From NCBI GenBank assembly GCA_022072445.1, contig JAJVHV010000010.1, forward strand, positions 1-64,000: a stretch of DNA of 64,000 nucleotides, in the 5' to 3' direction. Position numbers and translations under genes: made by a program. Below, in pieces: positions 1 through 64,000 of this stretch. A model generated the notes under the pieces. It did no database searches and had not been told where the DNA came from. It was given only the letters and a program-made list of their open reading frames with translations. Every line of letters starts with the position of its first letter. Within the stretch, counting starts at the first letter, position 1. The DNA comes from Phycisphaerae bacterium (lineage in GTDB: Bacteria > Planctomycetota > Phycisphaerae > UBA1845 > Fen-1342).

Positions 1-535
1 TCGGCCTCGGAGTATCGCGCCCCCATCCGAGCCCCGAGCGTCAGCGAGGGGTTCGACCTGAGTGTGCCCCCGAACTCGGCGCATCGCGCCCCCAGCCGAG
101 CCCCGAGCGTCAGCGAGGGGTTCGACCTGAGCGTGCGTTCGGCCTGGGAGTATCGCGCCCCCATCCGAGCCCCGACCGTGAGGGAGGGGTTCGACCTGAG
201 TGTGCCCCCGAACTCGGCACATCGCGCCCCCATCCGAGCCCCGAGCGTCAGCGAGGGGTTCGACCTGAGTGTGCCCCCGAACTCGGCACATCGCGCCCCC
301 ATCCGAGCCCCGAGCGTCAGCGAGGGGTTCGACCTGAGCGTGCGTTCGGCCTGGGAGTATCGCGCCCCCATCCGAGCCCCGACCATGACGGCGAGCGAGG
401 AGCGAGCCCGAATGGAGGGGTCCGATCTGAGTGTGCCCCCGAACTCGGCACATCGCGCCCCCCATCCGAGCGCCGACCGTCAGGGAGGGGTTCGACCTGA
501 GTGTGCCCCCGAACTCGGCGCAACCGTCCCCATCT
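1..535. repeat. tandem GC-rich repeat array at left edge
   Basis: About eight imperfect copies of a 60-70 bp unit lie in direct orientation. Each carries a core like cgagccccgagcgtcagcg followed by aggggttcgacctgagtgtg and gcccccgaactcggc. Copies alternate between two spacer types (cccccgaactcggc or cgttcggcctgggagtatcg), so the array has a higher-order pattern. One copy near 381-425 has an insertion in the core. Any reading frames here are repeat translations without a credible start. Related cores occur at 26033-26475 and 45388-46350. Bases 536-774 hold no gene or clear signal that I can see, apart from degraded repeat DNA. Confidence 0.85.
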
Positions 536-774
536 GAGCCCGAAACGTCACCAGAGCCGCGCGCGTCAGCAAACGGCGATCGACGCCAGCGCACCTGGGC
601 GCGCCAACTCAGGCCCCCGTGCACCGCCGCGTGACAGACACCCCGCTCGCTCGGTAACATTCCAGCGGCGGAAGCGTCCACGCCGATAGCTGGGCCAGTG
701 GTTCCGCCGGTCAGCGCCCGTCCGTGCCTGCGGTCGAACCAGCCGCACATTTTTAGGACTTTCGTACACAGTCC

Positions 775-2391
775 ATGCGCGTCATCGTTCTCGAAAACGG
801 CTCAATGGTCTCCGATGTTACCTGCGACCGCGAAGCGGTTTACGTCGGGTCCGGCGATAACTGCACGATCCCGCTCAAGGACTCCCGCATCGGCGACCGC
901 CAGCTCGTGATCTACCCCGACGCCGACCGCGGCTGGGTCATTGAGCAGCTCCTCGCCGAGAACCCCGTCCAGATCAACGGCGCCACGATCACCAGCCGCC
1001 AGGAGCTGAAAACCGGCGACGAGATCGCTATCCGCGACTTCATCCTCCGCGTCTTTCCCGAGCACGCCGGTCAGGCCGTCGTCACCCCCGAGATCAGCAC
1101 GTCCGTCAATCAGTTGGCCAGATTCGCCAGCTTTCAGCTCCCGCCCGGTTCGCTGGTCAAGAAAGTCGACGAGCCGCTCACCGTCCAGCCGGCTCACCTG
1201 CACCGCGTCGGCCGGCTGAATCTCCAGCTCGCGCAGTGCACTACGGTCGAAGCGTTCATGAACATCGCGCTCCAGGCGCTGCTCGAGTCTTTCGCGGCTC
1301 ACAAGGCCTGGATCGGCGTGCGGCGCGTCAACTACGGCAGCATGGAGTACGTCGAAGGGCGCCTCCTGACCGGCAAACCCACAGACCTGCCCGAGATTGG
1401 AACCAAGATTCAGCCGCGCGTCGCCGATCGCGCCCAGTTCGTCGAGATCCACCGCGTCAGCCCCGAGGATCACACCGCCGTCATGGCCGGCCCGCTCGTC
1501 GGACCGGACGGCACCCTCGGCATGCTCTATGTCGACAGCGGCGACACGGGGCGCAAGTTCGACCTCGCCGACCTCGATTTCTTCATCGTCTTCTCAAACC
1601 TCTTCGCCGTGCAGCTCGACGCCATCCTCAAGGAAAACGCCCGCAACCGCGACGCCATGATCGACGGCCAGGTCAGCGTCGCGCACGAGATTCAGGCCCG
1701 CCTCACGCCCCGAAAACTCCCGCAGTGGGACGGCCTCCAGTTCGGAGCCTTCCGCGAGCCCGGCCGCGTCCACAGCGGCGACGTCTATGACGTCGTCAAG
1801 CTCAACAACGGCATGGCCGCTTTCATGGTCGCTCACACGCCCGCCACCGGCGCCATGCCCAGCATGCTGATCGCCCAGGTCCAGGCCGCCTTCCGTTCCG
1901 CCGCCATGCATCAGGACGCCCCGCACCTCTTCCTCCAGTGCATGAACTGGCTGCTCTTCGACGGTCAGAAAGATCACCCGCTCGACTGCTTCATGGGCAT
2001 CGCCGACCCCAGCACCGGCGAGCTGCGCTACTGCATCGCCGGCGAACTCGGCGCCTACGTCATCGGACATCGCGGTGACGAGCGGCCGCTCATGCCGTCC
2101 GAACCGGCCGCCTCGCTCGGTCTGGTCAAAACCGCTCCCTACCAGTCGCGCCCCGAACAGCTCGAACCCGGCGAGTCGCTGGTCGTCTTCACGCCCGGCG
2201 TCACCACCGCCAAGAGTCGCCGCGAGGAGGCCTTCGGCCACGAGCGCTTCGTCGACATCCTCTGCGACGGTTTCGGACAGCTCGCCAGCAGCATGCTTAA
2301 GGAAATGCTCACCGACCTGCGCTCGTTCACCGAGGGCGGCTCGCAGCCCAACGACGTCACCGTGCTCCTCATGCACCGCGTCGCCCGCTGA
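775..2391 (+). CDS. FHA-GAF-PP2C (SpoIIE/RsbU-like) regulatory protein
   Basis: A 538-residue cytoplasmic signalling protein. Residues 1-100 look like an FHA domain (GSGDNC near 25-30, then a short beta-rich fold ending ILRVFPE). Residues 145-285 look like a GAF domain. Residues 295-538 resemble a SpoIIE/RsbU-type PP2C phosphatase ending in PNDVTVLLMHR, comparable with the family's DDxTxxxxR. This family normally dephosphorylates STAS-type anti-sigma antagonists. The metal-binding DxSGHG segment is not recognisable: the equivalent stretch reads MVAHTPATGA (351-360). The usual FHA histidine is also absent near DSRIGDRQ. It may therefore be a pseudo-phosphatase or scaffold. A STAS protein is encoded at 32020-32439. 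Domain order is confident, catalysis is not. Confidence 0.85.
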   Translation: MRVIVLENGSMVSDVTCDREAVYVGSGDNCTIPLKDSRIGDRQLVIYPDADRGWVIEQLLAENPVQINGATITSRQELKTGDEIAIRDFILRVFPEHAGQAVVTPEISTSVNQLARFASFQLPPGSLVKKVDEPLTVQPAHLHRVGRLNLQLAQCTTVEAFMNIALQALLESFAAHKAWIGVRRVNYGSMEYVEGRLLTGKPTDLPEIGTKIQPRVADRAQFVEIHRVSPEDHTAVMAGPLVGPDGTLGMLYVDSGDTGRKFDLADLDFFIVFSNLFAVQLDAILKENARNRDAMIDGQVSVAHEIQARLTPRKLPQWDGLQFGAFREPGRVHSGDVYDVVKLNNGMAAFMVAHTPATGAMPSMLIAQVQAAFRSAAMHQDAPHLFLQCMNWLLFDGQKDHPLDCFMGIADPSTGELRYCIAGELGAYVIGHRGDERPLMPSEPAASLGLVKTAPYQSRPEQLEPGESLVVFTPGVTTAKSRREEAFGHERFVDILCDGFGQLASSMLKEMLTDLRSFTEGGSQPNDVTVLLMHRVAR

Positions 2392-2403
2392 CTCCCCGTC
2401 GCA

Positions 2404-2612
2404 CCATGTAGAACAGCCGCCCTCGGCTGTTCGGGATGTGTAGAGCAGCCGCCCCCGGCGGCACTCCCGATGGCGCACGTGCGTTCTGCATTCTGCATTC
2501 TTCATTCTGCATTCCTGATTCTGCATTGCCGTCCCATCAGCCGCCCCCGGCGGCACTCCCGATGGCGCACGCGCGTTCTGCATTCTGCATTCTTCATTCT
2601 GCATTGACACCC
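2404..2612. repeat. intergenic hairpin plus TTCTGCA word run, partly duplicated
   Basis: The 348-bp gap between two forward genes contains a perfect hairpin (gaacagccg-ccct-cggctgttc near 2411-2432). It also holds two copies of a ~65 bp block (about 2447-2512 and 2538-2605), each made of a gccgcccccggcggcactcc segment and a run of the word ttctgcattc. No gene is supported here. This is one of several word runs in the window, each with its own unit. Confidence 0.8.
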
Positions 2613-2739
2613 TTCCCACGCTCCCCGCCCGCTACACTATTCTGTCCCGCCGGAAAGCGCGGCGGTGCGCGCCCCGTGGACGGACCGTCCTCCACACGCG
2701 CATCCGTGTCGCGCCGGCTAGAACGTCGAGACAGACCGT

Positions 2740-3819
2740 ATGAGCCTTCCCGGACCCACGCGCGACGCCATCGTCGAGCGCCTCCGCACCGTCATCGCGC
2801 CCGGCAGCGACAAGGACGTCATCACGCTCAACATCGTCCGGCAGATCGCCCTCGACGACGGCGTGGCGCGAATCGAGTTCGAGCTGCCACCCGGCGCCGC
2901 CCCATTCCAGGAGCAGCTCCGCTCCAGCACCGCCGCCGCGCTCCAGCACATCCCCGGCCTGCGCTCCGTCTCGGTCGAGTGCACCATCCGCGCCAACCGC
3001 GCCACCACCAGCATGCCCGGCGTCCGTCACGTCATCGCCGTCGGCGCCGGAAAGGGCGGCGTCGGCAAGAGCACCATCGCCGCCGTCCTCGCCGTCGGCC
3101 TGCAGCGCCTCGGCTTCCGCGTCGGACTGCTCGACGCCGACGTGTATGGTCCATCCATCCCCAAAATCATGGGCATGGAAGACATGACGCCCACCGGCGA
3201 CGAGCACGGCCGCATCCACCCGCCCGAAATCGAGGGCATCCGCGTCATGAGCATGGGGTTCATCGTCCCGCCCGACGAGGCCATCGTCTGGCGCGGGCCG
3301 ATGGCTCAGAAATACGTCAAGGAGTTTCTCGACCGCGGCGCCTGGGGCGAACTCGACTTCCTCATCGTCGATCTGCCGCCCGGCACGGGCGACATCCCGC
3401 TCACACTCGCGCAGAGCATCCCCCTCACCGGCGCCGTCGTCGTGTGCACGCCCCAGGACGTCGCCCTGCTCGACGCCGTCAAAGCCCTGCGCATGTATCA
3501 GAAGCTCGCCGTCGACATCCTCGGCATCGTCGAGAACATGAGCTACTACCTCTGCCCCCATTGCGGCCACCGCGACGACGTCTTCAGCACCGGCGGCGCC
3601 GAAAAAGCCGCCCGCGACCTGGCCGTCCCGTTCCTCGGAGCCATCCCCCTCAACGTCGCTATCCGCGTCAACGGCGACGGCGGCGCGCCGCTCTCGAATT
3701 TCACCCGCACCGAGCCGTTCGTCCGCGACGCGCTCGAATCGATTGTCAAAGCGCTCGTCGCCCAGGTCGAGGCCAAATCCGCCCAGCGCAGTCCGCTGCC
3801 CCAGCTCCGAATCTCGTAG
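2740..3819 (+). CDS. mrp: Mrp/NBP35-family Fe-S cluster carrier ATPase
   Basis: A 359-residue cytoplasmic P-loop ATPase of the Mrp/ApbC/NBP35 family, which carries and delivers iron-sulfur clusters. Residues 8-90 form the N-terminal MIP18 (DUF59) domain. The deviant Walker A is GAGKGGVGKST at 103-113, followed by LLDADVYGPSIPK (switch I) and IVDLPPGTGD (Walker B-like). The CPHC pair at Cys272 and Cys275 is the expected bridging-cluster ligand pair. Length and domain order are normal. It stands alone, with repeat-bearing gaps on both sides and a convergent neighbour downstream. Confidence 0.95.
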   Translation: MSLPGPTRDAIVERLRTVIAPGSDKDVITLNIVRQIALDDGVARIEFELPPGAAPFQEQLRSSTAAALQHIPGLRSVSVECTIRANRATTSMPGVRHVIAVGAGKGGVGKSTIAAVLAVGLQRLGFRVGLLDADVYGPSIPKIMGMEDMTPTGDEHGRIHPPEIEGIRVMSMGFIVPPDEAIVWRGPMAQKYVKEFLDRGAWGELDFLIVDLPPGTGDIPLTLAQSIPLTGAVVVCTPQDVALLDAVKALRMYQKLAVDILGIVENMSYYLCPHCGHRDDVFSTGGAEKAARDLAVPFLGAIPLNVAIRVNGDGGAPLSNFTRTEPFVRDALESIVKALVAQVEAKSAQRSPLPQLRIS

Positions 3820-3841
3820 CGCGTGCCCGCCGTGGCCCCGC

Positions 3842-3941
3842 GGAATAGCGAGTTTCGAATAGCGAATAGCGAATTGAACAGCTCGGCGCATCGAGCACCG
3901 TTGCAGTTCAACTCGCTATTCTTAACTCGCTACTCGCTATT
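3842..3941. repeat. long imperfect inverted repeat between convergent genes
   Basis: Left arm (about 3842-3878) is built of the word gaatagcga; right arm (about 3905-3941) is its imperfect reverse complement (ctcgctattc words ending gctattc). They enclose a ~26 nt loop. Arms are ~37 nt, so a transcript from either side could fold into a long stem. It fills the gap between the ends of mrp and the small reverse gene, so it may be a bidirectional terminator or a mobile palindromic element. A relative lies at 50237-50341. Confidence 0.75.
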
Positions 3942-3944
3942 CTC

Positions 3945-4196
3945 TCACAGCCCGACCGGCGTGCCCCACTCAGCGCCGAATACTTCGTCGTTGATCACCG
4001 CGAAGTAGCCGTCGTCGTCCACTTCGATCGCGTACACCGCGTCGCTGATCCCTCGTTGCGCGAACCAGCGGCCCAGCGCCGACTCGATGTCGTGCTCCTC
4101 CGCGCCGTGCGGCAGATCGAGCACCACCGTCCGAACGTCGGCATAGTCGAAACCGTAGCGGGGAACACAACGAACGGTCGTCGCTACCTTGGTCAT
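3945..4196 (-). CDS. small uncharacterised acidic protein
   Basis: An 83-residue protein starting MTKVATTVRC and ending EWGTPVGL. The start at 4196 is chosen because an AAGGA-type Shine-Dalgarno sits about 8 nt upstream; the longer frame to 4295 adds only Arg-rich low-complexity sequence. It has no signal peptide or membrane segment. The acidic middle (VEVDDDGYFAV-like) suggests a soluble cytoplasmic protein. I do not recognise the family. It is monocistronic, with a TATAAT hexamer about 46 bp upstream. Confidence 0.7.
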   Translation of the reverse strand: MTKVATTVRCVPRYGFDYADVRTVVLDLPHGAEEHDIESALGRWFAQRGISDAVYAIEVDDDGYFAVINDEVFGAEWGTPVGL

Positions 4197-4241
4197 CGCT
4201 CTTTCCTTCGGCTCCGCGCCGCGCCGATGCTCTCCGCGCTC

Positions 4242-4247
4242 ATTATA
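4242..4247 (-). promoter_or_regulatory. probable -10 element for the small gene at 3945-4196
   Basis: A perfect TATAAT on the reverse strand, predicting a transcript start near 4235 and a leader of about 39 nt. No convincing -35 hexamer is found at 16-18 bp spacing. Confidence 0.45.
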
Positions 4248-4471
4248 CCGCCGCTCTGCCGCCGCAACCCGAGGCGATTTTCGACTCCTTGCCACAGCCG
4301 ATAAATGGTACGCACACTATTCCCGGTTATCCACCCGTACCGTCGCTTATCGCCTGAATCGGCCGTTCGCACGCGCCGCTTCGCCACCCACGGCCCTGAG
4401 CGCGGGGCGCTTCTTGCGCGATGTCCCTCCTGGAAGCATGAGATTCAGCCGCGCGCCGCGGGGCCGCCGCG

Positions 4472-5056
4472 CTATTCCGGAATCAACTGAAAATCGATTC
4501 GAAATCCGCCCGGCGCGTCCGGGTCCTCGCGGAATATGAAAATCAGCAGGTCGCCGCATCCGAAGTCCACGCCCACCAGCTTCTCGACGCCCGCCGCCGT
4601 CCCCACCGTCGCCACCGAGCCCAGCGCCGAATCGGCCGGTGCGTCCGAAAAATGCACCAGCGCGTCGAACGCGTCCGCGTCGAAATTCTGCGTCGTTTTG
4701 TCCGTATCCGTATCCAGCACACGCTGCACAAACCGCTGCGTGCCGATCGCCAGCGCGCGGCGGCATTGCAGCGTGAACTGCTGTGTCGTCGTGCCCGCTT
4801 CCACGCGCGTTTGATTGAGCAAAACCGGTCCAGGCGGCTCCAGATCCAGCGGGTCGTACACGCCGAACGAAAACGCCGCCCGCGCCGAAGTTTCATTGAT
4901 GAATGAAACCGTGATATTCCCGTCGAGATCGGTCACGGTGTTGATCAACAGCCCCGTCCCCGTCTGACAGCCCGAGAGACACGCCAGCACCGAAGCTCCG
5001 AGCATGCCGAGACAGATGGCGGCTGACGACCCGATCGCCGTTGGTTTGCACTGCAT
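4472..5056 (-). CDS. secreted lipoprotein of unknown function
   Basis: About 194 residues. The N-terminus has a basic start, a hydrophobic stretch and a lipobox ending ACLSGC, so the protein should be lipidated at that Cys and anchored to a membrane outside the cytoplasm. The mature part is acidic, beta-rich and has two further Cys pairs (QCRR, FGCGD). I chose the ATG at 5056 because a GGAG lies 9 nt upstream; the ATG at 5065 directly abuts that GGAG. A GATAAT hexamer at 5121-5126 on the same strand could be its -10. The family is not recognised. Confidence 0.75.
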   Translation of the reverse strand: MQCKPTAIGSSAAICLGMLGASVLACLSGCQTGTGLLINTVTDLDGNITVSFINETSARAAFSFGVYDPLDLEPPGPVLLNQTRVEAGTTTQQFTLQCRRALAIGTQRFVQRVLDTDTDKTTQNFDADAFDALVHFSDAPADSALGSVATVGTAAGVEKLVGVDFGCGDLLIFIFREDPDAPGGFRIDFQLIPE

Positions 5057-5315
5057 GACGTTCATCTCCGCGGTTGGTACCGCACATCGACACGCGTTCG
5101 GTTCGGCAACGCTGCACCTGATTATCGGCAGCAGCGGCAGCCCGCCGCATCTTATCCCGCCTGCCGCCGGCCGTCTCGCTTGACGCTGCCCGGCCGCGGC
5201 GAATAATTCCGTCCGCCGGCCGCGTCAACCCCGTGCGGCGACCGTCCGATAGCGTAAGATGGGTGATTGTAACTCGCTTTCCCACAAGTGGCTTAAGACT
5301 CCGCCGAGGTGCCGT

Positions 5316-7097
5316 GTGACCACGCCGCGCAACCTGACGCTCCTGATCGCCGTGTCGGCCCTCGCCGCCTCGGGCGGGTGCATCCCGCTGTTTGATTTCA
5401 CCAGCCGCGAACAGCCGCTCGGCGCCCAGCTCGCCACCTCGGTCACCTCGCCCGAGGCTGACCGCACGATTCTGGCCGGAACGGCCATCAGCGTGCGCTG
5501 GGGACTGGTCAATCGCACCGGCCAGGACGCAACGGTCATCATCGAAGTGGAGCGCCGCGACGATCGCTCGCGGACGGAGATCTTCCAGCAGACCACGTCC
5601 GAAACGCTGGTTGCCAAGACGACGAGCTGGGATACGACCGACTTTCCCAGCGGCGACTACGCCGTCGTCGTGCGGGCCGTCGTCGGGGAACTGACCGCCG
5701 AGGCCGGCAGCCCGGGGCGCATCATCATCAACGCGCCGGCCAGCTTCCGCTTCACGGCGCCGGCCAGCGACGCGACCCTGCCGCTCAACGGAACCGTGAC
5801 GATCGGCTGGACGGCGTTCGACGGCGATGGCGACGGCCGCGTGAGCATCGGCGTTGACACCGATGCCAACCACAGCAGCGGCAACGAGCACACCATCCTG
5901 GCGGATCGGGTGCTGCCACGCTTCTCCACCGCCGACACTTTCGACTGGGACGGCCGCGACACGGACGGCGAGCTTCTGCCGGCCGCGACGTACAACGTCT
6001 TCGCCACCGTGACCGACACCCTGCACGACGCGGCGGTCGTCGAAGCGCTGGCTACGATCACCACTCCCAACACGCAGCCGACGTTCGCCTTTACCGGGCT
6101 CTCGTCGGATGTGACGGTGGACAGCGGCGATTCTGTGACGATTACGTGGACCGTCAGCGACGTGGACGACACGGCGTTCGTGACGATTCTGATCGACGAC
6201 GACACGGCTGATGACGACGCGAACGACACGACGCCGGCGACGGTGATCGTCGCGCGGCAGAACGACGCGGACGGCGACGGCGAGACGACCTGGGACACGA
6301 GCGGCTTCGCGGCCGGCGAGTATTTCGTGCAGGCCCGCGTTGAGGACGACGTGAACACGGCGCTGTTCGTGGTCGCGGGCGGCAGCGTGACGGTGCAGAA
6401 CGCAGCGCCCGAGGTGACGTTCACCGCGCCGACCGAGGACACGACCTTCCTGACGACGGACACGCCGCTGAGCATCGCCTTCACGGTGACGGACGCGGAC
6501 GACGACGCGCTGATCGACCTGAAGATCGACGCCGACGACGACCACGCCAACGGCAACGAGCAGACGATCCTGCAGCAGCGGCAGATTCTGGCGGGCACGT
6601 CGGATGAGACGTTCGCGTGGAACGGGAACCTGGCGAACGGCACGCCGGCCGCGGACGGGATCTACGTTCTGTTCGCGACGGCCAACGACAACGTGAACGC
6701 TCCGGCGACCGTCGTGGCCGACGCGCTGATTTTCCGGCGGTCGGGCGCGAATCAGCCGCTGATCGCGCTGCTTTCGCCGGCGTCGCCGCAGACGATCGAC
6801 CCGGGCGATTTTCTGACGATTGGCTGGCGTGACGACGATCCGGCCGGGGACGCGACGATCCGGATCACGGTGGATGACGACGCGACACCGGGGGAGGGGA
6901 CGGAGACCGGGGACGCGGAGGTAGAGATTCTGTCGGGTCGGTCGGCGGCGAGCGACGACGGGCTGGACACGTTTTTGTGGCAGGCCCCGTCGCTGGATCC
7001 TGGGACGTACCATGTGTTTGGGTACATCAGCGGGACGGGCGGGCAGCACGTGGTGGTTTCGCAGGGGACGGTGATTATCCGCGATCCGTCGCAGTAG
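5316..7097 (+). CDS. secreted lipoprotein with about five Ig/cadherin-like acidic repeats
   Basis: About 593 residues from a GTG start preceded by GAGG; an upstream in-frame ATG at 5259 would put a Cys- and Lys-containing stretch before the signal peptide. The signal peptide ends in a lipobox (LAASGGC). The rest consists of roughly five 95-130 residue beta-sandwich-like repeats. Each contains an Asp-rich loop (VDTDANHSSGNE, IDDDTADDDAND, IDADDDHANGNE) followed by a conserved G-x-Y-x-V strand (SGDYAVVVRA, AGEYFVQARV, PGTYHVFGYI). The acidic loops could bind calcium, which is inferred. It is likely a surface structural or adhesion protein. No catalytic domain is visible. Confidence 0.85.
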   Translation: MTTPRNLTLLIAVSALAASGGCIPLFDFTSREQPLGAQLATSVTSPEADRTILAGTAISVRWGLVNRTGQDATVIIEVERRDDRSRTEIFQQTTSETLVAKTTSWDTTDFPSGDYAVVVRAVVGELTAEAGSPGRIIINAPASFRFTAPASDATLPLNGTVTIGWTAFDGDGDGRVSIGVDTDANHSSGNEHTILADRVLPRFSTADTFDWDGRDTDGELLPAATYNVFATVTDTLHDAAVVEALATITTPNTQPTFAFTGLSSDVTVDSGDSVTITWTVSDVDDTAFVTILIDDDTADDDANDTTPATVIVARQNDADGDGETTWDTSGFAAGEYFVQARVEDDVNTALFVVAGGSVTVQNAAPEVTFTAPTEDTTFLTTDTPLSIAFTVTDADDDALIDLKIDADDDHANGNEQTILQQRQILAGTSDETFAWNGNLANGTPAADGIYVLFATANDNVNAPATVVADALIFRRSGANQPLIALLSPASPQTIDPGDFLTIGWRDDDPAGDATIRITVDDDATPGEGTETGDAEVEILSGRSAASDDGLDTFLWQAPSLDPGTYHVFGYISGTGGQHVVVSQGTVIIRDPSQ

Positions 7098-7450
7098 GGC
7101 GGGTTTGCGGGTTTGATAGCGGCGGGCGGCGGTGTTGAGCGTGGTCATGCTTCTAGTATGACACGTATTTCTAGGAATGCAAGTTCAGTGGGGAGATTTT
7201 TTCGCGCGCGGTTATCGGGCGGGAACGGACTTGGGGCGCTGCCAGCGGCGCGGGGTCCCTCCGCCGCTGCCGGGGCGGCTCCGATCAGGCGACGTGGTTC
7301 CACGGGGTGCGCTGCGCCCGTCTGCCGGCGGGCTCGCTCTGCCCGTGGCCAGAATCTGCGGGGATCCGCGGCAGGCGTCTGTGCACCGCGGCGGGGCCGT
7401 GTTTCGTTCTCCGCTCCCTGACGGTCGCGGCTCTGCCGCTTCTGCTCGCG

Positions 7451-7668
7451 GCGGCGGGGACGCCAGTGCGCCCTGGCGACGTGTATGACGCGGCACGCGT
7501 GTCCTGCCTCCGACCCCTCACTGGCGTGAGGGGTTCGGATCGGTCGACGTTCGTCGACCCCGTCGCCCCACCGTTCGTCGACCCGGATCGCCGTTCGTAC
7601 CCCGTCGCCCCACCGTTCGTCGACGCGGATCGCCGTTCGTCGACCCCGTCGCCGCACCCGTTCGTCGA
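7451..7668. repeat. repeat block with GTTCGTCGAC words and a CCCTCAC hairpin
   Basis: The 588-bp gap between convergent genes (7098-7685) has no supported CDS. Its right half contains the hairpin cccctcactggcgtgagggg (near 7514-7533) and then several copies of a unit around gttcgtcgacc and cgtcgccccaccgttcg. The stretch from cgccctggcgacgt to the hairpin recurs in direct orientation near 60219-60292, so this is a dispersed element. The left half (7098-7450) has no clear signal. Confidence 0.7.
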
Positions 7669-7685
7669 CCCATTGACGGCGGGGT

Positions 7686-8912
7686 TTATTCGTAGCGCAG
7701 GGCTTCGACCGGATCGAGGCGGCTGGCCTTGAACGCTGGATAGACGCCGCTGACGATGCCGACCATCGACGAGGTGATCAGGGCAGTGGCCACCACCGTC
7801 GAGGTGATCTCGATCTTGAACATCTCGGTCTCGGCCAGCAGCTTGTGCATCAGGTCGGCGAACATCGAGCCGAGCAGAAAGCCGAAGACGCCTCCGAGCA
7901 GGCTGATGACCGTCGCTTCGACAAGGAACTGCAGCAGGATGTCGCGGCGCCGCGCGCCCATGGCGATGCGCACGCCGATCTCTCGGGTGCGCTCGGCGAC
8001 CGAGACGAGCATGATGTTCATGATGCCGATACCGCCGACGAGCAGGCTGATGCCGGCGATGCTGTAGAAGACGGCCTTCCAGATGAACATGATCTGGTTG
8101 ACCTGGCTGGTGGCCTCTTCCTGTTTGTAGGACTCGAAGTCGTCGGGCTCGCCGGGGCGAATGCCGTGCGCGCTGCGCAGCACGCGCTTCACCTTTTTCT
8201 GCACCTCGTCAACCTGGTCGGCACGCACAGTCGAGATCGTCAGGCGATTCAGCCACTTGCGGTTGAAGAAGCGCTTCAGGCCGGCGCGGATCGGAATGTA
8301 GACCGTTTCGTCGGCGTTCAGAAATCCCAGGTTGCCCTTCTTCTCCATCACCCCCACGACGCGGTAGGCGGCGTTGCGAATCTTGATCATCTGGCCCACC
8401 GGCTCGGTCCCGCCGAAGAGCTTCTCGGCCACCTTCGCCCCGATCAGCGCGATGGCGGCGGCCTCATCCTTGGATTCGGCGGGGGTGAAGACCCGCCCGC
8501 TGGCGGGCTCGTAGGCATTGACGGCGAAGTAATTGTCCGAGGTCGCCAGAATGGTGAAGTCGTCGGATCTCTGAAACCGTTTGACGGCCGCTTGCCCGAA
8601 CACTTCCGGTGCGATGGAGTCAACCTCGCCGGGCAACTCCCGTAGAATCTTGTCCATGTCGTCGAGCTCGAGCGTCTGCGCATTGCCGACGCGCTGATTG
8701 CCGATTCGCGCGGTCGCCGGCATGACGTACACCACGTTCGAGCCCAGCGACTTGAATCGCCGGGCAAAATCGTTCGAGAACCCCTCCAGGATCGACATGC
8801 ACGCGACGACGGACGAGACGCCGATGACCACGCCCAAAGTCGCCAGAACTGAGCGCAGAAAGTTGCTGTCGAGGCTGCGAAAGCCGGTCAACATCAGCCG
8901 AATGTAGAACAT
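7686..8912 (-). CDS. ABC transporter permease, MacB/FtsX family
   Basis: A 408-residue inner-membrane permease. An N-terminal transmembrane segment (about residues 20-45) is followed by a large periplasmic MacB-type domain (about 50-280) and three C-terminal transmembrane helices with the FtsX signature (SIAGISLLVGGIGIMNIMLV, then TREIGVRIAMGARRRDI). It ends SRLDPVEALRYE, a classic family ending. The start at 8912 fits the family; upstream in-frame sequence is Arg/Pro shadow. The cognate ATPase and membrane-fusion protein are not adjacent: the next gene upstream is a divergent sulfatase. Family assignment is sure, substrate unknown. Confidence 0.93.
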   Translation of the reverse strand: MFYIRLMLTGFRSLDSNFLRSVLATLGVVIGVSSVVACMSILEGFSNDFARRFKSLGSNVVYVMPATARIGNQRVGNAQTLELDDMDKILRELPGEVDSIAPEVFGQAAVKRFQRSDDFTILATSDNYFAVNAYEPASGRVFTPAESKDEAAAIALIGAKVAEKLFGGTEPVGQMIKIRNAAYRVVGVMEKKGNLGFLNADETVYIPIRAGLKRFFNRKWLNRLTISTVRADQVDEVQKKVKRVLRSAHGIRPGEPDDFESYKQEEATSQVNQIMFIWKAVFYSIAGISLLVGGIGIMNIMLVSVAERTREIGVRIAMGARRRDILLQFLVEATVISLLGGVFGFLLGSMFADLMHKLLAETEMFKIEITSTVVATALITSSMVGIVSGVYPAFKASRLDPVEALRYE

Positions 8913-9236
8913 CGCTGGTCTCGCTGGACTGCCCCGGCCGCCCTGGCGCGCCCGCGCCAGGCGTCGACCGGCGGGCCACGCTCTCGGTCGGGCCGCAAAA
9001 TGCGGCCAAGCACGCGGCTGCCAGGTCGGCGGCAGGCGGCATGATAACCCGCGAAGCGGGCTGCGCCAGCCTCCGCACCTCGACCCGATCGAGATTCGGC
9101 CGGGTGCGGCATAGTATTTGGCGTTCGAGCGGCGGTTGCCGTACGCTTCGGCGCCCCGCCCATAGCGGGCGCGGGTGGTGCGGCGCTGGCGTCTGGGCCG
9201 TGCACAGCGGGCGCGAGCCGCGGAAGAGGTGAATGG
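8913..9236. other. divergent intergenic region, no gene seen
   Basis: 324 bp between the divergent permease and sulfatase genes. It is GC-rich, with no repeat array and no credible CDS. A CATAGT hexamer near 9110 could be a weak -10 for the sulfatase but lacks a matching -35. Confidence 0.5.
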
Positions 9237-10691
9237 GTGCGAAGCGTGTTTTGTGCGATTGCGGTCGGTGTCGGGCTGGCCGGCGCGGGGTGTTCCCGGC
9301 CGGGCGCGTCGGGTCCTCCGGCCGATAGCTTCAACGTGCTGGTCGTGACGCTCGATACGACGCGGGCCGATCACCTGGGCTGCTACGGCTACGACCAGCC
9401 GACTTCCGCGACGATCGACGCCCTGGCGGCTGACGGCGTGCGTTTCGAGTGGGCCTATTCGACCGCGGGCTGCACGCCGGTGGCGCACGCCTCGATGTTC
9501 AGCGGGCTGGACCCGTACAAGCACCATTTGCGCGTGATCGGCGCGCCGAGCGGGAACAAACTGCCCGAGGAAATTCCGACACTGGCGACCGTGCTGGCGG
9601 AAGCAGGCTGGAAGACCGGCGCCTTTCTCAGCTCGTTTACGGTCTCGGAGTACTTCGGCCTGCACCGGGGCTACGAGAAATTCGACAACGGTCTGCTCGC
9701 TTCGGCCGACGACGTGTTCAAAGTCGATCCGCAGACGGGCAACTACCTTTGGGAAGTGCGGCGGTTTCAGCGCCGCTCGGACGAGACGACCGACAGCTTT
9801 CTGCGCTGGTTGCCGACGGTCGAGAAGTCGCCATTCTTCGCGTGGATTCACTACTGGGACCCGCACGATCCGATGATGGTGCCGCCCAAGGAGGTCATGG
9901 CGCGATTCGCGCCGCCGGCGAACTCGGATGAGAAGGCTGTGAACCGGGCGCGTTACGACGCGGAGATTTTCTACATGGACGCGCAGTTGGGGCGCGTCAT
10001 CGAGGCGCTGAAGCAGAAGGGGCTTTACGAGCGGACGATCATCGTGGTGATCGCCGACCACGGCGAGGGGCTGGGCGACCACGGCTGGATGTATCACCGC
10101 CTGCTCTATCAGGAGCAGATGCGCGTGCCGTTCATCGTTCGCGCGCCGGGCGGGCCGCGTGGCGTCGGCGTGCCGCAGATCGTGCGTTGCATCGACCTTT
10201 ATCCGACCGTTCTCGATCTGCTGGGGCTGGCTTGGCCCGAGCCGATCCAAGGCGTTTCGCTGCGGCCGCTCTGGGAGCGCAAGCCGGACGGGCCGCGAAC
10301 CGCGTACGCGGACCAGCTCAACGCCTTTGACATGAATTCGAACGTGACCGAACAGCGCCCGCAGGATGGTCTGATCTACGCGTTGGTCGACGGCGACTGG
10401 AAGCTCATCTACCACGATCGCGCGCCCGAGGCGCATGAGCTGTTCAATCTGCGCGAAGACCCGCGCGAGTTGCAGAACGTTTTCGCGGCGCGCGCCGACG
10501 TGGCGAATCGGCTGATCGACGAGCTGCGCGCCCGAAACTGCATCCGGCCGATTCCGTTTCCGCCGGGGCAGATGAGCAAGGCTGAGATGGACGCGCTGGC
10601 CGCGCTGGGCTACGCCTCGCAGGGCGAGTCGACCTCGCGCCCAGCTACAGCGACGACGACTTCGGCGCCGAGCAGCCGGAGAGCGCCGTAG
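9237..10691 (+). CDS. sulfatase-family lipoprotein
   Basis: A 484-residue alkaline-phosphatase-superfamily sulfatase, exported as a lipoprotein (lipobox GLAGAGC, Cys19). The GTG start follows GAGGTGA at good spacing. The first metal motif is VTLDTTRADHLGCYGY (from about residue 37); the second is ADHGEGLGDHG (near 273). The catalytic segment is CTPVAHASMFSG at Cys79. The family uses C/S-x-P-x-R, in which the Cys becomes formylglycine; here the Arg position is Ala. Hydrolysis of sulfate or phosphate esters by the canonical route is thus uncertain. Sulfatases acting on polysaccharides are abundant in Planctomycetota. No sulfatase-maturase is nearby. Confidence 0.9.
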   Translation: MRSVFCAIAVGVGLAGAGCSRPGASGPPADSFNVLVVTLDTTRADHLGCYGYDQPTSATIDALAADGVRFEWAYSTAGCTPVAHASMFSGLDPYKHHLRVIGAPSGNKLPEEIPTLATVLAEAGWKTGAFLSSFTVSEYFGLHRGYEKFDNGLLASADDVFKVDPQTGNYLWEVRRFQRRSDETTDSFLRWLPTVEKSPFFAWIHYWDPHDPMMVPPKEVMARFAPPANSDEKAVNRARYDAEIFYMDAQLGRVIEALKQKGLYERTIIVVIADHGEGLGDHGWMYHRLLYQEQMRVPFIVRAPGGPRGVGVPQIVRCIDLYPTVLDLLGLAWPEPIQGVSLRPLWERKPDGPRTAYADQLNAFDMNSNVTEQRPQDGLIYALVDGDWKLIYHDRAPEAHELFNLREDPRELQNVFAARADVANRLIDELRARNCIRPIPFPPGQMSKAEMDALAALGYASQGESTSRPATATTTSAPSSRRAP

Positions 10692-10720
10692 CTTGGGCTC
10701 CAGCTTGCGGGTGTGGGCGC

Positions 10721-10811
10721 ACGGCATGCTCACGCCTGGCGGCGAGCGCATGCCACGCAAGCGAGCATGCCACGCAAGAGAGCATGCCACGCAAGAGAGC
10801 ATGCCACGCAA
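10721..10811. repeat. GCATGCTCACGCC element with GCATGCCACGCAA word run
   Basis: A dispersed element beginning ggcatgctcacgcctggcgg leads into four copies of gcatgccacgcaa(ga). Relatives lie at 23246-23304 (direct) and about 57086-57115 (inverted). It lies between two forward genes and has no coding potential. Confidence 0.7.
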
Positions 10812-10868
10812 CAGGGCGATAGAATCCGCGTTGTGGGGCTGTCCAGGGTCCGTGGGGAGGCGTGAGCC

Positions 10869-11621
10869 ATGTCGCACAGTTCTGAATCGCAGAAAGGGAA
10901 TCGTCCGGTGGACTCGGGTCAGCCGGCCGGCGGGATCGACGACCTGCTGCGGCTTTGCCAGTGGCACGATGCAGATTCGACGCCGTTCGGCGTGCGTCTC
11001 TTCGATTGCCGGCCGTTCTGCGAGAGCATGATCTCCACGTCGGCGGATCCCGACGTTGCGGCGCGCTTCGTTACGGGCGCGGCGGCACCGCTCAGCGCTC
11101 ACGCGAAAGTCCCGATCGGAGGCGCGATCACAGCGACGTGCGACCTGGGCTATCCCTGCCATCGGCTCGCTGAAGAGGGCATGATCGTGCGGGCGGAAGA
11201 GATGGAGTACAAGTGGCACGCGTACCAGAGCGACAGCGAGCTGCTGTTCGTCCGAAGCTGGACCGGCCAGCTTGTCGCCCGCGGCACATTCAGGCATGAA
11301 AAGAACCGCTGGCTGGTCGTCGACCGCGTGGACGTCGACGCGACGATGTGTCAGGCCGATCCGGCCCTCGCCGCGCAGCAGTTCGACTTCCTGGTCAAGG
11401 CGATGGTCTACAGCTCGCTGGCCTGCCATCCGCTCCCGCCGTCCATTCCCGACGACGCGACCCAGATTGCGATGTACAGTTTCAGCGTGTACGGTCGCCA
11501 CGGCGGCATCGCGTCATTCGCCGACACGCTCGCCACGCCGGTCCTGCTCCCCAATCAGAAGTGGTCGGCCGGCAACTGGCCGGCGGCCCGCCGCGCGGAA
11601 TTCGAGCGCGACGATGTGTGA
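10869..11621 (+). CDS. uncharacterised cytoplasmic protein
   Basis: A 250-residue soluble protein starting MSHSSESQKG, with no signal peptide or membrane helix. It has a conserved-looking core (LLRLCQWHDADSTPFGVRLFD, then VRSWTGQLVARGTF). It encodes a full-length frame with normal codon use, preceded by a GGGAGG-type Shine-Dalgarno. I do not recognise a domain. Neighbours (sulfatase upstream, lipoprotein downstream) give no clear functional link. Confidence 0.75.
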   Translation: MSHSSESQKGNRPVDSGQPAGGIDDLLRLCQWHDADSTPFGVRLFDCRPFCESMISTSADPDVAARFVTGAAAPLSAHAKVPIGGAITATCDLGYPCHRLAEEGMIVRAEEMEYKWHAYQSDSELLFVRSWTGQLVARGTFRHEKNRWLVVDRVDVDATMCQADPALAAQQFDFLVKAMVYSSLACHPLPPSIPDDATQIAMYSFSVYGRHGGIASFADTLATPVLLPNQKWSAGNWPAARRAEFERDDV

Positions 11622-11823
11622 GTCTGCGCGCTCTTGCGGCGTGCGGCGACGTTCGGGCCGGCCGCGGCAGAATCCTGCCGAAGCGGGTGGAATCAGGGCG
11701 GCGCGATCGCCAGCAGAAAGGCGCGGACCGGTCGGCGCGCTCGGCGGCGAACCCCGGTTTGACGCGGCCCCCCGCCGGCGTCAGAATGCCCCATTCACAA
11801 TGCAGGCTTCGAGGAATGCGACC

Positions 11824-12360
11824 ATGATGGCTCAACGGACCCGGCGTACGGCCGCGGCGCGGCTGGCGGCGCGTGGGCGATCGCTGGTAGTGCCGTGGGT
11901 TGGAGCGATTGCGCCGGCGCGGCTTTTTGCGGTTGGGGTGCTGGTGTTATCGGTCGGATGCCAGGGTTCGGGGGGCACCGGAACGATGCACGAGGCCGCT
12001 CCGGGGATTGCCGCGGTTTCGCATCCGACGCTGGAGGATTTTCCGCTGCCGACGGGCTTTTCGCTGGTGGATGATCACAGCCTGAGCCGGACGAGCGGTC
12101 AGATGCGGATGGTGCAGTATGAGTTCACGGGCGGTGCGAATCCGCCGAGCGTGATCCGCTTTTTCAAGGAGCAGTTGAACGCGGCGGGCTGGACGTTGAA
12201 GAAGGAGCGGTTTGACCGCGGCGAGCAGGTGATGCAGTTCCAGTCGGATCGCGAGGACTGCGAGATCCGCGTGCGGGCGCACTCGGGACGGACGATCTTC
12301 AATGTGGACATCGGGCCGCTGCCGAGCGGCTCGTCGGAGCGCGTTCCGCGGCGCTCGTAG
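11824..12360 (+). CDS. probable lipoprotein of unknown function
   Basis: 178 residues. The ATG at 11824 is preceded by GAGG; an in-frame ATG at 11800 is an alternative. An Arg-rich n-region and a hydrophobic stretch (LFAVGVLVLSVGC) end in an atypical lipobox. The mature part has a compact alpha/beta domain (PLPTGFSLVDDHS, then PPSVIRFFKEQLNAAGW and CEIRVRAHSG). I have an impression of similar FYKEQM...GW lipoproteins in planctomycetes, but name no family. It lies 46 bp upstream of a TPR-type membrane protein. Confidence 0.7.
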   Translation: MMAQRTRRTAAARLAARGRSLVVPWVGAIAPARLFAVGVLVLSVGCQGSGGTGTMHEAAPGIAAVSHPTLEDFPLPTGFSLVDDHSLSRTSGQMRMVQYEFTGGANPPSVIRFFKEQLNAAGWTLKKERFDRGEQVMQFQSDREDCEIRVRAHSGRTIFNVDIGPLPSGSSERVPRRS

Positions 12361-12406
12361 AAAAAACGACCCCCGGGCGCCGCGGGCGGCGGCGCGAGGA
12401 AAACGG

Positions 12407-13171
12407 ATGGATGCACAGACACGACATTCGCTGAAGACCAACGAGCTGGGCGAATTTCTGATCGAGACCCGCGATTATCTGCTGGGCAGGGGCCGCTACA
12501 CGGTGATGCTCGTGGTCGCGGTGGTCGTCGTGGCGGCGATCGCCTTTCTGTGGAGCTCGAGCGCGAAGCGCGCCATCTACGCGGACTGGCAGCGGCTGAC
12601 GGCGGTGCAGCTTTCGGCCGAAGCGGACAACAAAGTGGCGCTGGACGAGCTGCGCGCGCTGGCGGGGCACAGCGACGCGGGCCTGCGGCGGTTCGCGCAA
12701 TTGCGGCTGGGGATGGGGCTGATCCGGCAATCGGAGGTCGACGCGACCGGGCGGGCGGCGCTGATCGACGAAGCGATCCGCACGCTCAAGGGTCTGTATG
12801 AGGACGGCGCGGCGCCGGCGAACCTGTCGGCGGCGGCGGGCATCGGGCTGGCGACGGCCTATGAGGATCAGCGCGACCTGGCGGCGGCCAAGGCGATCTA
12901 CGACGCGCTGGCGACACAGGAGCGGTTCAAGGCGACGCCGTATGTGACGATTGCGGCGGCGCGGGCGGGGGACGTGCTGACGTTGACGCCGGTGGCGCTG
13001 GTTCCCGGGCTTCCGCCTCCGCCGGCGTCGGCGGTCAATGCGCCTGCGGCGCCGCCGGCCGCCTCGCAGCCGGCCAGCGCGGCGGTTGCGGCTTCGGGCG
13101 CGGCTACACCGAGCACTCAGGGCGTGAAGCCCGCGGACGGCGCCACCGCCGCGCCGGCCGCGAATCCATAA
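12407..13171 (+). CDS. membrane-anchored TPR-like protein (YfgM-type)
   Basis: 254 residues. The N-terminal cytoplasmic segment (TNELGEFLIETRDYLL) precedes one transmembrane helix (about 31-50). A helical TPR-like region follows (55-190; repeats such as LRRFAQLRLGMGLIRQSE and AAGIGLATAYEDQRDLAAAK) and a Pro/Ala-rich tail closes it. This layout resembles the YfgM/TPR_21 group, associated with envelope protein quality control. The Shine-Dalgarno GAGGA is 7 nt before ATG. The following pseudouridine synthase begins 6 bp after the stop, suggesting one transcript. Confidence 0.75.
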   Translation: MDAQTRHSLKTNELGEFLIETRDYLLGRGRYTVMLVVAVVVVAAIAFLWSSSAKRAIYADWQRLTAVQLSAEADNKVALDELRALAGHSDAGLRRFAQLRLGMGLIRQSEVDATGRAALIDEAIRTLKGLYEDGAAPANLSAAAGIGLATAYEDQRDLAAAKAIYDALATQERFKATPYVTIAAARAGDVLTLTPVALVPGLPPPPASAVNAPAAPPAASQPASAAVAASGAATPSTQGVKPADGATAAPAANP

Positions 13172-13177
13172 GTTGCC

Positions 13178-14209
13178 GTGCCGGTCGACGATGATCCGAC
13201 GCTGGGCGACAGCGAAGCGGTGGTCGGCGAGAACGACCTGGTCCGCGTGCGGTTGAGCATCCGGCGACGGCTTCCTGGGCGGCGGCTGGACAAATATCTG
13301 CACGGCCGATTTCCGCAGATGTCGCGGACGACGATCCAGCGGCTGATCCGGCAGGGCTCGGTGACGGTCAACACGCAGCCGACGAAGCCCAGCTATGAGA
13401 TGCTCTCGGGCGACGTGATCGAGTTGACGATCCCGCCGCCGCAGCCGAAGGACCTCATTCCCGAGCACATTCCGCTGAACATCGTTTACGAGGATGAGTA
13501 TCTCATCGCGTTGAACAAGGACGCGGGGATCATCTGCCATCCTGCGCATGGCGCTCAGACCGGCACGCTGGCGAACGCGCTGGTGTATTACGCGGGTACG
13601 TTGAGCAGCGGGAGCGAGCCGTTCCGGCCGGGGATCGTGCATCGCCTGGACAAGAACACGACGGGCGTCATGCTGGTGGCCAAGACGGACGAGGCGCACT
13701 GGCGGCTGAGCGGGCAGTTCGAGCGGCGGACGGTGCAGAAGACCTACGTCGCGGTGGTCGAAGGGCGGCTCGATCTGGACAGCGACGTGATTGACGCGCC
13801 GATCGGCGTGCACCCGGTGGTGCGCGAGAAGTTCGCCGTTCAGGTCCGCGAGAACACGATCGACATCACGAAGGACGCGGTGACGCGTTACGAGGTGGCG
13901 GAGCGTTATCGGGGCTATACGCTGGTGCGGCTGCATCCCAAGACGGGCCGGACGCACCAGCTCCGGGTGCACATGTCGTACATCAGACATCCGATCGTAG
14001 GCGACACGATGTATGGCGGGCGGCCGGTCTCAGAGCTGGACATCTGCGGGACGGGCAGCGACCGGCCGTTTCTGGCGCACCAGGCGCTGCACGCCTGGAA
14101 GATTGCGTTTCGTCACCCGATCAGCGGCGCGCCGCTGGAGATCGAAGCGCCGTTTCACGGGCCGATGCGCCGGCTGATCGATCTGCTGCGAAGTTCGCGG
14201 AGCAAGTGA
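13178..14209 (+). CDS. RluA-family rRNA pseudouridine synthase
   Basis: A 343-residue enzyme that isomerises uridine to pseudouridine in RNA, most likely 23S rRNA as for RluD. An S4 RNA-binding domain covers about residues 30-80 (RLDKYLHGRFPQMSRTTIQR). The catalytic motif is HRLDKNTTGVMLVAKT with the nucleophilic Asp at 158. Further family motifs are KTYVAVVEG and HPKTGRTHQLRVHM. The GTG start is 6 bp after the previous stop, and its TGA overlaps the start region of dacB, suggesting translational coupling. Exact target site cannot be told from sequence. Confidence 0.94.
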   Translation: MPVDDDPTLGDSEAVVGENDLVRVRLSIRRRLPGRRLDKYLHGRFPQMSRTTIQRLIRQGSVTVNTQPTKPSYEMLSGDVIELTIPPPQPKDLIPEHIPLNIVYEDEYLIALNKDAGIICHPAHGAQTGTLANALVYYAGTLSSGSEPFRPGIVHRLDKNTTGVMLVAKTDEAHWRLSGQFERRTVQKTYVAVVEGRLDLDSDVIDAPIGVHPVVREKFAVQVRENTIDITKDAVTRYEVAERYRGYTLVRLHPKTGRTHQLRVHMSYIRHPIVGDTMYGGRPVSELDICGTGSDRPFLAHQALHAWKIAFRHPISGAPLEIEAPFHGPMRRLIDLLRSSRSK

Positions 14210-14211
14210 GC

Positions 14212-15669
14212 ATGGATGCGACGAGGGGTGCGGTGCGGCGTGCGGGTTCGGGCGGCGCGGCGGTCTGCGTGCTCGCCATCGTGCTGCACGCGGTCGCTGG
14301 GGCGGCGATCGCGCAGCAGCGCGTGAACGGCACGACGGTCGCGCGTCTGGAGGAATGGACGCGAGCGGTGCCGGCATCGTGGAAGTGCGGCGTTTGCGTG
14401 ATCGACGCGACGGATGGGCGCGTGCTGTTCGAGCACGACGCGGATCGGGCGCTGAAACCCGCGAGCACGCTCAAGCTCTTCACGACCGCGGCGGCGCTGG
14501 ACCGGCTGGGCGAGGCGTTTTCGTTCCGGACCGAGGTGCTGCTGCACGAGGACGAGCTGTGGGTGATCGGCGGCGGCGATCCGGGACTGGGGGACGAGCG
14601 GCTGTGCGAGCGGCGCGGCGAGCGTCAGGACGCGGTCTTCGAGCGCTGGGCCGAGCAACTTGCGCGGCTCGGTTGCCGCTCGGTGCGGCGGATCGTGCTG
14701 GATGACCGGATCTTCGATCAGCAGGAGCGGCACCCGGACTGGCCGGCCGATCAGAGCCAGGCCTGGTATCAGGCGCCGGTGGGCGGGTTGAATTTCAACG
14801 ACAACTGTCTCGACGTGCGCGTCACGGTTGGCGCCAACGGCGTCACCATTGCGGCGATTCCGGAGCTGCCGGGCGACCTGCTGGCGAACCGGCTGACGCG
14901 CGGCCGGCATCGGCCGGTGCTGCGGCGGGCGGCGGACGCGGACGTTTTCGAGCTGAGCGGCGGCGTTTCGCGCGCGACGACACTCGGTCCGGTCAGCGCG
15001 CTGCGGCCGGCGCTGTTCTTCGGCTACGCGCTGCGGCAGGCGTTGCTGCGCCGCGGGATCGAATGCAGCGAGGTGGTGCGCCGCGTTCTGAGTGCCGAGC
15101 AGCGCGGCGGCGCTCGGCGGATCGCCGTCGAGCAGACGTCGATCGGCGAGGTGGTGTGGCGCGCGAACACGTTCAGCCAGAATCTGTTCGCCGAGGCGTT
15201 GATCAAAGCGTTGTCGGCATTTGGGCCGGACGGCCGTCCGACCGGGCAGCCGGGCTCGTGGCGGGAAGGGGCGGCGGCGGTGCGCGAGATTGTCGAGCGT
15301 TTAGGCGTCTCGATGGCTGGCGCCGTGGTGCGTGACGGCAGCGGGCTGAGCCACGAGAATCGCGTCAGCGCGCGGCAGCTCGCGCAGCTTTTGCACGTCA
15401 TGACGCGCCACCGGCACGCCGGGACGTTCGCTTCGTCGCTCGCCGCTCCGGGCGAGCCGGGGACGGTGCGGCGGCGGCGGCTGGGCAGCGCGCCGGCCGA
15501 GGTTCGGCTGCGGGTGAAGACCGGATCGATTCGCGGGGTCAGCAGCCTGTGCGGCTACGTGGAGCGGCCGAACGGGCCGGTGCTGGCGTTTGCGGTGATC
15601 TGCAACGAGTGCGACGATCGCGCCAAGCAGCTTGAGGCGCGGCTGGTGGAGGCGCTGTCGGCGGAGTAA
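14212..15669 (+). CDS. dacB: D-alanyl-D-alanine carboxypeptidase/endopeptidase (PBP4, S13)
   Basis: A 485-residue exported penicillin-binding protein of peptidase family S13, which trims or cleaves peptidoglycan cross-bridges in the periplasm. The signal peptide ends near AGAAIAQQ. All three active-site motifs are visible: S-T-L-K at Ser85/Lys88, S-Q-N at Ser322, and K-T-G at Lys436. The S13 hallmark VRDGSGLSHENR is also present. The ATG at 14212 lies just past the previous gene's TGA; a GTG at 14206 is possible. Carrying this gene fits a planctomycete with peptidoglycan. Confidence 0.94.
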   Translation: MDATRGAVRRAGSGGAAVCVLAIVLHAVAGAAIAQQRVNGTTVARLEEWTRAVPASWKCGVCVIDATDGRVLFEHDADRALKPASTLKLFTTAAALDRLGEAFSFRTEVLLHEDELWVIGGGDPGLGDERLCERRGERQDAVFERWAEQLARLGCRSVRRIVLDDRIFDQQERHPDWPADQSQAWYQAPVGGLNFNDNCLDVRVTVGANGVTIAAIPELPGDLLANRLTRGRHRPVLRRAADADVFELSGGVSRATTLGPVSALRPALFFGYALRQALLRRGIECSEVVRRVLSAEQRGGARRIAVEQTSIGEVVWRANTFSQNLFAEALIKALSAFGPDGRPTGQPGSWREGAAAVREIVERLGVSMAGAVVRDGSGLSHENRVSARQLAQLLHVMTRHRHAGTFASSLAAPGEPGTVRRRRLGSAPAEVRLRVKTGSIRGVSSLCGYVERPNGPVLAFAVICNECDDRAKQLEARLVEALSAE

Positions 15670-15691
15670 GCGGCGTGCGCGGGCAAGCCTG

Positions 15692-16198
15692 ATGAAGGCT
15701 CACATCCACTACGAGGCGGCGTTTGAGCACTTCCTGCGGCAGCGGCAGACGCCGTACGTCGCCGTCGCCGAATCGAAGAAAGCGATTTTCCGCGACGCGA
15801 AGCTCAAGAGCTTTGACTTCATCGTCTATGCACCGCACGAGCCGAGCTGGCTGGTGGACATCAAGGGGCGGCGCTGGGCGGCGCGCGGCGACGGGCGCAA
15901 GCCGATCTGGGAGAACTGGATCACGCAGGCGGATCTGGACGGGTTGGTGCAGTGGCAGGAGGTGTTCGGGGCGGGGTTTCGGGCGATGCTGGTGTTTGCG
16001 TATTGGCTGGACGATGGGGCCGCCGATCCGCCGCTGGACCTGACGCACAGTTTTCACGAGCAGCGTTACGTCTTTGCGGGGGTTCCGCTGGACGAGTATC
16101 GGCTGCACGCGCGGGTGCGCAGTCCGAAGTGGGGGACGATTCATCTTCCGCTGGCGGATTTCGCGCGGCATGTCCGTCCGTTTGTGCAGTGGCTGTAG
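15692..16198 (+). CDS. HYExAFE family protein
   Basis: A 168-residue protein beginning MKAHIHYEAAFEHFLR, matching the HYExAFE signature that names this planctomycete-enriched family. A nuclease-like core is suggested by AESKKAIFRDAKLKSFDFIV and then SWLVDIKGRRW: an acidic residue plus D-x-K in a beta strand is reminiscent of PD-(D/E)xK folds. That reading is inference, and no activity is established to my knowledge. It follows dacB by 22 bp in the same direction and precedes a word-repeat gap at a convergent gene end. Confidence 0.85.
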   Translation: MKAHIHYEAAFEHFLRQRQTPYVAVAESKKAIFRDAKLKSFDFIVYAPHEPSWLVDIKGRRWAARGDGRKPIWENWITQADLDGLVQWQEVFGAGFRAMLVFAYWLDDGAADPPLDLTHSFHEQRYVFAGVPLDEYRLHARVRSPKWGTIHLPLADFARHVRPFVQWL

Positions 16199-16290
16199 GG
16201 TGAGCGACGAAGCGACGAAGCGACGGAGGGACGGAGCGACGAAGGGGTGGTGTGCTACGCTCCCTGAGCCCTGAACTCCGAACGCTGAGC
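16199..16290. repeat. convergent-gap word runs: GCGACGAA and CCCTGAACTCCG
   Basis: Directly after the forward stop come about five degenerate copies of gcgacgaa (gcgacgaagcgacgaagcga). Then comes a run of words like ccctgagccctgaactccg. The first word recurs inverted at 30666-30695 and the second inverted at 25888-26013. The run occupies nearly all of the 94 bp between convergent genes. Confidence 0.75.
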
Positions 16291-16292
16291 CC

Positions 16293-17099
16293 TTACGTCG
16301 GCATGACCGCGCAGACCGCCGCTTCGGGCAGCCAGCCGGTCTGGCCGTCGGGCAGCCGCACTTCGACCCATCCGCCCGAGCGGCCGATGATGCTCAGCTC
16401 GACGCCGGCACCCAGCGGCTGCGCCATGACGGCGTCGTAGCCATCGCCTCGGCCGCGTCGCAGGACGTGCTCGGCCAGCACGACGGCCGGCGGCTGCGTC
16501 GTCTGCTGGCGCAGCTCCCACGCGGCTGACGCGGCGCTGGCGGCTCCGCCGAAGACGCCCAGCAAACCGAGCACAAGCAGGGCAGTCCGTTTGCGGCGCA
16601 GCCGCAGGAGCAGCAGCAGCCAGCCGGTGCTGGAGAGCAGCGCCGCGGCGGCGACGCGCTGCGAGAGCGAGTAGTTGTAGTGCGCGAAGAGCAGCGTTCG
16701 CAGGATGCGGTTTTCGCCGCTGGCGGCCAGCGCGGGCTGAACGCGGTTGCGGGCGTAGGCCAGGTTGGCGGCGAGCTTCGCGTCGCGCGGGTTGAGCCGC
16801 AGCCCGCGGCGATAGTGCAGGATCGCCTCGCCGAGCCTGCCCAGCCGCACGTGGCAGTTCCCCAGGTTGTATTCGATGGCGGGATTGGCGACGCCCTGCT
16901 GCACGAGCGATTCCCAGGAGGCGGCTGCGGTGCGATAGAGCTCGGCGGCCCGGGCGGGGTTGTCGCGGGCGACGTCGACGGCCTGGTCGAAGGCAGTCAG
17001 CGCGGCGCGCGCGATCTCGCGCTGCCGCTCCGGAGACATGCGCTCGACGGTGCCGAGCGACGCCGCGGCGAGTATTGTGGCCAGAAGCGACGCGCTCAT
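16293..17099 (-). CDS. BatE-like TPR and SH3-domain membrane protein
   Basis: 268 residues. A signal-like N-terminus is followed by TPR-type helices (about 45-135; IEYNLGNCHVRLGRLGEAILHYRRGL). Two or three membrane helices follow (about 150-200), then a C-terminal bacterial SH3 domain ending GGWVEVRLPDGQTGWLPEAAV. This architecture is that of BatE, which accompanies BatD in Bat (aerotolerance-type) loci. Its ATG overlaps the batD stop as ATGA (17096-17099), so the two are translationally coupled. Bat protein function is poorly defined. Confidence 0.85.
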   Translation of the reverse strand: MSASLLATILAAASLGTVERMSPERQREIARAALTAFDQAVDVARDNPARAAELYRTAAASWESLVQQGVANPAIEYNLGNCHVRLGRLGEAILHYRRGLRLNPRDAKLAANLAYARNRVQPALAASGENRILRTLLFAHYNYSLSQRVAAAALLSSTGWLLLLLRLRRKRTALLVLGLLGVFGGAASAASAAWELRQQTTQPPAVVLAEHVLRRGRGDGYDAVMAQPLGAGVELSIIGRSGGWVEVRLPDGQTGWLPEAAVCAVMPT

Positions 17100-18862
17100 A
17101 GACGCAGGTGCTCCACCTGCGCCAGGCACTCCTGCGCGGCCGCCGCCAGCCGATCGACGTCCGCGGTCGAACCGCCGCCGAACGAAAGCTGCTCGCAGGC
17201 CGCGACCAGGTCGGTCCAGCGTTTGAGGGCGTCGGGCGGTGCGCCGCGCTGCGCGAGGACGCGAGCGCCGTCGGCGCCGTAGACCTTAGCAGCGGGCTCG
17301 CCCAGGCGGTCGGCAAGATAGGTGGCGAGTGCCGTGCCGATCTCGCGGGCCCGCTCGGCCGCCGTCGGCCGGTTGGCGGCGTCGGCGATGCGCCGCCGCG
17401 CGTTGCGGCAAGCGCCGGCGCGGCGCCGGCCACCCTGGTCGCTGCGTGCCCGGCGGACCAGTGCGGCGGGAAACCAGACGATGGCGAAGAGTCCGGCGGG
17501 GGCGACCGTGGCGGCGGCGACCTGCCAGGGCTCGATCTCGAGCCAGGTGGCCAGCAGCGCGGTCTGATCGGTCTCGTTGCCCCAGAGCCCGTCGAGCGTT
17601 TCGGCGGGCGTGCCCGGCGGCGGGGCCGGTGCCGGCATGCCGCCGAGGTCCTGCTCGTCGAGCGTTTCGGTGGCGATGACGCGGATGGGGATCGGCGCGC
17701 TGCGCGCGATCTGATACGTGGCGGCCTCGGGGTCGAAGTAGGGGTATTCGAGCGCGGGGATTTCGGTCACGTCGGCGCTTTTGGCCCGCAGGACCTGCGT
17801 AAAGCGCTTAAAGCTGCCGCGGTTCTCGCCCGCCGGCACGTCGCTGGGAATGCGGAAGCGCTCGTTGAGCGCCGGGTCGGAGGCGAGCAGGGGCGGTGAG
17901 AGCGTCTCGACCGGTCCGTCGCCGGAAAGATCGATCGTGAGCTGGATCGGGTCGCCGACGCGGAGCTCGGTGGGCTGGGCGTGGACGTCGATTTTGTAGC
18001 GGCCGATGGCTCCGGCGAAACTCCGCGGCCGGCCTTCCATGGGGAGCGGCAGCACCTCGGTGGGCGGCATGCGCGGGACGATGCGCAGGCGGCGGGCGGC
18101 GACGGCCTGCGGCTCGAAGAACCCGCTGCGGAAGCGGGTCGGATATTTCACGTCGAACGCCACGTCGACTTCGAGCGGACCGATCCGCGAGGGGATGTAG
18201 TCGGTCTGCACGTGATAGGCGTATTCGGGGTAGCGCCGGCCGTCGCCGCCGACGACGCTGCGCGTGTCGTATTCGGTCGGCAGCGGAAAGGGGCCGAAGC
18301 CGCCGCTGTCGACGAAGCGGAACATGGCGGCGCCGTCGAGCATTTCGCCGCCGGCGTTGGCCGCGCGGATGCGCAGCGTCATGACCAGGTGCACCCGCTG
18401 TCCGACGTAGACGCGCGTCCGGTCGCAGGTGATCTCGGCCCTGGCGAGCGCTTCGGCGTCGCTGGCGCGGACGGTCAGGTTCTGCGGGCGCGTCGCGAGG
18501 CGCTTGCCGTCGACGACGATCGCGATCGGCGGAATGAGCAGCGGGCCGAGCTTGCGCGGCACGACCTCGAAAACGTAGCGCCGCGAACGGCTGCTCCAGA
18601 CGCGGCCATTCACGATCGTCTGCTGTGTCGACTCGCCGCCCGAACCGAGGTACTTCACGTCGGCGTCGGCGACGACGGGCGCCTGCGGCTCGTCGCAGGT
18701 TTCAAAGTCCGATACGACGACCTGCACGTGCAGCGGCTCGTTGACGTAGGCCTCGTCGGCCACGGCCACGTCCACCTGAGCCTGGGCGCGGGCCGACGCG
18801 GGCGCGAGGCCGCACAGCAGGAGAAGCAGCGCGGTGCGAGTTATGCGGGCATTGCGATGCAT
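17096..18862 (-). CDS. BatD-like (aerotolerance) membrane protein
   Basis: 588 residues. A cleavable signal peptide (ends PASARAQ) is followed by several Ig-like domains with BatD landmarks: VYVGQRVHLVMTLRIRAANAG, YHVQTDYIPSRIGPLEVDV, and LRVGDPIQLTIDLSGDGPVE. One transmembrane helix lies near residues 470-495, before a basic cytoplasmic helical tail. The start at 18862 places the signal peptide first; about 80 upstream in-frame residues are repeat shadow. BatE overlaps it downstream. The usual MoxR ATPase and vWA proteins BatA/BatB are not in this window. The upstream neighbour is a secreted toroid-fold protein on the same strand. Confidence 0.88.
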   Translation of the reverse strand: MHRNARITRTALLLLLCGLAPASARAQAQVDVAVADEAYVNEPLHVQVVVSDFETCDEPQAPVVADADVKYLGSGGESTQQTIVNGRVWSSRSRRYVFEVVPRKLGPLLIPPIAIVVDGKRLATRPQNLTVRASDAEALARAEITCDRTRVYVGQRVHLVMTLRIRAANAGGEMLDGAAMFRFVDSGGFGPFPLPTEYDTRSVVGGDGRRYPEYAYHVQTDYIPSRIGPLEVDVAFDVKYPTRFRSGFFEPQAVAARRLRIVPRMPPTEVLPLPMEGRPRSFAGAIGRYKIDVHAQPTELRVGDPIQLTIDLSGDGPVETLSPPLLASDPALNERFRIPSDVPAGENRGSFKRFTQVLRAKSADVTEIPALEYPYFDPEAATYQIARSAPIPIRVIATETLDEQDLGGMPAPAPPPGTPAETLDGLWGNETDQTALLATWLEIEPWQVAAATVAPAGLFAIVWFPAALVRRARSDQGGRRRAGACRNARRRIADAANRPTAAERAREIGTALATYLADRLGEPAAKVYGADGARVLAQRGAPPDALKRWTDLVAACEQLSFGGGSTADVDRLAAAAQECLAQVEHLRL

Positions 18863-18903
18863 ACGTACTCTGACGACGGAAGCCGGCCGATCCGACACAA
18901 TGT

Positions 18904-18982
18904 GGCCCAGCCGCCCACGGCTGTGGCCAGTCCTCATGCGGCTGTGCAGCGCGTGACGGGGAGTGCAGCCGAGGGCGGCTGC
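18904..18982. repeat. pair of CAGCCGCCC/GGGCGGCTG hairpin elements
   Basis: Between batD and the toroid-protein gene lie cagccgcccacggctg and, about 60 bp on, gcagccgagggcggctgc. The same core is in hairpins at 2411-2432 and 51225-51246. Together they look like a small dispersed palindrome family. Confidence 0.6.
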
Positions 18983-19016
18983 TGTCCAAAGATGCTTCGA
19001 ACGCGGCTGATGTCCA

Positions 19017-20252
19017 CTAGCCGCCCGAGACGACGGCGTGCAATGCCAGCATGCTGTAGGCGGTCGCCAGCGACGGATTGCCCTCCATCCAGCGCTGCTC
19101 GTCGGCATTGACCCAGCTTCCGTCGCCGCGTTGCAGCTTGGCGAGCTTGGCGACCAGCTCGCGGCGCCAGTCGTGCTTTTCGCCGCGCGCGTCTTCGATT
19201 TCGCGCTCGCCCCAGACGTTCATCGCCCGCGCGAACACATGGTAGTAATAATACAGGCCCTCGCGCGACTGGGCGTCGGGCATGTTCGGGTTGAAATCCA
19301 GCGTCCAGTGCCGCCGGATCCACTCCAGCGCCGCTTTGACGCGTGGATCGCTGCGCTCCAGTCCGGCATACAGCAGGCTCTTGAAGCCGGCGTAGGTCAT
19401 GCTTCCGTAGCAGCGGAGGGCCATTCCGCCGCCGGCCGCCTCGGCTTCGCCGGCCTTGCTCTCGCCGGCGTTCGCGGGCGAGTAGATGAAGCCGCCGTCG
19501 GTCGCGCCGCGCGCGAAGGGCTGGTCGTTGGTCTCGGCGAGCATCTGGCAGCGGCTGATGAACGAGACGGCCTTTTTGTAGGCCGGGTCGTCCTTCGGCA
19601 GGCCGCTGTCGTGCAGCGCTTCGAGCATCATCTGCGTGTTGGAAAGGTCGGGACGCTTGCCGTGGCCGTATCCGGCGCCGCCGTACCACGGGTCGTCGAC
19701 CGACTTGGCGTCGTCCTCATCCCACTGGTGCTTCTTGAGAAAGTCGCGCAGCTTGGCGAGGCGCGCCGCGTCGGCGGACTTCGCCGTGCGCTGGGTGCGT
19801 TCCAGCGACGCGAACATGGAAAGCGCCACGCTCGACTCGTAGTTCTTGAGCAGCCCCTCGGCGCCATAGATGCCGCCGTCGTCGCGCTGCGCGCGAAGGA
19901 CGTATTCGAGCCCGCGGCGCACGGCGTCATGCTGCGGGCCGACGCTGGGCTCCTCGATCAGTGCTTTGAGCACCAGGCAGGTGATGCCCGGCCCCATCTC
20001 GCCGTTCCAGCCGCCCTCTTTCTCCTGCGCCGCGAGCAGAAACCGCGCCCCGCGGGCCGTCAGCTCACGCGCCTGACGCGCGACTTCGTCCGGCGGCCGC
20101 GCCGCTCCATCTTTTGCTTGGACTTCCTCCGTCTGTGCAGCGGGCGCGCCCGGACTGTGCTGCGTGTCCGGCGTCTGCTGCGCACCGGCCGGGCGGGCAA
20201 CCACCAGGAGCGGTACCAACAGCAGGGCGCGAACGAACGAGTGCGTGCTCAT
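19017..20252 (-). CDS. secreted prenyltransferase/squalene-cyclase-like toroid protein
   Basis: 411 residues with a cleavable signal peptide (ends ARPAGAQQ) and a GCGGAG Shine-Dalgarno 7 nt before the ATG. The mature protein is an alpha/alpha toroid with repeated G-G-W/I-type helix pairs: LLAAQEKEGGWNGEMGPGIT, LRAQRDDGGIYGAEG, and LQRGDGSWVNADEQRW. This is the prenyltransferase/squalene-oxidocyclase fold. The cyclase DxDD acid motif is not evident, so it is unlikely to make terpenes. Many planctomycete genomes encode such exported toroids of unknown role. It sits upstream of the bat pair on the same strand. Confidence 0.85.
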   Translation of the reverse strand: MSTHSFVRALLLVPLLVVARPAGAQQTPDTQHSPGAPAAQTEEVQAKDGAARPPDEVARQARELTARGARFLLAAQEKEGGWNGEMGPGITCLVLKALIEEPSVGPQHDAVRRGLEYVLRAQRDDGGIYGAEGLLKNYESSVALSMFASLERTQRTAKSADAARLAKLRDFLKKHQWDEDDAKSVDDPWYGGAGYGHGKRPDLSNTQMMLEALHDSGLPKDDPAYKKAVSFISRCQMLAETNDQPFARGATDGGFIYSPANAGESKAGEAEAAGGGMALRCYGSMTYAGFKSLLYAGLERSDPRVKAALEWIRRHWTLDFNPNMPDAQSREGLYYYYHVFARAMNVWGEREIEDARGEKHDWRRELVAKLAKLQRGDGSWVNADEQRWMEGNPSLATAYSMLALHAVVSGG

Positions 20253-20396
20253 GATTGACTCCGCAAAAGTCGCCAGGCTCGGATCGGCAGGCAGACCGCG
20301 ACCGGGAGATTCTACGCCAAGAGTCCGGCCGGTGGGCAGGCGCCGCACCGGCGAGCCGTCCACGCCGCCCCAGGCCGTTCCTCTCGCCAGCGCCGA

Positions 20397-20582
20397 TCAG
20401 CCCCCGCCCAGCAGCCCCAGCAGCAGATTCGATACGATCGACGCGACGGTGTCGCTCACGCCGCCGTACAGCCCGTCCACGAGCGCCTCCTGCACGGAGC
20501 AGCCCGCGGCGCCGGCGATGGAGACGGCGCCGAACCAGCCGGTCCGGCGAATCGAGGTTCCGCAAGTCTGTCGTCGATTCAT
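20397..20582 (-). CDS. small lipoprotein-like exported protein
   Basis: 61 residues starting MNRRQTCGTS, with a hydrophobic stretch and a lipobox-like AGAAGC. The rest is a short amphipathic tail ending LLLGLLGGG. A strong AGGAGG sits 11 nt before the ATG. Small lipoproteins of this shape are frequent in planctomycete genomes. Function is unknown. It lies between the outer-membrane channel gene and the toroid gene on the same strand. Confidence 0.65.
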   Translation of the reverse strand: MNRRQTCGTSIRRTGWFGAVSIAGAAGCSVQEALVDGLYGGVSDTVASIVSNLLLGLLGGG

Positions 20583-20686
20583 GGTACTTGAATCCTCCTG
20601 ATCGAGTGTGTCGCACCGCTGATGACGTCGGCGCGGACATGTCACGGCTGCGGCATCGGCCCGGGTAACCGCCCCCCGAGGGCGGG

Positions 20687-21712
20687 CTACCAGCGCCAGG
20701 CGAAGCCGACGCCGCAGAAAAAGTCGTCGGCCTGGTCGTTCAGTCCGAAACCGGCCCGGCAGTCGATCTGAAAACTCGGCGTGAACTGATAGGACAGCCC
20801 GCCGTTGAGCGAGTGCGCACAATCCTCGCCTTGATCGGCGGGGTAGACTCCGATGTACTCGGCGTAGCCACCCAGCGCGTCGGTCAGGGCCGCGCCGATG
20901 CTCAAGGACGCCGAGGTTTGCAGGAAGCGGCCGCTGTCACTGGGCGGGACGGCGAGATTGACGTTTCCGGCCAGCGCCAGCCGATCGTTCAGATCGTAAG
21001 CCCAGAGGAACTTGACGGCCGGTTCCACGTCGCCCGCGCTGAAGTCGGCGCTGCCGCTGGGCACGCCGAGTTCGGCGATCAGGCCGAAGTGCGGGATGAG
21101 TCCATCCTGCTCGAGGAACTTGTATTTCGCGCCGAACGTCGCATCCGCCGCTCCGCGCGCGTCGTCTGCGCGGACGACGCGCCGTCCCGCGCGGGTTTCG
21201 TCCTCGAAGAGCAGGCTGGACCAGACGTAGCCCGGCCAGCCCAGGCGCAGCTCGGTGCGATCGGCGACGCCGAGCCGCAGCAGCAGCTCGGGCGCCTCGT
21301 GCTGGCGAACGCGATCTGCCGCCGCGCGGTCGTAGGTGAACGTGTATCCGCTTTCGAGCTGCACGTGCCCGCGCGGGATGGCGTCGGTGCTTTCGGTGAA
21401 ATCCGGGCGGTCGGTGACGAGCGGTTCGTCCAGCGCCGCCGGTTCGATCAGCAGGCTGAGTAGGGCGAAGGCGGGCTGCGCGCCGTCGGGCGGCGGCAGC
21501 GGCGCCGCGGCGCGGGCGGGTGCGGCGTCGGTGGCGGGGCGCGAAGCCGGGGCCTGCGCGGAGTTGGCAAGCCCGTGGCCCAGCAGCCCCGCGAGCAGGG
21601 CGGGCATCGCAGCCGGCCTGAGCCAGGCCGGCGGATTCCCCGCCGTCCGTGACGCCGCACGATCCCGGCCATTGTCGCGTAGGATGCGCTGTAGATGGTA
21701 AGTAACACTCAT
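20687..21712 (-). CDS. outer-membrane channel/transporter-like beta-barrel protein
   Basis: Up to 341 residues. The mature protein begins after a hydrophobic signal (PALLAGLLGHGLANSAQA). It contains the DRPDFTESTDAIPRGHVQLE motif typical of the putative MetA-pathway phenol-degradation/transporter barrel family, then alternating beta strands ending in an aromatic (GVGFAWRW), as outer-membrane barrels do. The start is uncertain: the ATG at 21712 sits where the promoter's transcript start would fall, implying a leaderless mRNA. The ATG at 21607 would begin at MPALLAG. Substrate unknown. Confidence 0.82.
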   Translation of the reverse strand: MSVTYHLQRILRDNGRDRAASRTAGNPPAWLRPAAMPALLAGLLGHGLANSAQAPASRPATDAAPARAAAPLPPPDGAQPAFALLSLLIEPAALDEPLVTDRPDFTESTDAIPRGHVQLESGYTFTYDRAAADRVRQHEAPELLLRLGVADRTELRLGWPGYVWSSLLFEDETRAGRRVVRADDARGAADATFGAKYKFLEQDGLIPHFGLIAELGVPSGSADFSAGDVEPAVKFLWAYDLNDRLALAGNVNLAVPPSDSGRFLQTSASLSIGAALTDALGGYAEYIGVYPADQGEDCAHSLNGGLSYQFTPSFQIDCRAGFGLNDQADDFFCGVGFAWRW

Positions 21713-21747
21713 TAGTGTAGTATGTGTTACATCTTGACCGCCGTCAA
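21702..21747 (-). promoter_or_regulatory. sigma70-type promoter with inverted-repeat operator
   Basis: On the reverse strand TTGACG (21747-21742), a 17-bp spacer and CATACT (21724-21719) form a good -35/-10 pair. The start would be at about 21712, the A of the ATG. An inverted repeat gtaacac...gtgttac (21702-21708 and 21724-21730) and an inner acact-catt-agtgt palindrome (21705-21718) overlap the -10 and start, as a repressor operator would. Confidence 0.6.
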
Positions 21748-21808
21748 GCCCCCGCGCGCCGACATATAAATCGTCGCCACTCTGGACGACGCGAATCCCC
21801 CCGAACCG

Positions 21809-22297
21809 TCAGGATGGGTGAACGAACCCCAGGTGCAGCTCGGCGTGACGCAGATTCAGCGCGATCCGCTGGTCGCGGTTCAGTCGGCCAAACGCCGGGC
21901 TGTCGTATGGCGCAGGCTCGTCGCTCTTCAGCCGCAGCAGGGCCTTTCGAAACCGCCGGGCGCCTTCGTCGGTCTCGAGCGGCTCCACGCCATAGGTCCC
22001 GGCCTCGACCTTGGGGATTCTCACGCCCGCGGGCATGCCATCGCGCAGATACGACTTCAGCTTCATCCGGATCAGCCAGCGGATGAAGAACGGGACCTTC
22101 ATCGGGTAACCTTCGTAGGCATAATTCAGCCACGTCGCCAGGTGGCCAAAGATCTGCCCCAGCGTCCAGTTGCCCGTCCGACGCAACGTGCCGGCCCGCT
22201 CGGCGGCGATAAGCCGGTCGATCTCGGCCTGCAATTCATCGATGGAATCGAAGCGCAGCTTGCGGCGCTCGGCCTTGGACGTGTCGATCGCGGACAT
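21809..22297 (-). CDS. DUF1569 (DinB-like fold) protein
   Basis: 162 residues starting MSAIDTSKAERRKLRF, chosen for the GGAG Shine-Dalgarno upstream. It matches DUF1569: LRFDSIDELQAEIDRL at the N-terminus, the motif NWTLGQIFGHLATWLNYAYEG, and LRRTG. These proteins adopt the DinB/YfiT four-helix fold, whose members are often metal-binding. Only one of the usual His positions is clear here (GHLATW). Function is unknown. It follows the carboxypeptidase-regulatory lipoprotein gene by 53 bp. Confidence 0.85.
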   Translation of the reverse strand: MSAIDTSKAERRKLRFDSIDELQAEIDRLIAAERAGTLRRTGNWTLGQIFGHLATWLNYAYEGYPMKVPFFIRWLIRMKLKSYLRDGMPAGVRIPKVEAGTYGVEPLETDEGARRFRKALLRLKSDEPAPYDSPAFGRLNRDQRIALNLRHAELHLGFVHPS

Positions 22298-22350
22298 GGC
22301 AGTTCTCCTCGGCGGAGAATTGTACCGCGACGGGTTGCGACGCAACGCGG

Positions 22351-23151
22351 CTATGGCCCTGACACGCGCCGCGCCGTCAGCCCCGGCGGCGGACCAGCCG
22401 TATACGTCAGCTCAAGCGCGTACGACGCCGACGCCACGCACTCGATCCGCGCCGTCGTCAGCTCGTTCATCACGTCCTGCGGCGATCGGATCGACAGCCA
22501 GACTGCGCCGCTCGGAACTTCGCCGAAACGGAATCGGCCGAGCGCGTCGGTTTTCATCGAGGCCAGCACGCTCGACGACGGCGGCAGCTCCTCCGCATCC
22601 AGCGACACGTAGTGATCGGCGATCGGCTTGCCGTCGGCGTCGAGAAGTCGGCCGCTGATCTCGGCCGCCGGCACCATCACGAAATCGACGCGCTGCGGCT
22701 CTTCCGGGTAGACCACGCACGGGTGCGGTCCCCACGACTTGAGCTCCGGCTCGTCGGGCCGGCGCGAGGCCATCAGCAGATCGCCCTGCCGATGCAGATT
22801 TTTTTCCACCTGCCCGGCGCGGTGCGGAGCGATGGTGGCCGCCTGGAGCCCGCTGTGATTGCTCTGATACATGACGCCCTGGCCGAATCGCAGTGTGTAT
22901 TCGCCACGCGCGTTGCTCACGGCGCTGCCGGTGCGTCGCAGCGTGCCGGCGCCGCAATGGGCGGTGACTTCGACGCCTTCGAGCGGCGTGCCGGCGGCGT
23001 CGGTGATGGTGCCACGGACGCACCAGCGTCCCTCCGGCGCGCCGCCAGGGGCTGGGGATGTCGCGGCGGCGGGTGCGCTGGTCTGCGGCTGCCGGCAGGC
23101 AGTGAGCGCGGCGGCGAGCCCGCAGGTGGCGCCGAAGACTGCAAGACGCAT
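22351..23151 (-). CDS. lipoprotein with two carboxypeptidase-regulatory-like domains
   Basis: 266 residues. The signal peptide ends in lipobox ALTAC (Cys19). A Pro/Ala linker leads to a first CarboxypepD_reg-type beta-sandwich (about 44-95; VRGTITDAAGTPLEGVEVTA, with NARGEYTLRF). A second lies at about 163-225 (ISGRLLDADGKPIADHYVSL, with TDALGRFRFGEVP). Such domains are non-catalytic and common in exported planctomycete proteins, probably binding or structural. It is probably cotranscribed with the DUF1569 gene downstream. Confidence 0.85.
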   Translation of the reverse strand: MRLAVFGATCGLAAALTACRQPQTSAPAAATSPAPGGAPEGRWCVRGTITDAAGTPLEGVEVTAHCGAGTLRRTGSAVSNARGEYTLRFGQGVMYQSNHSGLQAATIAPHRAGQVEKNLHRQGDLLMASRRPDEPELKSWGPHPCVVYPEEPQRVDFVMVPAAEISGRLLDADGKPIADHYVSLDAEELPPSSSVLASMKTDALGRFRFGEVPSGAVWLSIRSPQDVMNELTTARIECVASASYALELTYTAGPPPGLTARRVSGP

Positions 23152-23245
23152 GGTTGATCTCCCGCTCCGCCGCCACGGTACCCGGCGGCTACGATTTCAC
23201 GCCGTTGCCTGCTGGTCGTCTGCGAGCATACCTCTTGGCGGACCG

Positions 23246-23304
23246 CATGCTCACGCCCGACGGCGAGCGCACGCCACCGGGCGAGAGCATGCCACCACGG
23301 TTCG
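23246..23304. repeat. second copy of the GCATGCTCACGCC element
   Basis: The run gcatgctcacgcccgacggc followed by gagcgcacgccaccgggcga and gagcatgccacca matches the element at 10721-10811. It lies between divergent genes. Confidence 0.65.
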
Positions 23305-23355
23305 ACGCGCGCGGCGGGCTGCGGGTTCCCGATATTGGCCGGCGGCGCGCCGCAG

Positions 23356-23361
23356 TATATT
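23356..23361 (+). promoter_or_regulatory. possible -10 element implying a leaderless start at 23369
   Basis: TATATT ends 7 nt before the ATG at 23369, so transcription would begin at or next to the start codon. TTGGCC 15 bp upstream is a weak -35. Confidence 0.35.
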
Positions 23362-23368
23362 GGGCCGC

Positions 23369-24286
23369 ATGGAGTCGACGCGACCACCGCCGCGGATCAT
23401 CGTCGTTCCGCCGCCGGCGCGGCTGCCGTTCAGCGGTCGCGTGGCGCGGGTGGTTGGGAGCATCATCGCGCTGGCGGGGGCCGGGTTCGTCGCTGCGTTT
23501 TTCATTCCAGCGATTGGGCCGCGCGTGGGGGTGCAGGTTGCCGCCGGGCTGACCATGTTCACGCTGACGCTGGTGTGGGTGTTGAACAACCGCGCGCACG
23601 TCCGCCGACGGCGCGAGTTCAACGCGGCGTCGGCCGCCGACCTGCACGACCCGCTCGCGCCGCGCCTGGAGGGGCTCTGGAAAAAGCAGGGGCGTCACGC
23701 GGTCGAAATGCTGCGGGCCGCGCTGTCGAGCGAGCCGCCCGAGCCGCGCGCCATCGTTGTTTGCGTCGGGACGCGTCCGCCGGCCGACGTGCCCGACGTG
23801 TTCTTCGAGCCGATGGTGGTTTCGACCACGCAGCTTTTGGGCAAGCGTCTCTGGCTGGCGCCGGTGGCATTGCTCGTGATTGCCGTCTGGGTGGCGAGCC
23901 TGACGTACCGACTGCCGGTGAAAATCAACCTCAGCGGTTTTACCTACATCATCATGCTGGGACTCGGCGCCGGCGTCTCGTGGGTGTGGAACGCCGGCAT
24001 CCGCCCGCGCTACTACCGCTGTGCGCCCGGCATCGTTCAGGTTCTGCAGTACTCATTCCGCAAGCAGCCGCCGCTCATCCGCAGCTACCCGGTCTCGGCC
24101 GGCACGCTCGTGATCGTTCGAAACATGGGCCGCTCGTTCAGCGTGCTGCTGGCACGCGACGCGCAGGACGATGCGCTGCCGATCTACCTGATGCACGAGG
24201 CGGCGTCGGTCGGGATGCGCGTCTGGCAGACGCTGCTCTCGACCGCGCCGATCCCGCAGCTCAGCGACGCCGAGTTGGTCGGTTGA
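23369..24286 (+). CDS. four-helix membrane protein of unknown function
   Basis: 305 residues. Two transmembrane helices are near residues 28-75 (VVGSIIALAGAGFVAAFFI and VAAGLTMFTLTLVWVL) and two near 168-210 (LWLAPVALLVIAVWVASLTY and FTYIIMLGLGAGVSWVW). A soluble domain lies between the pairs and another at the C-terminus (PRYYRCAPGIVQVLQYSF). No enzymatic motif is seen. The family is not recognised. It lacks a clear Shine-Dalgarno, in line with the leaderless promoter just upstream. Confidence 0.75.
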   Translation: MESTRPPPRIIVVPPPARLPFSGRVARVVGSIIALAGAGFVAAFFIPAIGPRVGVQVAAGLTMFTLTLVWVLNNRAHVRRRREFNAASAADLHDPLAPRLEGLWKKQGRHAVEMLRAALSSEPPEPRAIVVCVGTRPPADVPDVFFEPMVVSTTQLLGKRLWLAPVALLVIAVWVASLTYRLPVKINLSGFTYIIMLGLGAGVSWVWNAGIRPRYYRCAPGIVQVLQYSFRKQPPLIRSYPVSAGTLVIVRNMGRSFSVLLARDAQDDALPIYLMHEAASVGMRVWQTLLSTAPIPQLSDAELVG

Positions 24287-24397
24287 CGCCGCTGCGCGGC
24301 CAGGCACCGCGGCCGACCTGCCGCCAGCGTGCACGTCAAACGGAGCCGGCGCCATAAATTCTGTCTGACGCTCCGGCAGCGCGCCTGTGCCGGCGCG

Positions 24398-24403
24398 TAT
24401 AAT
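24398..24403 (+). promoter_or_regulatory. -10 element for the subtilase gene
   Basis: Perfect TATAAT, about 57 bp before the ATG at 24460. No good -35 is found at standard spacing. Confidence 0.45.
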
Positions 24404-24459
24404 GGCGTCGGCGCCCGCGGCGCAATCTTTCGTCTCATAATCTTCGAGGAGTGGATCGC

Positions 24460-25884
24460 ATGTTTCGTCACATTTTGCTGGCAGTCAGCGTCGTTGCCTT
24501 GGCCGCTCCGTCGTTCGCCGATCGGCCACTCGCCGGCGGTGCACGTTTCCAGCAGCGTCCGGGCGAGTTGGAGTTCTCCGGCCGGCTGATCGTGCGGCCG
24601 TTGCCGTCGCTCGACGCACCGCGCGCCGCCGTCGCCCGCCAGCGGCTCGACGGCATGGTGATTGCCGAGTTTCCGGAGGTGGGCGAACTCGTGATCCAGC
24701 TTCCGACCGACGTCGCCGCGGCGCCAGGCAGTGCCGAGAACGGCTGGGCGGCGCGGCTGCTGGCCACGGGCGATTATCAGTACGTGCATCCGGACTGGAT
24801 CTGCTATCCGACCGCAACGCCGAACGACCCCGACTATCCAAGCCAGTGGCACCACCCCGTGATCCAATCGCCGCAGGCCTGGGATCTTGAGACCGGGTCC
24901 AACGCGGTGATTTGCGCCTTCACGGACACGGGCGTCGACCTGACGCATCCCGACCTGACGGCCAATCGCGTGCCGGGCTATAACGCCTACACCGACACGG
25001 CTGAAGTCGACGGCGGCGACGTGAGCGACATTCACGGGCACGGCACGCACGTTTCGGGCTGCGCGGCGGCGATCGGCAACAACGGCACGGGCGTGGCCGG
25101 CGTGGGTTGGGACCTCAAGAACATGATGATCCGGGTGGCGATCGACAGCAGCGGCGGTGCGTATCTGACCGACATCCTTGAAGGCGCGCGCTGGGCGATC
25201 GAACACGGAGCCGCCGTCGTCAGCTCGAGCTACAGCGGCGTGGAGAACGACTCGATCGGCACGACTGGAACGTATATCAAGTCCATCGGCGGCCTCTACT
25301 GCTACGCCGCCGGCAACAGCCTGACCGACCTGAGCTGGTTCGACTATCCCGACGTGATCGTGGTGGGCGCGAGCAGCTATGGCGACGCGGCGGCGTGGTT
25401 CAGCAGCTATGGACACGCGGTCGACGTCTTCGCGCCGGGCGTGGACATCCTCAGTTCATGCGTTGGCGGCGGATACTGCTACGCGTCGGGCACCAGCATG
25501 GCCACGCCTGTGACCAACGGCGTGATCGGCATGATCTGGTCGGCGAATTCGAATCTCTCGGCGCAGGCGGTTGAGAACATTCTGTTCGCGAGCTGCGATG
25601 ATCTGGGCGACGCCGGCAATGACGAGTTCTGGGGCTGGGGCCGCGTGAACGTCTACAAGGCAGTGCAGGCGGCGATCGCGGCGGGCGACATTGTGGGCGA
25701 CATGAATTGCGACGGCGCCGTCGATGGTTTCGACGTCGATCCGTTCGTGCTGGCAATGATCAACCCGGTCGAGTACGCGAATCAGTATCCGGCCTGCGAC
25801 ATCACGCACGGCGACGTGAACGGCGACGGCTCGATCAACGGCTTCGACGTCGATGGATTTGTGGATCTGCTTGACGGGCCGTAA
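24460..25884 (+). CDS. secreted subtilisin-like serine protease (S8) with C-terminal dockerin-like module
   Basis: 474 residues from the ATG at 24460, which has GAGGAG 10 nt upstream; an in-frame GTG at 24451 abuts that sequence. A signal peptide (ends PSFA), a propeptide-like region (about 25-115) and an S8 catalytic domain follow. The triad is Asp156 (FTDTGVD), His194 (HGHGTHVSG) and Ser346 (SGTSMATP), with AAGN supplying the oxyanion Asn. Residues 410-470 carry two EF-like loops (DMNCDGAVDGFDVDPFV and DVNGDGSINGFDVDGFV), a dockerin-type module common in planctomycete exported proteins. It probably binds calcium and anchors or sorts the enzyme. Confidence 0.93.
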   Translation: MFRHILLAVSVVALAAPSFADRPLAGGARFQQRPGELEFSGRLIVRPLPSLDAPRAAVARQRLDGMVIAEFPEVGELVIQLPTDVAAAPGSAENGWAARLLATGDYQYVHPDWICYPTATPNDPDYPSQWHHPVIQSPQAWDLETGSNAVICAFTDTGVDLTHPDLTANRVPGYNAYTDTAEVDGGDVSDIHGHGTHVSGCAAAIGNNGTGVAGVGWDLKNMMIRVAIDSSGGAYLTDILEGARWAIEHGAAVVSSSYSGVENDSIGTTGTYIKSIGGLYCYAAGNSLTDLSWFDYPDVIVVGASSYGDAAAWFSSYGHAVDVFAPGVDILSSCVGGGYCYASGTSMATPVTNGVIGMIWSANSNLSAQAVENILFASCDDLGDAGNDEFWGWGRVNVYKAVQAAIAAGDIVGDMNCDGAVDGFDVDPFVLAMINPVEYANQYPACDITHGDVNGDGSINGFDVDGFVDLLDGP

Positions 25885-25887
25885 GGC

Positions 25888-26013
25888 AGGGTTCAGGGTT
25901 CGGGGTTCGCGGTTCGGGGTTCGCGGTTCAGGGTTCGGGGTTCAGGGTTCAGGGTTCAGGGTTCGGGGTTCGGGGTTCAGGGTTCGGGGTTCGGAGTTCA
26001 GGGTTCAGGGTTC
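25888..26013. repeat. GGGTTCAGGGTTCGGGGTTCG word run
   Basis: About 125 bp of a degenerate 7-mer family (gggttca, gggttcg, cggttcg), immediately after the subtilase stop and before a convergent gene. A shorter reverse-complement run is at 16259-16288. It is telomere-like only by coincidence of the word. Confidence 0.85.
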
Positions 26014-26032
26014 AGGAGATGGAGAGCAGCCG

Positions 26033-26359
26033 CCCCGGCTGCACTCCCTTTCGTCAGCGCCGAACGATGCACCCAACCGAGCCCCGACCGTCAGGGAGGG
26101 GTTCGGACGGCGGACGCCGACGTACTCGGCGAAAGTCGGCGCCCCGGCTGCACTCCCTTTCGTCAGCGCCGAACGATGCACCCAACCGAGCCCCGACCGT
26201 CAGGGAGGGGTTCGGACGGCGGACGCCGACGTACTCGGCGAAAGTCGGCGCCCCGGCTGCACTCCCTTTCGTCAGCGCCGAACGATGCACCCAACCGAGC
26301 CCCGACCGTCAGGGAGGGGTTCGGACGGCGGACGCCGACGTACTCGGCGAAAGTCGGCG
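26033..26359. repeat. three exact 109-bp tandem repeats
   Basis: Three near-perfect direct copies with a 109-bp period, each starting near ccccggctgcactcccttt. Each contains the planctomycete core cgagccccgaccgtcaggga followed by ggggttcggacggcgg. The repeat is open in several frames but has no ribosome binding site and is not a gene. Confidence 0.92.
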
Positions 26360-26399
26360 CGAAGTCCGAAGGCAAACAACGGATCGAGATTACGCGCTC

Positions 26400-26475
26400 G
26401 ACGATCGCAACTCTCGGTCGAACCCCTCCATTCGGGCTCCCGCCTTGGTCGCCCTCATGGTCGGGGCTCGGCTGG
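26400..26475. repeat. inverted copy of the inserted-core variant repeat
   Basis: Read on the reverse strand, this has gccgagccccgaccatgagg and then gggagcccgaatggaggggt. It matches the unusual variant at about 376-425 in the left-edge array, in inverted orientation. It ends about 25 bp from the epimerase stop. Confidence 0.65.
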
Positions 26476-26499
26476 GGCGTGCGGTCGGCGCGCAGGCGC

Positions 26500-27450
26500 T
26501 CACACTCCGCCCCAGCGCCGGCAGAGGTCGCGTGCCGCAGCGTCCCAGTCGGGAAAGCGGAATTCGAACCCCGAATCCAGCAGCCGGCGCGGAACGACGC
26601 GACGACTCTTGAGCACCAGCTCGCTCTCCGTGCGCATCAGCCACGTGCCCACTTCGAGCATCCAGCGCGTTGCGGGCAGACCGATCCGCGCGCCCCATGC
26701 GGCCCGCAGCAGGCGCATGAACTCGGCGTTCGGCAGCGGGTGGGGCGACGATAGATTCACCGCGCCGGCCAGCTCGTCGTGCGCGATCAGCCACTCGACC
26801 GCGGCGATGAAGTCGACGTCGTGAATCCACGAAACGTATTGCCGGCCGTTGCCGCATGTGCCGCCCAGTCCGCAACGCACCAGCCCGAGCAGCACGTCGA
26901 AGATACCGCCACGGTCGGGGCTGAGCGTCAGCGCGCTGCGCATCGCGACGCGGCGCGTCTGCGGCGTCGCGGCCTCGTCAAGCGCCCGCTCCCAGGCGCT
27001 CGCGATCTCAATGCTGAAGCGCCAGCGGCGCGGGGCGTCGGGCTCGGTGCCGCCGATCACGCCGCGGAATTCGTCGTTTGCCTCGCCGAATGTGTGGGCG
27101 TAGATCGTCGCCGTGCTGGCCTGCAGCCAGACGCGCGGCGGGCGCTGGGCGGCGGCGATGGCTTGCCCGACGACACGAGTCGACTCGACGCGCGAGGCCA
27201 GCATCGCGTGGCGATTGGCGGCGTTGTACCGGCAGTTGACGCTGCGGCCGGCCAGGTTGATCGCCGCGTCGGCGCCGTCGAGCTCGACGGCCCACGCGCC
27301 GAGCGTCGCCGCATCCCACGCCACGTTGCGCCACGGCGAGTCGGCGCCGGCCGAACGGCTGAGCACGACCACCTCGTCGCCGCGGCCGTGAAAGTGCCGC
27401 GCGAGCAGCGTGCCGATCTGCCCCGAACCGCCGGGAATGACGATTTTCAT
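26500..27450 (-). CDS. TIGR01777-family NAD(P)-binding epimerase (YfcH-like)
   Basis: A 316-residue extended SDR protein. The N-terminal Rossmann motif is PGGSGQIGTLLARHF; NLAGRSVNCRYN and SRVESTRVVGQAI are hallmarks of the TIGR01777 (YfcH) group, and the C-terminal region resembles DUF1731 (PATRWMLEVGTWLMRTESELVLKSRRVVP). The start at 27450 gives MKIVIPGGSG; longer in-frame sequence is shadow. The physiological substrate of this family is not settled. It is divergent from the helicase gene with a 116-bp gap. Confidence 0.92.
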   Translation of the reverse strand: MKIVIPGGSGQIGTLLARHFHGRGDEVVVLSRSAGADSPWRNVAWDAATLGAWAVELDGADAAINLAGRSVNCRYNAANRHAMLASRVESTRVVGQAIAAAQRPPRVWLQASTATIYAHTFGEANDEFRGVIGGTEPDAPRRWRFSIEIASAWERALDEAATPQTRRVAMRSALTLSPDRGGIFDVLLGLVRCGLGGTCGNGRQYVSWIHDVDFIAAVEWLIAHDELAGAVNLSSPHPLPNAEFMRLLRAAWGARIGLPATRWMLEVGTWLMRTESELVLKSRRVVPRRLLDSGFEFRFPDWDAAARDLCRRWGGV

Positions 27451-27566
27451 GGCGTCCTTGCATAGCACGGCGGGGCGGCGCGGACAAGCGTTCGGCGGCC
27501 GGCGCCCCAGCGGCACGCCGCCGGGGTATAACAGGCGGCGTGTCGGGCACGGCAGGAACAGAGGCG

Positions 27567-29756
27567 ATGAGTACAGCGAGCTGGCTGGGGGAACTGAATC
27601 CGCAGCAGCGCGCCGCCGTCGAATTTGGCGACGGAGCGCTGCTGATCATCGCCGGCGCGGGCACGGGCAAGACCAAGACGCTGGCCTGCCGTGTGGCGCA
27701 CCTGATCGAGCGTGGCGTCGCGCCCGACGGCATCCTGCTGCTGACGTTCACGCGGCGTGCGGCGGCGGAGATGCTGCATCGCGCCGGGCAGCTCATCGAT
27801 CCGCAGCTCGCCGCGCAGGTCTGGGGCGGGACGTTTCACGCGATCGCGAATCGGCTGCTGCGGACGTACGGGCGCGCCGTCGGGCTCAGTCCGGATTTCA
27901 CGGTCATGGATCAGAGCGACGCGGCGGACGTGATGAACCTGGTGCGCAGCGAACTCGGCCTGGCGTCGCGCGAGCGGCGCTTTCCGCGCAAGGAGACGCT
28001 GATTGCGATCTATTCGCGCACCGTGAACGCCCAGGAGCCGCTGACCGACGTGCTGGCGACGCGCTTTCCGGCGTATCAGCGTGACGCCGCCGACATCGCC
28101 AACGTCTTCGACGCCTACACGCGTCGCAAGACGGCGCAGCAGGTGCTGGACTATGACGATCTGCTGCTGTTCTGGGAGATGCTCTGCCAGGAGACGGATG
28201 CCGGCCGCCGCGCCGCCGACCGCTTCGCCCACGTGCTGGTGGACGAATACCAGGACACCAACGCGGTGCAGGCGCGCATCCTGCGCGCCCTGCGCGCCCG
28301 CGTCGGCAACATCTGCGTCGTCGGCGACGACGCGCAGTCGATCTATTCGTTTCGCGCTGCCGAAGTACGCAACATCCTCGATTTCCCGAACGAATTTCCC
28401 GGCACGCAGATCGTCACGCTGGAGCAGAACTATCGCTCGACGCAGCCGATCCTGGCGGCGTCGAACGCCGTCATGGAGCAGGCCCGCCAGCGCTATACGA
28501 AGATTCTCTGGTCGCAGCGCGCCAGCCGCCAGCTCCCGCAACTCGCGCACTGCACCGACGAGGCCGGACAAAGCGCCGAAATCTGCCGCCGTGTGCTGGC
28601 CAATCGCGAGCGCGGCGTCGCGCTGCGGCAGCAGGCCGTGCTCTTCCGCGCCAGCCACCACAGCGCCCATCTCGAAATCGAGCTCACCCGCCGCAACATC
28701 CCGTTTCACAAATATGGCGGGCTGAAATTCGTCGAAGCGGCGCACGTCAAGGACTTGTTGGCGCTGCTGCGCGTGCTGGAGAACCCGCACGACGAGATCA
28801 GTTGGTTTCGCGTGCTGCTGATGCTCGACGGCGTCGGCCCGCGCACGGCGCGGCGGATCATGGACGATCTGGGCGTGCGCTCCACGTCGCCGGGCGCTGA
28901 TGTCGCGGGAGGGGACAGCCGCGAGCCGCCCGGATCGGTCGCGCCGGTCGTGGCCGCGCCGGAATCGGCAGCGCCCGCCTCCGAGGCGTCGCGCAGCCCG
29001 CTGGCGACGCTCGCGTCTGCTCCGCCGGCCGTGCCTTCCGCCGCCATCGACGCGTTCGCCGCGCTGCGCGGCGCGCTGCTCGACTGCCTGGCGATCGAGC
29101 GGGCCGGCGACCCGCCCGAAACCGACGGCGACCGCCGCCGCTCTGCCCCGACGCTGGCGGTGCAGGTTGAGCGGCTGCGGCGGTATCTTGAGCCGATTTT
29201 CCGCCTGCGCTACGACAACAGCATCATTCGCCTGCGCGATCTGGAGCAGCTCGAGCGCATCGCCTCTGGCTACAGCTCGCGCAGCCGGCTGATCAGCGAC
29301 CTGACGCTCGATCCGCCCAACTCGACGTCGGAGCTGGCCGGCGCGCCGTGGATCGACGACGACTATCTGATTCTCAGCACGATTCACTCGGCCAAGGGCT
29401 GCGAGTGGACCGCCGTCCACGTCATCCACGCCTCCGACGGAAACATCCCCTCGGACATGGCGCTGAGCGACGACGAAGGGCTCGAAGAGGAGCGGCGGCT
29501 GTTCTACGTGGCGCTGACGCGCGCAAAAGATCAGTTGTGCGTCTATTTCCCGCTGCGCTACTATTATCATCGATTCGGCATGAGCGACCGCCACACGTAC
29601 GCGCAACTGAGCCGCTTTCTGACCGCGCCGGTGCGAGCGCTGTTCGAGGAAGTTACGCTCCCGGTCGTCGAGCAGCCTCTCGACGAGTCGGCGGCCGAAG
29701 CGCCTCAGGCGCTGCGGACGCGGCTTTCGAGCCTGTGGCGCACGCCGCCGACATGA
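27567..29756 (+). CDS. UvrD/PcrA-family superfamily 1A DNA helicase
   Basis: A 729-residue 3'-5' DNA helicase probably acting in repair or replication-fork restart. Motifs in order: Q-motif NPQQRAAVEF, Walker A AGAGTGKT (Lys35), Ia LTFTRRAAAE, motif II DEYQDTN (Asp226), III GDDAQSIYSFRAA, IV EQNYRST, V STIHSAKGCEW, VI RRLFYVALTRAK. A Pro/Ala-rich insertion of about 45 residues (near 445-495) interrupts domain 2B, and the C-terminus is shorter than in UvrD. A TATAAC hexamer at 27527-27532 may be its -10. An in-frame GTG at 27540 is an alternative start. A peptidase C26 gene follows after 25 bp. Confidence 0.93.
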   Translation: MSTASWLGELNPQQRAAVEFGDGALLIIAGAGTGKTKTLACRVAHLIERGVAPDGILLLTFTRRAAAEMLHRAGQLIDPQLAAQVWGGTFHAIANRLLRTYGRAVGLSPDFTVMDQSDAADVMNLVRSELGLASRERRFPRKETLIAIYSRTVNAQEPLTDVLATRFPAYQRDAADIANVFDAYTRRKTAQQVLDYDDLLLFWEMLCQETDAGRRAADRFAHVLVDEYQDTNAVQARILRALRARVGNICVVGDDAQSIYSFRAAEVRNILDFPNEFPGTQIVTLEQNYRSTQPILAASNAVMEQARQRYTKILWSQRASRQLPQLAHCTDEAGQSAEICRRVLANRERGVALRQQAVLFRASHHSAHLEIELTRRNIPFHKYGGLKFVEAAHVKDLLALLRVLENPHDEISWFRVLLMLDGVGPRTARRIMDDLGVRSTSPGADVAGGDSREPPGSVAPVVAAPESAAPASEASRSPLATLASAPPAVPSAAIDAFAALRGALLDCLAIERAGDPPETDGDRRRSAPTLAVQVERLRRYLEPIFRLRYDNSIIRLRDLEQLERIASGYSSRSRLISDLTLDPPNSTSELAGAPWIDDDYLILSTIHSAKGCEWTAVHVIHASDGNIPSDMALSDDEGLEEERRLFYVALTRAKDQLCVYFPLRYYYHRFGMSDRHTYAQLSRFLTAPVRALFEEVTLPVVEQPLDESAAEAPQALRTRLSSLWRTPPT

Positions 29757-29781
29757 CCGCGTCCGTCATTCAGGAGAACTC

Positions 29782-30513
29782 ATGAAGCCCCGCATCGGCG
29801 TCACCTGCTCGTTCGCCGCCTCCCAGACGCCGCCGCATCGCCCTCGCACCAGCCTCAATGCGGCTTACAGCGACGCGATCTACGCCGCGGGCGGCATCCC
29901 GTTCCCCATCGCACCGCCCGCCCAGCCCGACCCCGACACTCTTCAGGCTGTACTGGCGAATCTTGACGGGCTGCTATTCACCGGCGGCCCGGATCTGAAT
30001 CCGCGCCACTACGGCCAGACGCCGCACGCCAAGACCGAGATTCTGGACGCGCGGCGCGATGCGTTCGACATCGCGCTCTTCGCGGCCGCCGATCAGCGCC
30101 GATTGCCCATCCTGAGCATCTGCCTGGGCTGCCAGATCGCCAGTGTGGCCCGCGGCGGCTGCCTGGTGCAGCACGTGGACGATCTGCCGCGGCGCAATGC
30201 GCTGCAGCACCACGCCGGCCACGATGGCACGTTTCACGACGTAGAAGTCGATCCGCAGTCGCGCTTGGCGGCCATTGCCGGCAGGACGCGTTTCGAGGTG
30301 AACAGCCGACATCACCAGGTCATCGATCGCTCGCAGGTTGGCGGTCGCCTGCGGCCGGTCGCCTTCGCGCCCGATGGCGTGGTCGAAGCCGCCGAAGACA
30401 TGGAGAACGGTTTCCTGCTGGCGGTGCAATGGCACCCCGAGGACCTGATCGACCGCCCGGAACATCTGCGCCTCTTTCAGGCGCTCGTCGCCGCGTCGCG
30501 CAAGACCCCTTAG
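29782..30513 (+). CDS. gamma-glutamyl-gamma-aminobutyrate hydrolase family (peptidase C26)
   Basis: A 243-residue class I glutamine-amidotransferase-like hydrolase of the PuuD type. The nucleophile elbow is LSICLGCQ (usual family form GICRGxQ), and the catalytic His/Glu are in AVQWHPED. Other family landmarks are LLFTGGPDLNPRHYG and RRDAFDIALF. It is likely to cleave gamma-glutamyl amides in the cytoplasm; the exact substrate is not given by sequence, and no other Puu genes are nearby. AGGAGA lies 6 nt before the ATG. Confidence 0.92.
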   Translation: MKPRIGVTCSFAASQTPPHRPRTSLNAAYSDAIYAAGGIPFPIAPPAQPDPDTLQAVLANLDGLLFTGGPDLNPRHYGQTPHAKTEILDARRDAFDIALFAAADQRRLPILSICLGCQIASVARGGCLVQHVDDLPRRNALQHHAGHDGTFHDVEVDPQSRLAAIAGRTRFEVNSRHHQVIDRSQVGGRLRPVAFAPDGVVEAAEDMENGFLLAVQWHPEDLIDRPEHLRLFQALVAASRKTP

Positions 30514-30572
30514 CACCGCCTTCCAAGCGGTGCGGGCGTGGCCGCGCCCGCTCCTTCCGCCCTCCGGGCGGG
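30513..30572. terminator. cluster of three GC hairpins after the C26 gene
   Basis: Starting inside the stop codon: gcaccgc-cttccaa-gcggtgc (30513-30533), then gggcg...cgccc (about 30534-30549), then ccgccc-tcc-gggcgg (30557-30571). No T-tract follows, so factor-independent termination is uncertain. The convergent GspE gene ends at 30721. Confidence 0.5.
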
Positions 30573-30665
30573 CCGGCAACGTACGAGCTTCCGGGCGTTG
30601 AAACGCCTGGCTACATTCGTGCGCCCGCCGGACGAATCACTCGCTGGCGCTTTGTGCCCGGATGA

Positions 30666-30719
30666 GAAGCCGTCGCTTTGTCGCTTCGTCGCTTCGAGGA
30701 TCGACAACCCCGAACCCTG
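30666..30719. repeat. GTCGCTTC word run ending CCCCGAACCCTGA
   Basis: Degenerate copies of gtcgctt(t/c) at a convergent gene junction. They are the reverse complement of the word at 16199-16245. They are followed by ccccgaaccctga, the reverse complement of the word at 25888-26013. Confidence 0.7.
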
Positions 30720-30720
30720 A

Positions 30721-32007
30721 CTAGGAACCCGCTTCCTCGCCGGTCCAGATCTCCGACACGTTCGAGAGCAGCTCCTCGACGGTCGTCAACCCACGCAGCG
30801 CCGCCAGCTTTCCGGCCTGCGCGATGGTGATCATCCCGTTCTGCACGCCGCGCTCGTACACGTCGCGCGCCGCCGCCCCGCGCGCGATCATGGTCCGGAC
30901 CTGGTCGTCGGCGGTGAAGATTTCGAACACGCCGACGCGCCCGCGATAGCCCGTGTGCCGGCAATGCGGGCAGCCGCGGCCCATCGACAGCACCGGCCGC
31001 TCGCCCGGTCCCAGCAGTTGCCGAACGCCTTCCAGCAGGCCGACGTCGGCGGTCTCTTCCAGGCGGATCGTGCAGTAGGGGCACAGCCGCCGCAGCAGCG
31101 TCTGCGCGATCACGCCGCGCAGGCTGCGGCCCACAAAGTGCCGGTGCGCGCCGAGCGACACGAGCGTTTCGATCGCCGCTCCGGAGTGCACCGCGTGTGT
31201 CGTGGCGATCACCAGCCGGCCCGAATTCGCGGCCCGCACCACGGCCTCGGCGGTCTCCGCGTCGCGAATTTCGCCGATCATGATGACGTTCGGATCCTGC
31301 CGCAGCACGGAGCGCAGCAGGCCGGCGAAATCGAGCTGAAGTTTCGGGTTCACCTGCGCCTGGTTGACGCCCGGCAGGTCATACTCGATCGGGTCTTCGA
31401 CGGTGACCACTTTCCGCGAGCCGTCCGCCAGCCGCCGCAGCAGCGCATAGAGCGTGGTCGTTTTGCCCGCGCCGGTCGCGCCGGTGACGAGAATGAGCCC
31501 GCTGGGCGAGGAGATCATCGACTCGAGCACGCGCAACTGGCGCTGCGAAACGCCCAGTTCGTCGATCCCGAGCATGCCAGTCTCGCGGTCCAGAATCCGG
31601 ATGGCGACGTCTTCGCCGTGCAGCGTCGGCAGCACGGAGACGCGCAGCTCGACCTCGCGGCCGTCCAGCGCCAGGCTCAGATGGCCGTCCTGCGGGCGGC
31701 GCTTCTCGCTGACGTCCAGCCGCGCCACGACCTTGACGTGGTTCAGCAGCCGCTGGCCCACCTCGGCCGGGAGGCAGCCCTGCGGATACGTCCGCCCGTC
31801 CAGCCGAAAGTCAACGTGCACGCCGTCGGATTGCCAGCCGAAGTGCACGTCGCTGGCCTGCTCGCGAACCGCGATCGACACGAGCCGATCCCAGATTTCC
31901 GTCGGCGTCAGTTCGCTGTAGGCGAATTCCTCCACGCGCACCACGTGCCCGGGTGCCAGCGCGTTTCTCGACGTCGGCGGCTCGTGCCGCGGCGGCGCAG
32001 TCAGCAT
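30721..32007 (-). CDS. GspE/PilB-type secretion ATPase, short form
   Basis: A 428-residue hexameric ATPase of the type II secretion/type IV pilus family, acting at the inner face of the cytoplasmic membrane. Walker A is GATGAGKTTT (176-185), the Asp box VTVEDPIEYDL, Walker B VIMIGEIRD, and the His box IATTHAVHSG. The C1E zinc motif CPYC...CPHC (around 300-340) is kept. The N1/MshEN domain of full GspE is missing; the protein starts with the N2-like region SDVHFGWQSDGVHVDFRLDG. GGAGG sits 5 nt before the ATG. A STAS gene ends 12 bp upstream. No pilin or GspF genes are in the window. Confidence 0.92.
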   Translation of the reverse strand: MLTAPPRHEPPTSRNALAPGHVVRVEEFAYSELTPTEIWDRLVSIAVREQASDVHFGWQSDGVHVDFRLDGRTYPQGCLPAEVGQRLLNHVKVVARLDVSEKRRPQDGHLSLALDGREVELRVSVLPTLHGEDVAIRILDRETGMLGIDELGVSQRQLRVLESMISSPSGLILVTGATGAGKTTTLYALLRRLADGSRKVVTVEDPIEYDLPGVNQAQVNPKLQLDFAGLLRSVLRQDPNVIMIGEIRDAETAEAVVRAANSGRLVIATTHAVHSGAAIETLVSLGAHRHFVGRSLRGVIAQTLLRRLCPYCTIRLEETADVGLLEGVRQLLGPGERPVLSMGRGCPHCRHTGYRGRVGVFEIFTADDQVRTMIARGAAARDVYERGVQNGMITIAQAGKLAALRGLTTVEELLSNVSEIWTGEEAGS

Positions 32008-32019
32008 GAGAACCTCCCC

Positions 32020-32439
32020 TTACGTCCCTTGGTGTGGCGTCGTCTGGGTAATCTCGCGCGGCTCGACGCGCACGCTGCCAGCCTCGTTCAGCGCCGCGAT
32101 CGCCGCTTCGACGTTGGCCGCCACGCGCGCCTGCCGGTCCAGCCCGACGATGCGGAAGAGCCGCAGAATCTTGGGCGAAACATTGATGAATGCCAGCCGA
32201 CCGCCGCCGTTGTGCACGACGCGCGCCAATTGAAACAGCGCCCCGACGCCGGCGGAGTTGACGAAATCCGCCTTGTCGAGATCGATGATCACGCCGGCCC
32301 CGCCCCCGCCGCGGAAGTGCTGCTCGACGCTGGCGGCCAGCAGGTCGCGATCCTCCCACGACAGCCCGCCCTGGCAGGCCATCAGCAGCTTTCCGGGCGC
32401 GACTTCGCGCAGCTCGAACTTCGTCGCAGTCGCCTGCAT
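32020..32439 (-). CDS. STAS-domain anti-sigma-factor-antagonist-like protein
   Basis: 139 residues with one STAS domain. The switch motif DFVNSAGVGALFQLARVV puts the phosphorylatable Ser at about 62. Such proteins are phosphorylated by anti-sigma kinases and dephosphorylated by PP2C phosphatases. The start at 32439 has GGAGG just upstream. It directly precedes the secretion-ATPase gene (12 bp), an unusual pairing that could mean STAS-based control of a secretion or pilus motor. The tail beyond residue 115 is short and acidic. The PP2C-like protein at 775-2391 is a possible distant partner, by inference. Confidence 0.88.
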   Translation of the reverse strand: MQATATKFELREVAPGKLLMACQGGLSWEDRDLLAASVEQHFRGGGGAGVIIDLDKADFVNSAGVGALFQLARVVHNGGGRLAFINVSPKILRLFRIVGLDRQARVAANVEAAIAALNEAGSVRVEPREITQTTPHQGT

Positions 32440-32586
32440 GGGTCCTCCAGCGATCGTCAGGTAGGGCTGGGCGCGCGGCGCAAAGCCGGCGCGGTGTGGT
32501 GAGCAGGTTGTTTCCGCGCGTGAGTCGTACACGTCGGCCGGCACCCAGGAAGAACGGCACGCGTGCCGCGCCGGACCAGACCGGCG

Positions 32587-33576
32587 CTACGCGTGCAACT
32601 CTACGGTGTCCTTATCGTGCAGCACGTGGTCAAGCTGCACGTTCTGGCCGGGAAATAGCGACGTGCCCCATATTCGTGCCGAGTGCAAGTGTTCGGCCAT
32701 GCCGCGGTGCACGTGCGCCGCCAGGGCGTGCACCGTGCTTCCCGCCGGCAGGATGAACGGCGCCGTTTCGTCGGCCTTTTTTCCGGGCGGCTTGGCGTAG
32801 ACGCGGATCACGTTGAGCAGCTCAAAGAGCAGCTCGGGGAAGCCCGCGATATCGGACGCGTCGTGCGCCGATATTGCCTGGATCCGCGACCGCGACCCGA
32901 AGAACTCGCGCAGTGCCGCCAACCGCTCCGTCGCCCCGGCCGCGTCGCGCTTGTTCACCAGCATCAGGCCCCGCTTGAGCCGCAACTCGCCGACGCCGCC
33001 GGCGGACGGCGCCAGCGCCAGGTGCCGCTCGGCGAGATGCCGCAGGCACGTTTCCGCGTCGTCGAGGAGCGCGTCGGTGGAGGCGTCCACAACGACCAGG
33101 AGCGCGTCGCAGGCGTGCCATAGTCCGGGAAAGCCGGCCGCGACGTGATCGGACGTGATCGGTGGCGTGTCGACCAACTGAATCTGAACGTCCTCAAATG
33201 TGACCATGCCCGGCACGGGCAGCGCCGTCGAGAACGGGTAGTCGGCGACCTTCACGGCGGCGTGGGAGACGGCGGCGACGAGGGACGATTTTCCGACATT
33301 GGGAGTCCCGATCAGGACGATCTGCCCGGCGCCGGACTTGGGGATGTGAAACGGGTCGAGCTTCGCACCGGTCTTGCCGTGGGACGCCTCGTGGGCAGCA
33401 TCCTTGCGGGCGGCGGATATTTTCCGCTTCAGCTCGGCCTGCATTTTCTCGGACGCTTTGTGCTTGGGGATGAGCCGGAACATCTCCTCGAGCGCTGCGA
33501 GCCGCTCTTCGGCGGTCTGGGCGCTCTTGTAGCGTTCTTCGGCGTCCAGGTACTGCGGTGTCAGATTGGCGGCCAT
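32587..33576 (-). CDS. TGS-domain GTPase (DRG/Obg-related)
   Basis: A 329-residue TRAFAC GTPase. An N-terminal helical segment (1-60, KHKASEKMQAELKRKISAAR) precedes the G domain: G1 LIGTPNVGKSSL (89-99), a switch I region ADYPFSTALPVPGMV, G3 QLVDTPPI and G4 NKRD. A C-terminal TGS domain (about 260-329, ILPAGSTVHALAAHVHRGM to DTVELHA) closes it. This is the bacterial DRG-like architecture, related to ribosome-associated GTPases. Its role in bacteria is not established. It lies 147 bp upstream of the STAS gene on the same strand. Confidence 0.92.
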   Translation of the reverse strand: MAANLTPQYLDAEERYKSAQTAEERLAALEEMFRLIPKHKASEKMQAELKRKISAARKDAAHEASHGKTGAKLDPFHIPKSGAGQIVLIGTPNVGKSSLVAAVSHAAVKVADYPFSTALPVPGMVTFEDVQIQLVDTPPITSDHVAAGFPGLWHACDALLVVVDASTDALLDDAETCLRHLAERHLALAPSAGGVGELRLKRGLMLVNKRDAAGATERLAALREFFGSRSRIQAISAHDASDIAGFPELLFELLNVIRVYAKPPGKKADETAPFILPAGSTVHALAAHVHRGMAEHLHSARIWGTSLFPGQNVQLDHVLHDKDTVELHA

Positions 33577-33722
33577 GGTTTGCGATTCGGCTTCGGAACC
33601 CTCGCGGCCGGCGACACTCGGATCGGCGCACCACCGGGCGGCGAGAGCTGGTCTCGCGGTAGAATAATCGATCGATCCGCGCGAATGCGAATGAGGCGCG
33701 AGGCGCCGCTCGGGAGCAGATC

Positions 33723-34199
33723 ATGTTTGTCATCGGCGTCGTGGAATGGTTGGCGCAGTTGGACAAGTCGACGCTGCGGCTCGTCATTCTGGCAGCACTT
33801 GGTGCGCTGGTAGTCATTGTCTGGGTGGTGGCGGTGGCGTGGCGGCGCGTGCGCGAGTCGGCGAGTCGTGCCTCGGTGACGGCGGAGCTGATCCGCCGGG
33901 GGATGAGCGCTGACGAGATCGTGCGCGTGCTGCTGGCGGCCCAGTTGGCGGAGGAGGCGGAGGGTGGGAGCGGCGCGGCGGACGATCCGGAGGTACTGCT
34001 GGTCAAGCACCTGACGGACAATCATTACGAGGGCGAAGACGTGCAGCGGATTCTCGACGCGGCCCGCGAGGAGGGCGGCATTGACGACCGCCTTGTGGCG
34101 CTGGTGAAGACGATGGCGTCGAGCTGGGTGGACACGGAGAGCATCATCGGCGTGATTCGCGGGCGCGGGGCGGGCAAACCGACGGCGATCAGCGCGTAG
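33723..34199 (+). CDS. single-pass membrane protein of unknown function
   Basis: 158 residues. A short N-terminal segment, one transmembrane helix (LVILAALGALVVIVWVVAVAW, about 20-40), then a soluble alpha-helical domain with two repeated-looking segments: TAELIRRGMSADEIVRVLLAAQ and KHLTDNHYEGEDVQRILDAA. Both resemble small helical hairpins such as SHOCT-like motifs. That resemblance is weak. GGGAGCAG precedes the ATG. It converges on the nucleotidyltransferase gene with only a 9-bp gap. Confidence 0.75.
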   Translation: MFVIGVVEWLAQLDKSTLRLVILAALGALVVIVWVVAVAWRRVRESASRASVTAELIRRGMSADEIVRVLLAAQLAEEAEGGSGAADDPEVLLVKHLTDNHYEGEDVQRILDAAREEGGIDDRLVALVKTMASSWVDTESIIGVIRGRGAGKPTAISA

Positions 34200-34208
34200 C
34201 CGTGCGTG

Positions 34209-34685
34209 TCATGGCCGTCTTCGTCGTCGAGGCGTTGATCGGCCGCTCAGTGCGCTCAGGTCGGCGAGGTCTTTGGGTCGGCCGGCGGCGCGTTTGTTTC
34301 GCCGGAGATCGGCCAGGCTGATGAGGCTCACGCGGATTCCGTCGAGCAATTCGACCTGGCGTCGGGCGTAGCATTTGTCGAAGTCAACCCCCGACACGTG
34401 CGTGAGGATTTTGATCCGAACGGGCGGGTTGCCCATCCGAATGACGCGACCCGGTTCAAGGAAGAGCTCGCGCGACACGTCCGTGAAGCCGAATGCACGC
34501 AGCACGTCAACGAGGCGGGCCGTGTTTTCGGGATCGACGGCGACCCACACGTCCATGTCGCCGGTCGTCCTTGGGTGCCCGTGAAACGCGACGGCGTATC
34601 CGCCGACGAGCAGGTAGCGGATCTTCGCCGAGCCAAGCAACCGTAAGAACTCTCTGAAGTCGGGTGCGAGACGGATCGTAGCCAT
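34209..34685 (-). CDS. MNT-type nucleotidyltransferase
   Basis: 158 residues with the minimal nucleotidyltransferase core: YLLVGGYAVAFHGHPRTTGDMDVWV, giving the GG motif and D-x-D metal ligands near 43-45. It also has LISLADLRRNKRAAGRPKDLADL, as in AbiEii/MNT-like proteins. The start at 34685 matches the family N-terminus (DFREFLRLL). It is overlapped by a partner frame at 34507-34860, the arrangement of MNT toxin-antitoxin-like pairs. The C-terminal tail is unusually Arg-rich (STPRRRRRP). Whether it acts as toxin, antitoxin or a stand-alone enzyme is open. Confidence 0.85.
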   Translation of the reverse strand: MATIRLAPDFREFLRLLGSAKIRYLLVGGYAVAFHGHPRTTGDMDVWVAVDPENTARLVDVLRAFGFTDVSRELFLEPGRVIRMGNPPVRIKILTHVSGVDFDKCYARRQVELLDGIRVSLISLADLRRNKRAAGRPKDLADLSALSGRSTPRRRRRP

Positions 34686-34860
34686 AGGCAGCCTGGCGCA
34701 GGAACTCGAGGGCCGCGATGCGCTCAATCGGCGGGCGGCTCAGCCAGTATGTGCGGTCATCGAGCGGATCGGCGAGCATGGCAACGTCGAATGCGTCTCG
34801 ACGCAGTCGCAACGATTCCAGCAGTTTGAGTGGCGCGGATTGACGGCGCGGCCGGTGCAT
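34507..34860 (-). CDS. small partner protein of the nucleotidyltransferase
   Basis: About 117 residues starting MHRPRRQSAPLKLLE (an ATG at 34869 is also possible). The core YWLSRPPIERIAALEFLRQAAYGYDP and TRLQRVLTV is one I recognise as recurring directly upstream of MNT-type nucleotidyltransferases. The frame then continues for about 45 basic residues (RRRIRRRVSRAPK) and overlaps the nucleotidyltransferase gene by 179 nt. A few-nt overlap would be expected, so a stop codon may have been lost. Confidence 0.65.
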   Translation of the reverse strand: MHRPRRQSAPLKLLESLRLRRDAFDVAMLADPLDDRTYWLSRPPIERIAALEFLRQAAYGYDPSRTRLQRVLTVAWLGEDPLPARRRIRRRVSRAPKDDRRHGRVGRRRSRKHGPPR

Positions 34861-35053
34861 GGATCTCATTGTAAGGGATCGGGATTTGCCGCTGCCACTC
34901 CGGTTCGGATCGTGGGGGGGGGTGCGACAAGGGGGCGCCGATTCGCGAAACGGCTCGACTCATTCCCGCCGGGGCAGGGCGATCGCGAGGGGGCGATTCG
35001 GACCGCTTCGCGAACGAACCGTGTGCAAGCCGTGCAATTCCGGTCAAATTCGG

Positions 35054-35059
35054 TATAGT
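35054..35059 (+). promoter_or_regulatory. possible -10 for the SDR gene
   Basis: TATAGT, 59 bp before the ATG at 35118. The expected -35 position has only a weak match. The rest of the 34870-35117 gap shows nothing else. Confidence 0.35.
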
Positions 35060-35117
35060 ACGCCACCTGCCTCCGGCCCGCGGTCGGCAAGGGGGGCAAG
35101 CCTCGTCAGGACCTTGG

Positions 35118-36317
35118 ATGACAGCACAGCAGCCAACGACCTTCCTCACGGGAGCAACAGGGTTTCTTGGACATTTCATCCTGCGCGACCTTCTGGCGGA
35201 CGGCCGGCGGGTCGTCGTTTTGCTGCGGCCGCCGCTGGATGATTCGGTCGCGCGGCTGGGCGGCATGATGACGCCGCTGGGCGTGGACCTGGTGAGTGAA
35301 CTGGGTCTGGGGCGAGTCGTCGCGGTCGAGGGTGAGCTGGGGCGCGAGCTGCCGGCGTCGAGTTGGGGCCGTACGGATGAGATTCTGAGCTGCGCGGCCA
35401 GCCTGCAGCTCTTCAGCAACGGCAACGGCGAGCCGTTTGCGTCGAACGTGCAGGGCATCGCCGGTCTGCTGGCGTGGGCCGGGGCACATGGCGTCGAGCG
35501 TTTTCACGCTGTCAGCACGGCGTACGTCTGCGGGATGAACAGCGGGCTGATCATGGAGCGGCTGCACGAGCCGCAGCCGCGATTTCAGACGGACTACGAG
35601 CGGAGCAAGTGGGAGGCCGAGGCGCTGCTGAGCGGCTGGGCGGCGCGGACCGGGGCGGCACTGACGATCTACCGGCCCAGCTTCGTGGTCGGAGAGTCGG
35701 AGACGGGTTATACGACGCAGTTTGGGGGCTTTTACCAGCTTGCGCGGCTGGTCAGCATGTTGGCGCGGCAGAATGGTCACGGTGCGGGGCCGGGCGCTAA
35801 CGGCAACGGGAACGGCTACGCCGACGCGAGCGACACGTATGTGCCGCTGCGGATACCGCTCGATCCGGACGGGCGTCACAACGTCGTGCCGGTTGATTTC
35901 GTCTCGCGGGCGATCGCGCTGGCCGTCGGGCAGCCGGCGATGCACGGCCGAGTTTACCATCTGACCGATCCGAACCCGCCCGATAACGACTTCTGGAAGC
36001 AGTGTTTCGAGCGCGTGTTTCATCTGCACGGCGGGTACTTCGTCGATCCGAAGACGGTCAACGGAGCGCGCTCCGAGGCCGAGGCGATGCTCTGGGAGCA
36101 GATCGACGTGCTGGTCCCACGGCTGCGGCACACGCCGCATTTCGACCAGTCGCATGCGCGGGCGTTGCTGGCGGCGGGTGGGATGGTTTTTCCAGAGCTG
36201 ACGGCGGCGCGTGTGCACCGTCTGTTGACGTTTGCGGCCGAATGCGGCTGGGGCAAGCGGAGGCCGGTGCGGGGTGGCGGGGCGCGCGTGAGCGCGGTTG
36301 CTGGTCGTCCGAAGTAG
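35118..36317 (+). CDS. thioester-reductase-like SDR (NAD-binding-4 type)
   Basis: A 399-residue extended SDR resembling the reductase domain of fatty acyl-CoA and carboxylic acid reductases (NAD_binding_4). The cofactor motif is FLTGATGFLGHFILRDLL (9-26). Downstream landmarks are SCAASLQLFSNG, HAVSTAYVCGMNSG and the catalytic DYERSKWEAEALL (Tyr/Lys). VVPVDFVSRAIA is a usual late motif. No carrier or adenylation domain is attached, so the substrate may be a free CoA/ACP thioester or a sugar-like metabolite. The C-terminal 40 residues are basic and low-complexity. Confidence 0.85.
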   Translation: MTAQQPTTFLTGATGFLGHFILRDLLADGRRVVVLLRPPLDDSVARLGGMMTPLGVDLVSELGLGRVVAVEGELGRELPASSWGRTDEILSCAASLQLFSNGNGEPFASNVQGIAGLLAWAGAHGVERFHAVSTAYVCGMNSGLIMERLHEPQPRFQTDYERSKWEAEALLSGWAARTGAALTIYRPSFVVGESETGYTTQFGGFYQLARLVSMLARQNGHGAGPGANGNGNGYADASDTYVPLRIPLDPDGRHNVVPVDFVSRAIALAVGQPAMHGRVYHLTDPNPPDNDFWKQCFERVFHLHGGYFVDPKTVNGARSEAEAMLWEQIDVLVPRLRHTPHFDQSHARALLAAGGMVFPELTAARVHRLLTFAAECGWGKRRPVRGGGARVSAVAGRPK

Positions 36318-36573
36318 AAATTCCTGACTCGCGGCTGGACATCCAAACGGCGGGGTTGCTGCGTACCTGATATACCGAGCCGGCAACGGCACCGCAGTGA
36401 GGCGGGTAGGGTGGCGTCGAGAGCCGCCGCCGCGGCTGTCCTCCGCGAGACCACTGGCGGCTCGGCTGGGTTGGGCCGCCGGCGCGCGGAGTGGCGCGCT
36501 GGCAGCAGTGGTCCGGCGGGCGTTTTGGCCTGCCGTGCGACCGTGAGGCGTTCTGGGCAGCCGTCGAGGTGGA

Positions 36574-37134
36574 GTGATCGACCGCGTGGCAAACCTGACG
36601 GATGAGGCATTGATGGTGCGGATCGCCGACGGCGACCGCGACGCATTTCGCTTGCTCTATGATCGGCACGCGGCGCGCCTGCACGGGCTGCTGTTGCGGC
36701 TGGTGGGCTGCCGGTCGGCGGCTGAAGACGTGTTGCAGGAGGCGTTCTGGCAGATCTGGTCGCAGGCGTCGCGATTCGACGCGTCGCGCGGGACGGCCAT
36801 CGTCTGGATCGTTCTGCTGGCGCGCTCGCGGGCGCATGACTACCGTCGGCGCCAGCGGCGTCAGCCGCCGCCGCCGGTGAGCCAGCCAGGCGCGTCGGAG
36901 CCCGGGAGCGAGGTTGTGGCGCGAGAGTGGGCGGGTCTGGTTTCGGCGGCGTTGGCGCAGCTTCCGGAGGAGCAGCGCAGCGCGATCCGGCTGGCGTTCT
37001 ACGATGGGATGTCGCACAGCGAGATCGCCGACGAGCAGTCGACACCGCTGGGGACCATCAAGACGCGAATCCGCAGCGGGATGCAGCGGCTCCGCGAGAT
37101 TGTCAAACCGCGTGACAGGGTGATGGCGCCATGA
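36574..37134 (+). CDS. ECF RNA polymerase sigma factor
   Basis: 186 residues from a GTG preceded by GAGG. Region 2 spans about 14-80 (DAFRLLYDRHAARLHGLLLR, EDVLQEAFWQIW); region 4 about 118-172 (LPEEQRSAIRLAFYDGMSHS with TPLGTIKTRIRSGMQRLRE as recognition helix). It belongs with the SigK/RpoE-like ECF groups whose anti-sigma factors carry zinc-binding domains. Its TGA overlaps the ATG of the anti-sigma gene (37131-37134), so the pair is coupled. The 256-bp gap upstream shows no repeat array. Confidence 0.94.
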   Translation: MIDRVANLTDEALMVRIADGDRDAFRLLYDRHAARLHGLLLRLVGCRSAAEDVLQEAFWQIWSQASRFDASRGTAIVWIVLLARSRAHDYRRRQRRQPPPPVSQPGASEPGSEVVAREWAGLVSAALAQLPEEQRSAIRLAFYDGMSHSEIADEQSTPLGTIKTRIRSGMQRLREIVKPRDRVMAP

Positions 37135-37754
37135 GTGAGATTGGACACACGATCGGCGAACCGGAAGAGCTCGCCGCGCTGTACGCTGCGGGCGCCATGA
37201 CGGGCGAGCACATGAGCGAATTCGAGAACCACGTTCGAGCTGGATGCGAGCGCTGCCGGTCGGAGCTGCGCAGGCTCGACCTGGCGATGGAGGAACTCTA
37301 CCGGGCGATCGAGCCGGTTCCGCCGCCGGCCGCCGTTCGCGAGGCGCTGCTGGCGCGTGTCGCGACGAAGCCGGGAGAGAGCGGCAATCCGCAAGTGTGG
37401 CGCGACTGGCCGAGCGACACGGCCGACGGGGGCATGCTCATCCGCCGCGCCGCCGAAGCCGCGTGGGAGCCGGTCGGGATCGAGGGCATCGCGATCCGGC
37501 GGTTGTTCGTCGACCGGCAGCGCGATCAGATGACGATGCTGGTGCGGATGGCGCCGGGCACGGCCTACCCGCGGCACGTGCACCACGGCCCGGAAGAGTG
37601 CCTCGTGCTGGAGGGCGACCTCCGCGTCGGCGACACCGTCCTGCGGGCCGGCGACTATCAGCGGGCCGCGCCGGACAGCCAGCACGGCGTTCAGAGCACC
37701 GAGGGCGGTTGCCTGCTGATGATCGTGTCGTCGCTCTCCGACGAGCTGATCTGA
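37131..37754 (+). CDS. ChrR-like zinc-binding anti-sigma factor with cupin domain
   Basis: 207 residues. The N-terminal anti-sigma domain has the zinc ligands His34, Cys39 and Cys42 (ENHVRAGCERC). The C-terminal half is a ChrR-type cupin: AYPRHVHHGPEECLVLEGDL with metal-binding His and Glu, then LRAGDYQRAAPDSQHGV. In this family the cupin or zinc site senses singlet oxygen, organic peroxide or a metal and frees the sigma factor. Coupling to the sigma gene supports the pairing. Its last 27 codons are repeated as a fragment at 39148-39228. Confidence 0.92.
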   Translation: MSEIGHTIGEPEELAALYAAGAMTGEHMSEFENHVRAGCERCRSELRRLDLAMEELYRAIEPVPPPAAVREALLARVATKPGESGNPQVWRDWPSDTADGGMLIRRAAEAAWEPVGIEGIAIRRLFVDRQRDQMTMLVRMAPGTAYPRHVHHGPEECLVLEGDLRVGDTVLRAGDYQRAAPDSQHGVQSTEGGCLLMIVSSLSDELI

Positions 37755-37791
37755 AACGTCGCTTCACCGCCGGCGGGCAGCGCCCGGGCCG
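37674..37791. repeat. left copy of a 118-bp direct repeat (gene-junction duplicate)
   Basis: Aligns without gaps to 39148-39265 (offset 1474 bp) at roughly 88% identity by eye. It covers the 3' end of the anti-sigma gene plus about 37 bp beyond. Read in reverse, it also encodes a remnant of the GH65 C-terminus (ARALPAGGEATFQ followed by SSSESDDTII). Confidence 0.85.
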
Positions 37792-38003
37792 GATGAGCGG
37801 CTGTGTGTCGAGCCAGCCGTGCACACGTCAAGCGCGCAGGCCGAAATAGGGACTTGACAGAACTTGGGGGGAGCGACTGTCTTGGGCGTCAAGGGGTTTC
37901 AAGGCGAGTTCTCCAAGCGGTCTTGGGCTGATCTGCCTGGTGTTGGAACCCGCAACCGCCTGAAATTGGAGCGAAGCGGCGGGCTCTGGTTTGGGAGTTT
38001 GAC

Positions 38004-39119
38004 ATGCTCGTGACCACCATCCTCTTGGCGATCCTCGCGCCAAACGGCGGTAGTGCGCCTTTGGAGCTTGAGGCGCGACATTGGTTCAACAACCCCGTGT
38101 TCCGACTGAACGACGACCGTCGCGTCTTCGTCGTGTGCTTCGATTGCGACAAGCCGGAATCTCGCTCCGCGCTGCGCAAGCTGAACCGGCTGGCACGGAA
38201 GCCCTCCGTCGTAGTAATTGGATTGACGCGGGACAAGCGCGAGGATTGCGAGCGTTTTATCCGTGCGAATCGCATCGCCTTCACCATCGGGGCCGAGAGC
38301 GAAACCGTACGGCAATTGAAGCCGCGTCGCCTGCCGGCGATCTACGAACTGGATCGCGCCCAACGCGAAAGCGAGCCGAATGAGATCGATAGTCTTGATC
38401 TGATCGTGCCGAACTGGGACGACATTGCGCGACAGCAGATCGAGCAGATGGAAGAGTGGGAGCTTCGAGCTTTTGTGGAAAGCGATGCGCTGGGTCTCAA
38501 TCGGTGCGTGGGTGTTGAGCGCCTCTGGGGACTCCTGGGCGCCGATCGCGCTGAAGAATTCGTGCAGTACCTGGACTCGCTCATCGAAACTGAGGAGCAC
38601 CCGTGGGTGCGCGGCCGCATGCGGCACCTCCAATGGGTCGCCAAGGGGCTGATTCCGTTACAGGACGCGCCGTCCGAGTCAACGGCCGCGTTTCTGGAAT
38701 TCCGGCAGAATCCGGACGCCGACGAGTGGCGTAAAGTGCGAGACTTCAAATCGCGCATGAGCGCGATGCCGGTGACAGAGCTGCTCGATACATATCGACG
38801 GAATGCCGGACCGGCGCGAGCCGGCGCCCTGATTCGACGACTCGTGACCGACCAGCTCAGCACCGCAGGCGACCGCGCCGCCGCCCGCACCGCGCTGCTC
38901 GAAATTGTCGCGGCCGACCCTGACCACTCCGTCAGGCTGCATGCCGCCGGCGGATTGGCACAGGTGTGCGAAGTCGGCGACACCGTGGTAGCGGATGTGC
39001 TCGAGTCGCTCGCTCAGAGCGAGCCGCACGTCAAGAACGTGCGACCCGCCATGGAATACGCCTCGCAGTATCTGCGAACTGGCGCCACCATCGACGAAGC
39101 GGCGGCCTCGAAGCCGTGA
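38004..39119 (+). CDS. exported thioredoxin-like protein with HEAT-like C-terminus
   Basis: 371 residues with a short hydrophobic signal-like N-terminus. Residues 18-125 resemble a TlpA/redoxin-type thioredoxin fold: WFNNPVFRLNDDRRVFVVCF, then KPSVVVIGLTRDKREDCERF, AFTIGAESETV and LPAIYELDRA. A possible redox pair is C-F-D-C (about residues 48-51). The helical C-terminal region (270-350) has HEAT-like repeats (LHAAGGLAQVCEVGDTVVAD). GGGAG lies 6 nt before the ATG. It is the only gene between two 118-bp direct repeats, so this segment may have been inserted. It is a stand-alone gene with no recognised partner. Confidence 0.78.
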   Translation: MLVTTILLAILAPNGGSAPLELEARHWFNNPVFRLNDDRRVFVVCFDCDKPESRSALRKLNRLARKPSVVVIGLTRDKREDCERFIRANRIAFTIGAESETVRQLKPRRLPAIYELDRAQRESEPNEIDSLDLIVPNWDDIARQQIEQMEEWELRAFVESDALGLNRCVGVERLWGLLGADRAEEFVQYLDSLIETEEHPWVRGRMRHLQWVAKGLIPLQDAPSESTAAFLEFRQNPDADEWRKVRDFKSRMSAMPVTELLDTYRRNAGPARAGALIRRLVTDQLSTAGDRAAARTALLEIVAADPDHSVRLHAAGGLAQVCEVGDTVVADVLESLAQSEPHVKNVRPAMEYASQYLRTGATIDEAAASKP

Positions 39120-39147
39120 GGCTCGCACAGCGGAGTCGCTGCTCGGT

Positions 39148-39228
39148 GACAGCCAGCACGGCGTTCAGAGCACCGACGGCGGCTGCCTGCTCATGATCGT
39201 CTCGTCGCTGTCGGACGAGCTGACCTGA
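39148..39228 (+). pseudogene. fragment of a ChrR-like anti-sigma factor gene (last 27 codons)
   Basis: Encodes DSQHGVQSTDGGCLLMIVSS and then LSDELT-stop, against DSQHGVQSTEGGCLLMIVSS and LSDELI-stop in the intact gene at 37131-37754. Most base differences are at synonymous third positions, so the two copies diverged under protein-level constraint. There is no start or upstream domain. It lies antisense over the 3' end of the GH65 gene. Confidence 0.75.
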
Positions 39229-39265
39229 AACACCGCTTCCGCGCCGGCGGGCAGCGCGCGGGCCG
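39148..39265. repeat. right copy of the 118-bp direct repeat
   Basis: Partner of 37674-37791. Here the reverse-strand reading is the true C-terminus of the GH65 gene, and the forward reading is a truncated anti-sigma gene. Confidence 0.85.
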
Positions 39266-41624
39266 CATCGCCGCAGGCGACGTCGACAGCCGCGGGCCCC
39301 GCGTTACGAACGACCAGCGACGCGTGCGTCAGCTCGATGCCTAATGCCGCGCCGCGCCAGCGGAGCGGAAAACGCACACATTTCCAAGTCCGCGGCAGAC
39401 GCGGTTCGATCCGCAATACGTCGCCGCTCGTCGCCGGCCGCACGCCCGCAAAGCCGAACACGACCATCTGCCAGATCGCGCCCGCGTTGGCGATGTGAAT
39501 CCCCTCGGCGGCGCCGCCCTGGGCCGCGTCCAGATCGATCGCGCAGGCCCGCAGCCAGAAGTCCCAGGCCTGCGGATGCAGGCCGAGCCGCGCCGCCAGG
39601 ATGGAGTGCACGCCGGCGGAGAGCGACGAATCGTGCGAGGTGAGCGGGAGGTAGTAGTTCCACGCGCGGCGCAGTTCGGCGGGGGTGAATTCATCGGGCA
39701 GCAGGAATGCCAGCATCAGCACGTCGGCCTGCTTGAGGCACTTGCCGCGGTAGAGGCGCTCCTGCGAGACCTGCGAAGCCAGCGTTCGCGAGCGATCCGG
39801 CCAGCAGCGCTCGAAGTCCAGATCGGCCAGCGCCTCGAACTCGTCGCATTGCAGCACCAGCAGCCCGTCGGCGGCGCGCGGGACGCGCATCGCCGCCGCC
39901 ACCGCCGCGAACGCCGCCCGCTCCTCGACCGTGGCGCCGCCCGCGCCGCCGTGCTGCTCGGCCAGCCGCAGGGCCAGGGCGACCATGCGGTTGGTGAAGG
40001 CGTTGTTGCTGCTGATGGGCGTGTACTCGTCGGGTCCCATGACTCCCAGCAGCACGGGCTTCAGCCTGTCCTGAAGGGCCGCCAGCGCGCCGCGGGCGTC
40101 GGGCGACGGCGGGGCGGCGCGGCGTAGTGTTTCGCACGGTGCCGCTGGCACCCAATCGATCCGCGCCAGCCAGTAGCGCGCGGTCTCGACCAGCACGCGC
40201 GCCGCGGGGCCGTCGAGAAACGCATCGTCGGCCGCGGCCCGGGCATAGTGGAACATCCCGAACGCCACGTCCGCCGTCACGTGCACTTCGTGATCGGCGT
40301 ATTGCCAGTTCGGGCAGCACTCATTGCCGTCAGCGTCGGACTCCCACGCATAGCGCGCGCCGGGATAGCCGTAGCGGCGGGCGTTGGTCCGCGCGCCGTC
40401 GAGCGTGCGGACGCGGAACTCGGCCAATTGCCGCGCCCGCGGCGGATCGGTGTAGGCGAAGAAGGGCAGCAGGTAGATTTCGGTATCCCAGAAGAAGCGG
40501 CCCCAATAGGCCTCGCCGGCGTAGCCCTTGGCATCGATCGCGACCCGCGCGTCGCACGGGTGCGCCCGCAGCAGGTGAAACAACGCGGCGCGGACGGCGC
40601 GCTGCGCGGCGTCGTCGCCTTCGATCCGCACGTCGCACGCATCCCAGCGCCGCCGCCAGACTTGCACGTGCTCTTCGAGCAGTTGCTCGAACGTCAGGGC
40701 GGCGGCGTCGTTGAGGGCGGAATGGGCGGCAGCGCGCGCTGCGGCGGCGCACTGCGCGGCGGCTCGGGCATCGTCGGCGGTTTCAGACGCGCCCGCCGCG
40801 CGGGCCGCGTGCTTGTGGCTTTCGGCGAGTTTTGTGTCGCGGCTGGAGGCGACGGCGCTGAGCTTTTCGACGACGAGCGGTTCGCCGGCGGCGACGTCGT
40901 AGCTCATGCGCCACTCGCCGCGGCGACGATCGACGACGGCCAGCGACTCGCGCGGCACAGGCCCGCGCAGCCGCGAGACGATGCTGACGCGGTCGCGGGC
41001 GTCGGTCTCGAGGTCGCAGCGCAGCGCGCCGGCCGACGGGGCGTCGAGCGCGACGCTCGCGAAGTGGTCGAATCCGTTGGTGCGCACGTCGGCATCGAGC
41101 TGGGCGCGGATTTCGACGTTCGCGCGGCGCGAGGGGATCATCGTGAGCCGCTGCACGCAGACGCACGGCCGCGCCGCCGAGATGAAGCGCTCGAACCGCA
41201 CCGCCACGCGCGTCGTGTCGGACACCTGCCAGGTCAACTCGCGTTCCAGCACGGCCGTATCCAGATGCAATGTGCGGCGGTAGTCGGCGGGCGGCGCCGC
41301 GGCGAGGTCGAGCGGCAGGCCGTCGATGCGCGGGGCGAGGCCGAGAAACGAGGGCAGATTGACGAGCTGGTTGTTGAGCGTGGGGTGCGGAGCGTAGAGG
41401 CCGACGACGTACGTGCCCCACTTCGAGCGCGGGTGTCGGAATTGCTCGCTGCTGACGTTGGCCGGGCGGCGCTCGTAGGATTCGTTCTGCGGCGCGCCGC
41501 TGAGATGCTCCTCCAGCGCGCCGCGCACGTGCAGATAGCCGCTGCCGAGCGTGAACAGCCCCTCATACGCCTTCAGATGTCTCAGGTCAAACGCCGCTTC
41601 GCTCAGCCGCCATGAGTCGGACAT
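39165..41624 (-). CDS. glycoside hydrolase family 65 (disaccharide phosphorylase-like)
   Basis: 819 residues. An N-terminal beta-sandwich (GLFTLGSGYLHVRGALEE, typical of GH65) is followed by an (alpha/alpha)6 barrel with GYAGEAYWGRFFWDTEIYLL. The general acid is Glu533 in GVMGPDEYTP. KQADVLML and the phosphate-site HDSSLSAGVHSI precede AAEGIHIANAGAIWQ. Most members phosphorolyse maltose, trehalose or kojibiose; some are hydrolases, and the exact sugar cannot be told. There is a helical Ala-rich insertion (about 285-330). The last 19 residues (after AEAVFQ) are read through DNA antisense to an anti-sigma gene fragment. Confidence 0.92.
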   Translation of the reverse strand: MSDSWRLSEAAFDLRHLKAYEGLFTLGSGYLHVRGALEEHLSGAPQNESYERRPANVSSEQFRHPRSKWGTYVVGLYAPHPTLNNQLVNLPSFLGLAPRIDGLPLDLAAAPPADYRRTLHLDTAVLERELTWQVSDTTRVAVRFERFISAARPCVCVQRLTMIPSRRANVEIRAQLDADVRTNGFDHFASVALDAPSAGALRCDLETDARDRVSIVSRLRGPVPRESLAVVDRRRGEWRMSYDVAAGEPLVVEKLSAVASSRDTKLAESHKHAARAAGASETADDARAAAQCAAAARAAAHSALNDAAALTFEQLLEEHVQVWRRRWDACDVRIEGDDAAQRAVRAALFHLLRAHPCDARVAIDAKGYAGEAYWGRFFWDTEIYLLPFFAYTDPPRARQLAEFRVRTLDGARTNARRYGYPGARYAWESDADGNECCPNWQYADHEVHVTADVAFGMFHYARAAADDAFLDGPAARVLVETARYWLARIDWVPAAPCETLRRAAPPSPDARGALAALQDRLKPVLLGVMGPDEYTPISSNNAFTNRMVALALRLAEQHGGAGGATVEERAAFAAVAAAMRVPRAADGLLVLQCDEFEALADLDFERCWPDRSRTLASQVSQERLYRGKCLKQADVLMLAFLLPDEFTPAELRRAWNYYLPLTSHDSSLSAGVHSILAARLGLHPQAWDFWLRACAIDLDAAQGGAAEGIHIANAGAIWQMVVFGFAGVRPATSGDVLRIEPRLPRTWKCVRFPLRWRGAALGIELTHASLVVRNAGPAAVDVACGDAARALPAGAEAVFQVSSSDSDETIMSRQPPSVL

Positions 41625-41716
41625 GCGGCGGATTTTAGCCGATGCGTGGGATGCAACGAGCGGATTGGCATTCTGCCGTGAGCGGACGTATGGTCGAGGC
41701 TGAAAGTGGTGGATCG

Positions 41717-42586
41717 ATGCCGGTGAAGATGCAGATGTTGGCGCTGGCGAGCGTGCTGTTTATGGCGATGGCGACGGCCTGTTTGCCGCACGCGCACCCG
41801 CCCGTGCTTCGGCTTGAACCGGAAGATGGACCGGACGTTGAGAGATGGTTCGCGGAGCGCCGATCGGAGTGGGGCGGCTTCGCGTACCGCTCGCTGCGAG
41901 AGCGCAGTACCATCGAGTCGCTGGCGCGCCGCTGGATCGGCAGGCGATTTCCCGGCCCGGCGATCAACGACGAGGCGCTTGCGCGTGACCTGTCGGCTTT
42001 CCTGTGCAGCCTGGCTGCTGAAAGCGCTGACGAGTACCTGAAATGGGTTCAGGATGATCGGTGTTTGCGCAGCGACGCGATCTGCGAGGACGAGTACTTC
42101 CGTCGTCGATACCGGCAGCTCTGCGGCCGGGAATTGCCCCTATCCACCAGTGCGCGGGAGTTGCTCGGCGTATTCTGGGCCGGACACCGCGATGCTCCGG
42201 GACATCCAACCGAAGTCGCTGAAGTCGCGTATTTGCAGGTTGCTACGACCCGCGCTCTCGACGCGACGCATCGTGATCCGGATGTGCCGATTTGGCAGGC
42301 CACATATCCCCAGTTTTCGATGTTCAGCGACGAACGTGTCCATGGGTTGATCAACTACCCGATTTCGCAGGGGTTCTTGCGGTTGACGACGCCAAGAGTC
42401 TTACTCGCCCAACTTGTCAGCAACGGTGCATCCACCGACGTGTGCTTCGTCATTCTGTTCACGCGCACAGCGAACGAGACCTACATGATGGTAAACGTGT
42501 ATCTCTATCGTGATCGCGGACACGATAAGTGGTACGTGGAGTGGGCTACACAGCATCACTGGATGCCGAGTTTCTGGACGCTCTAG
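41717..42586 (+). CDS. putative lipoprotein, unknown family
   Basis: 289 residues from MPVKMQMLALASVLF. The signal peptide ends MATAC, an imperfect lipobox, so it is exported and perhaps lipidated. The mature part is mixed alpha/beta with paired Cys (CLRSDAICEDEYF, RQLCGREL) and a C-terminal beta segment rich in aromatics (YMMVNVYLYRDRGHDKWYVE). An in-frame ATG at 41642 would add 25 residues and bury the signal peptide. Family not recognised. Confidence 0.72.
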   Translation: MPVKMQMLALASVLFMAMATACLPHAHPPVLRLEPEDGPDVERWFAERRSEWGGFAYRSLRERSTIESLARRWIGRRFPGPAINDEALARDLSAFLCSLAAESADEYLKWVQDDRCLRSDAICEDEYFRRRYRQLCGRELPLSTSARELLGVFWAGHRDAPGHPTEVAEVAYLQVATTRALDATHRDPDVPIWQATYPQFSMFSDERVHGLINYPISQGFLRLTTPRVLLAQLVSNGASTDVCFVILFTRTANETYMMVNVYLYRDRGHDKWYVEWATQHHWMPSFWTL

Positions 42587-42653
42587 GACATCATTGAACG
42601 GCAGCTCCGCTCGTCGGGGTCGCCCCCGTAGCCGCGCGCCGGGGAGGCGAGCG

Positions 42654-42659
42654 TATACT
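42654..42659 (+). promoter_or_regulatory. possible -10 for the esterase gene
   Basis: TATACT, 19 bp before the ATG at 42679, giving a leader of about 13 nt. No convincing -35. Confidence 0.35.
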
Positions 42660-42678
42660 TCGCGCACTTCACCGGCGC

Positions 42679-45387
42679 ATGCTGGTGCAGAACGTTTCGT
42701 GTCCCTTCGGGAGCGTGCCGTTGAGAGTTCCAGAGCTGTTCGGCGCTGTCGCGGCGGGGGTGCTCTGTTACGTGCCGCGCGAAGGTCGGGCGCGACGGCT
42801 CGTAATCGTCGCGGTCCTGACCGCGCTTCCCGCCGCTCTGTCCGACGCATACGCACAGGACGCGCGTCTGCCCGACACCTGTCTGGTGATCGGCCCCGTC
42901 GGCCGCGGCGCGCGCGCCGCCATCCGCAGCGACGCCGTCGAACTCCAAGTCGTCAGCGGAACTTGGCGCGCGCCGGCGGCGGGCGACACGCTCACACTCG
43001 CTGACGGCACCGAGCGCGCCTGGCGCGTGCTGAGCGCGGGCAAAGACGGCTTCGAGGCCGACGAGCTGCGCAACGGCTATGCCTGCCTCACGTTCGACGC
43101 CCCGGCGGATCAGATCGTCATCCTCGACGCGGCCGGTCACGGCATGGTCTACGCCAATGGCGAGCCGCGCGCCGGCGACGTCTACCGCACCGGCAAAACG
43201 CGCCTGCCGATCCGCGTGCGGCGCGGACCCAACGAGCTGCTCTTTCACGTGCAGCGCGGCGGCTTTCGCGCCCGGTTGGACGCGCCGCAGGCCGCCGTCT
43301 ATTTCGACCCGTGCGACAACACGCTGCCCGACCTGGTGGTGGGCGAGGCGTGCGGGCAGCCGGGCGCGGTGCTGCTGGTGAACGCGTCGGATCGGCCGCT
43401 GCACGGGCTGACGATCACGGCGCAGGTCGGTGCGGCGCAGCGCATCGCGTCGTCGCTTCCCGTCGTTCCGCCGCTGAGCACACGCAAAGTTGCGCTTCAG
43501 ATCGTGGCCGACCCGCCCGAGCGCGAAGGTACGGTCGATCTTCACTTGCGCCTGTTGCCCACGCCATCCGGCGACGAAGCGGCGCCGAGCGGCGAACGGG
43601 CGCTTCCGCTCGCCGAGCTGACGCTTCCGCTGGCCGTCAAGCCGCCCACGGCGCCGCGCAACGTCACGTTCTTCAGCCGGATCGACGGCAGCGTCCAGTA
43701 TTACGCCGTCCTTCCCGCTCAGCCGCCGCCGGGCAGCGCCCCGAAACCCGGCATCGTGCTCTCGCTGCACGGGGCGGGCGTCGAGGCGTCGGGGCAGGCC
43801 GCGGCCTATGCCGCCAAACCGTGGTGCCACATCGTCGCCCCCACGAACCGCCGGCCGTTTGGCTTCGACTGGGAGGATTTCGGCCGCACGGACGCACTCG
43901 AAGTGCTCGCCCACGCGCGCCGGCACCTCGTCAGCGACCCCGCGCTCACCTGTCTCACCGGCCACTCCATGGGCGGTCACGGCACCTGGCAGCTCGCCGC
44001 GCTCTTCCCCGACCGCTTCGCCGCCATCGGCCCCAGCGCCGGCTGGTCGAGCTTCATGAGCTACGGCGGGGCGCCCGCGTGGACTGCGAGCGACGGCGCG
44101 GAAAGCGTCTTCCGCCGGGCGCGCAGCAGCAGCGACACGCTCCTGATGCTTCGCAACTTTGCCGGGCAGAACATCTACGTTCTGCACGGCGACGCGGACG
44201 ACAACGTGCCGGTGCAGCAGGCGCGCGAGATGCGCGAGCGGCTGGCCGGTTGTCATCGCACGCTGCAATGGCACGAGCAGCCGGGCGCCGGCCACTGGTG
44301 GGACGCATCCGACGAGCCCGGCACCGACTGCGTCGACTGGCCGGCGATGTTCGATCTCTTCGCCCGCAGCCGCATGCCCGATTCGGCCGCCGTGCGCGAG
44401 GTCGAGTTCGTCACCGTCAACCCGGCCGTTTCCTCGTCCTGCCATTGGGTGGAAATCTGGCAGCAGGAGCGTCCGCTCGAACCCAGCTCCGTGCAACTCC
44501 GCTGCGACCCGCACCGCCGCCGCTTCTCCGGCCGCACCGAAAACGTCGCCGCGCTCGCGCTGCGGATCGAGCATTTGCCACCCGGCGATGCGCTCGAATT
44601 CGCGATCGACGATCAGACCTTTACCTGCGCGATACCCGCCGCACCGCCCGGCGGAGCGGCCAACGGTCGCGCGGGCGGCTTCACGGCCGCCGGCGACAAC
44701 GGCGCGGAGCGCGTCTGGCTCTCGAAAGCCGCCGGCGCCTGGAGCGCCGCGCTCCAGCCGCCGCCCGCCGCGTACAAGTCGCCGGCGCGCGGCGGGCCGT
44801 TCAAGCTCGCATTCGATCATCAGGTCGTGTTCGTTTACGGCACGATCGGCAGCGCCGACGAGAACGCCTGGTCGCTGGCCAAGGCCCGCTTCGACGCCGA
44901 GACCTTCTGGTATCGCGGCAACGGCTCCGTCGACGTGATCCCCGACACCGATTTTCAGCCCGCGCAATTCCGTGACCGCGGCGTCGTCCTCTACGGCGAT
45001 CGCGACACCAACGCGGCGTATGCGTCGCTGCTACCCGATGCGCCGATCGTCGTTCGCCGCGGAGCCGTGCAGGTCGGCCCGACCACCATCGCCGGCGACG
45101 ACCTGGCCTGCCTCTTCTGCTACCCGCGCCGCGACAGCGATGACGCGCTCGTCGCCGTCGTCGGCGGCACGGGCCGCGCGGGCCTGCGGCTGTGCGACCG
45201 CCTGCCCTACTTCATGTCCGGCGTCGCATTTCCGGACTATTGCGTCCTGTCGCCGCAGATGCTGCATGAGGGATTCGCCGGCGTCCGGGCGGCGGGGTTC
45301 TTCGACCAGGCGTGGCGGATCGCCCCGCCGGCGGCGTCGCAACCGGCCTCGGCGTCAGAGCCGACCAGGTCGCAGCCCACGGACTAG
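42679..45387 (+). CDS. large secreted alpha/beta hydrolase (prolyl-oligopeptidase/esterase type)
   Basis: 902 residues. A signal peptide (LVIVAVLTALPAALSDAYAQ) begins about 40 residues in, so translation may start at a later GTG such as 42772. A beta-rich N-terminal half precedes an alpha/beta hydrolase domain (about 325-575). The nucleophile Ser430 is in TGHSMGGHGTW, the acid near Asp507 in HGDADDNVPVQ and His539 in GAGHWW. A C-terminal region of about 330 residues resembles the tail of other planctomycete exported peptidase/esterase proteins. It likely hydrolyses esters or peptides outside the cytoplasm. A Pro/Ser tail ends the protein. Confidence 0.85.
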   Translation: MLVQNVSCPFGSVPLRVPELFGAVAAGVLCYVPREGRARRLVIVAVLTALPAALSDAYAQDARLPDTCLVIGPVGRGARAAIRSDAVELQVVSGTWRAPAAGDTLTLADGTERAWRVLSAGKDGFEADELRNGYACLTFDAPADQIVILDAAGHGMVYANGEPRAGDVYRTGKTRLPIRVRRGPNELLFHVQRGGFRARLDAPQAAVYFDPCDNTLPDLVVGEACGQPGAVLLVNASDRPLHGLTITAQVGAAQRIASSLPVVPPLSTRKVALQIVADPPEREGTVDLHLRLLPTPSGDEAAPSGERALPLAELTLPLAVKPPTAPRNVTFFSRIDGSVQYYAVLPAQPPPGSAPKPGIVLSLHGAGVEASGQAAAYAAKPWCHIVAPTNRRPFGFDWEDFGRTDALEVLAHARRHLVSDPALTCLTGHSMGGHGTWQLAALFPDRFAAIGPSAGWSSFMSYGGAPAWTASDGAESVFRRARSSSDTLLMLRNFAGQNIYVLHGDADDNVPVQQAREMRERLAGCHRTLQWHEQPGAGHWWDASDEPGTDCVDWPAMFDLFARSRMPDSAAVREVEFVTVNPAVSSSCHWVEIWQQERPLEPSSVQLRCDPHRRRFSGRTENVAALALRIEHLPPGDALEFAIDDQTFTCAIPAAPPGGAANGRAGGFTAAGDNGAERVWLSKAAGAWSAALQPPPAAYKSPARGGPFKLAFDHQVVFVYGTIGSADENAWSLAKARFDAETFWYRGNGSVDVIPDTDFQPAQFRDRGVVLYGDRDTNAAYASLLPDAPIVVRRGAVQVGPTTIAGDDLACLFCYPRRDSDDALVAVVGGTGRAGLRLCDRLPYFMSGVAFPDYCVLSPQMLHEGFAGVRAAGFFDQAWRIAPPAASQPASASEPTRSQPTD

Positions 45388-46350
45388 ACTGCGGTCGAGG
45401 GATCTCCGCGCGGGGCTAAGAAACCGCTCCCTTACGGTCGCGGCTCGGCTCGCGCGGCTCGGATCGCGCGGGCACGGAACCGAGCCGCGCGCGTCAGCAG
45501 GCGGTTTCTGAGTCGAGCCGGGGTGTGAGCCGCGGTCGAGGGATTCTCGCGCGGGCACGGAACCGAGCCGCGCGCGTCAGCAAGCGGTTTCTTAGTCGAG
45601 CCGGGGTGTGAACTGCGGTCGAAGAATCTCCGCGCGGGGCTAAGAAACCGCTCCCTTACGGTCGCGGCTCGGATCGCGCGGCGCGGATCGCGCGGCTCGG
45701 CTCGCGCGGCGCGGATCGCGCGGCGCGGCGCGGCTCGCGCGGGCACGGAACCGAGCCGCGCGCGTCAGCAAGCGGTTTCTGAGTCGAGCCGGGGTGTGAG
45801 CTGCGGTCGAGGGATTCTCGCGCGGGGCTAAGAAACCGCTCCCTTACGGTCGCGGCTCGGCTCGCGCGGCTCGGATCGCGCGGTCGCGGCTCGGATCGCG
45901 CGGGCACGGAACCGAGCCGCGCGCGTCAGCAAGCGGTTTCTTGGTCGAGCCGGGGTGTGAACTGCGGTCGAGGAATCTCCGCGCGGGGCTAAGAAACCGC
46001 TCTGAGCTGCGGTCGAGGGGTTCTCGCGCGGGGCTAAGAAACCGCTCCCTTACGGTCGCGGCTCGGATCGCGCGGCTCGGATCGCGCGGCGCGGATCGCG
46101 CGGCTCGGCTCGGATCGCGCGGGCACGGAACCGAGCCGCGCGCGTCAGCAAGCGGTTTCTGAGTCGAGCCGGGGTGTGAGCCGCGGTCGAGGGATTCTCG
46201 CGCGGGGCTAAGAAACCGCTGTGAGCTGCGGTCGAGGGGTTCTCGCGCGGGGCTAAGAAACCGCTCCCTTACGGTCGCGGCTCGGATCGCGCGGCTCGGA
46301 TCGCGCGGCGCGGATCGCGCGGCGCGGATCGGATCGCGCGGCGCGCCTCG
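45388..46350. repeat. ~1 kb modular repeat field with inverted-repeat modules
   Basis: Built from three modules in shuffled order. Module A is ggggctaagaaaccgctccc followed by ttacggtcgcggctcgg. Module B is variable runs of ggatcgcgcggc words. Module C is gggcacggaaccgagccgcg, gcgcgtcagcaagcggtttc, then gagccggggtgtgag and a link back to A. The 13-mer ctaagaaaccgct occurs about seven times (near 45416, 45641, 45829, 45989, 46034, 46208, 46252). Its near-exact reverse complement agcggtttct(tag) occurs five times, so the modules can pair. Long frames are repeat translations. Confidence 0.88.
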
Positions 46351-46427
46351 GATAAGATCAGCATCGCACGCAGGACGGCGTTGCGATGTCGGCTGCCCGC
46401 TGCACGAATCCCGCGGCCGGAAGCCAG

Positions 46428-46500
46428 GTAGGGTGCATCCCTGATGCACCGCACGGTCATCGGCCGGCGACGGTGTGGTGCGTCGAGGGACGCACCCTAC
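46428..46500. repeat. REP-like 27-bp inverted repeat
   Basis: Arms gtagggtgcatccctgatgc...(46428-46454) and ...gtcgagggacgcaccctac (46473-46500) are imperfect reverse complements around an 18-bp loop. Each arm holds its own small hairpin (ggtgcat/atgcacc, ggtgcgt/acgcacc). The gtagggtgcgt end resembles bacterial REP/RAYT-associated elements. It lies between the repeat field and the end of the mauE-like gene. Confidence 0.75.
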
Positions 46501-46528
46501 GCCACTGTGCAATCGTCCAGCGTCGCCG

Positions 46529-47014
46529 TCATGCGATGACATCGGCCCGCGGCGCTCTCACGCCGTGCGGAAGGGACGCGGAGTCACTGCGCATCGTGGC
46601 AATTGCGCGCGGCAGGATCAGCAGCGCGAGCAAGGCCACGTTGCGCACGATCGCCATGCCGATGGTCGTTGGAGTGAGGCCGGCGGTACAACCGCACTTG
46701 ACGCCCCAGCCCAGCCGCAAGCCGATCAGCGTCAGCACGAGCGTGAAGAGAAACAGCGTGCTGCTGGTGGCAGCGACGGCGGCAAACGGCCGCCACTCGG
46801 CGACGACCCACAGCCCGAGCACGATCTCGAGATAAGGCAGTGCGGCGGCAGCGGTGATCAACACGCTGGAGTCGGACACGCCGGCCAGCACGAGCAGGTG
46901 CTGCACGCCGTCGTCGGAGATGGTGATGAGTTTCGCCACGCCGGCGAAGACAAAGAAGAAGGCGACCGCAGTGTCGGCCGCCCTCTGCACAAATCGCGTG
47001 GCCTTGAGTCTCAT
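46529..47014 (-). CDS. MauE/DoxX-like redox membrane protein
   Basis: 161 residues with four transmembrane helices (about 15-30, 50-72, 78-100, 115-135). The motif VKCGCTAG (Cys107, Cys109) is the Cys pair typical of the MauE branch of the DoxX superfamily. MauE is needed for maturing disulfide-rich methylamine dehydrogenase, and relatives act in membrane thiol chemistry. Its ATG overlaps the stop of the preceding gene as ATGA (47011-47014). It is the last gene of a three-gene operon with two exported Cys-containing proteins. Confidence 0.85.
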   Translation of the reverse strand: MRLKATRFVQRAADTAVAFFFVFAGVAKLITISDDGVQHLLVLAGVSDSSVLITAAAALPYLEIVLGLWVVAEWRPFAAVAATSSTLFLFTLVLTLIGLRLGWGVKCGCTAGLTPTTIGMAIVRNVALLALLILPRAIATMRSDSASLPHGVRAPRADVIA

Positions 47015-48030
47015 GCGGCTTGCTTGCGCCGGTGCAGCCGTCGGCCGATCAGAACCGCGAGGATGAGCCCGGCGGATGCCGCGCCGGCGCCGAGCGTGCT
47101 GGCCGAACTGGCTTCATCCGAACGAAACGGGTAAACGGCGTGGATGGGGAACAGGTTTCCGCTCCTGTCAGCCCGAAGAACGGGCGCGTCTCCATTCGCC
47201 TGTTGCGCCCGCGAGTCAGTGATGATCATCTTCGTGCTGAATCGGAACGCAATCCGGCTTCTCGGGGGCGGTTTGTAGGAGAACGACTCGGTCGCGAGCA
47301 CGAGGCGCCTGACAGGACGGTCGGGACCGAGTTCGCAAACGGCATAGCTTGGAAAGTGGCCACCATCCGGCAGTCGGTCATATTCGATCGCCGCGCTCGA
47401 GTTGCACGCGCTGCATTGCCAACACGTAATGAGGTAGGCGCCGTCGCGTACGCTGACCTCAAGCGTCGTATTAGTTCCGGGCGCCGATGGCGTCGTATAA
47501 CGAAGTTCGAAAAGATCGGGTCCGAGCCGTGACGCTGTAACGGCGACACCGTCCGCCACCAGTTGGTTCAGATCCCGTCGCGTTCCACCCCGCAGAATCT
47601 CGAGCGGCGTATAGACGGTCGGCAATCCGAAGGTGGGCGAATACAAGATCACCTGATTCGTGCGAACGAAGTGCTCAATCGTACGTTCAGGTTCGACGAC
47701 GAACACCTCGTCGTCCAGGCCGTAGGAGCGCGCCCATTGGGGGGCGTTCAGGAAGTGCGTCTCCAGGCGCTCCCACCCATCCGAGCGGAGCCAAACGTAG
47801 GTGCCGTCAACAACCTCTGCCGTCCGCAGCTCAAACTGCACAGCAAAGTTCGCGTCAGCATCGGCGAGAAGCGCCTGTTGCGCCGCGACACGCGAGACGA
47901 CCTCCGTTGTCTCGGACTGCGACAGCGTCTCTCCACTCGATTGAATCTGCGCAAGCGTCGTCGTCAGCGACCCCGCCATACCGATCATTGCAATCGCCAT
48001 TGCTCGACAGTGTTTGGTGTAAGGCGACAT
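47011..48030 (-). CDS. exported, C-terminally anchored protein with CxxCxxC motif
   Basis: 339 residues. The signal peptide ends TTTLAQ. The body has a beta-rich region with FELRTAEVVDGTYVWLRSDG and the motif C-W-Q-C-S-A-C (Cys203, 206, 209), plus a lone later Cys (AVCELGP). A C-terminal transmembrane helix (GAGAASAGLILAVLIGRRL) with a basic tail anchors it, in the manner of exported proteins sorted by a C-terminal segment. AGGAGG is 7 nt before the ATG. It overlaps mauE downstream and follows the Cys-rich gene after 2 bp. I recognise no family. Confidence 0.78.
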   Translation of the reverse strand: MSPYTKHCRAMAIAMIGMAGSLTTTLAQIQSSGETLSQSETTEVVSRVAAQQALLADADANFAVQFELRTAEVVDGTYVWLRSDGWERLETHFLNAPQWARSYGLDDEVFVVEPERTIEHFVRTNQVILYSPTFGLPTVYTPLEILRGGTRRDLNQLVADGVAVTASRLGPDLFELRYTTPSAPGTNTTLEVSVRDGAYLITCWQCSACNSSAAIEYDRLPDGGHFPSYAVCELGPDRPVRRLVLATESFSYKPPPRSRIAFRFSTKMIITDSRAQQANGDAPVLRADRSGNLFPIHAVYPFRSDEASSASTLGAGAASAGLILAVLIGRRLHRRKQAA

Positions 48031-48032
48031 CG

Positions 48033-48401
48033 TCAGCCTCCTGGTTCACACCCGGGCGTGTAGTAGACGTAGACGGAACAGAGCTCTCCGGTGCAATTCG
48101 CCTGCGTGTAGTAGATGTCCTTGAAACATGGGACATTCACCGAGTCGCAGTCATACCCCGGATCGCTGATACAGGCGTGGTAGGGAATTCCGGATCCCCT
48201 CTTTGACGCGGAATTGCCGCCCGCCAGATCGCAGGGGTATGCCGTCCACTTCACGCACGAATACGCGGGCTTGCACCCCGCGAGCGGCAGGTCACTGCAT
48301 CGGAAATCGTGAAGAAGCGCTCCATGGAGGAACGGCACCAACGCCCCGAGCGCGCACACCCAGACGATCGAAAACCGATCAAGACTCGAAAACCGCGTCA
48401 T
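48033..48401 (-). CDS. small Cys-rich exported protein
   Basis: 122 residues starting MTRFSSLDRF, with AGGAGGT 7 nt upstream. A signal or anchor helix (FSIVWVCALGALVPFLHGAL) is followed by a mature part of about 90 residues containing ten Cys (FRCSD, AGCKPAYSC, YPCDL, HACIS, YDCDS, VPCFK, ANCTGELC, PGCEPGG). The even number and spacing suggest a compact disulfide-bonded protein outside the cytoplasm. The first gene of an operon ending in a MauE-like thiol-redox membrane protein, which could form or maintain its disulfides. I recognise no family. Confidence 0.75.
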   Translation of the reverse strand: MTRFSSLDRFSIVWVCALGALVPFLHGALLHDFRCSDLPLAGCKPAYSCVKWTAYPCDLAGGNSASKRGSGIPYHACISDPGYDCDSVNVPCFKDIYYTQANCTGELCSVYVYYTPGCEPGG

Positions 48402-48693
48402 GGCGGGACCTCCTGCGAAGGGCCGATATACATGAAGTATTCTTGCGCCACGACCGAAAATCCACAAAAAAAACGCGCAACTGCTTATCACTTAATGAGT
48501 TGAGTCCATCGCGTGAGTGCGTCATTCCGCGCATGCAGCGCCATCCTACGCACGCGCATCGCCGCCCGCTGAACTTTGGGTGGGTTTGGGACGCTCGCAC
48601 CGCCTGTACGTTACAATGGGCCGGATCGTCGGCCTTCAGCGGCTGCCCTGGCCCGCGCCGAGCTGCGCCGTCGGCCCAGCAAGCGAGATCCCC

Positions 48694-50199
48694 ATGCGCC
48701 GCCTGACCGCCGCCGTGCTGTTCGCGAGCACCACGCTGTCGTCTCACGCCTTCGGCCAGAGGGCGCCCGTCGAGCTTTATCCCGAAGGCGTACCGGTGCC
48801 GCGCTCGATGACCCCCGACGAGCAGCGCCGCTGGAACGCCAACCCGCCGCCGCTCATGCCCAGCACCACGCCCGAAGGGCCGATCCACTGCGTCGCCGAG
48901 TATGAACCGATGGAAGGTCTGCTGATGGCCTGGGAGAACGACGCCTCGTGGGAGGCGATCCTGGCCGCCATGGCCGCCAAGGTCACGACCACCGGCGACG
49001 CCGACGTGTACATGGTGGTCGACACCTCCGGCGAGCAGACCACCGTGTCGTCGCAGCTTTCGTCGGCCGGGGTGAACATGTCGCGCGTCAAGTGGGTCGT
49101 GCGCGGCACCGACACGATCTGGATTCGCGACTACGGTCCGCGCTACATCTACGAGGGCAACGTTCGCGCGATCGTCGATCACACCTACAACCGCCCGCGA
49201 CCCAACGACGACGCCCTGCCCGGGTTCTTTGCCACCTATAAAAAGCACACGATGTACACCATCGGGCTGGTGCACGGCGGCGGGAACTTCCACCTCGACG
49301 CGAACGACAACTCGTTCGTCACGCGCCTGATCAACAACGAGAACCCCGCGCTCACCGAGCAGCAGATTCACGACCTGTGGTTCGACTATCAGGCGGTCGA
49401 CACGACCTTCTTCACGCCCTTTCCCACTTCCATCGATTCCACGCAGCACATTGACATGTGGATGCAGGTCATCGCCGACAACAAGGTCGTCATCAGCGAT
49501 TGGCCGAATAACGTCGGCAGCACGCAGGACCAGATCTGCGACAACGCCGCCACGGCGCTCGCCGCCCGCGGCTACACCGTCTACCGCACGCCGGCCCGCT
49601 CTGTCAGCGGCACGCACTACACGTACACGAACGTGGTGATGTGCAACGACATCGTGATGATCCCGTCGTACACGAACGCGACCGTTTCGCCGCACAATGC
49701 CCCGGCGCTGGCCACCTGGCAGGCCGCCCTGCCCAACAAGACCATCTACCAGATCGCCTCGCAATCCATCGTCACCGCCGCCGGCGTGCTGCACTGCATC
49801 GTCATGCACGTCCCCGAACCGCTCGGCGGCGCCAACCCGACGGTCTACCTCCGCTCGCACCGCGGCGGAGAAGTGCTCGAACCCGGCTCGTGGCAGACCA
49901 TCCGCTGGTCGAGCGACGACGACAAGGTTGTGACCAACGTCGATATCCTGCTCTCGGTCGACAGCGGCGTCAGCTTCACGCGCACGATCGCGGCGATGAC
50001 CGCCGACGACGGTTCGCACCTCTGGCAGGTGCCGAACATCCACGCGCCGCACGCCCGCATCCGCGTGCTGGCCCGCGACGCCGACGGCCACACGGGCTAC
50101 GACCAGAGCGAGGCCGACCTGAACGTCCCCGGCACGCCGCAGTGGGACGACCTCGATCCGCCGGCGCTGGACCCGGTGGAGATTGACCCGGCGCCGTGA
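48694..50199 (+). CDS. secreted peptidyl-arginine/agmatine deiminase-family enzyme
   Basis: 501 residues with a signal peptide (ends SSHAFGQ). The catalytic domain (about 50-375) belongs to the PAD_porph/agmatine deiminase family, which hydrolyses guanidino groups to ureido groups. Visible residues are Asp146 (WIRDYGP), the GGGNFHLD loop, His252 (STQHIDMW) and nucleophile Cys368 (VLHCIVMH). A C-terminal Kre9/KNH-like beta domain (about 385-485; LEPGSWQTIRWSSDDDKVV) suggests surface binding. Export points to protein citrullination or breakdown of external arginine-type substrates, not cytoplasmic agmatine use. The start at 48694 is set by the signal peptide. Confidence 0.88.
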   Translation: MRRLTAAVLFASTTLSSHAFGQRAPVELYPEGVPVPRSMTPDEQRRWNANPPPLMPSTTPEGPIHCVAEYEPMEGLLMAWENDASWEAILAAMAAKVTTTGDADVYMVVDTSGEQTTVSSQLSSAGVNMSRVKWVVRGTDTIWIRDYGPRYIYEGNVRAIVDHTYNRPRPNDDALPGFFATYKKHTMYTIGLVHGGGNFHLDANDNSFVTRLINNENPALTEQQIHDLWFDYQAVDTTFFTPFPTSIDSTQHIDMWMQVIADNKVVISDWPNNVGSTQDQICDNAATALAARGYTVYRTPARSVSGTHYTYTNVVMCNDIVMIPSYTNATVSPHNAPALATWQAALPNKTIYQIASQSIVTAAGVLHCIVMHVPEPLGGANPTVYLRSHRGGEVLEPGSWQTIRWSSDDDKVVTNVDILLSVDSGVSFTRTIAAMTADDGSHLWQVPNIHAPHARIRVLARDADGHTGYDQSEADLNVPGTPQWDDLDPPALDPVEIDPAP

Positions 50200-50236
50200 G
50201 CAAACGCGGCGTCGGCCGTTCGTGGCCAGGACGCAC

Positions 50237-50341
50237 AATGGCGAATTACGAATAGCGAATAACGAGTTTCGCCGTTGCAGCCGCGTATTCAGCAGTTGCA
50301 GTTCAACTCGTTATTCTTGATTTGCTCTTCGCTGTTCACCG
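50237..50341. repeat. second GAATAGCGA-type inverted repeat
   Basis: Left words (gcgaattacgaatagcgaat) and right words (ttcaactcgttattcttgat then tgctcttcgctgttcac) flank a loop containing gttgcag. It resembles 3842-3941 including the shared gttgcagttcaactcg stretch, but with more mismatches between arms. Confidence 0.65.
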
Positions 50342-50394
50342 TAGCGTCGGCCCTCCGTGGCCACGTCGTCCTCCCCCGATTAACCTCTCGCGTC

Positions 50395-51171
50395 ATGAAC
50401 GCTCCACACATGCGCGTCGTACTGCTGTCCCCGCTCATCGTCTTGGCCGGCTGCGGCCTGTCGCCGGTTGCCCGAGCGCTGCTGACCGACGGCCAATCCG
50501 CCTATGACCGCCGCGACTACGACGAAGCGGTGCTCAAGCTGTCCGCGTTTCTGAAAGAAGCCGGCCAGGCGCCCGAAGCGCGTCGCGCGCTTTACATCCG
50601 CGGCTCGGCGCACGCCGCCGCAGGCCGCCGCACGCAGGCCCGCTCCGACTTCTCGCGCGCCGTGACCTCGGCCGGCGAGGCCGACGTCGCCTGGCGCGCC
50701 CAGGTCGCGCTCGGCTCGTTGCAGTTCGAGGACGGCGACTGGCCGGCGGCCGCCGAGGCATACGCCGCCGCCGCTGAGAGCATGCCGCGCACGCCGCCGA
50801 TGGATTTCGTGATCTACCGCCTGGGACAATGCCGGCAGCGCACCGGGAACTGGCCGGCGGGTCGGGCCGCGTTCGAGCGTCTGCTGCGCGATTTTTCGCG
50901 CAGCCCGTACGTTGAGCAGGTTCGCCGGCAGGTGGCGCGCGGGCCGACGTCATTCTCGATTCAGTGCGGCACGTTCACGCGCGCCAGGAACGCCGACGAG
51001 CTGCGCGCCAAGCTGGCGGCCGCCGGACTGGCGGCGCGTGTCGAATCGGAGAGTCGCGGCGGCGAGGCCGTTCAGGTCGTGTGGGTCGGCAGCTACGCGA
51101 AGTATGACGAGGCGGTCCGCGAGTTGTCGCGCGTCCGCGCCGTCGCCGGCGACGCGATCATCTGGCCGTGA
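50395..51171 (+). CDS. TPR and SPOR-domain lipoprotein
   Basis: 258 residues (or 253 from the ATG at 50410). Lipobox IVLAGC places it as a lipoprotein. TPR-like helices span about 35-180 (AYDRRDYDEAVLKLSAFLKE, YRLGQCRQRTGNWPAGRAAF). Residues 185-255 form a SPOR domain (SFSIQCGTFTRARNADELRA, VVWVGSYAKYDEAVRELSRV). SPOR domains bind denuded septal peptidoglycan, so a cell-division or peptidoglycan-associated role in the periplasm is likely. The next gene converges on it. Confidence 0.88.
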   Translation: MNAPHMRVVLLSPLIVLAGCGLSPVARALLTDGQSAYDRRDYDEAVLKLSAFLKEAGQAPEARRALYIRGSAHAAAGRRTQARSDFSRAVTSAGEADVAWRAQVALGSLQFEDGDWPAAAEAYAAAAESMPRTPPMDFVIYRLGQCRQRTGNWPAGRAAFERLLRDFSRSPYVEQVRRQVARGPTSFSIQCGTFTRARNADELRAKLAAAGLAARVESESRGGEAVQVVWVGSYAKYDEAVRELSRVRAVAGDAIIWP

Positions 51172-51223
51172 TGTCGCAGCGCCGGATGTAGGGGCTGGCG
51201 AGACGTACGCGTTTTCCGTTCAA

Positions 51224-51356
51224 CACAGCCGAGGGCGGCTGTGCCACATGGGCGAATGCGGAATGCCAGCGAGAAATTGCGGCGGTGCGGCATGGGCGGG
51301 CGTGCCTTCGCTTTTCGTTTTTCAGATTCGTGGCTTCGTGGCTTCTTGGCTCCGTG
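51224..51356. repeat. CACAGCCGAGGGCGGCTGTG hairpin plus CGTGGCTT word run
   Basis: A hairpin of the acagccg...cggctgt family (51225-51246) and, near 51330-51356, four degenerate copies of cgtggcttc at a convergent gene junction. Confidence 0.7.
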
Positions 51357-51365
51357 GCTCTTCTC

Positions 51366-52313
51366 TCATGCCACCACCTCGCGCACGCGTGCCACGTCTT
51401 GCGCCAACTGCGCCCGCAGCGCGTCGGCGCTTTCAAACCGCTCCTGCCCGCGAAGGCGCTCCCGCAGTTGCAATCGCGTGGTTCGGCCATACAGGTCGCC
51501 GCTGAAATCCAGCAGGTGCGCTTCGACGCGCCTGCGGCCGCCGCCGAAGGTCGGCTGTGGGCCGATGTTCACCGCCGCACCGCGGCGCAGCGCCTCGGCG
51601 GCGGCGCCCGGCACTTCCGCGATTGCGGCGTAGACGCCGTCGCCGGGGATCATCTGTTCGATGCCGCTTAGATTCGCGGTTGGGAAGCCGAGCGTTTTGC
51701 CGCGGCCGTCGCCGCTCACGACGACGCCCGAGACGACGTGTGGGCGGCCGAGCATGAACCGCGCGGCGCGCACCTCGCCCGCGGCAAGTTTCGCCCGGAT
51801 CGCCGAGCTGTTGATCGCCGGCGAGCCGGGCAGCGCATCGCAGGTCAGGGTTGGTGTGACGGTCAGGGCGTAGCCCAGACGCTGAGCGTGTTCCGCGAGC
51901 AACTGGACGTTGCCCTCGCGCCCGCGCCCGAACATGAACGTCGGCCCCTCGACGAAGGCCCTGACGCCACAGCGGTGGACTACTTCCTCAAGAAACTGCA
52001 GCGCCGGCTGCTCGAGCAGCTTTCGCTCGCTTCGCAGCACGACCACTCGGTCCGCCCCGCTCGCCCGCAGCAGCTCGAACTTGTCCGCGGCACGCGTCAG
52101 CCGCGCCGGAGCGCGTTGCGGCGCGAGCACCTGCCACGGGTGCGGCTCGAACGTCATGGCCGTGACGCAAAGTCCGCCGCTCGCCGCCGCCACCTGGCGC
52201 GCCGTCCGCAGGATGGCCTGGTGCCCGAGATGAACTCCGTCAAAATTGCCCACGCAGAGCACGACGCCCTCGGGCACAGGTGGCGTCGCAGGCAGTCCGT
52301 AGACAATAGCCAT
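51366..52313 (-). CDS. ribF: bifunctional riboflavin kinase/FAD synthetase
   Basis: 315 residues. The N-terminal FAD synthetase (nucleotidyltransferase) domain has VGNFDGVHLGHQAIL (21-35) and SSAIRAKLAAGEV. The C-terminal riboflavin kinase domain begins about 188 with VVVSGDGRGKTLGFPTANL, the ATP/Mg and flavin site. It makes FMN and FAD from riboflavin in the cytoplasm. The start at 52313 gives the normal family length; upstream in-frame residues are non-conserved. No FMN-riboswitch-like element is evident upstream. Confidence 0.95.
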   Translation of the reverse strand: MAIVYGLPATPPVPEGVVLCVGNFDGVHLGHQAILRTARQVAAASGGLCVTAMTFEPHPWQVLAPQRAPARLTRAADKFELLRASGADRVVVLRSERKLLEQPALQFLEEVVHRCGVRAFVEGPTFMFGRGREGNVQLLAEHAQRLGYALTVTPTLTCDALPGSPAINSSAIRAKLAAGEVRAARFMLGRPHVVSGVVVSGDGRGKTLGFPTANLSGIEQMIPGDGVYAAIAEVPGAAAEALRRGAAVNIGPQPTFGGGRRRVEAHLLDFSGDLYGRTTRLQLRERLRGQERFESADALRAQLAQDVARVREVVA

Positions 52314-52680
52314 GGAGAGATTCGCTGCGGCGGTGTCGGTCGCGTCTCGAGTTCCGGCGGGCCGAGGCGATGTGTCCACGGCCGAAACGTCGCGCGTAAC
52401 TTACTCGAAACCGAGCCGTGCTGCTCGCCGAGCTGGCGTCGCGGCCGTCGGGGCTCTCGGGAGGAGCGGGCGGCGCGGCCGGAACGAAATCGCGCGAGCC
52501 GGCGGCGGCGCAACACTGACGGGGCGCGAGCAATCAGCAGCGCCTCGGCAATATGCGGCGGCCAACAGCCACCCATCTGAAATGCGCGGCGGCCACCAAC
52601 CACGCGCGTAGGGCTAGGGCCGCCGGCGTTCGTTCTGCTTTGGCAATTCGTTACTCTGCCTTCGCCACTCGCAACTGCCG
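52314..52680. other. intergenic region without recognised gene
   Basis: 367 bp between ribF and the large subtilase gene on the same strand. It is GC-rich. Near 52640 there is a short gcaattcgttactctgcc-type stretch reminiscent of the words at 50237-50341. No CDS or riboswitch is seen. Confidence 0.5.
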
Positions 52681-55600
52681 TCAGCACCCTCCGCCGGTCA
52701 GCGCGTTCACCAGTCCGTCGATGTCGAACCCGTTCACGCTGCCGTCGGCGTTGGTGTCGCCGGCGCAGGGCGAGCAGGGCACGCCGCCGCCGGTGAGCAG
52801 GTCGACGAACGGATCGACGTCGAAGCCGTTGATGCTGCCGTCGCAGTTGGCGTCGCAGGGGACGCAGGGTGGCGGCTCGCATTCGTCGGGCACGTCGTTG
52901 CCGTTCACGTCGGCCGAGCGGCCGCTGGCGATGTCGTCGCTGTCGACGATGCCGTTGCCGTTGCAGTCGTCCAGCACGGCGGTGCAGCCGGTTTGCGTGA
53001 TCTCAAGGTCGTCGACCGCCGCCTCGATGAGCGAGCCGGTGGCGGCGTCTTCGGCGATGAAGCGCAGCTTGACCTGCGCGGTCGGCGCGATGAGGTCGGC
53101 GACGCGGAACGAGTGGTTCAGCCAGCCGCCCGACGTCCCCGCGCCGGCCGGGCCGATCGTCTCGACCGCCGAGAAGGACGTGCCGTTGTTGTTGGAAATC
53201 TGCACGCGGAAGATGTCGGCGTTCGGGGCGCCGCCGGCGCTGTTGGAGTACCAGCGCCAGTAGCTGATGTGTGCTTCGGGATAGGCCGAGAGATCGTACG
53301 CCGGCGTGGTAAGCGAGGTGGCGCCGTTGTCGACGTCGCGCGCTCCGTCGCTGCCGCCGTAGACGCCGTCGGTCACCCAGCAGGCGACGCCGGCGGGCGT
53401 ATGGTCGTCTCCGGGCTGCGCGATCGTGGCTTCCGGGTCCATGCGGTTCCAGATGCCGGTTGTGGCGGTGTCGCCGGGCGCGCCGACCGTCCAGCCGGGA
53501 TCACTCTCGGCCGCGTCGGACGCAATCACGGTGGTTGATTCGACGACTGCCGTGTAGACGCTGCCCGGAGCGCCGCTGGGGTTGGTCGTCAGCCCGCTCG
53601 TCGTGCCGACGGCGCTGAAATAGAACTCCGGCGTCGCGGCACACGTGGGCGGCGGGAGCGTCGCCTCGTAGTTGTTACCGCCGAGCGATGTCAGCGGAAT
53701 CGCCAGATACGAACCGCCGTCGTAGCGGACGTGCAGCGTCGGGCTGCCGCCGACGACCGTGTCGTTGATCGGGACGATCTGAACCGAGACGGTTTCGTCG
53801 ACGCCCGGTTCGAGCGCCGCGGGCACGCCATTGGGCAGGTTGATCTGCAGCGACGGCTCCGGCGTCAGCGTTCCGCCGGTGGCGGCGATGGAAAAGGTCT
53901 GCGGCCCTTGCGGCACGTTGAGGCCGCGGACAACGACCGTCCAGACGCCCGACGCGGGCGAGTTTACCAGCACCTGCTCGATGTTGTCGCGCGTGTTGCG
54001 GGCGGTCTGCACGGCTGCGGCGGACGGATTGGCCGGATTGAGCGTCCAGGGGAACTGCTGGTTGCTGGACGGGTCGAAGACTTCCAGGTCAAGGTCGTTG
54101 ATCAGCGAGGGGATGACGTTCGGCGTTCCCGGATAGTCGTCCCAGGCCATGGTGAGCTTGAGCTGCGGCGTCGCCGGCGCCACGTTGATGGTGAACTCGT
54201 ACGTCGCGCCGTGGCCGACCGAGAACTCGCCGAAATTTCCCGTGCGCATGAAGTCGACGGCGGTCTGTGCCCGCACCGAGCCGTAGCCGAACTGATAGTC
54301 GGGGCCGGTGTTGCCGCGATCTTGCGCGGTATGCGCCCAGAGGATGCGCAGCGTCGAGTTGCGGAAGTCGGGCGAGCCGGGGAACTGGGCGCGGAAATCT
54401 TCAAGCAGCAGCGCGGAAAGTCCGCAGACGGTCGGCGACGCCATCGACGTGCCGCACATGACCGTGTACGACGTGGTGCCCGACGAGTTGCACGACGTGA
54501 CGCCGCCGTCGCCGCCGCTCTGGCAGCCGGGCGCGCTGATGTCGGGCTTCATGCGGCCGTCGTCGGTCGGTCCCCAACTACTGAAGCTGGTCATCGAGTC
54601 GTCGTTGCTGTTCAGCGCGCCGACCGTAAGGTGGTTCTTGGCGGTGGCCGGTGGCGCGGTGCTGTAGTAGTCGCCGAAGCCTTCGACGTCGCAGCGATTG
54701 CCCTGCCGCTCGTTGCCGTTGGCAAACACGATGCGGAACGGCGCGCCGAGCGATCCGCGGACCATGTTGTCGATGAGCTGATCCGTGACGCCGTAGTCGC
54801 CCTGGATGCTGCACGCGAAACCGTTCGTTTCGGTGTTGGTGCCGATCGAGTTGTTGGCGATGTCGGCGCCATGGGTATTGATCGCCTGGTTGTAGTCGCT
54901 CTGCATGTCGCCGGGATTGGTGTAAAGGAACGTGCCGCTGCCGTCGTACTGGAATCCGTACGACTGGATGATCACGCCCGGCGCCATGCCCTTGTACGTT
55001 CCGCCGCTCGCCACGCCGCTGCCGCCGATCGTGCCCGACACGTGTGTCGGGTGCGCGCCGAGCCCGGAGCTGTCGCGTACGAACAAGCGTCCGCCGAAGT
55101 CCTGATGCGTCGAAAGAGCGGTGCCGCCGTCGTAGACCAGCACGGTCACCCCCGTGCCGGTCAGGTTATACGGCCCGGCCTGCACCGTGTTGGCCTGCGT
55201 GATCACGCGGTTGCTGTCGTTGCACTCGACCAGCCGCGGCAGCGGCGGCTCGATCCACTGCACGGCGTCTTCTTCCGCCAGGGCCGGCACGTTGCCCAGC
55301 GGCAGCTCGATTACCAGCGCGTTGATCGTCCACAGATCGTCGCGCACGATCGCGCCGTAACCAGCCAGCATCGTGTGCACCGCGCCATCCACGCTCACGT
55401 CGCCGTGAAAGACGACGTACGCCCCAATGATCGGGCCGCCCGCCGCGTCCGTCCCGACGACGGCCCATTCAGGCGTCTCGCCATTCAGGAAGGTCGGGTG
55501 CAGCTTCCAGCCGGCGTGCAGCGGCTCGACCGCCGTCAGCGTCGCGGTTCGCGCGAGCGCGTCGACGTCGACACTTGAGAGCGAGGCGAAGAACGCATTG

Positions 55601-55869
55601 CTGCCCAGCGAGGACAGCAGCGTCAGACCGTCGGCACCCAGCGACGCCCGCAGGCCGTCGTCGACCGGCTGCGAGAATTGGACGACGACGTGCCGGCCGG
55701 CGGCGCCGGGCGCACGCGGCAGGTCGTTATCGGCCAGCGCGGAGTGCAGCTCGGCCGCCGACATGACGGGCAGCTCCACGTCGCCGCTGCGCCAGCGGAT
55801 CGGGTCAGCAACCGCGCCGGAGGCGGCGACGATCGAAAACAGAATGGTCGAGAGTCGGATGGGGGACAT
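52681..55869 (-). CDS. large secreted subtilisin-like protease (Kp43-type S8) with dockerin-like C-terminus
   Basis: 1062 residues; start at 55869 with GGAGGAG 11 nt upstream. A signal peptide and ~225-residue prodomain precede the S8 domain: Asp247 (VLVYDGG), His273 (HPTHVSG, instead of the usual HGTHV), oxyanion Asn in FANGNE and Ser475 (CGTSMASP). A large insertion separates His and Ser. Residues 590-700 resemble a pre-peptidase/P-like beta domain (LTMAWDDYPGTP). A jelly-roll-like region follows (820-970). The end has paired dockerin-like loops (DANCDGSINGFDVDPFV, DTNADGSVNGFDIDGLV) and Cys pairs. Likely surface or extracellular proteolysis. Confidence 0.93.
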   Translation of the reverse strand: MSPIRLSTILFSIVAASGAVADPIRWRSGDVELPVMSAAELHSALADNDLPRAPGAAGRHVVVQFSQPVDDGLRASLGADGLTLLSSLGSNAFFASLSSVDVDALARTATLTAVEPLHAGWKLHPTFLNGETPEWAVVGTDAAGGPIIGAYVVFHGDVSVDGAVHTMLAGYGAIVRDDLWTINALVIELPLGNVPALAEEDAVQWIEPPLPRLVECNDSNRVITQANTVQAGPYNLTGTGVTVLVYDGGTALSTHQDFGGRLFVRDSSGLGAHPTHVSGTIGGSGVASGGTYKGMAPGVIIQSYGFQYDGSGTFLYTNPGDMQSDYNQAINTHGADIANNSIGTNTETNGFACSIQGDYGVTDQLIDNMVRGSLGAPFRIVFANGNERQGNRCDVEGFGDYYSTAPPATAKNHLTVGALNSNDDSMTSFSSWGPTDDGRMKPDISAPGCQSGGDGGVTSCNSSGTTSYTVMCGTSMASPTVCGLSALLLEDFRAQFPGSPDFRNSTLRILWAHTAQDRGNTGPDYQFGYGSVRAQTAVDFMRTGNFGEFSVGHGATYEFTINVAPATPQLKLTMAWDDYPGTPNVIPSLINDLDLEVFDPSSNQQFPWTLNPANPSAAAVQTARNTRDNIEQVLVNSPASGVWTVVVRGLNVPQGPQTFSIAATGGTLTPEPSLQINLPNGVPAALEPGVDETVSVQIVPINDTVVGGSPTLHVRYDGGSYLAIPLTSLGGNNYEATLPPPTCAATPEFYFSAVGTTSGLTTNPSGAPGSVYTAVVESTTVIASDAAESDPGWTVGAPGDTATTGIWNRMDPEATIAQPGDDHTPAGVACWVTDGVYGGSDGARDVDNGATSLTTPAYDLSAYPEAHISYWRWYSNSAGGAPNADIFRVQISNNNGTSFSAVETIGPAGAGTSGGWLNHSFRVADLIAPTAQVKLRFIAEDAATGSLIEAAVDDLEITQTGCTAVLDDCNGNGIVDSDDIASGRSADVNGNDVPDECEPPPCVPCDANCDGSINGFDVDPFVDLLTGGGVPCSPCAGDTNADGSVNGFDIDGLVNALTGGGC

Positions 55870-56041
55870 GGGAATCTTGCTCCTCCAGCGCGTGAGAATG
55901 AACACACAGCTCGATAAGTCGTGTCGCGCGGAGCCGGCCGCGCACTCCGACATCCTAGTGCGGCGGGCTGGCCGAATCCAAGCGAAAACGTCCGAATATC
56001 GCTGGTCCCCGAACGTGTCGCGCACCGCGCCTCTGCTAATC

Positions 56042-56980
56042 CTATCCCCGGCAGCGCGGATTCTCTCGCCGCCGGCTTCGCTCGCGGCGGAGCGGCGGAC
56101 GGGTGGGCGGATTATCGCTCCGCAGCGGCTCGTTTGCCGGGGCGGACGTCGGCCGTGCAAGCGCTGGCGGCGCGAAGGCCGGGACGCGCTCGGCGCGCAG
56201 TCCGAGAAAAACGGGGAACTCGGCGGCGGCGCGGTTTTCGCCGCGGCTGTGCGCGCCCGGCGAGGCGACGCGATGCGTGAGCAGCTCCTCGCAGACCGAC
56301 AGCGCCAGACCGGCGCGCGCCAGGTTGTTCAGATAGTACGAGAGCGGGCGGTGGTAGTACTGCGTGACGGGTGACGCCGTGCGGCCGGGGTGCACGGAAA
56401 TCGGAATCTCCATCGGCGAGTAATATCGGTCGAGCCGGCGGTACTGAGTCTTCTTCTCGTCATCCCAGCCCCACGACGACTGCCGCGGCACGCGGAAGCA
56501 CGGGTGCATCAGGATGAGCACGAGCCGCCCGCCGACGCGCAGCGCCGCCGCCGCGCCGCGCAGGGCCGCGTCAACGTCATCGACGTCGTGCAGGGACATC
56601 AGGCAGGCGGCGGCGTCGAACTCGCCGCTCGTCAGGTCGCCCAGGCGACGGACGTCGCGGACGATGAAGCTCAAACGGCTGTCGGAACCCCGAGCGCGTG
56701 CGGCGTCGATCAGTTTGGGGCTGGCGTCGACACCGACGACGCGCTTGGCGCTGGAATCGAGCAGGGCGCGGGCCAGGACGCCCTGGCCGCAGCAGAGGTC
56801 GAGAAAGGTCTCGCCGGGTTGTGGGTTCAGCAGCCGCAGCGCCGCGGGGATGATGACGTGCCGCTGGTAGTCGCTGCCCTCGTCGCCGACGAGCCGGTCA
56901 TACCAGCTCGCGACGTGGTCCCAGCTTGTGGACGGGCGGCGTGCGTGCGTTCGGGCACGGCCTGGGTGGGGAGGTCGCAT
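56042..56980 (-). CDS. class I SAM-dependent methyltransferase
   Basis: 312 residues. The SAM-binding motif I is TFLDLCCGQGVLARALLD, with acidic motif II VVGVDASPKLID and motif III-like GEFDAAACLMSLHDVDDVD. WDHVASWYDRLVGDEGSDYQ at the N-terminus is common in this group. The substrate is not evident. The C-terminal ~60 residues are Pro/Arg-rich and low in complexity, possibly read into non-conserved DNA. The start at 56980 excludes upstream hydrophobic sequence translated from the word repeat at 57027-57080. Confidence 0.85.
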   Translation of the reverse strand: MRPPHPGRARTHARRPSTSWDHVASWYDRLVGDEGSDYQRHVIIPAALRLLNPQPGETFLDLCCGQGVLARALLDSSAKRVVGVDASPKLIDAARARGSDSRLSFIVRDVRRLGDLTSGEFDAAACLMSLHDVDDVDAALRGAAAALRVGGRLVLILMHPCFRVPRQSSWGWDDEKKTQYRRLDRYYSPMEIPISVHPGRTASPVTQYYHRPLSYYLNNLARAGLALSVCEELLTHRVASPGAHSRGENRAAAEFPVFLGLRAERVPAFAPPALARPTSAPANEPLRSDNPPTRPPLRRERSRRRENPRCRG

Positions 56981-57026
56981 ACGGTGGGATGATATGGGCG
57001 GAAGCGGATTACGCCGAGGACGGGGA

Positions 57027-57115
57027 AATTGGGAAACAAGGAAACCAGGAAACCAGGAAACAAGGAAACCAAGAAACAAACGTGACATGCCCGTGCCGTC
57101 GGGCGTGAGCATGCC
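57027..57115. repeat. GGAAACCAGGAAACCA word run and inverted GCATGCTCACG element
   Basis: About six copies of ggaaacca(a/g) at 57030-57080, then an inverted copy of the GCATGCTCACGCC element (57086-57115, read gggcatgctcacgcccgacg in reverse). It lies between the tRNA and the methyltransferase gene. Confidence 0.75.
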
Positions 57116-57220
57116 CTGGAGCGCCGATCAGAACCCCGCACGCGAGTGCGGGGCGGCTGAACCCACCACGCGCGTAGTGGGTTCTGTTAGCGGCTTTTAG
57201 TCGAACGGTGCGACGCAGAA

Positions 57221-57316
57221 CGGGAGTGGACTGGAATCGAACCAGCCAGAGGCTGCGGGTGCAACCTCTCGACGGTTTTGAAGACCGCGGGACCCACCAG
57301 GCGTCCGGACACTCCC
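57221..57316 (-). tRNA. selC: tRNA-Sec (UCA anticodon)
   Basis: A 96-nt reverse-strand tRNA with selenocysteine hallmarks: acceptor GGGAGTG pairing CACTCCC; extended D-arm closed by a 4-nt TGGT loop; anticodon arm GCGGT-CTTCAAA-ACCGT with UCA and the same loop as the E. coli tRNA-Sec; a long variable arm (agaggttgc-accc-gcagcctct); and T-arm GCTGG-TTCGATT-CCAGT. The eighth acceptor pair is a T/C mismatch and the D-stem has one bulged G. CCA is not encoded. It reads UGA as selenocysteine with SelB; no sel genes are in the window. Confidence 0.88.
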
Positions 57317-57368
57317 TCAACAGAAGCGCGCTGACTGCATTCGCGCCGCTCGCACGCGCGACGATGGC

Positions 57369-59159
57369 TCACGACTCCGCAACTGAGATTTCGCGCTGGG
57401 TTTCCGTCGCCGGGCGGTAATCCAGCGGCGCGTCGTAGTCGGGATAGGCGCGCTTCAACGCCGCATAAACCAGACCCAGGAACATCGGCTGCGGGCTCAT
57501 CGGCCGGCTGGTCAGTTCGGGATGGGCTTGCGTCGCGAAATAGTACGGGTGCACGTTTTGCGACAGTTCGAGCAGGTGCATGATCTCCGCGTGCGGCGAG
57601 CGGCCGGAGAAGATCATGCCGGCGGCTTCGAGCGGCGCGATGTAGCGCGGTTCGACCTCGTAGCGATGCCGGAAGCGCAGCCGCACCTGCGGCCCGAACA
57701 TCCGATACGCCAGCGTGCCCTCGCGGACGACGACGTTGTGGCCGCCCAGCCGCATCGTTCCGCCCAGCCCCTCGATTTTCTTCTGCTCGGGAAGCAGCGT
57801 GATGACGGGATAGCGGCAGTCGGGGTCGATCTCGTCGGAGTTCGCCCCCTCCATGGCGCAGACGTTGCGGGCGAACTCGATCACCGCCATCTGAAAGCCG
57901 TAGCAGATTCCCAGGCAGGGCAGGCCGGTGCTGCGGGCGTGTTTGAGGCAGGCGATCTTGCCCTCGGCGCCGCGCGTCCCGAAGGCGCCCGGGACGATCA
58001 TGCCGTGAACCTGGGCCAGGCATTGGGCGGCGGTCTCGTCGGTCACTTCGGTCGTGTCGATCCACGACAGGTGCACCTTGACGCCCAGGTGCACGCCGGC
58101 GTGCTCCAGCGCCTTGATGATGCTGGCATACGCGTCGCGGACCGCGGTGTACTTGCCGGTGATGCCGACCGTCACGTGCCGCGCGACGCTCTTGAGCCGC
58201 CGGGTGTAATCGCTCCACACTTCGCGGCGGCGGCGCTCCTCCTCGGCGTCGACGCGCTCCTCGAGCTTGAGCCGCTCGATGACGGCGCGGTCGTAGCCGG
58301 CGGCCCGCAACATGTCGGGGATGAGATAGACGCTCTCGCAGTCGTGCATGCTGAAGACGCGTTCCATCGGCACGTTGCTGAACAGCGCGATCTTCTCGCG
58401 GACCTGCTTGGTGACCGGGTTTTCGGCGCGACAGGCGATGATGTGCGGCTGGATGCCACACTCCATGAGCTGGCGGATGCCGAGCTGAGCCGCCTTGCTC
58501 TTCTGCTCGCCGAGAATGTTGGGCTCCAGCACGTAGGTCAGCGCGACGAAGCAGACGCTGTGCTCGCCCTCCTCGAACGCGAGCTGCCGCATGGCCTCGA
58601 TGTAATACGCGTTTTCAACGTCGCCGACCGTGCCGCCGATCTCGACGAACACTACGTCGGCCTGGCTGGCGACGGCCAGCTCGCGCAGGCGGTTCATCAC
58701 TTCGCCGGTGACGTGGGGGATCATCTGCACGTCGCGGCCCAGGTAGCCCCCGGTGCGCTCGCGGTCGAGCACGCGGCGGTAGATCTGTCCGCTGGTGCAG
58801 AAATTAAGGCGGCTGAGGTCCTGATCGAGCATGCGCTCGTAGGTGCCCAGGTCCATGTCGCACTCGGTGCCGTCGTCGAGGACGAAGACTTCGCCGTGGC
58901 GATAGGGGTTGAGCGTGCCGGAATCGACGTTGAGGTACCCTTCGAGCTTGATCGGGGCGACCGAAAGGCCCTTGTCCTGCAGGCACTTGGCCAGCGACGA
59001 GCTGAAGATGCCCTTGCCCAGGCCGCTCATCACAGTGCCGAGCACGACCACGTACTTGCACTGCCCGGGCCGGTAGCCGGCGGGGCTGGGCATGTAAAAC
59101 TCGGTCTGGTCCGGACGTTCGCGCGCGGAGTTCAGCAGCTTGTCGCCGTCGATGCCCAT
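57369..59159 (-). CDS. pyrG: CTP synthase
   Basis: 596 residues, somewhat longer than the usual ~545. It converts UTP to CTP using ATP and glutamine. The synthetase domain begins VVVLGTVMSGLGKGIFSSSL and contains DMDLGTYERMLDQDL and FVEIGGTVGDVE. The glutaminase domain has nucleophile Cys419 (LGICYGFQM; Tyr replaces the usual Leu) and QAHPELTSRP for the His/Glu. A ~30-residue N-terminal extension precedes the synthetase motif. AGGAG is about 10 nt before the ATG. It lies 37 bp after kdsB, so the two likely form one transcript; KdsB uses the CTP that PyrG makes. Confidence 0.96.
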   Translation of the reverse strand: MGIDGDKLLNSARERPDQTEFYMPSPAGYRPGQCKYVVVLGTVMSGLGKGIFSSSLAKCLQDKGLSVAPIKLEGYLNVDSGTLNPYRHGEVFVLDDGTECDMDLGTYERMLDQDLSRLNFCTSGQIYRRVLDRERTGGYLGRDVQMIPHVTGEVMNRLRELAVASQADVVFVEIGGTVGDVENAYYIEAMRQLAFEEGEHSVCFVALTYVLEPNILGEQKSKAAQLGIRQLMECGIQPHIIACRAENPVTKQVREKIALFSNVPMERVFSMHDCESVYLIPDMLRAAGYDRAVIERLKLEERVDAEEERRRREVWSDYTRRLKSVARHVTVGITGKYTAVRDAYASIIKALEHAGVHLGVKVHLSWIDTTEVTDETAAQCLAQVHGMIVPGAFGTRGAEGKIACLKHARSTGLPCLGICYGFQMAVIEFARNVCAMEGANSDEIDPDCRYPVITLLPEQKKIEGLGGTMRLGGHNVVVREGTLAYRMFGPQVRLRFRHRYEVEPRYIAPLEAAGMIFSGRSPHAEIMHLLELSQNVHPYYFATQAHPELTSRPMSPQPMFLGLVYAALKRAYPDYDAPLDYRPATETQREISVAES

Positions 59160-59196
59160 CGAGTCATGCTCCTGCGCGGTGCTGCAGTGGCGTCCT

Positions 59197-60012
59197 TCAG
59201 GCGCGGCCTGCGCGGGGCGCGGCGCCGGCTTCCGATTCGTGTGAGGCCGCCCTCCAGCGGCGGACAAACTGCTGATAGTCCTGCGGCGTGTCGATGCCGA
59301 CGCAGGCGCTGGGTACGACTTCGACAGCCATCGTGTGCCCGGTTTCCAGCACACGAAGCTGCTCGAGCTTTTCGATCCGCTCCAGGGTGGTCGGTTCGCC
59401 GGCGGCAAGCTCCAGCAGGAACCGAACACGATATGCGTACACGCCCAGGTGCAGCAGCACGACGTCGCGGTGCCGCGCGGCATCCTGCACGTCTCGAACA
59501 TATGGTATCAGAGCCCGCGAAAAATACAGCGCCCGCCCGGAGCGATCGAGCACCACTTTGACCGCGTTCGGATCGGCCGGATCGGCGTCGCTCGGAAAAG
59601 GGCACGCCAGCGTGCCGCACGGCGCCGTGTCGGACTCCATCCGCCGCACCAGCCGATCCAGATACTCGGGCTCCAGTTCGGGCTCGTCGCCCTGAACGTT
59701 GAGGATCAGATCGTCGTCCGACAGGCGTCGTCCCGCGCCGCCGCCGCTTCGCCGGCGGGCGACGACCTCGGCGATACGGTCAGTTCCGCTGACATGATCG
59801 TCGCGCGTCATTTCGGCCGCGCCGCCGAACGAGCGCGAAGCGTCGGCGATTCGGGCGTCGTCGGTGGCGACGAGACATTCTCGGACCCGCGCGGCGCGTC
59901 GGACGCGCTCGTAGACGTGCTGGATCAGGTACTTTCCGGTTTCGGCGAGGAGGGGTTTCCCGGGGTAGCGGGTCGATGCGTAGCGCGCCGGGATGACGGC
60001 TAGAACGTGCAT
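59197..60012 (-). CDS. kdsB: 3-deoxy-manno-octulosonate (KDO) cytidylyltransferase
   Basis: A 271-residue enzyme that activates KDO with CTP for lipopolysaccharide inner-core synthesis. The N-terminal motif is VIPARYASTRYPGKPLL, then LVATDDARI, SGTDRIAEV and LNVQGDEPELEP, all family landmarks; the late motif LEQLRVLETGH is also present. Its presence supports a Gram-negative-type outer membrane with KDO-containing LPS. A poorly conserved Gly/Arg insertion (RRRSGGGAGRR) sits between SGTDRIAEV and NVQGDEP. It is probably cotranscribed with pyrG. Confidence 0.96.
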   Translation of the reverse strand: MHVLAVIPARYASTRYPGKPLLAETGKYLIQHVYERVRRAARVRECLVATDDARIADASRSFGGAAEMTRDDHVSGTDRIAEVVARRRSGGGAGRRLSDDDLILNVQGDEPELEPEYLDRLVRRMESDTAPCGTLACPFPSDADPADPNAVKVVLDRSGRALYFSRALIPYVRDVQDAARHRDVVLLHLGVYAYRVRFLLELAAGEPTTLERIEKLEQLRVLETGHTMAVEVVPSACVGIDTPQDYQQFVRRWRAASHESEAGAAPRAGRA

Positions 60013-60179
60013 GTCGGCGTGGGAGTTCGCGGTCGATTCACGGGGCTGCATGATACCCGCGCGCTGCCCGCGCGGTCAATTCTCGCGCCGGCCCGTCCGG
60101 CCCGTGGGGTTCGACATTCTCGCGCGGGCCGGTGGGGTTCGACCCGCTACTACTCGCCCCGACGCATGCCGGGTAATCC

Positions 60180-60356
60180 GAACCCCCGACGGCAGTCGGG
60201 GACCGCAACGGCGAGGACACCCCTTGCGCCCTGGCGACGTTCCTGACGCGGCACGCCCGCCCGGCCTCCGACCCCTCACTCGCGTGAGGGATTCGGATGT
60301 GTTGCCGCTCGTCGAATGGGTCGTCGTTGGTCGGACGGGTCGACGTTCGTCGGGCG
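60180..60356. repeat. dispersed repeat related to 7451-7560
   Basis: Shares cgccctggcgacgt, gacgcggcacgc, cctccgacccctcact and the CCCTCAC hairpin with 7470-7533 in direct orientation. It is followed by gtcgacgttcgtcg words as there. The rest of the 350-bp gap (60013-60362) has a short internal duplication (ctcgcgcgggccggtggggt) but no gene. Confidence 0.7.
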
Positions 60357-60362
60357 GCCGCG

Positions 60363-60737
60363 CTACAGCGCGGCCGGCGAGACACCCACCGCGACGATGC
60401 TGCACGCCACGATCGGATCGAGCCCCAGCCGCCGGGCTTCGGCGAGCAGTTCGTCGCTCTCGGCGCCGGGGTTCACCCAGAATTCGTCGGGTGCGGCTGC
60501 GGCCACGTCGGGCAGCACTCGGATGCCGACGGCGGGCGGCAGGTAGAGCGAGATGCGGTCGAGGTCGCCCTCGATCTCGCGCAACGAGGCATAGACGCGC
60601 AGTCCCTCGATCTCGCCGCCCTTGGGATTGACCGGGTAGACCTCCCAGTCCTGCTGGAGGTACGCGCGGATCGCCTTGTTGCTGAACTTGGTGCGATCGG
60701 CGGAGGCACCGACGATGGCGACGGTTTTTCGAGGCAT
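60363..60737 (-). CDS. CoA-binding domain protein (YccU-like)
   Basis: A 124-residue single Rossmann-like CoA-binding domain: AIVGASADRTKFSNKAIRAY at the N-terminus, PVNPKGGEIEGLRVYASL (the family NPK motif) and DEFWVNPGAESDELL. The proteins are cytoplasmic and bind CoA; the physiological role is uncertain. The start at 60737 gives normal family length. Residues further upstream in frame are the translated 30-bp repeat and not part of the gene. Confidence 0.9.
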   Translation of the reverse strand: MPRKTVAIVGASADRTKFSNKAIRAYLQQDWEVYPVNPKGGEIEGLRVYASLREIEGDLDRISLYLPPAVGIRVLPDVAAAAPDEFWVNPGAESDELLAEARRLGLDPIVACSIVAVGVSPAAL

Positions 60738-60750
60738 GCGGGTTGCTCGG

Positions 60751-60900
60751 ATGCGGTTTCGCGGCTGCGGGACTCGTGGACGTGGGATTCTTGGATGCGG
60801 AATTCTCGGATACGGGACTCTTGGATGCGGAATTCTCGGATACGGGACTCTTGGATGCGGAATTCTCGGATACGGGACGCGTGGATGCGGGTTTTTCGGT
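60751..60900. repeat. 30-bp tandem repeat (three exact copies) in a 15-bp word run
   Basis: The unit ggatgcggaattctcggata plus cgggactctt repeats with a 30-bp period at 60793, 60823 and 60853. Each unit is two diverged 15-mers (ggatgcggaattctc, ggatacgggactctt), with further degenerate copies on both sides. It sits between the RND gene's stop and the CoA-binding gene's start. Confidence 0.88.
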
Positions 60901-60906
60901 TGCGGG

Positions 60907-63900
60907 TTACTTTCCGGCGCTCGACGCGGGGCTGCCCAGCGGCGCGCTTTCGGCGCCGACGACGCCGGCGGGCGCGGTGTGCCGCGCGCCAAACGCCATC
61001 CGCAGCTCGATGACCGCAGTCAGCACGCAGGGCACCAGCACCAGCGTGCCGAGCGTCGAGACGAACATGCCGCCGAGGATGACGCTCGCCAGCCCGCGGT
61101 AGAGTTCGCTGCCGGCTCCGGGCAGGATCGCCAGCGGCAGCAGGCCGACAATGCTGGTCAGGCTGGTCATGAATACCGGCCGCACGCGGACGCGGACCGC
61201 CTCGCGGACCGCCTGGCGGATCGGCATGTGCTCGTCGCGCAGATACACCAGCGACTGCTCCACCAGCAGGATCGCGTTTTTCACCACCAGGCCCGTCAGC
61301 ATGATGAAGCCGAGGAAGGTCAGCACGTCGAGCTGCTGCACCGGCTGGTCCGTGGTCATCAGTGTGCCCCAGTGGCACAGCGAAAGCCCCAGGAAACCGC
61401 CGAAAACCGCCAACGGCACGCTGAACATGATCACGAAGGGATAAAGCCAGCTCTCGTACAGCGCGCACATCAGCAGATAGACCACCAGCACCGACAACAG
61501 CGCCTTGCCGCTGAGGATGTTGGTCAGACTCTGCCAGCTCCAGCCCTTCCATTCCCCGATCAGCGAGTTCCGCGCCGCCGCCAGCTTGTCCGCGTTGCCC
61601 GTCAGCGAAACCGTGATGCTCGGGTCGATCTGCCCGGTCCGCCGCAGCTCCCCGGCGATGCCGTCCTCGAAGTTCTTCTCCGGCGTGCCCTGGATGCGGC
61701 GGATGACTGCTTCCAGCGGCATGGCCTCGGGCGGGGTGATGGTGAGCGAGACCGAGCGCTGCCGCTCGATGCGGTTGATCTGCTCCAACGCGGTGGTGTC
61801 CACGAGCTGCGCGCCTGCCGAGAGAGGTACGACGCGGCCGATAGGCGTGTAAAGCGGTACCTGCGCGATCTCGCGCGTGGCGCGATCCTTCTGCCCCTGG
61901 ACGTAGAGCGAGATGTCGATCGTGTCTCCGCCGGCCACGCGATAGTCGCCCAGCAGCGCCCCATCCACGCAGGCTTCGACCACGAAGCCGATGTCGCGCA
62001 CCGTCAGACCCAGCGCGCCGGCCCGCTCGCGGTCGGGCACGATCCGCAGCTCCGGCCGGCCCTGGTCGAAGTTCGCCGGGTCGGGCTGCGGAAAGCCGCC
62101 GAACTGCAGCATGCACGCCATCTGCATCGCTTTCGCGGCGGCGGTCACCTTCTCCAGGTCGTCGCCGCGAATCTGAATCTCGGCGTTGTTTCCGCCGCCG
62201 AAGGTGAAGAGCTGCGCCTGGAAGAAAATCGGAAACGTGCCGGGGATGCTTCCGCCCGATGTCTGGAGCAGGCGTACCAGCGGCTTGACCTTCGCCTCGT
62301 CGCGGCTGGTGGCGCCCATGAAGCACCCGCCGGCCCACGACACGAAGAAGAACTGGTTGATCAGCGGCGGGGGCGTCAGCCACTCGCGCTGCGCGCGGTC
62401 GCGCTCCAGCCGGCTGAGCTGGCCGTTCATCAGCTCCGGAAGCTGATTGGCCGCCAGCATGGCGTCGACCTGCCGCACCCATTGCCGGTCCAGCTCGCCC
62501 TGCTCCGGCGAGCCCGGCTGAACCTCCCAATAGCGCCGGATGCCCTGCTCCACCGTGCGGCCCATGCGCTCGAACTCGGCGTTGTTGTACCCCGGGGGAG
62601 TGAGCAGGAATCCGAAGACGAGGTTCTGGTTGCCGGCCGGCAGGTAGGTCGACTCGGGGATCAGGAACCGCGCCAGCACGAACGAGCCGATCGTCATACC
62701 GGCAATCACGAGCGCGCGCGCCACACGATGATGATTGAGCCGATCCACAAGATCGGCGGTGAGGCCCGCCAGCCGCAGGATCGGATCGCGCGTCGCCGCC
62801 TTCACACCGCCGGTCAGCGGCTTGTCCTCCACGGCGAAGCGCGGTCCGCCGCGCCGCTGCAGTAGCCGGACCGCCAGGGGTGGAATCACGGTGACGGCCA
62901 CCAGCATCGACAAACCGACAGCGACAACCTCGGCGATGCTGATGTCGCGGAAGAGCTGCCCGGCCTCTTCCTGGATGAAGATGACCGGCAGGAACACCGC
63001 CATCGTCGTCAACGTGCTCGCCAGCACCGCGCCCCAGACCTCGCGCGTGCCGTCCAGCACGGCGGCGCGGATCGGCTTTCCGCTCTGCCGATGTCGGAAG
63101 ATGTTTTCGAGCACGACGTAGGCGCTGTCGACGACGTCGCCGACCGCGAATGCGATGCCCGCCAGCGAGATGACATTTAGCGTGCGGCCCAGCAGCACGA
63201 TCACGACGAACGTGCCGATGATTGAGACGGGAATGGTCAGGGCCAGCACCGCCGTCGCCCGCCAGCTCCGCAGGAACGCCAGCAGCAGCCCCAGCACCAG
63301 CGCGCTGCCGTAGACGATGTTCGACTGCACCATGTCGATGGCGTGCTGGATGTAGAGCGTCTGGTCGTAGACCTGCACCAGCTCGAGGTCCATGCCCCGC
63401 CCGCGCAGCACTTCCTCGTTGACCTTGGCGATCGCCTTCTTCAGGTCCGCCATCACGGCCACGACGTTCGAGCCCACTTCGGCCCGCACGGGCAACGCCA
63501 GCACGTACTGCCCGTTGCTGCGCACGAACCCCTCGGGGTCCTTGTACGCCTGCCGCACCTCGGCCACGTCACGTACGTACACGGGGCCGCCCGCGGTCGA
63601 CGCAATCACCGTGTTGCGGATTTCGTCGAGCGACTCGAACTGACCCACCGTCCGGACGGCATAGTCACGCTTGCCCTGCATGCGCGTGCCGGCGGAGATG
63701 TCGGCGTTCTGCTGCCGCAGCGCCGTCTCCAACTCCCGAAACGTGATGCCGCGGGCCGCGAGCTGCCCGGCGTCGACGCGAATCTGCACCTCGCGCTCGA
63801 ACCCGCCATAGACCGGAACGCCCGCCACGCCCGGCACGCGATCCAGGTAGGGCTTGATGAAGTCCTCGGCGAAGTCGCGCAGTTTGCGCACCTCGTCGTC

Positions 63901-64000
63901 GTCGCGGCCCTGGCCGGGGTAGAGGATCAGCCAGGCGATGATGTTGTTCATCTCCTCGTTCTGGAGTTGAACCACGGGCTCCTCGACCTCGATCGGGTAG
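60907..64000 (-). CDS. RND-family efflux transporter permease subunit (5' end outside window)
   Basis: At least 1031 residues, open to the right edge, so the N-terminus and first transmembrane helix are missing. It is a proton-driven inner-membrane pump of the AcrB/CusA superfamily. Visible landmarks are EMNNIIAWLILYP, the porter domain (VPGVAGVPVYGGFEREVQIR), helix 4 region GIAFAVGDVVDSAYVVLENIFRH and the C-terminal bundle. In the family VDDA motif the second Asp is Ser here (VVDSAY), while the preceding GD adds an Asp. No periplasmic adaptor is in view; it may lie beyond the edge. The C-terminal tail is short and Ala/Ser-rich. Confidence 0.94.
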   Translation of the reverse strand, partial: YPIEVEEPVVQLQNEEMNNIIAWLILYPGQGRDDDEVRKLRDFAEDFIKPYLDRVPGVAGVPVYGGFEREVQIRVDAGQLAARGITFRELETALRQQNADISAGTRMQGKRDYAVRTVGQFESLDEIRNTVIASTAGGPVYVRDVAEVRQAYKDPEGFVRSNGQYVLALPVRAEVGSNVVAVMADLKKAIAKVNEEVLRGRGMDLELVQVYDQTLYIQHAIDMVQSNIVYGSALVLGLLLAFLRSWRATAVLALTIPVSIIGTFVVIVLLGRTLNVISLAGIAFAVGDVVDSAYVVLENIFRHRQSGKPIRAAVLDGTREVWGAVLASTLTTMAVFLPVIFIQEEAGQLFRDISIAEVVAVGLSMLVAVTVIPPLAVRLLQRRGGPRFAVEDKPLTGGVKAATRDPILRLAGLTADLVDRLNHHRVARALVIAGMTIGSFVLARFLIPESTYLPAGNQNLVFGFLLTPPGYNNAEFERMGRTVEQGIRRYWEVQPGSPEQGELDRQWVRQVDAMLAANQLPELMNGQLSRLERDRAQREWLTPPPLINQFFFVSWAGGCFMGATSRDEAKVKPLVRLLQTSGGSIPGTFPIFFQAQLFTFGGGNNAEIQIRGDDLEKVTAAAKAMQMACMLQFGGFPQPDPANFDQGRPELRIVPDRERAGALGLTVRDIGFVVEACVDGALLGDYRVAGGDTIDISLYVQGQKDRATREIAQVPLYTPIGRVVPLSAGAQLVDTTALEQINRIERQRSVSLTITPPEAMPLEAVIRRIQGTPEKNFEDGIAGELRRTGQIDPSITVSLTGNADKLAAARNSLIGEWKGWSWQSLTNILSGKALLSVLVVYLLMCALYESWLYPFVIMFSVPLAVFGGFLGLSLCHWGTLMTTDQPVQQLDVLTFLGFIMLTGLVVKNAILLVEQSLVYLRDEHMPIRQAVREAVRVRVRPVFMTSLTSIVGLLPLAILPGAGSELYRGLASVILGGMFVSTLGTLVLVPCVLTAVIELRMAFGARHTAPAGVVGAESAPLGSPASSAGK

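Follow-up and report, generated by a model that had tools for sequence, protein, structure and literature searches.

Probable insertion of a single gene with a long, diverged target duplication at an anti-sigma/GH65 junction in a Phycisphaerae bacterium

The window analyzed here is a 64,000-nucleotide stretch of DNA from a Phycisphaerae bacterium, and positions given without a contig label refer to it. The locus of interest contains a sigma/anti-sigma gene pair, a GH65 gene on the opposite strand, a single gene between them (called X below), and two copies of a short sequence that bracket X. These features are the following.

36574..37134, plus strand: ECF-type sigma factor (Sigma70_r2/r4; PF04542 E=9e-15, PF04545 E=2e-13)
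37131..37754, plus strand: intact ChrR-type anti-sigma/cupin gene whose final 81 bp fall within the left repeat copy (PF12973 E=3e-21)
37674..37794: left repeat copy, 121 bp, 89.3% identical to the right copy, with the functional anti-sigma 3' end and, on the minus strand at 37691-37794, a GH65 3'-end relic that runs to the same stop
37795..38003: insert sequence 5' of X, with no similarity to the GH65 3' region, the flanks of the X paralogue or the other insert end
38004..39119, plus strand: middle gene X, 371 aa, with a signal-peptide-like start and a possible degenerate thioredoxin-like domain that lacks CXXC; its C-terminal half is HEAT-like (profile searches)
39120..39147: insert sequence 3' of X, 28 bp from the X stop to the right copy
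39148..39268: right repeat copy, with an orphan anti-sigma 3' end (39148-39228) and the functional GH65 3' end (from alignment to the left copy)
39165..41624, minus strand: GH65 glycoside hydrolase (PF03632 E=5e-84)

Judged from its sequence, the product of 37131..37754 has the features of a ChrR-type anti-sigma factor, in which the ChrR cupin is joined to a predicted N-terminal zinc-binding anti-sigma domain; the motif H-x3-C-x2-C is present in this domain, and zf-HC2 gives only E=0.05. The C-terminal motif SSLSDEL is kept in most relatives, and the sigma factor sits upstream of the anti-sigma gene in relatives as well. On the other side of the locus, the last 19 codons of the GH65 gene are an extension that runs antisense to the anti-sigma 3' end. 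Most relatives' GH65 proteins stop near residue 800 and lack this extension.

Base-by-base alignment of 37674-37794 with 39148-39268 gives 121 ungapped positions, of which 108 are identical (13 differences, 89.3%; BLAST E ~3e-39). A preliminary description of this DNA had reported an ungapped repeat of 118 bp at about 88% identity; that shorter span contains 12 differences (89.8%), and the match extends to 121 bp. No third copy of the junction is found in the genome, where the sole other match is a 25-base GC-rich stretch on contig C4. As had also been proposed, the end of the anti-sigma gene in one direction and the end of the GH65 gene in the other are both found in both copies. The first 81 bp of each copy are anti-sigma sequence, comprising 26 codons and the stop. 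In the left copy they form the end of the intact anti-sigma gene. In the right copy these 26 codons and the stop are again in frame (first counted as 27 codons), with no gene body before them. Conversely, the GH65 gene is completed by the right copy. The minus strand of the left copy encodes ARALPAGGEATFQ, the proposed GH65 remnant, and goes on to encode the entire GH65 tail to the identical stop (ISSSESDDTIISRQPPSVL followed by the stop; VSSSDSDETIMSRQPPSVL followed by the stop in the right copy). The GH65 stop at 39165 lies 64 bp into the anti-sigma fragment, and the antisense overlap of the two genes is 64 bp in both copies. Because the same tail-to-tail overlap is present twice, the overlapping anti-sigma/GH65 junction predates the duplication.

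The insert between the two copies is 1353 bp long and holds one complete gene, X, which is co-directional with the anti-sigma gene and is preceded by 249 bp of its own upstream sequence behind the sigma/anti-sigma pair. The thioredoxin-like label first given to X holds weakly: X alone matches AhpC-TSA at E=0.046 in profile searches, and four of the seven members of its family match AhpC-TSA (best 1e-4), but the family alignment contains no conserved cysteine pair of the CXXC type expected of a thioredoxin active site. HEAT_2 is matched by 6 of the 7. A thioredoxin-like fold is thus only suggested by these profile matches. The X family is present in several genera of the order, and a paralogue with 37% identity lies in the same genome at C3:159756-160838. 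The homologues in other genera are unlinked to anti-sigma or GH65 genes and have no flanking repeats like those at this locus.

Shuffled-alignment tests of the two insert ends, compared directly and inverted, give background scores without terminal repeats, and the same tests find no GH65 or anti-sigma homology in the insert flanks beyond the repeat. Neither a transposase nor an integrase is encoded in the insert, in which X, with only its weak thioredoxin-like and HEAT matches, is the sole ORF. Transposon ends are therefore rejected: direct and inverted comparisons gave background scores both for the insert ends and for the regions that flank homologues of X. An insertion sequence or transposon is likewise rejected because terminal inverted repeats are absent and the duplication is 121 bp rather than short.

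Of the 13 differences between the copies, 7 lie in the anti-sigma frame, 6 of them at codon position 3, which amounts to 5 synonymous and 2 nonsynonymous changes and bears out the earlier statement that most differences are synonymous in this frame. Position 3 of each anti-sigma codon is paired with position 3 of a GH65 codon, and the codon pattern therefore does not count as separate evidence for the GH65 frame. The 40 bp that are GH65 only contain 6 differences at mixed codon positions, as would also be expected if the left GH65 relic were decaying freely. Tested alone against neutral decay, the 5:2 ratio gives P = 0.067, a value confounded by the constraint of the overlapping frame.

We scanned 2.36 Mb of the genome for low-copy pairs of at least 60 bp and at least 75% identity, spaced by 200-8000 bp, a scan that is blind to insertions that left no duplication. 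It returned 16 direct and 0 inverted pairs, several of which are repeats within genes. Two of the 16 share the anatomy of this locus: host gene and insert gene are both complete and co-directional, and the insert is followed by a fragment from the 3' end of the host gene. In one, on contig C8, two copies of the final 252 bp of lepA, 98.8% identical (3 differences, all synonymous), flank a toxin-antitoxin pair consisting of a PIN-domain toxin (PF01850, E=2e-11) and its likely antitoxin (L227:2283-3450, that is, C8 22283-23450). In the other, at C4:53835-55071, the last 354 bp of a gene and 66 bp beyond it are repeated (90%) around an 88-aa ORF, with 27 synonymous and 10 nonsynonymous differences (omega 0.10). 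A HicB-like gene follows the orphan lepA end on C8. Two further pairs, at C1 125996-127604 and C4 84684-86736, involve dockerin-type secreted-protein genes whose own 3' end is copied (98.5-99.5%) just upstream of the start. They look like recent partial tandem duplications and are not counted as the same kind, the orphan end being upstream of the same gene. A spacing of ~1475-1495 bp common to the pairs on C7, C1 and C4 (84684) was set aside as coincidence, since other pairs deviate from it. We also dropped the view that the repeat's longest stretch of identity always points to a crossover at its 5' edge; this holds for three in-genome pairs (29, 59, and 137 bp) and fails in two related genomes, G016 and G019.

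The comparison drew on 114 genomes of the order, with no second genome of the same genus among them. When the order was searched with the last 97 residues of LepA, orphan lepA ends were found in 6 of the 103 lepA-positive genomes, representing six genera (this one and five others), whereas the same search with murA as a control gave 0/107. The orphan ends always lie on the same contig and strand as the intact lepA, 0.6-2.3 kb downstream; for G021, G101, and G060, the tally is from coordinates alone. In this respect lepA behaves as a hotspot. In G016, the copy is 201 bp long with 8 synonymous and 2 nonsynonymous differences, the insert is one 471-codon ORF, and the orphan end lies at L274:4194-4403. 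In G019 (L275), the differences are 4 synonymous to 1 nonsynonymous and the insert is a two-gene cassette, which looks like a toxin-antitoxin pair; its parts are without a strong Pfam match. A relative without the insert is seen at lepA in another genus of the family: G026, from the same genus as G016, has an empty site, where what follows the lepA stop matches what follows the orphan end in G016. The flanking lepA and murA genes of the two genomes are ~95% identical. When G016 is polarized by this sister, 7 states are shared with the intact copy vs 3 with the orphan, a difference that is not significant and whose direction is contrary to what simple uptake with displacement of the resident copy predicted.

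An anti-sigma match is present in 19 of the 114 genomes besides this one. In the downstream flanks examined in family and order genomes, neither a GH65 gene nor an orphan anti-sigma end stands beside the anti-sigma gene, and no empty site is seen at this locus. Polarizing the differences at this locus was abandoned because the anti-sigma relatives are too distant, being about equally identical to the left and right copies.

Across the five sequenced pairs, the differences pool to 48 synonymous and 14 nonsynonymous (omega 0.093). Under a test in which the intact copy is set at omega 0.1 and the orphan is neutral, the pooled P is 6.5e-11, and it stays at or below 7e-6 when any one pair is left out. 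An orphan decaying in place would gather amino acid changes freely, and the pooled omega of 0.09 is too constrained for that. The simplest reading of these substitution patterns is that divergence took place in two lineages, in each of which the copy was a functional gene end, and that the arrival of the insert would have brought the two together. The synonymous bias at this locus is by itself only suggestive and leans on the pooled result. The earlier statement that the copies are old or came from a related lineage is accordingly upheld by the five pairs together, but for this locus alone it reaches only P ~0.07.

We consider the locus to be probably an insertion with a long target duplication, one copy of which would have arrived with the insert from a related lineage with the same gene order. 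A segment of ~1.35 kb with the complete gene X would have been set directly behind the anti-sigma stop, co-directional with the anti-sigma gene, leaving 121 bp present on both sides. The copies would not have diverged in place; one of them would have come with the insert from that lineage. A plausible route is homology-anchored uptake, in which the shared gene end would pair through RecA-type recombination and the insert's far end would be joined illegitimately slightly upstream in the resident gene, so that the resident 3' end is left as the orphan. With an overlap of 64 bp, a simple insertion would truncate either the anti-sigma or the GH65 gene; the duplication is tolerated because, at a convergent overlap, it gives each gene a full end. 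The insertion is thus likely to have been neutral for both genes. A foreign copy further implies a donor with the same anti-sigma/GH65 junction, which is seen in no sampled relative. Of the two suggestions in the preliminary description, the better supported, and the best reading overall, is an insertion that involved recombination between homologous loci; targeting of the junction as such finds no support: the comparable cases share a host gene 3' end and a co-directional insert, not a tail-to-tail junction.

Other routes to the same arrangement were weighed against this reading. If the event had taken place entirely on the spot, template switching or staggered-break fill-in would have inserted X and copied 121 resident bp, which later drifted to 11%. 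Such an account needs one event and no donor junction, it suits a genome in which spaced duplications are frequent, direct and never inverted, and the GH65-only part of the left copy indeed differs without codon bias. We nonetheless regard it as unlikely, in that the orphan anti-sigma fragment, though it has no gene body, differs mainly at synonymous sites, and neutral decay is rejected over the five pooled pairs (P 6.5e-11). At the icd gene, the prophage e14 and phage 21 supply a replacement 3' end and leave the old end as an orphan. There, as here, the target gene still has a full 3' end, in which the differences are mostly silent, and the old end lies at the far side of the insert; here, however, there is no integrase and the insert is only ~1.35 kb. 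A relic of a site-specific integrative element of this type, its integrase lost or acting in trans, would have exactly this outcome of an orphan 3' end and a synonymously altered replacement end, and lepA does act as a hotspot (6/103 vs 0/107). This origin nevertheless seems improbable to us: the sequenced inserts (0.4-1.6 kb) are without an integrase and unrelated to one another, the copies vary in length from 121 to 420 bp, and the target end is restored, yet a non-systematic comparison of the targets showed no common core.

Two further explanations have still less in their favor. An old duplication of the whole anti-sigma/GH65 block, followed by loss of GH65 from the first copy and of sigma/anti-sigma from the second with X as intervening sequence, would account for both copies staying under selection while diverging (omega ~0.1), and tandem paralogues do exist in the genome, for example at C4:141420-144652. 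It is very unlikely all the same, for it requires, besides one duplication, two large deletions whose endpoints lie no more than 121 bp apart, there are no GH65 or anti-sigma remnants outside the repeats, and the empty lepA site is left unexplained. An assembly chimera, in which sequences of two co-occurring strains were merged, X following the anti-sigma gene in one strain and GH65 in the other, would likewise yield synonymous differences, and the genome resembles a scaffolded draft with a few N runs. We consider this very unlikely: there is no N at the locus, the insert genes are intact and, where sequenced, stop 0-52 bp short of the orphan copy, and the architecture recurs in independently assembled genomes.

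Insertion with a long target duplication has been described for Helicobacter pylori restriction-modification genes (Nobusato et al. 2000), with variable duplications of the order of 100 bp, as cited in PMC1643837 and PMC3874152. The locus analyzed here resembles those cases in that a single gene or module is flanked by direct target copies of ~100 bp or more and no transposase is present: 121-bp direct copies flank the 1353-bp insert, which has neither a transposase nor terminal inverted repeats. Two other inserts described above are, or look like, toxin-antitoxin pairs, selfish modules comparable to the restriction-modification genes. Unlike in Helicobacter, the copies here differ by 1-11%, mainly synonymously, which suggests that one copy travelled with the insert; the targets here are gene 3' ends, and the insert at this locus is a secreted-type gene with possible thioredoxin-like and HEAT parts, not a restriction system. 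Homology-facilitated illegitimate recombination has been proposed for the T6SS effector arrays of Vibrio cholerae (PMC5361080). There too, a homologous stretch anchors the incoming DNA, the other end joins illegitimately, and an orphan, the older gene or 3' end, comes to lie downstream. At our locus, in contrast, the host gene stays functional with a duplicated end and there are no effector or immunity genes; both mechanisms are inferred.

The movement of small genes and toxin-antitoxin modules without a transposase is an old puzzle. What is new here is that the duplicate has diverged synonymously, that gene 3' ends are preferred, and that lepA is hit repeatedly. The duplicated ends record their own history, and their synonymous differences suggest that the duplicate came with the gene from a relative and was not made on the spot. 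We tentatively raise the possibility that this planctomycete order gains single genes and toxin-antitoxin cassettes in a transposase-free manner behind the stop codons of conserved genes, with lepA as a hotspot, each bringing a foreign copy of the 3' end and never breaking the host gene. With a recurrent site at lepA and an empty site in a sister genome, the process is directly testable by comparing close relatives.

The window contains other repeats and features. At 45389-46353 there is an array of ~190-220 bp units with the core GGGCTAAGAAACCGCTCCCTTACGG, which has 137 copies in the genome at 3 or fewer mismatches, spread over many contigs (0 for a control pattern), and belongs to a large dispersed intergenic repeat family. 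Tandem arrays at 1-550, 25887-26016, and 26031-26360 are made up, in that order, of 69/207-bp units, CAGGGTT heptamers, and three exact 109-bp copies. A 107-bp repeat pair at 7452-7557 and 60209-60315 is 82% identical over a distance of 53 kb, and a selenocysteine tRNA is predicted at 57221-57316 on the minus strand.
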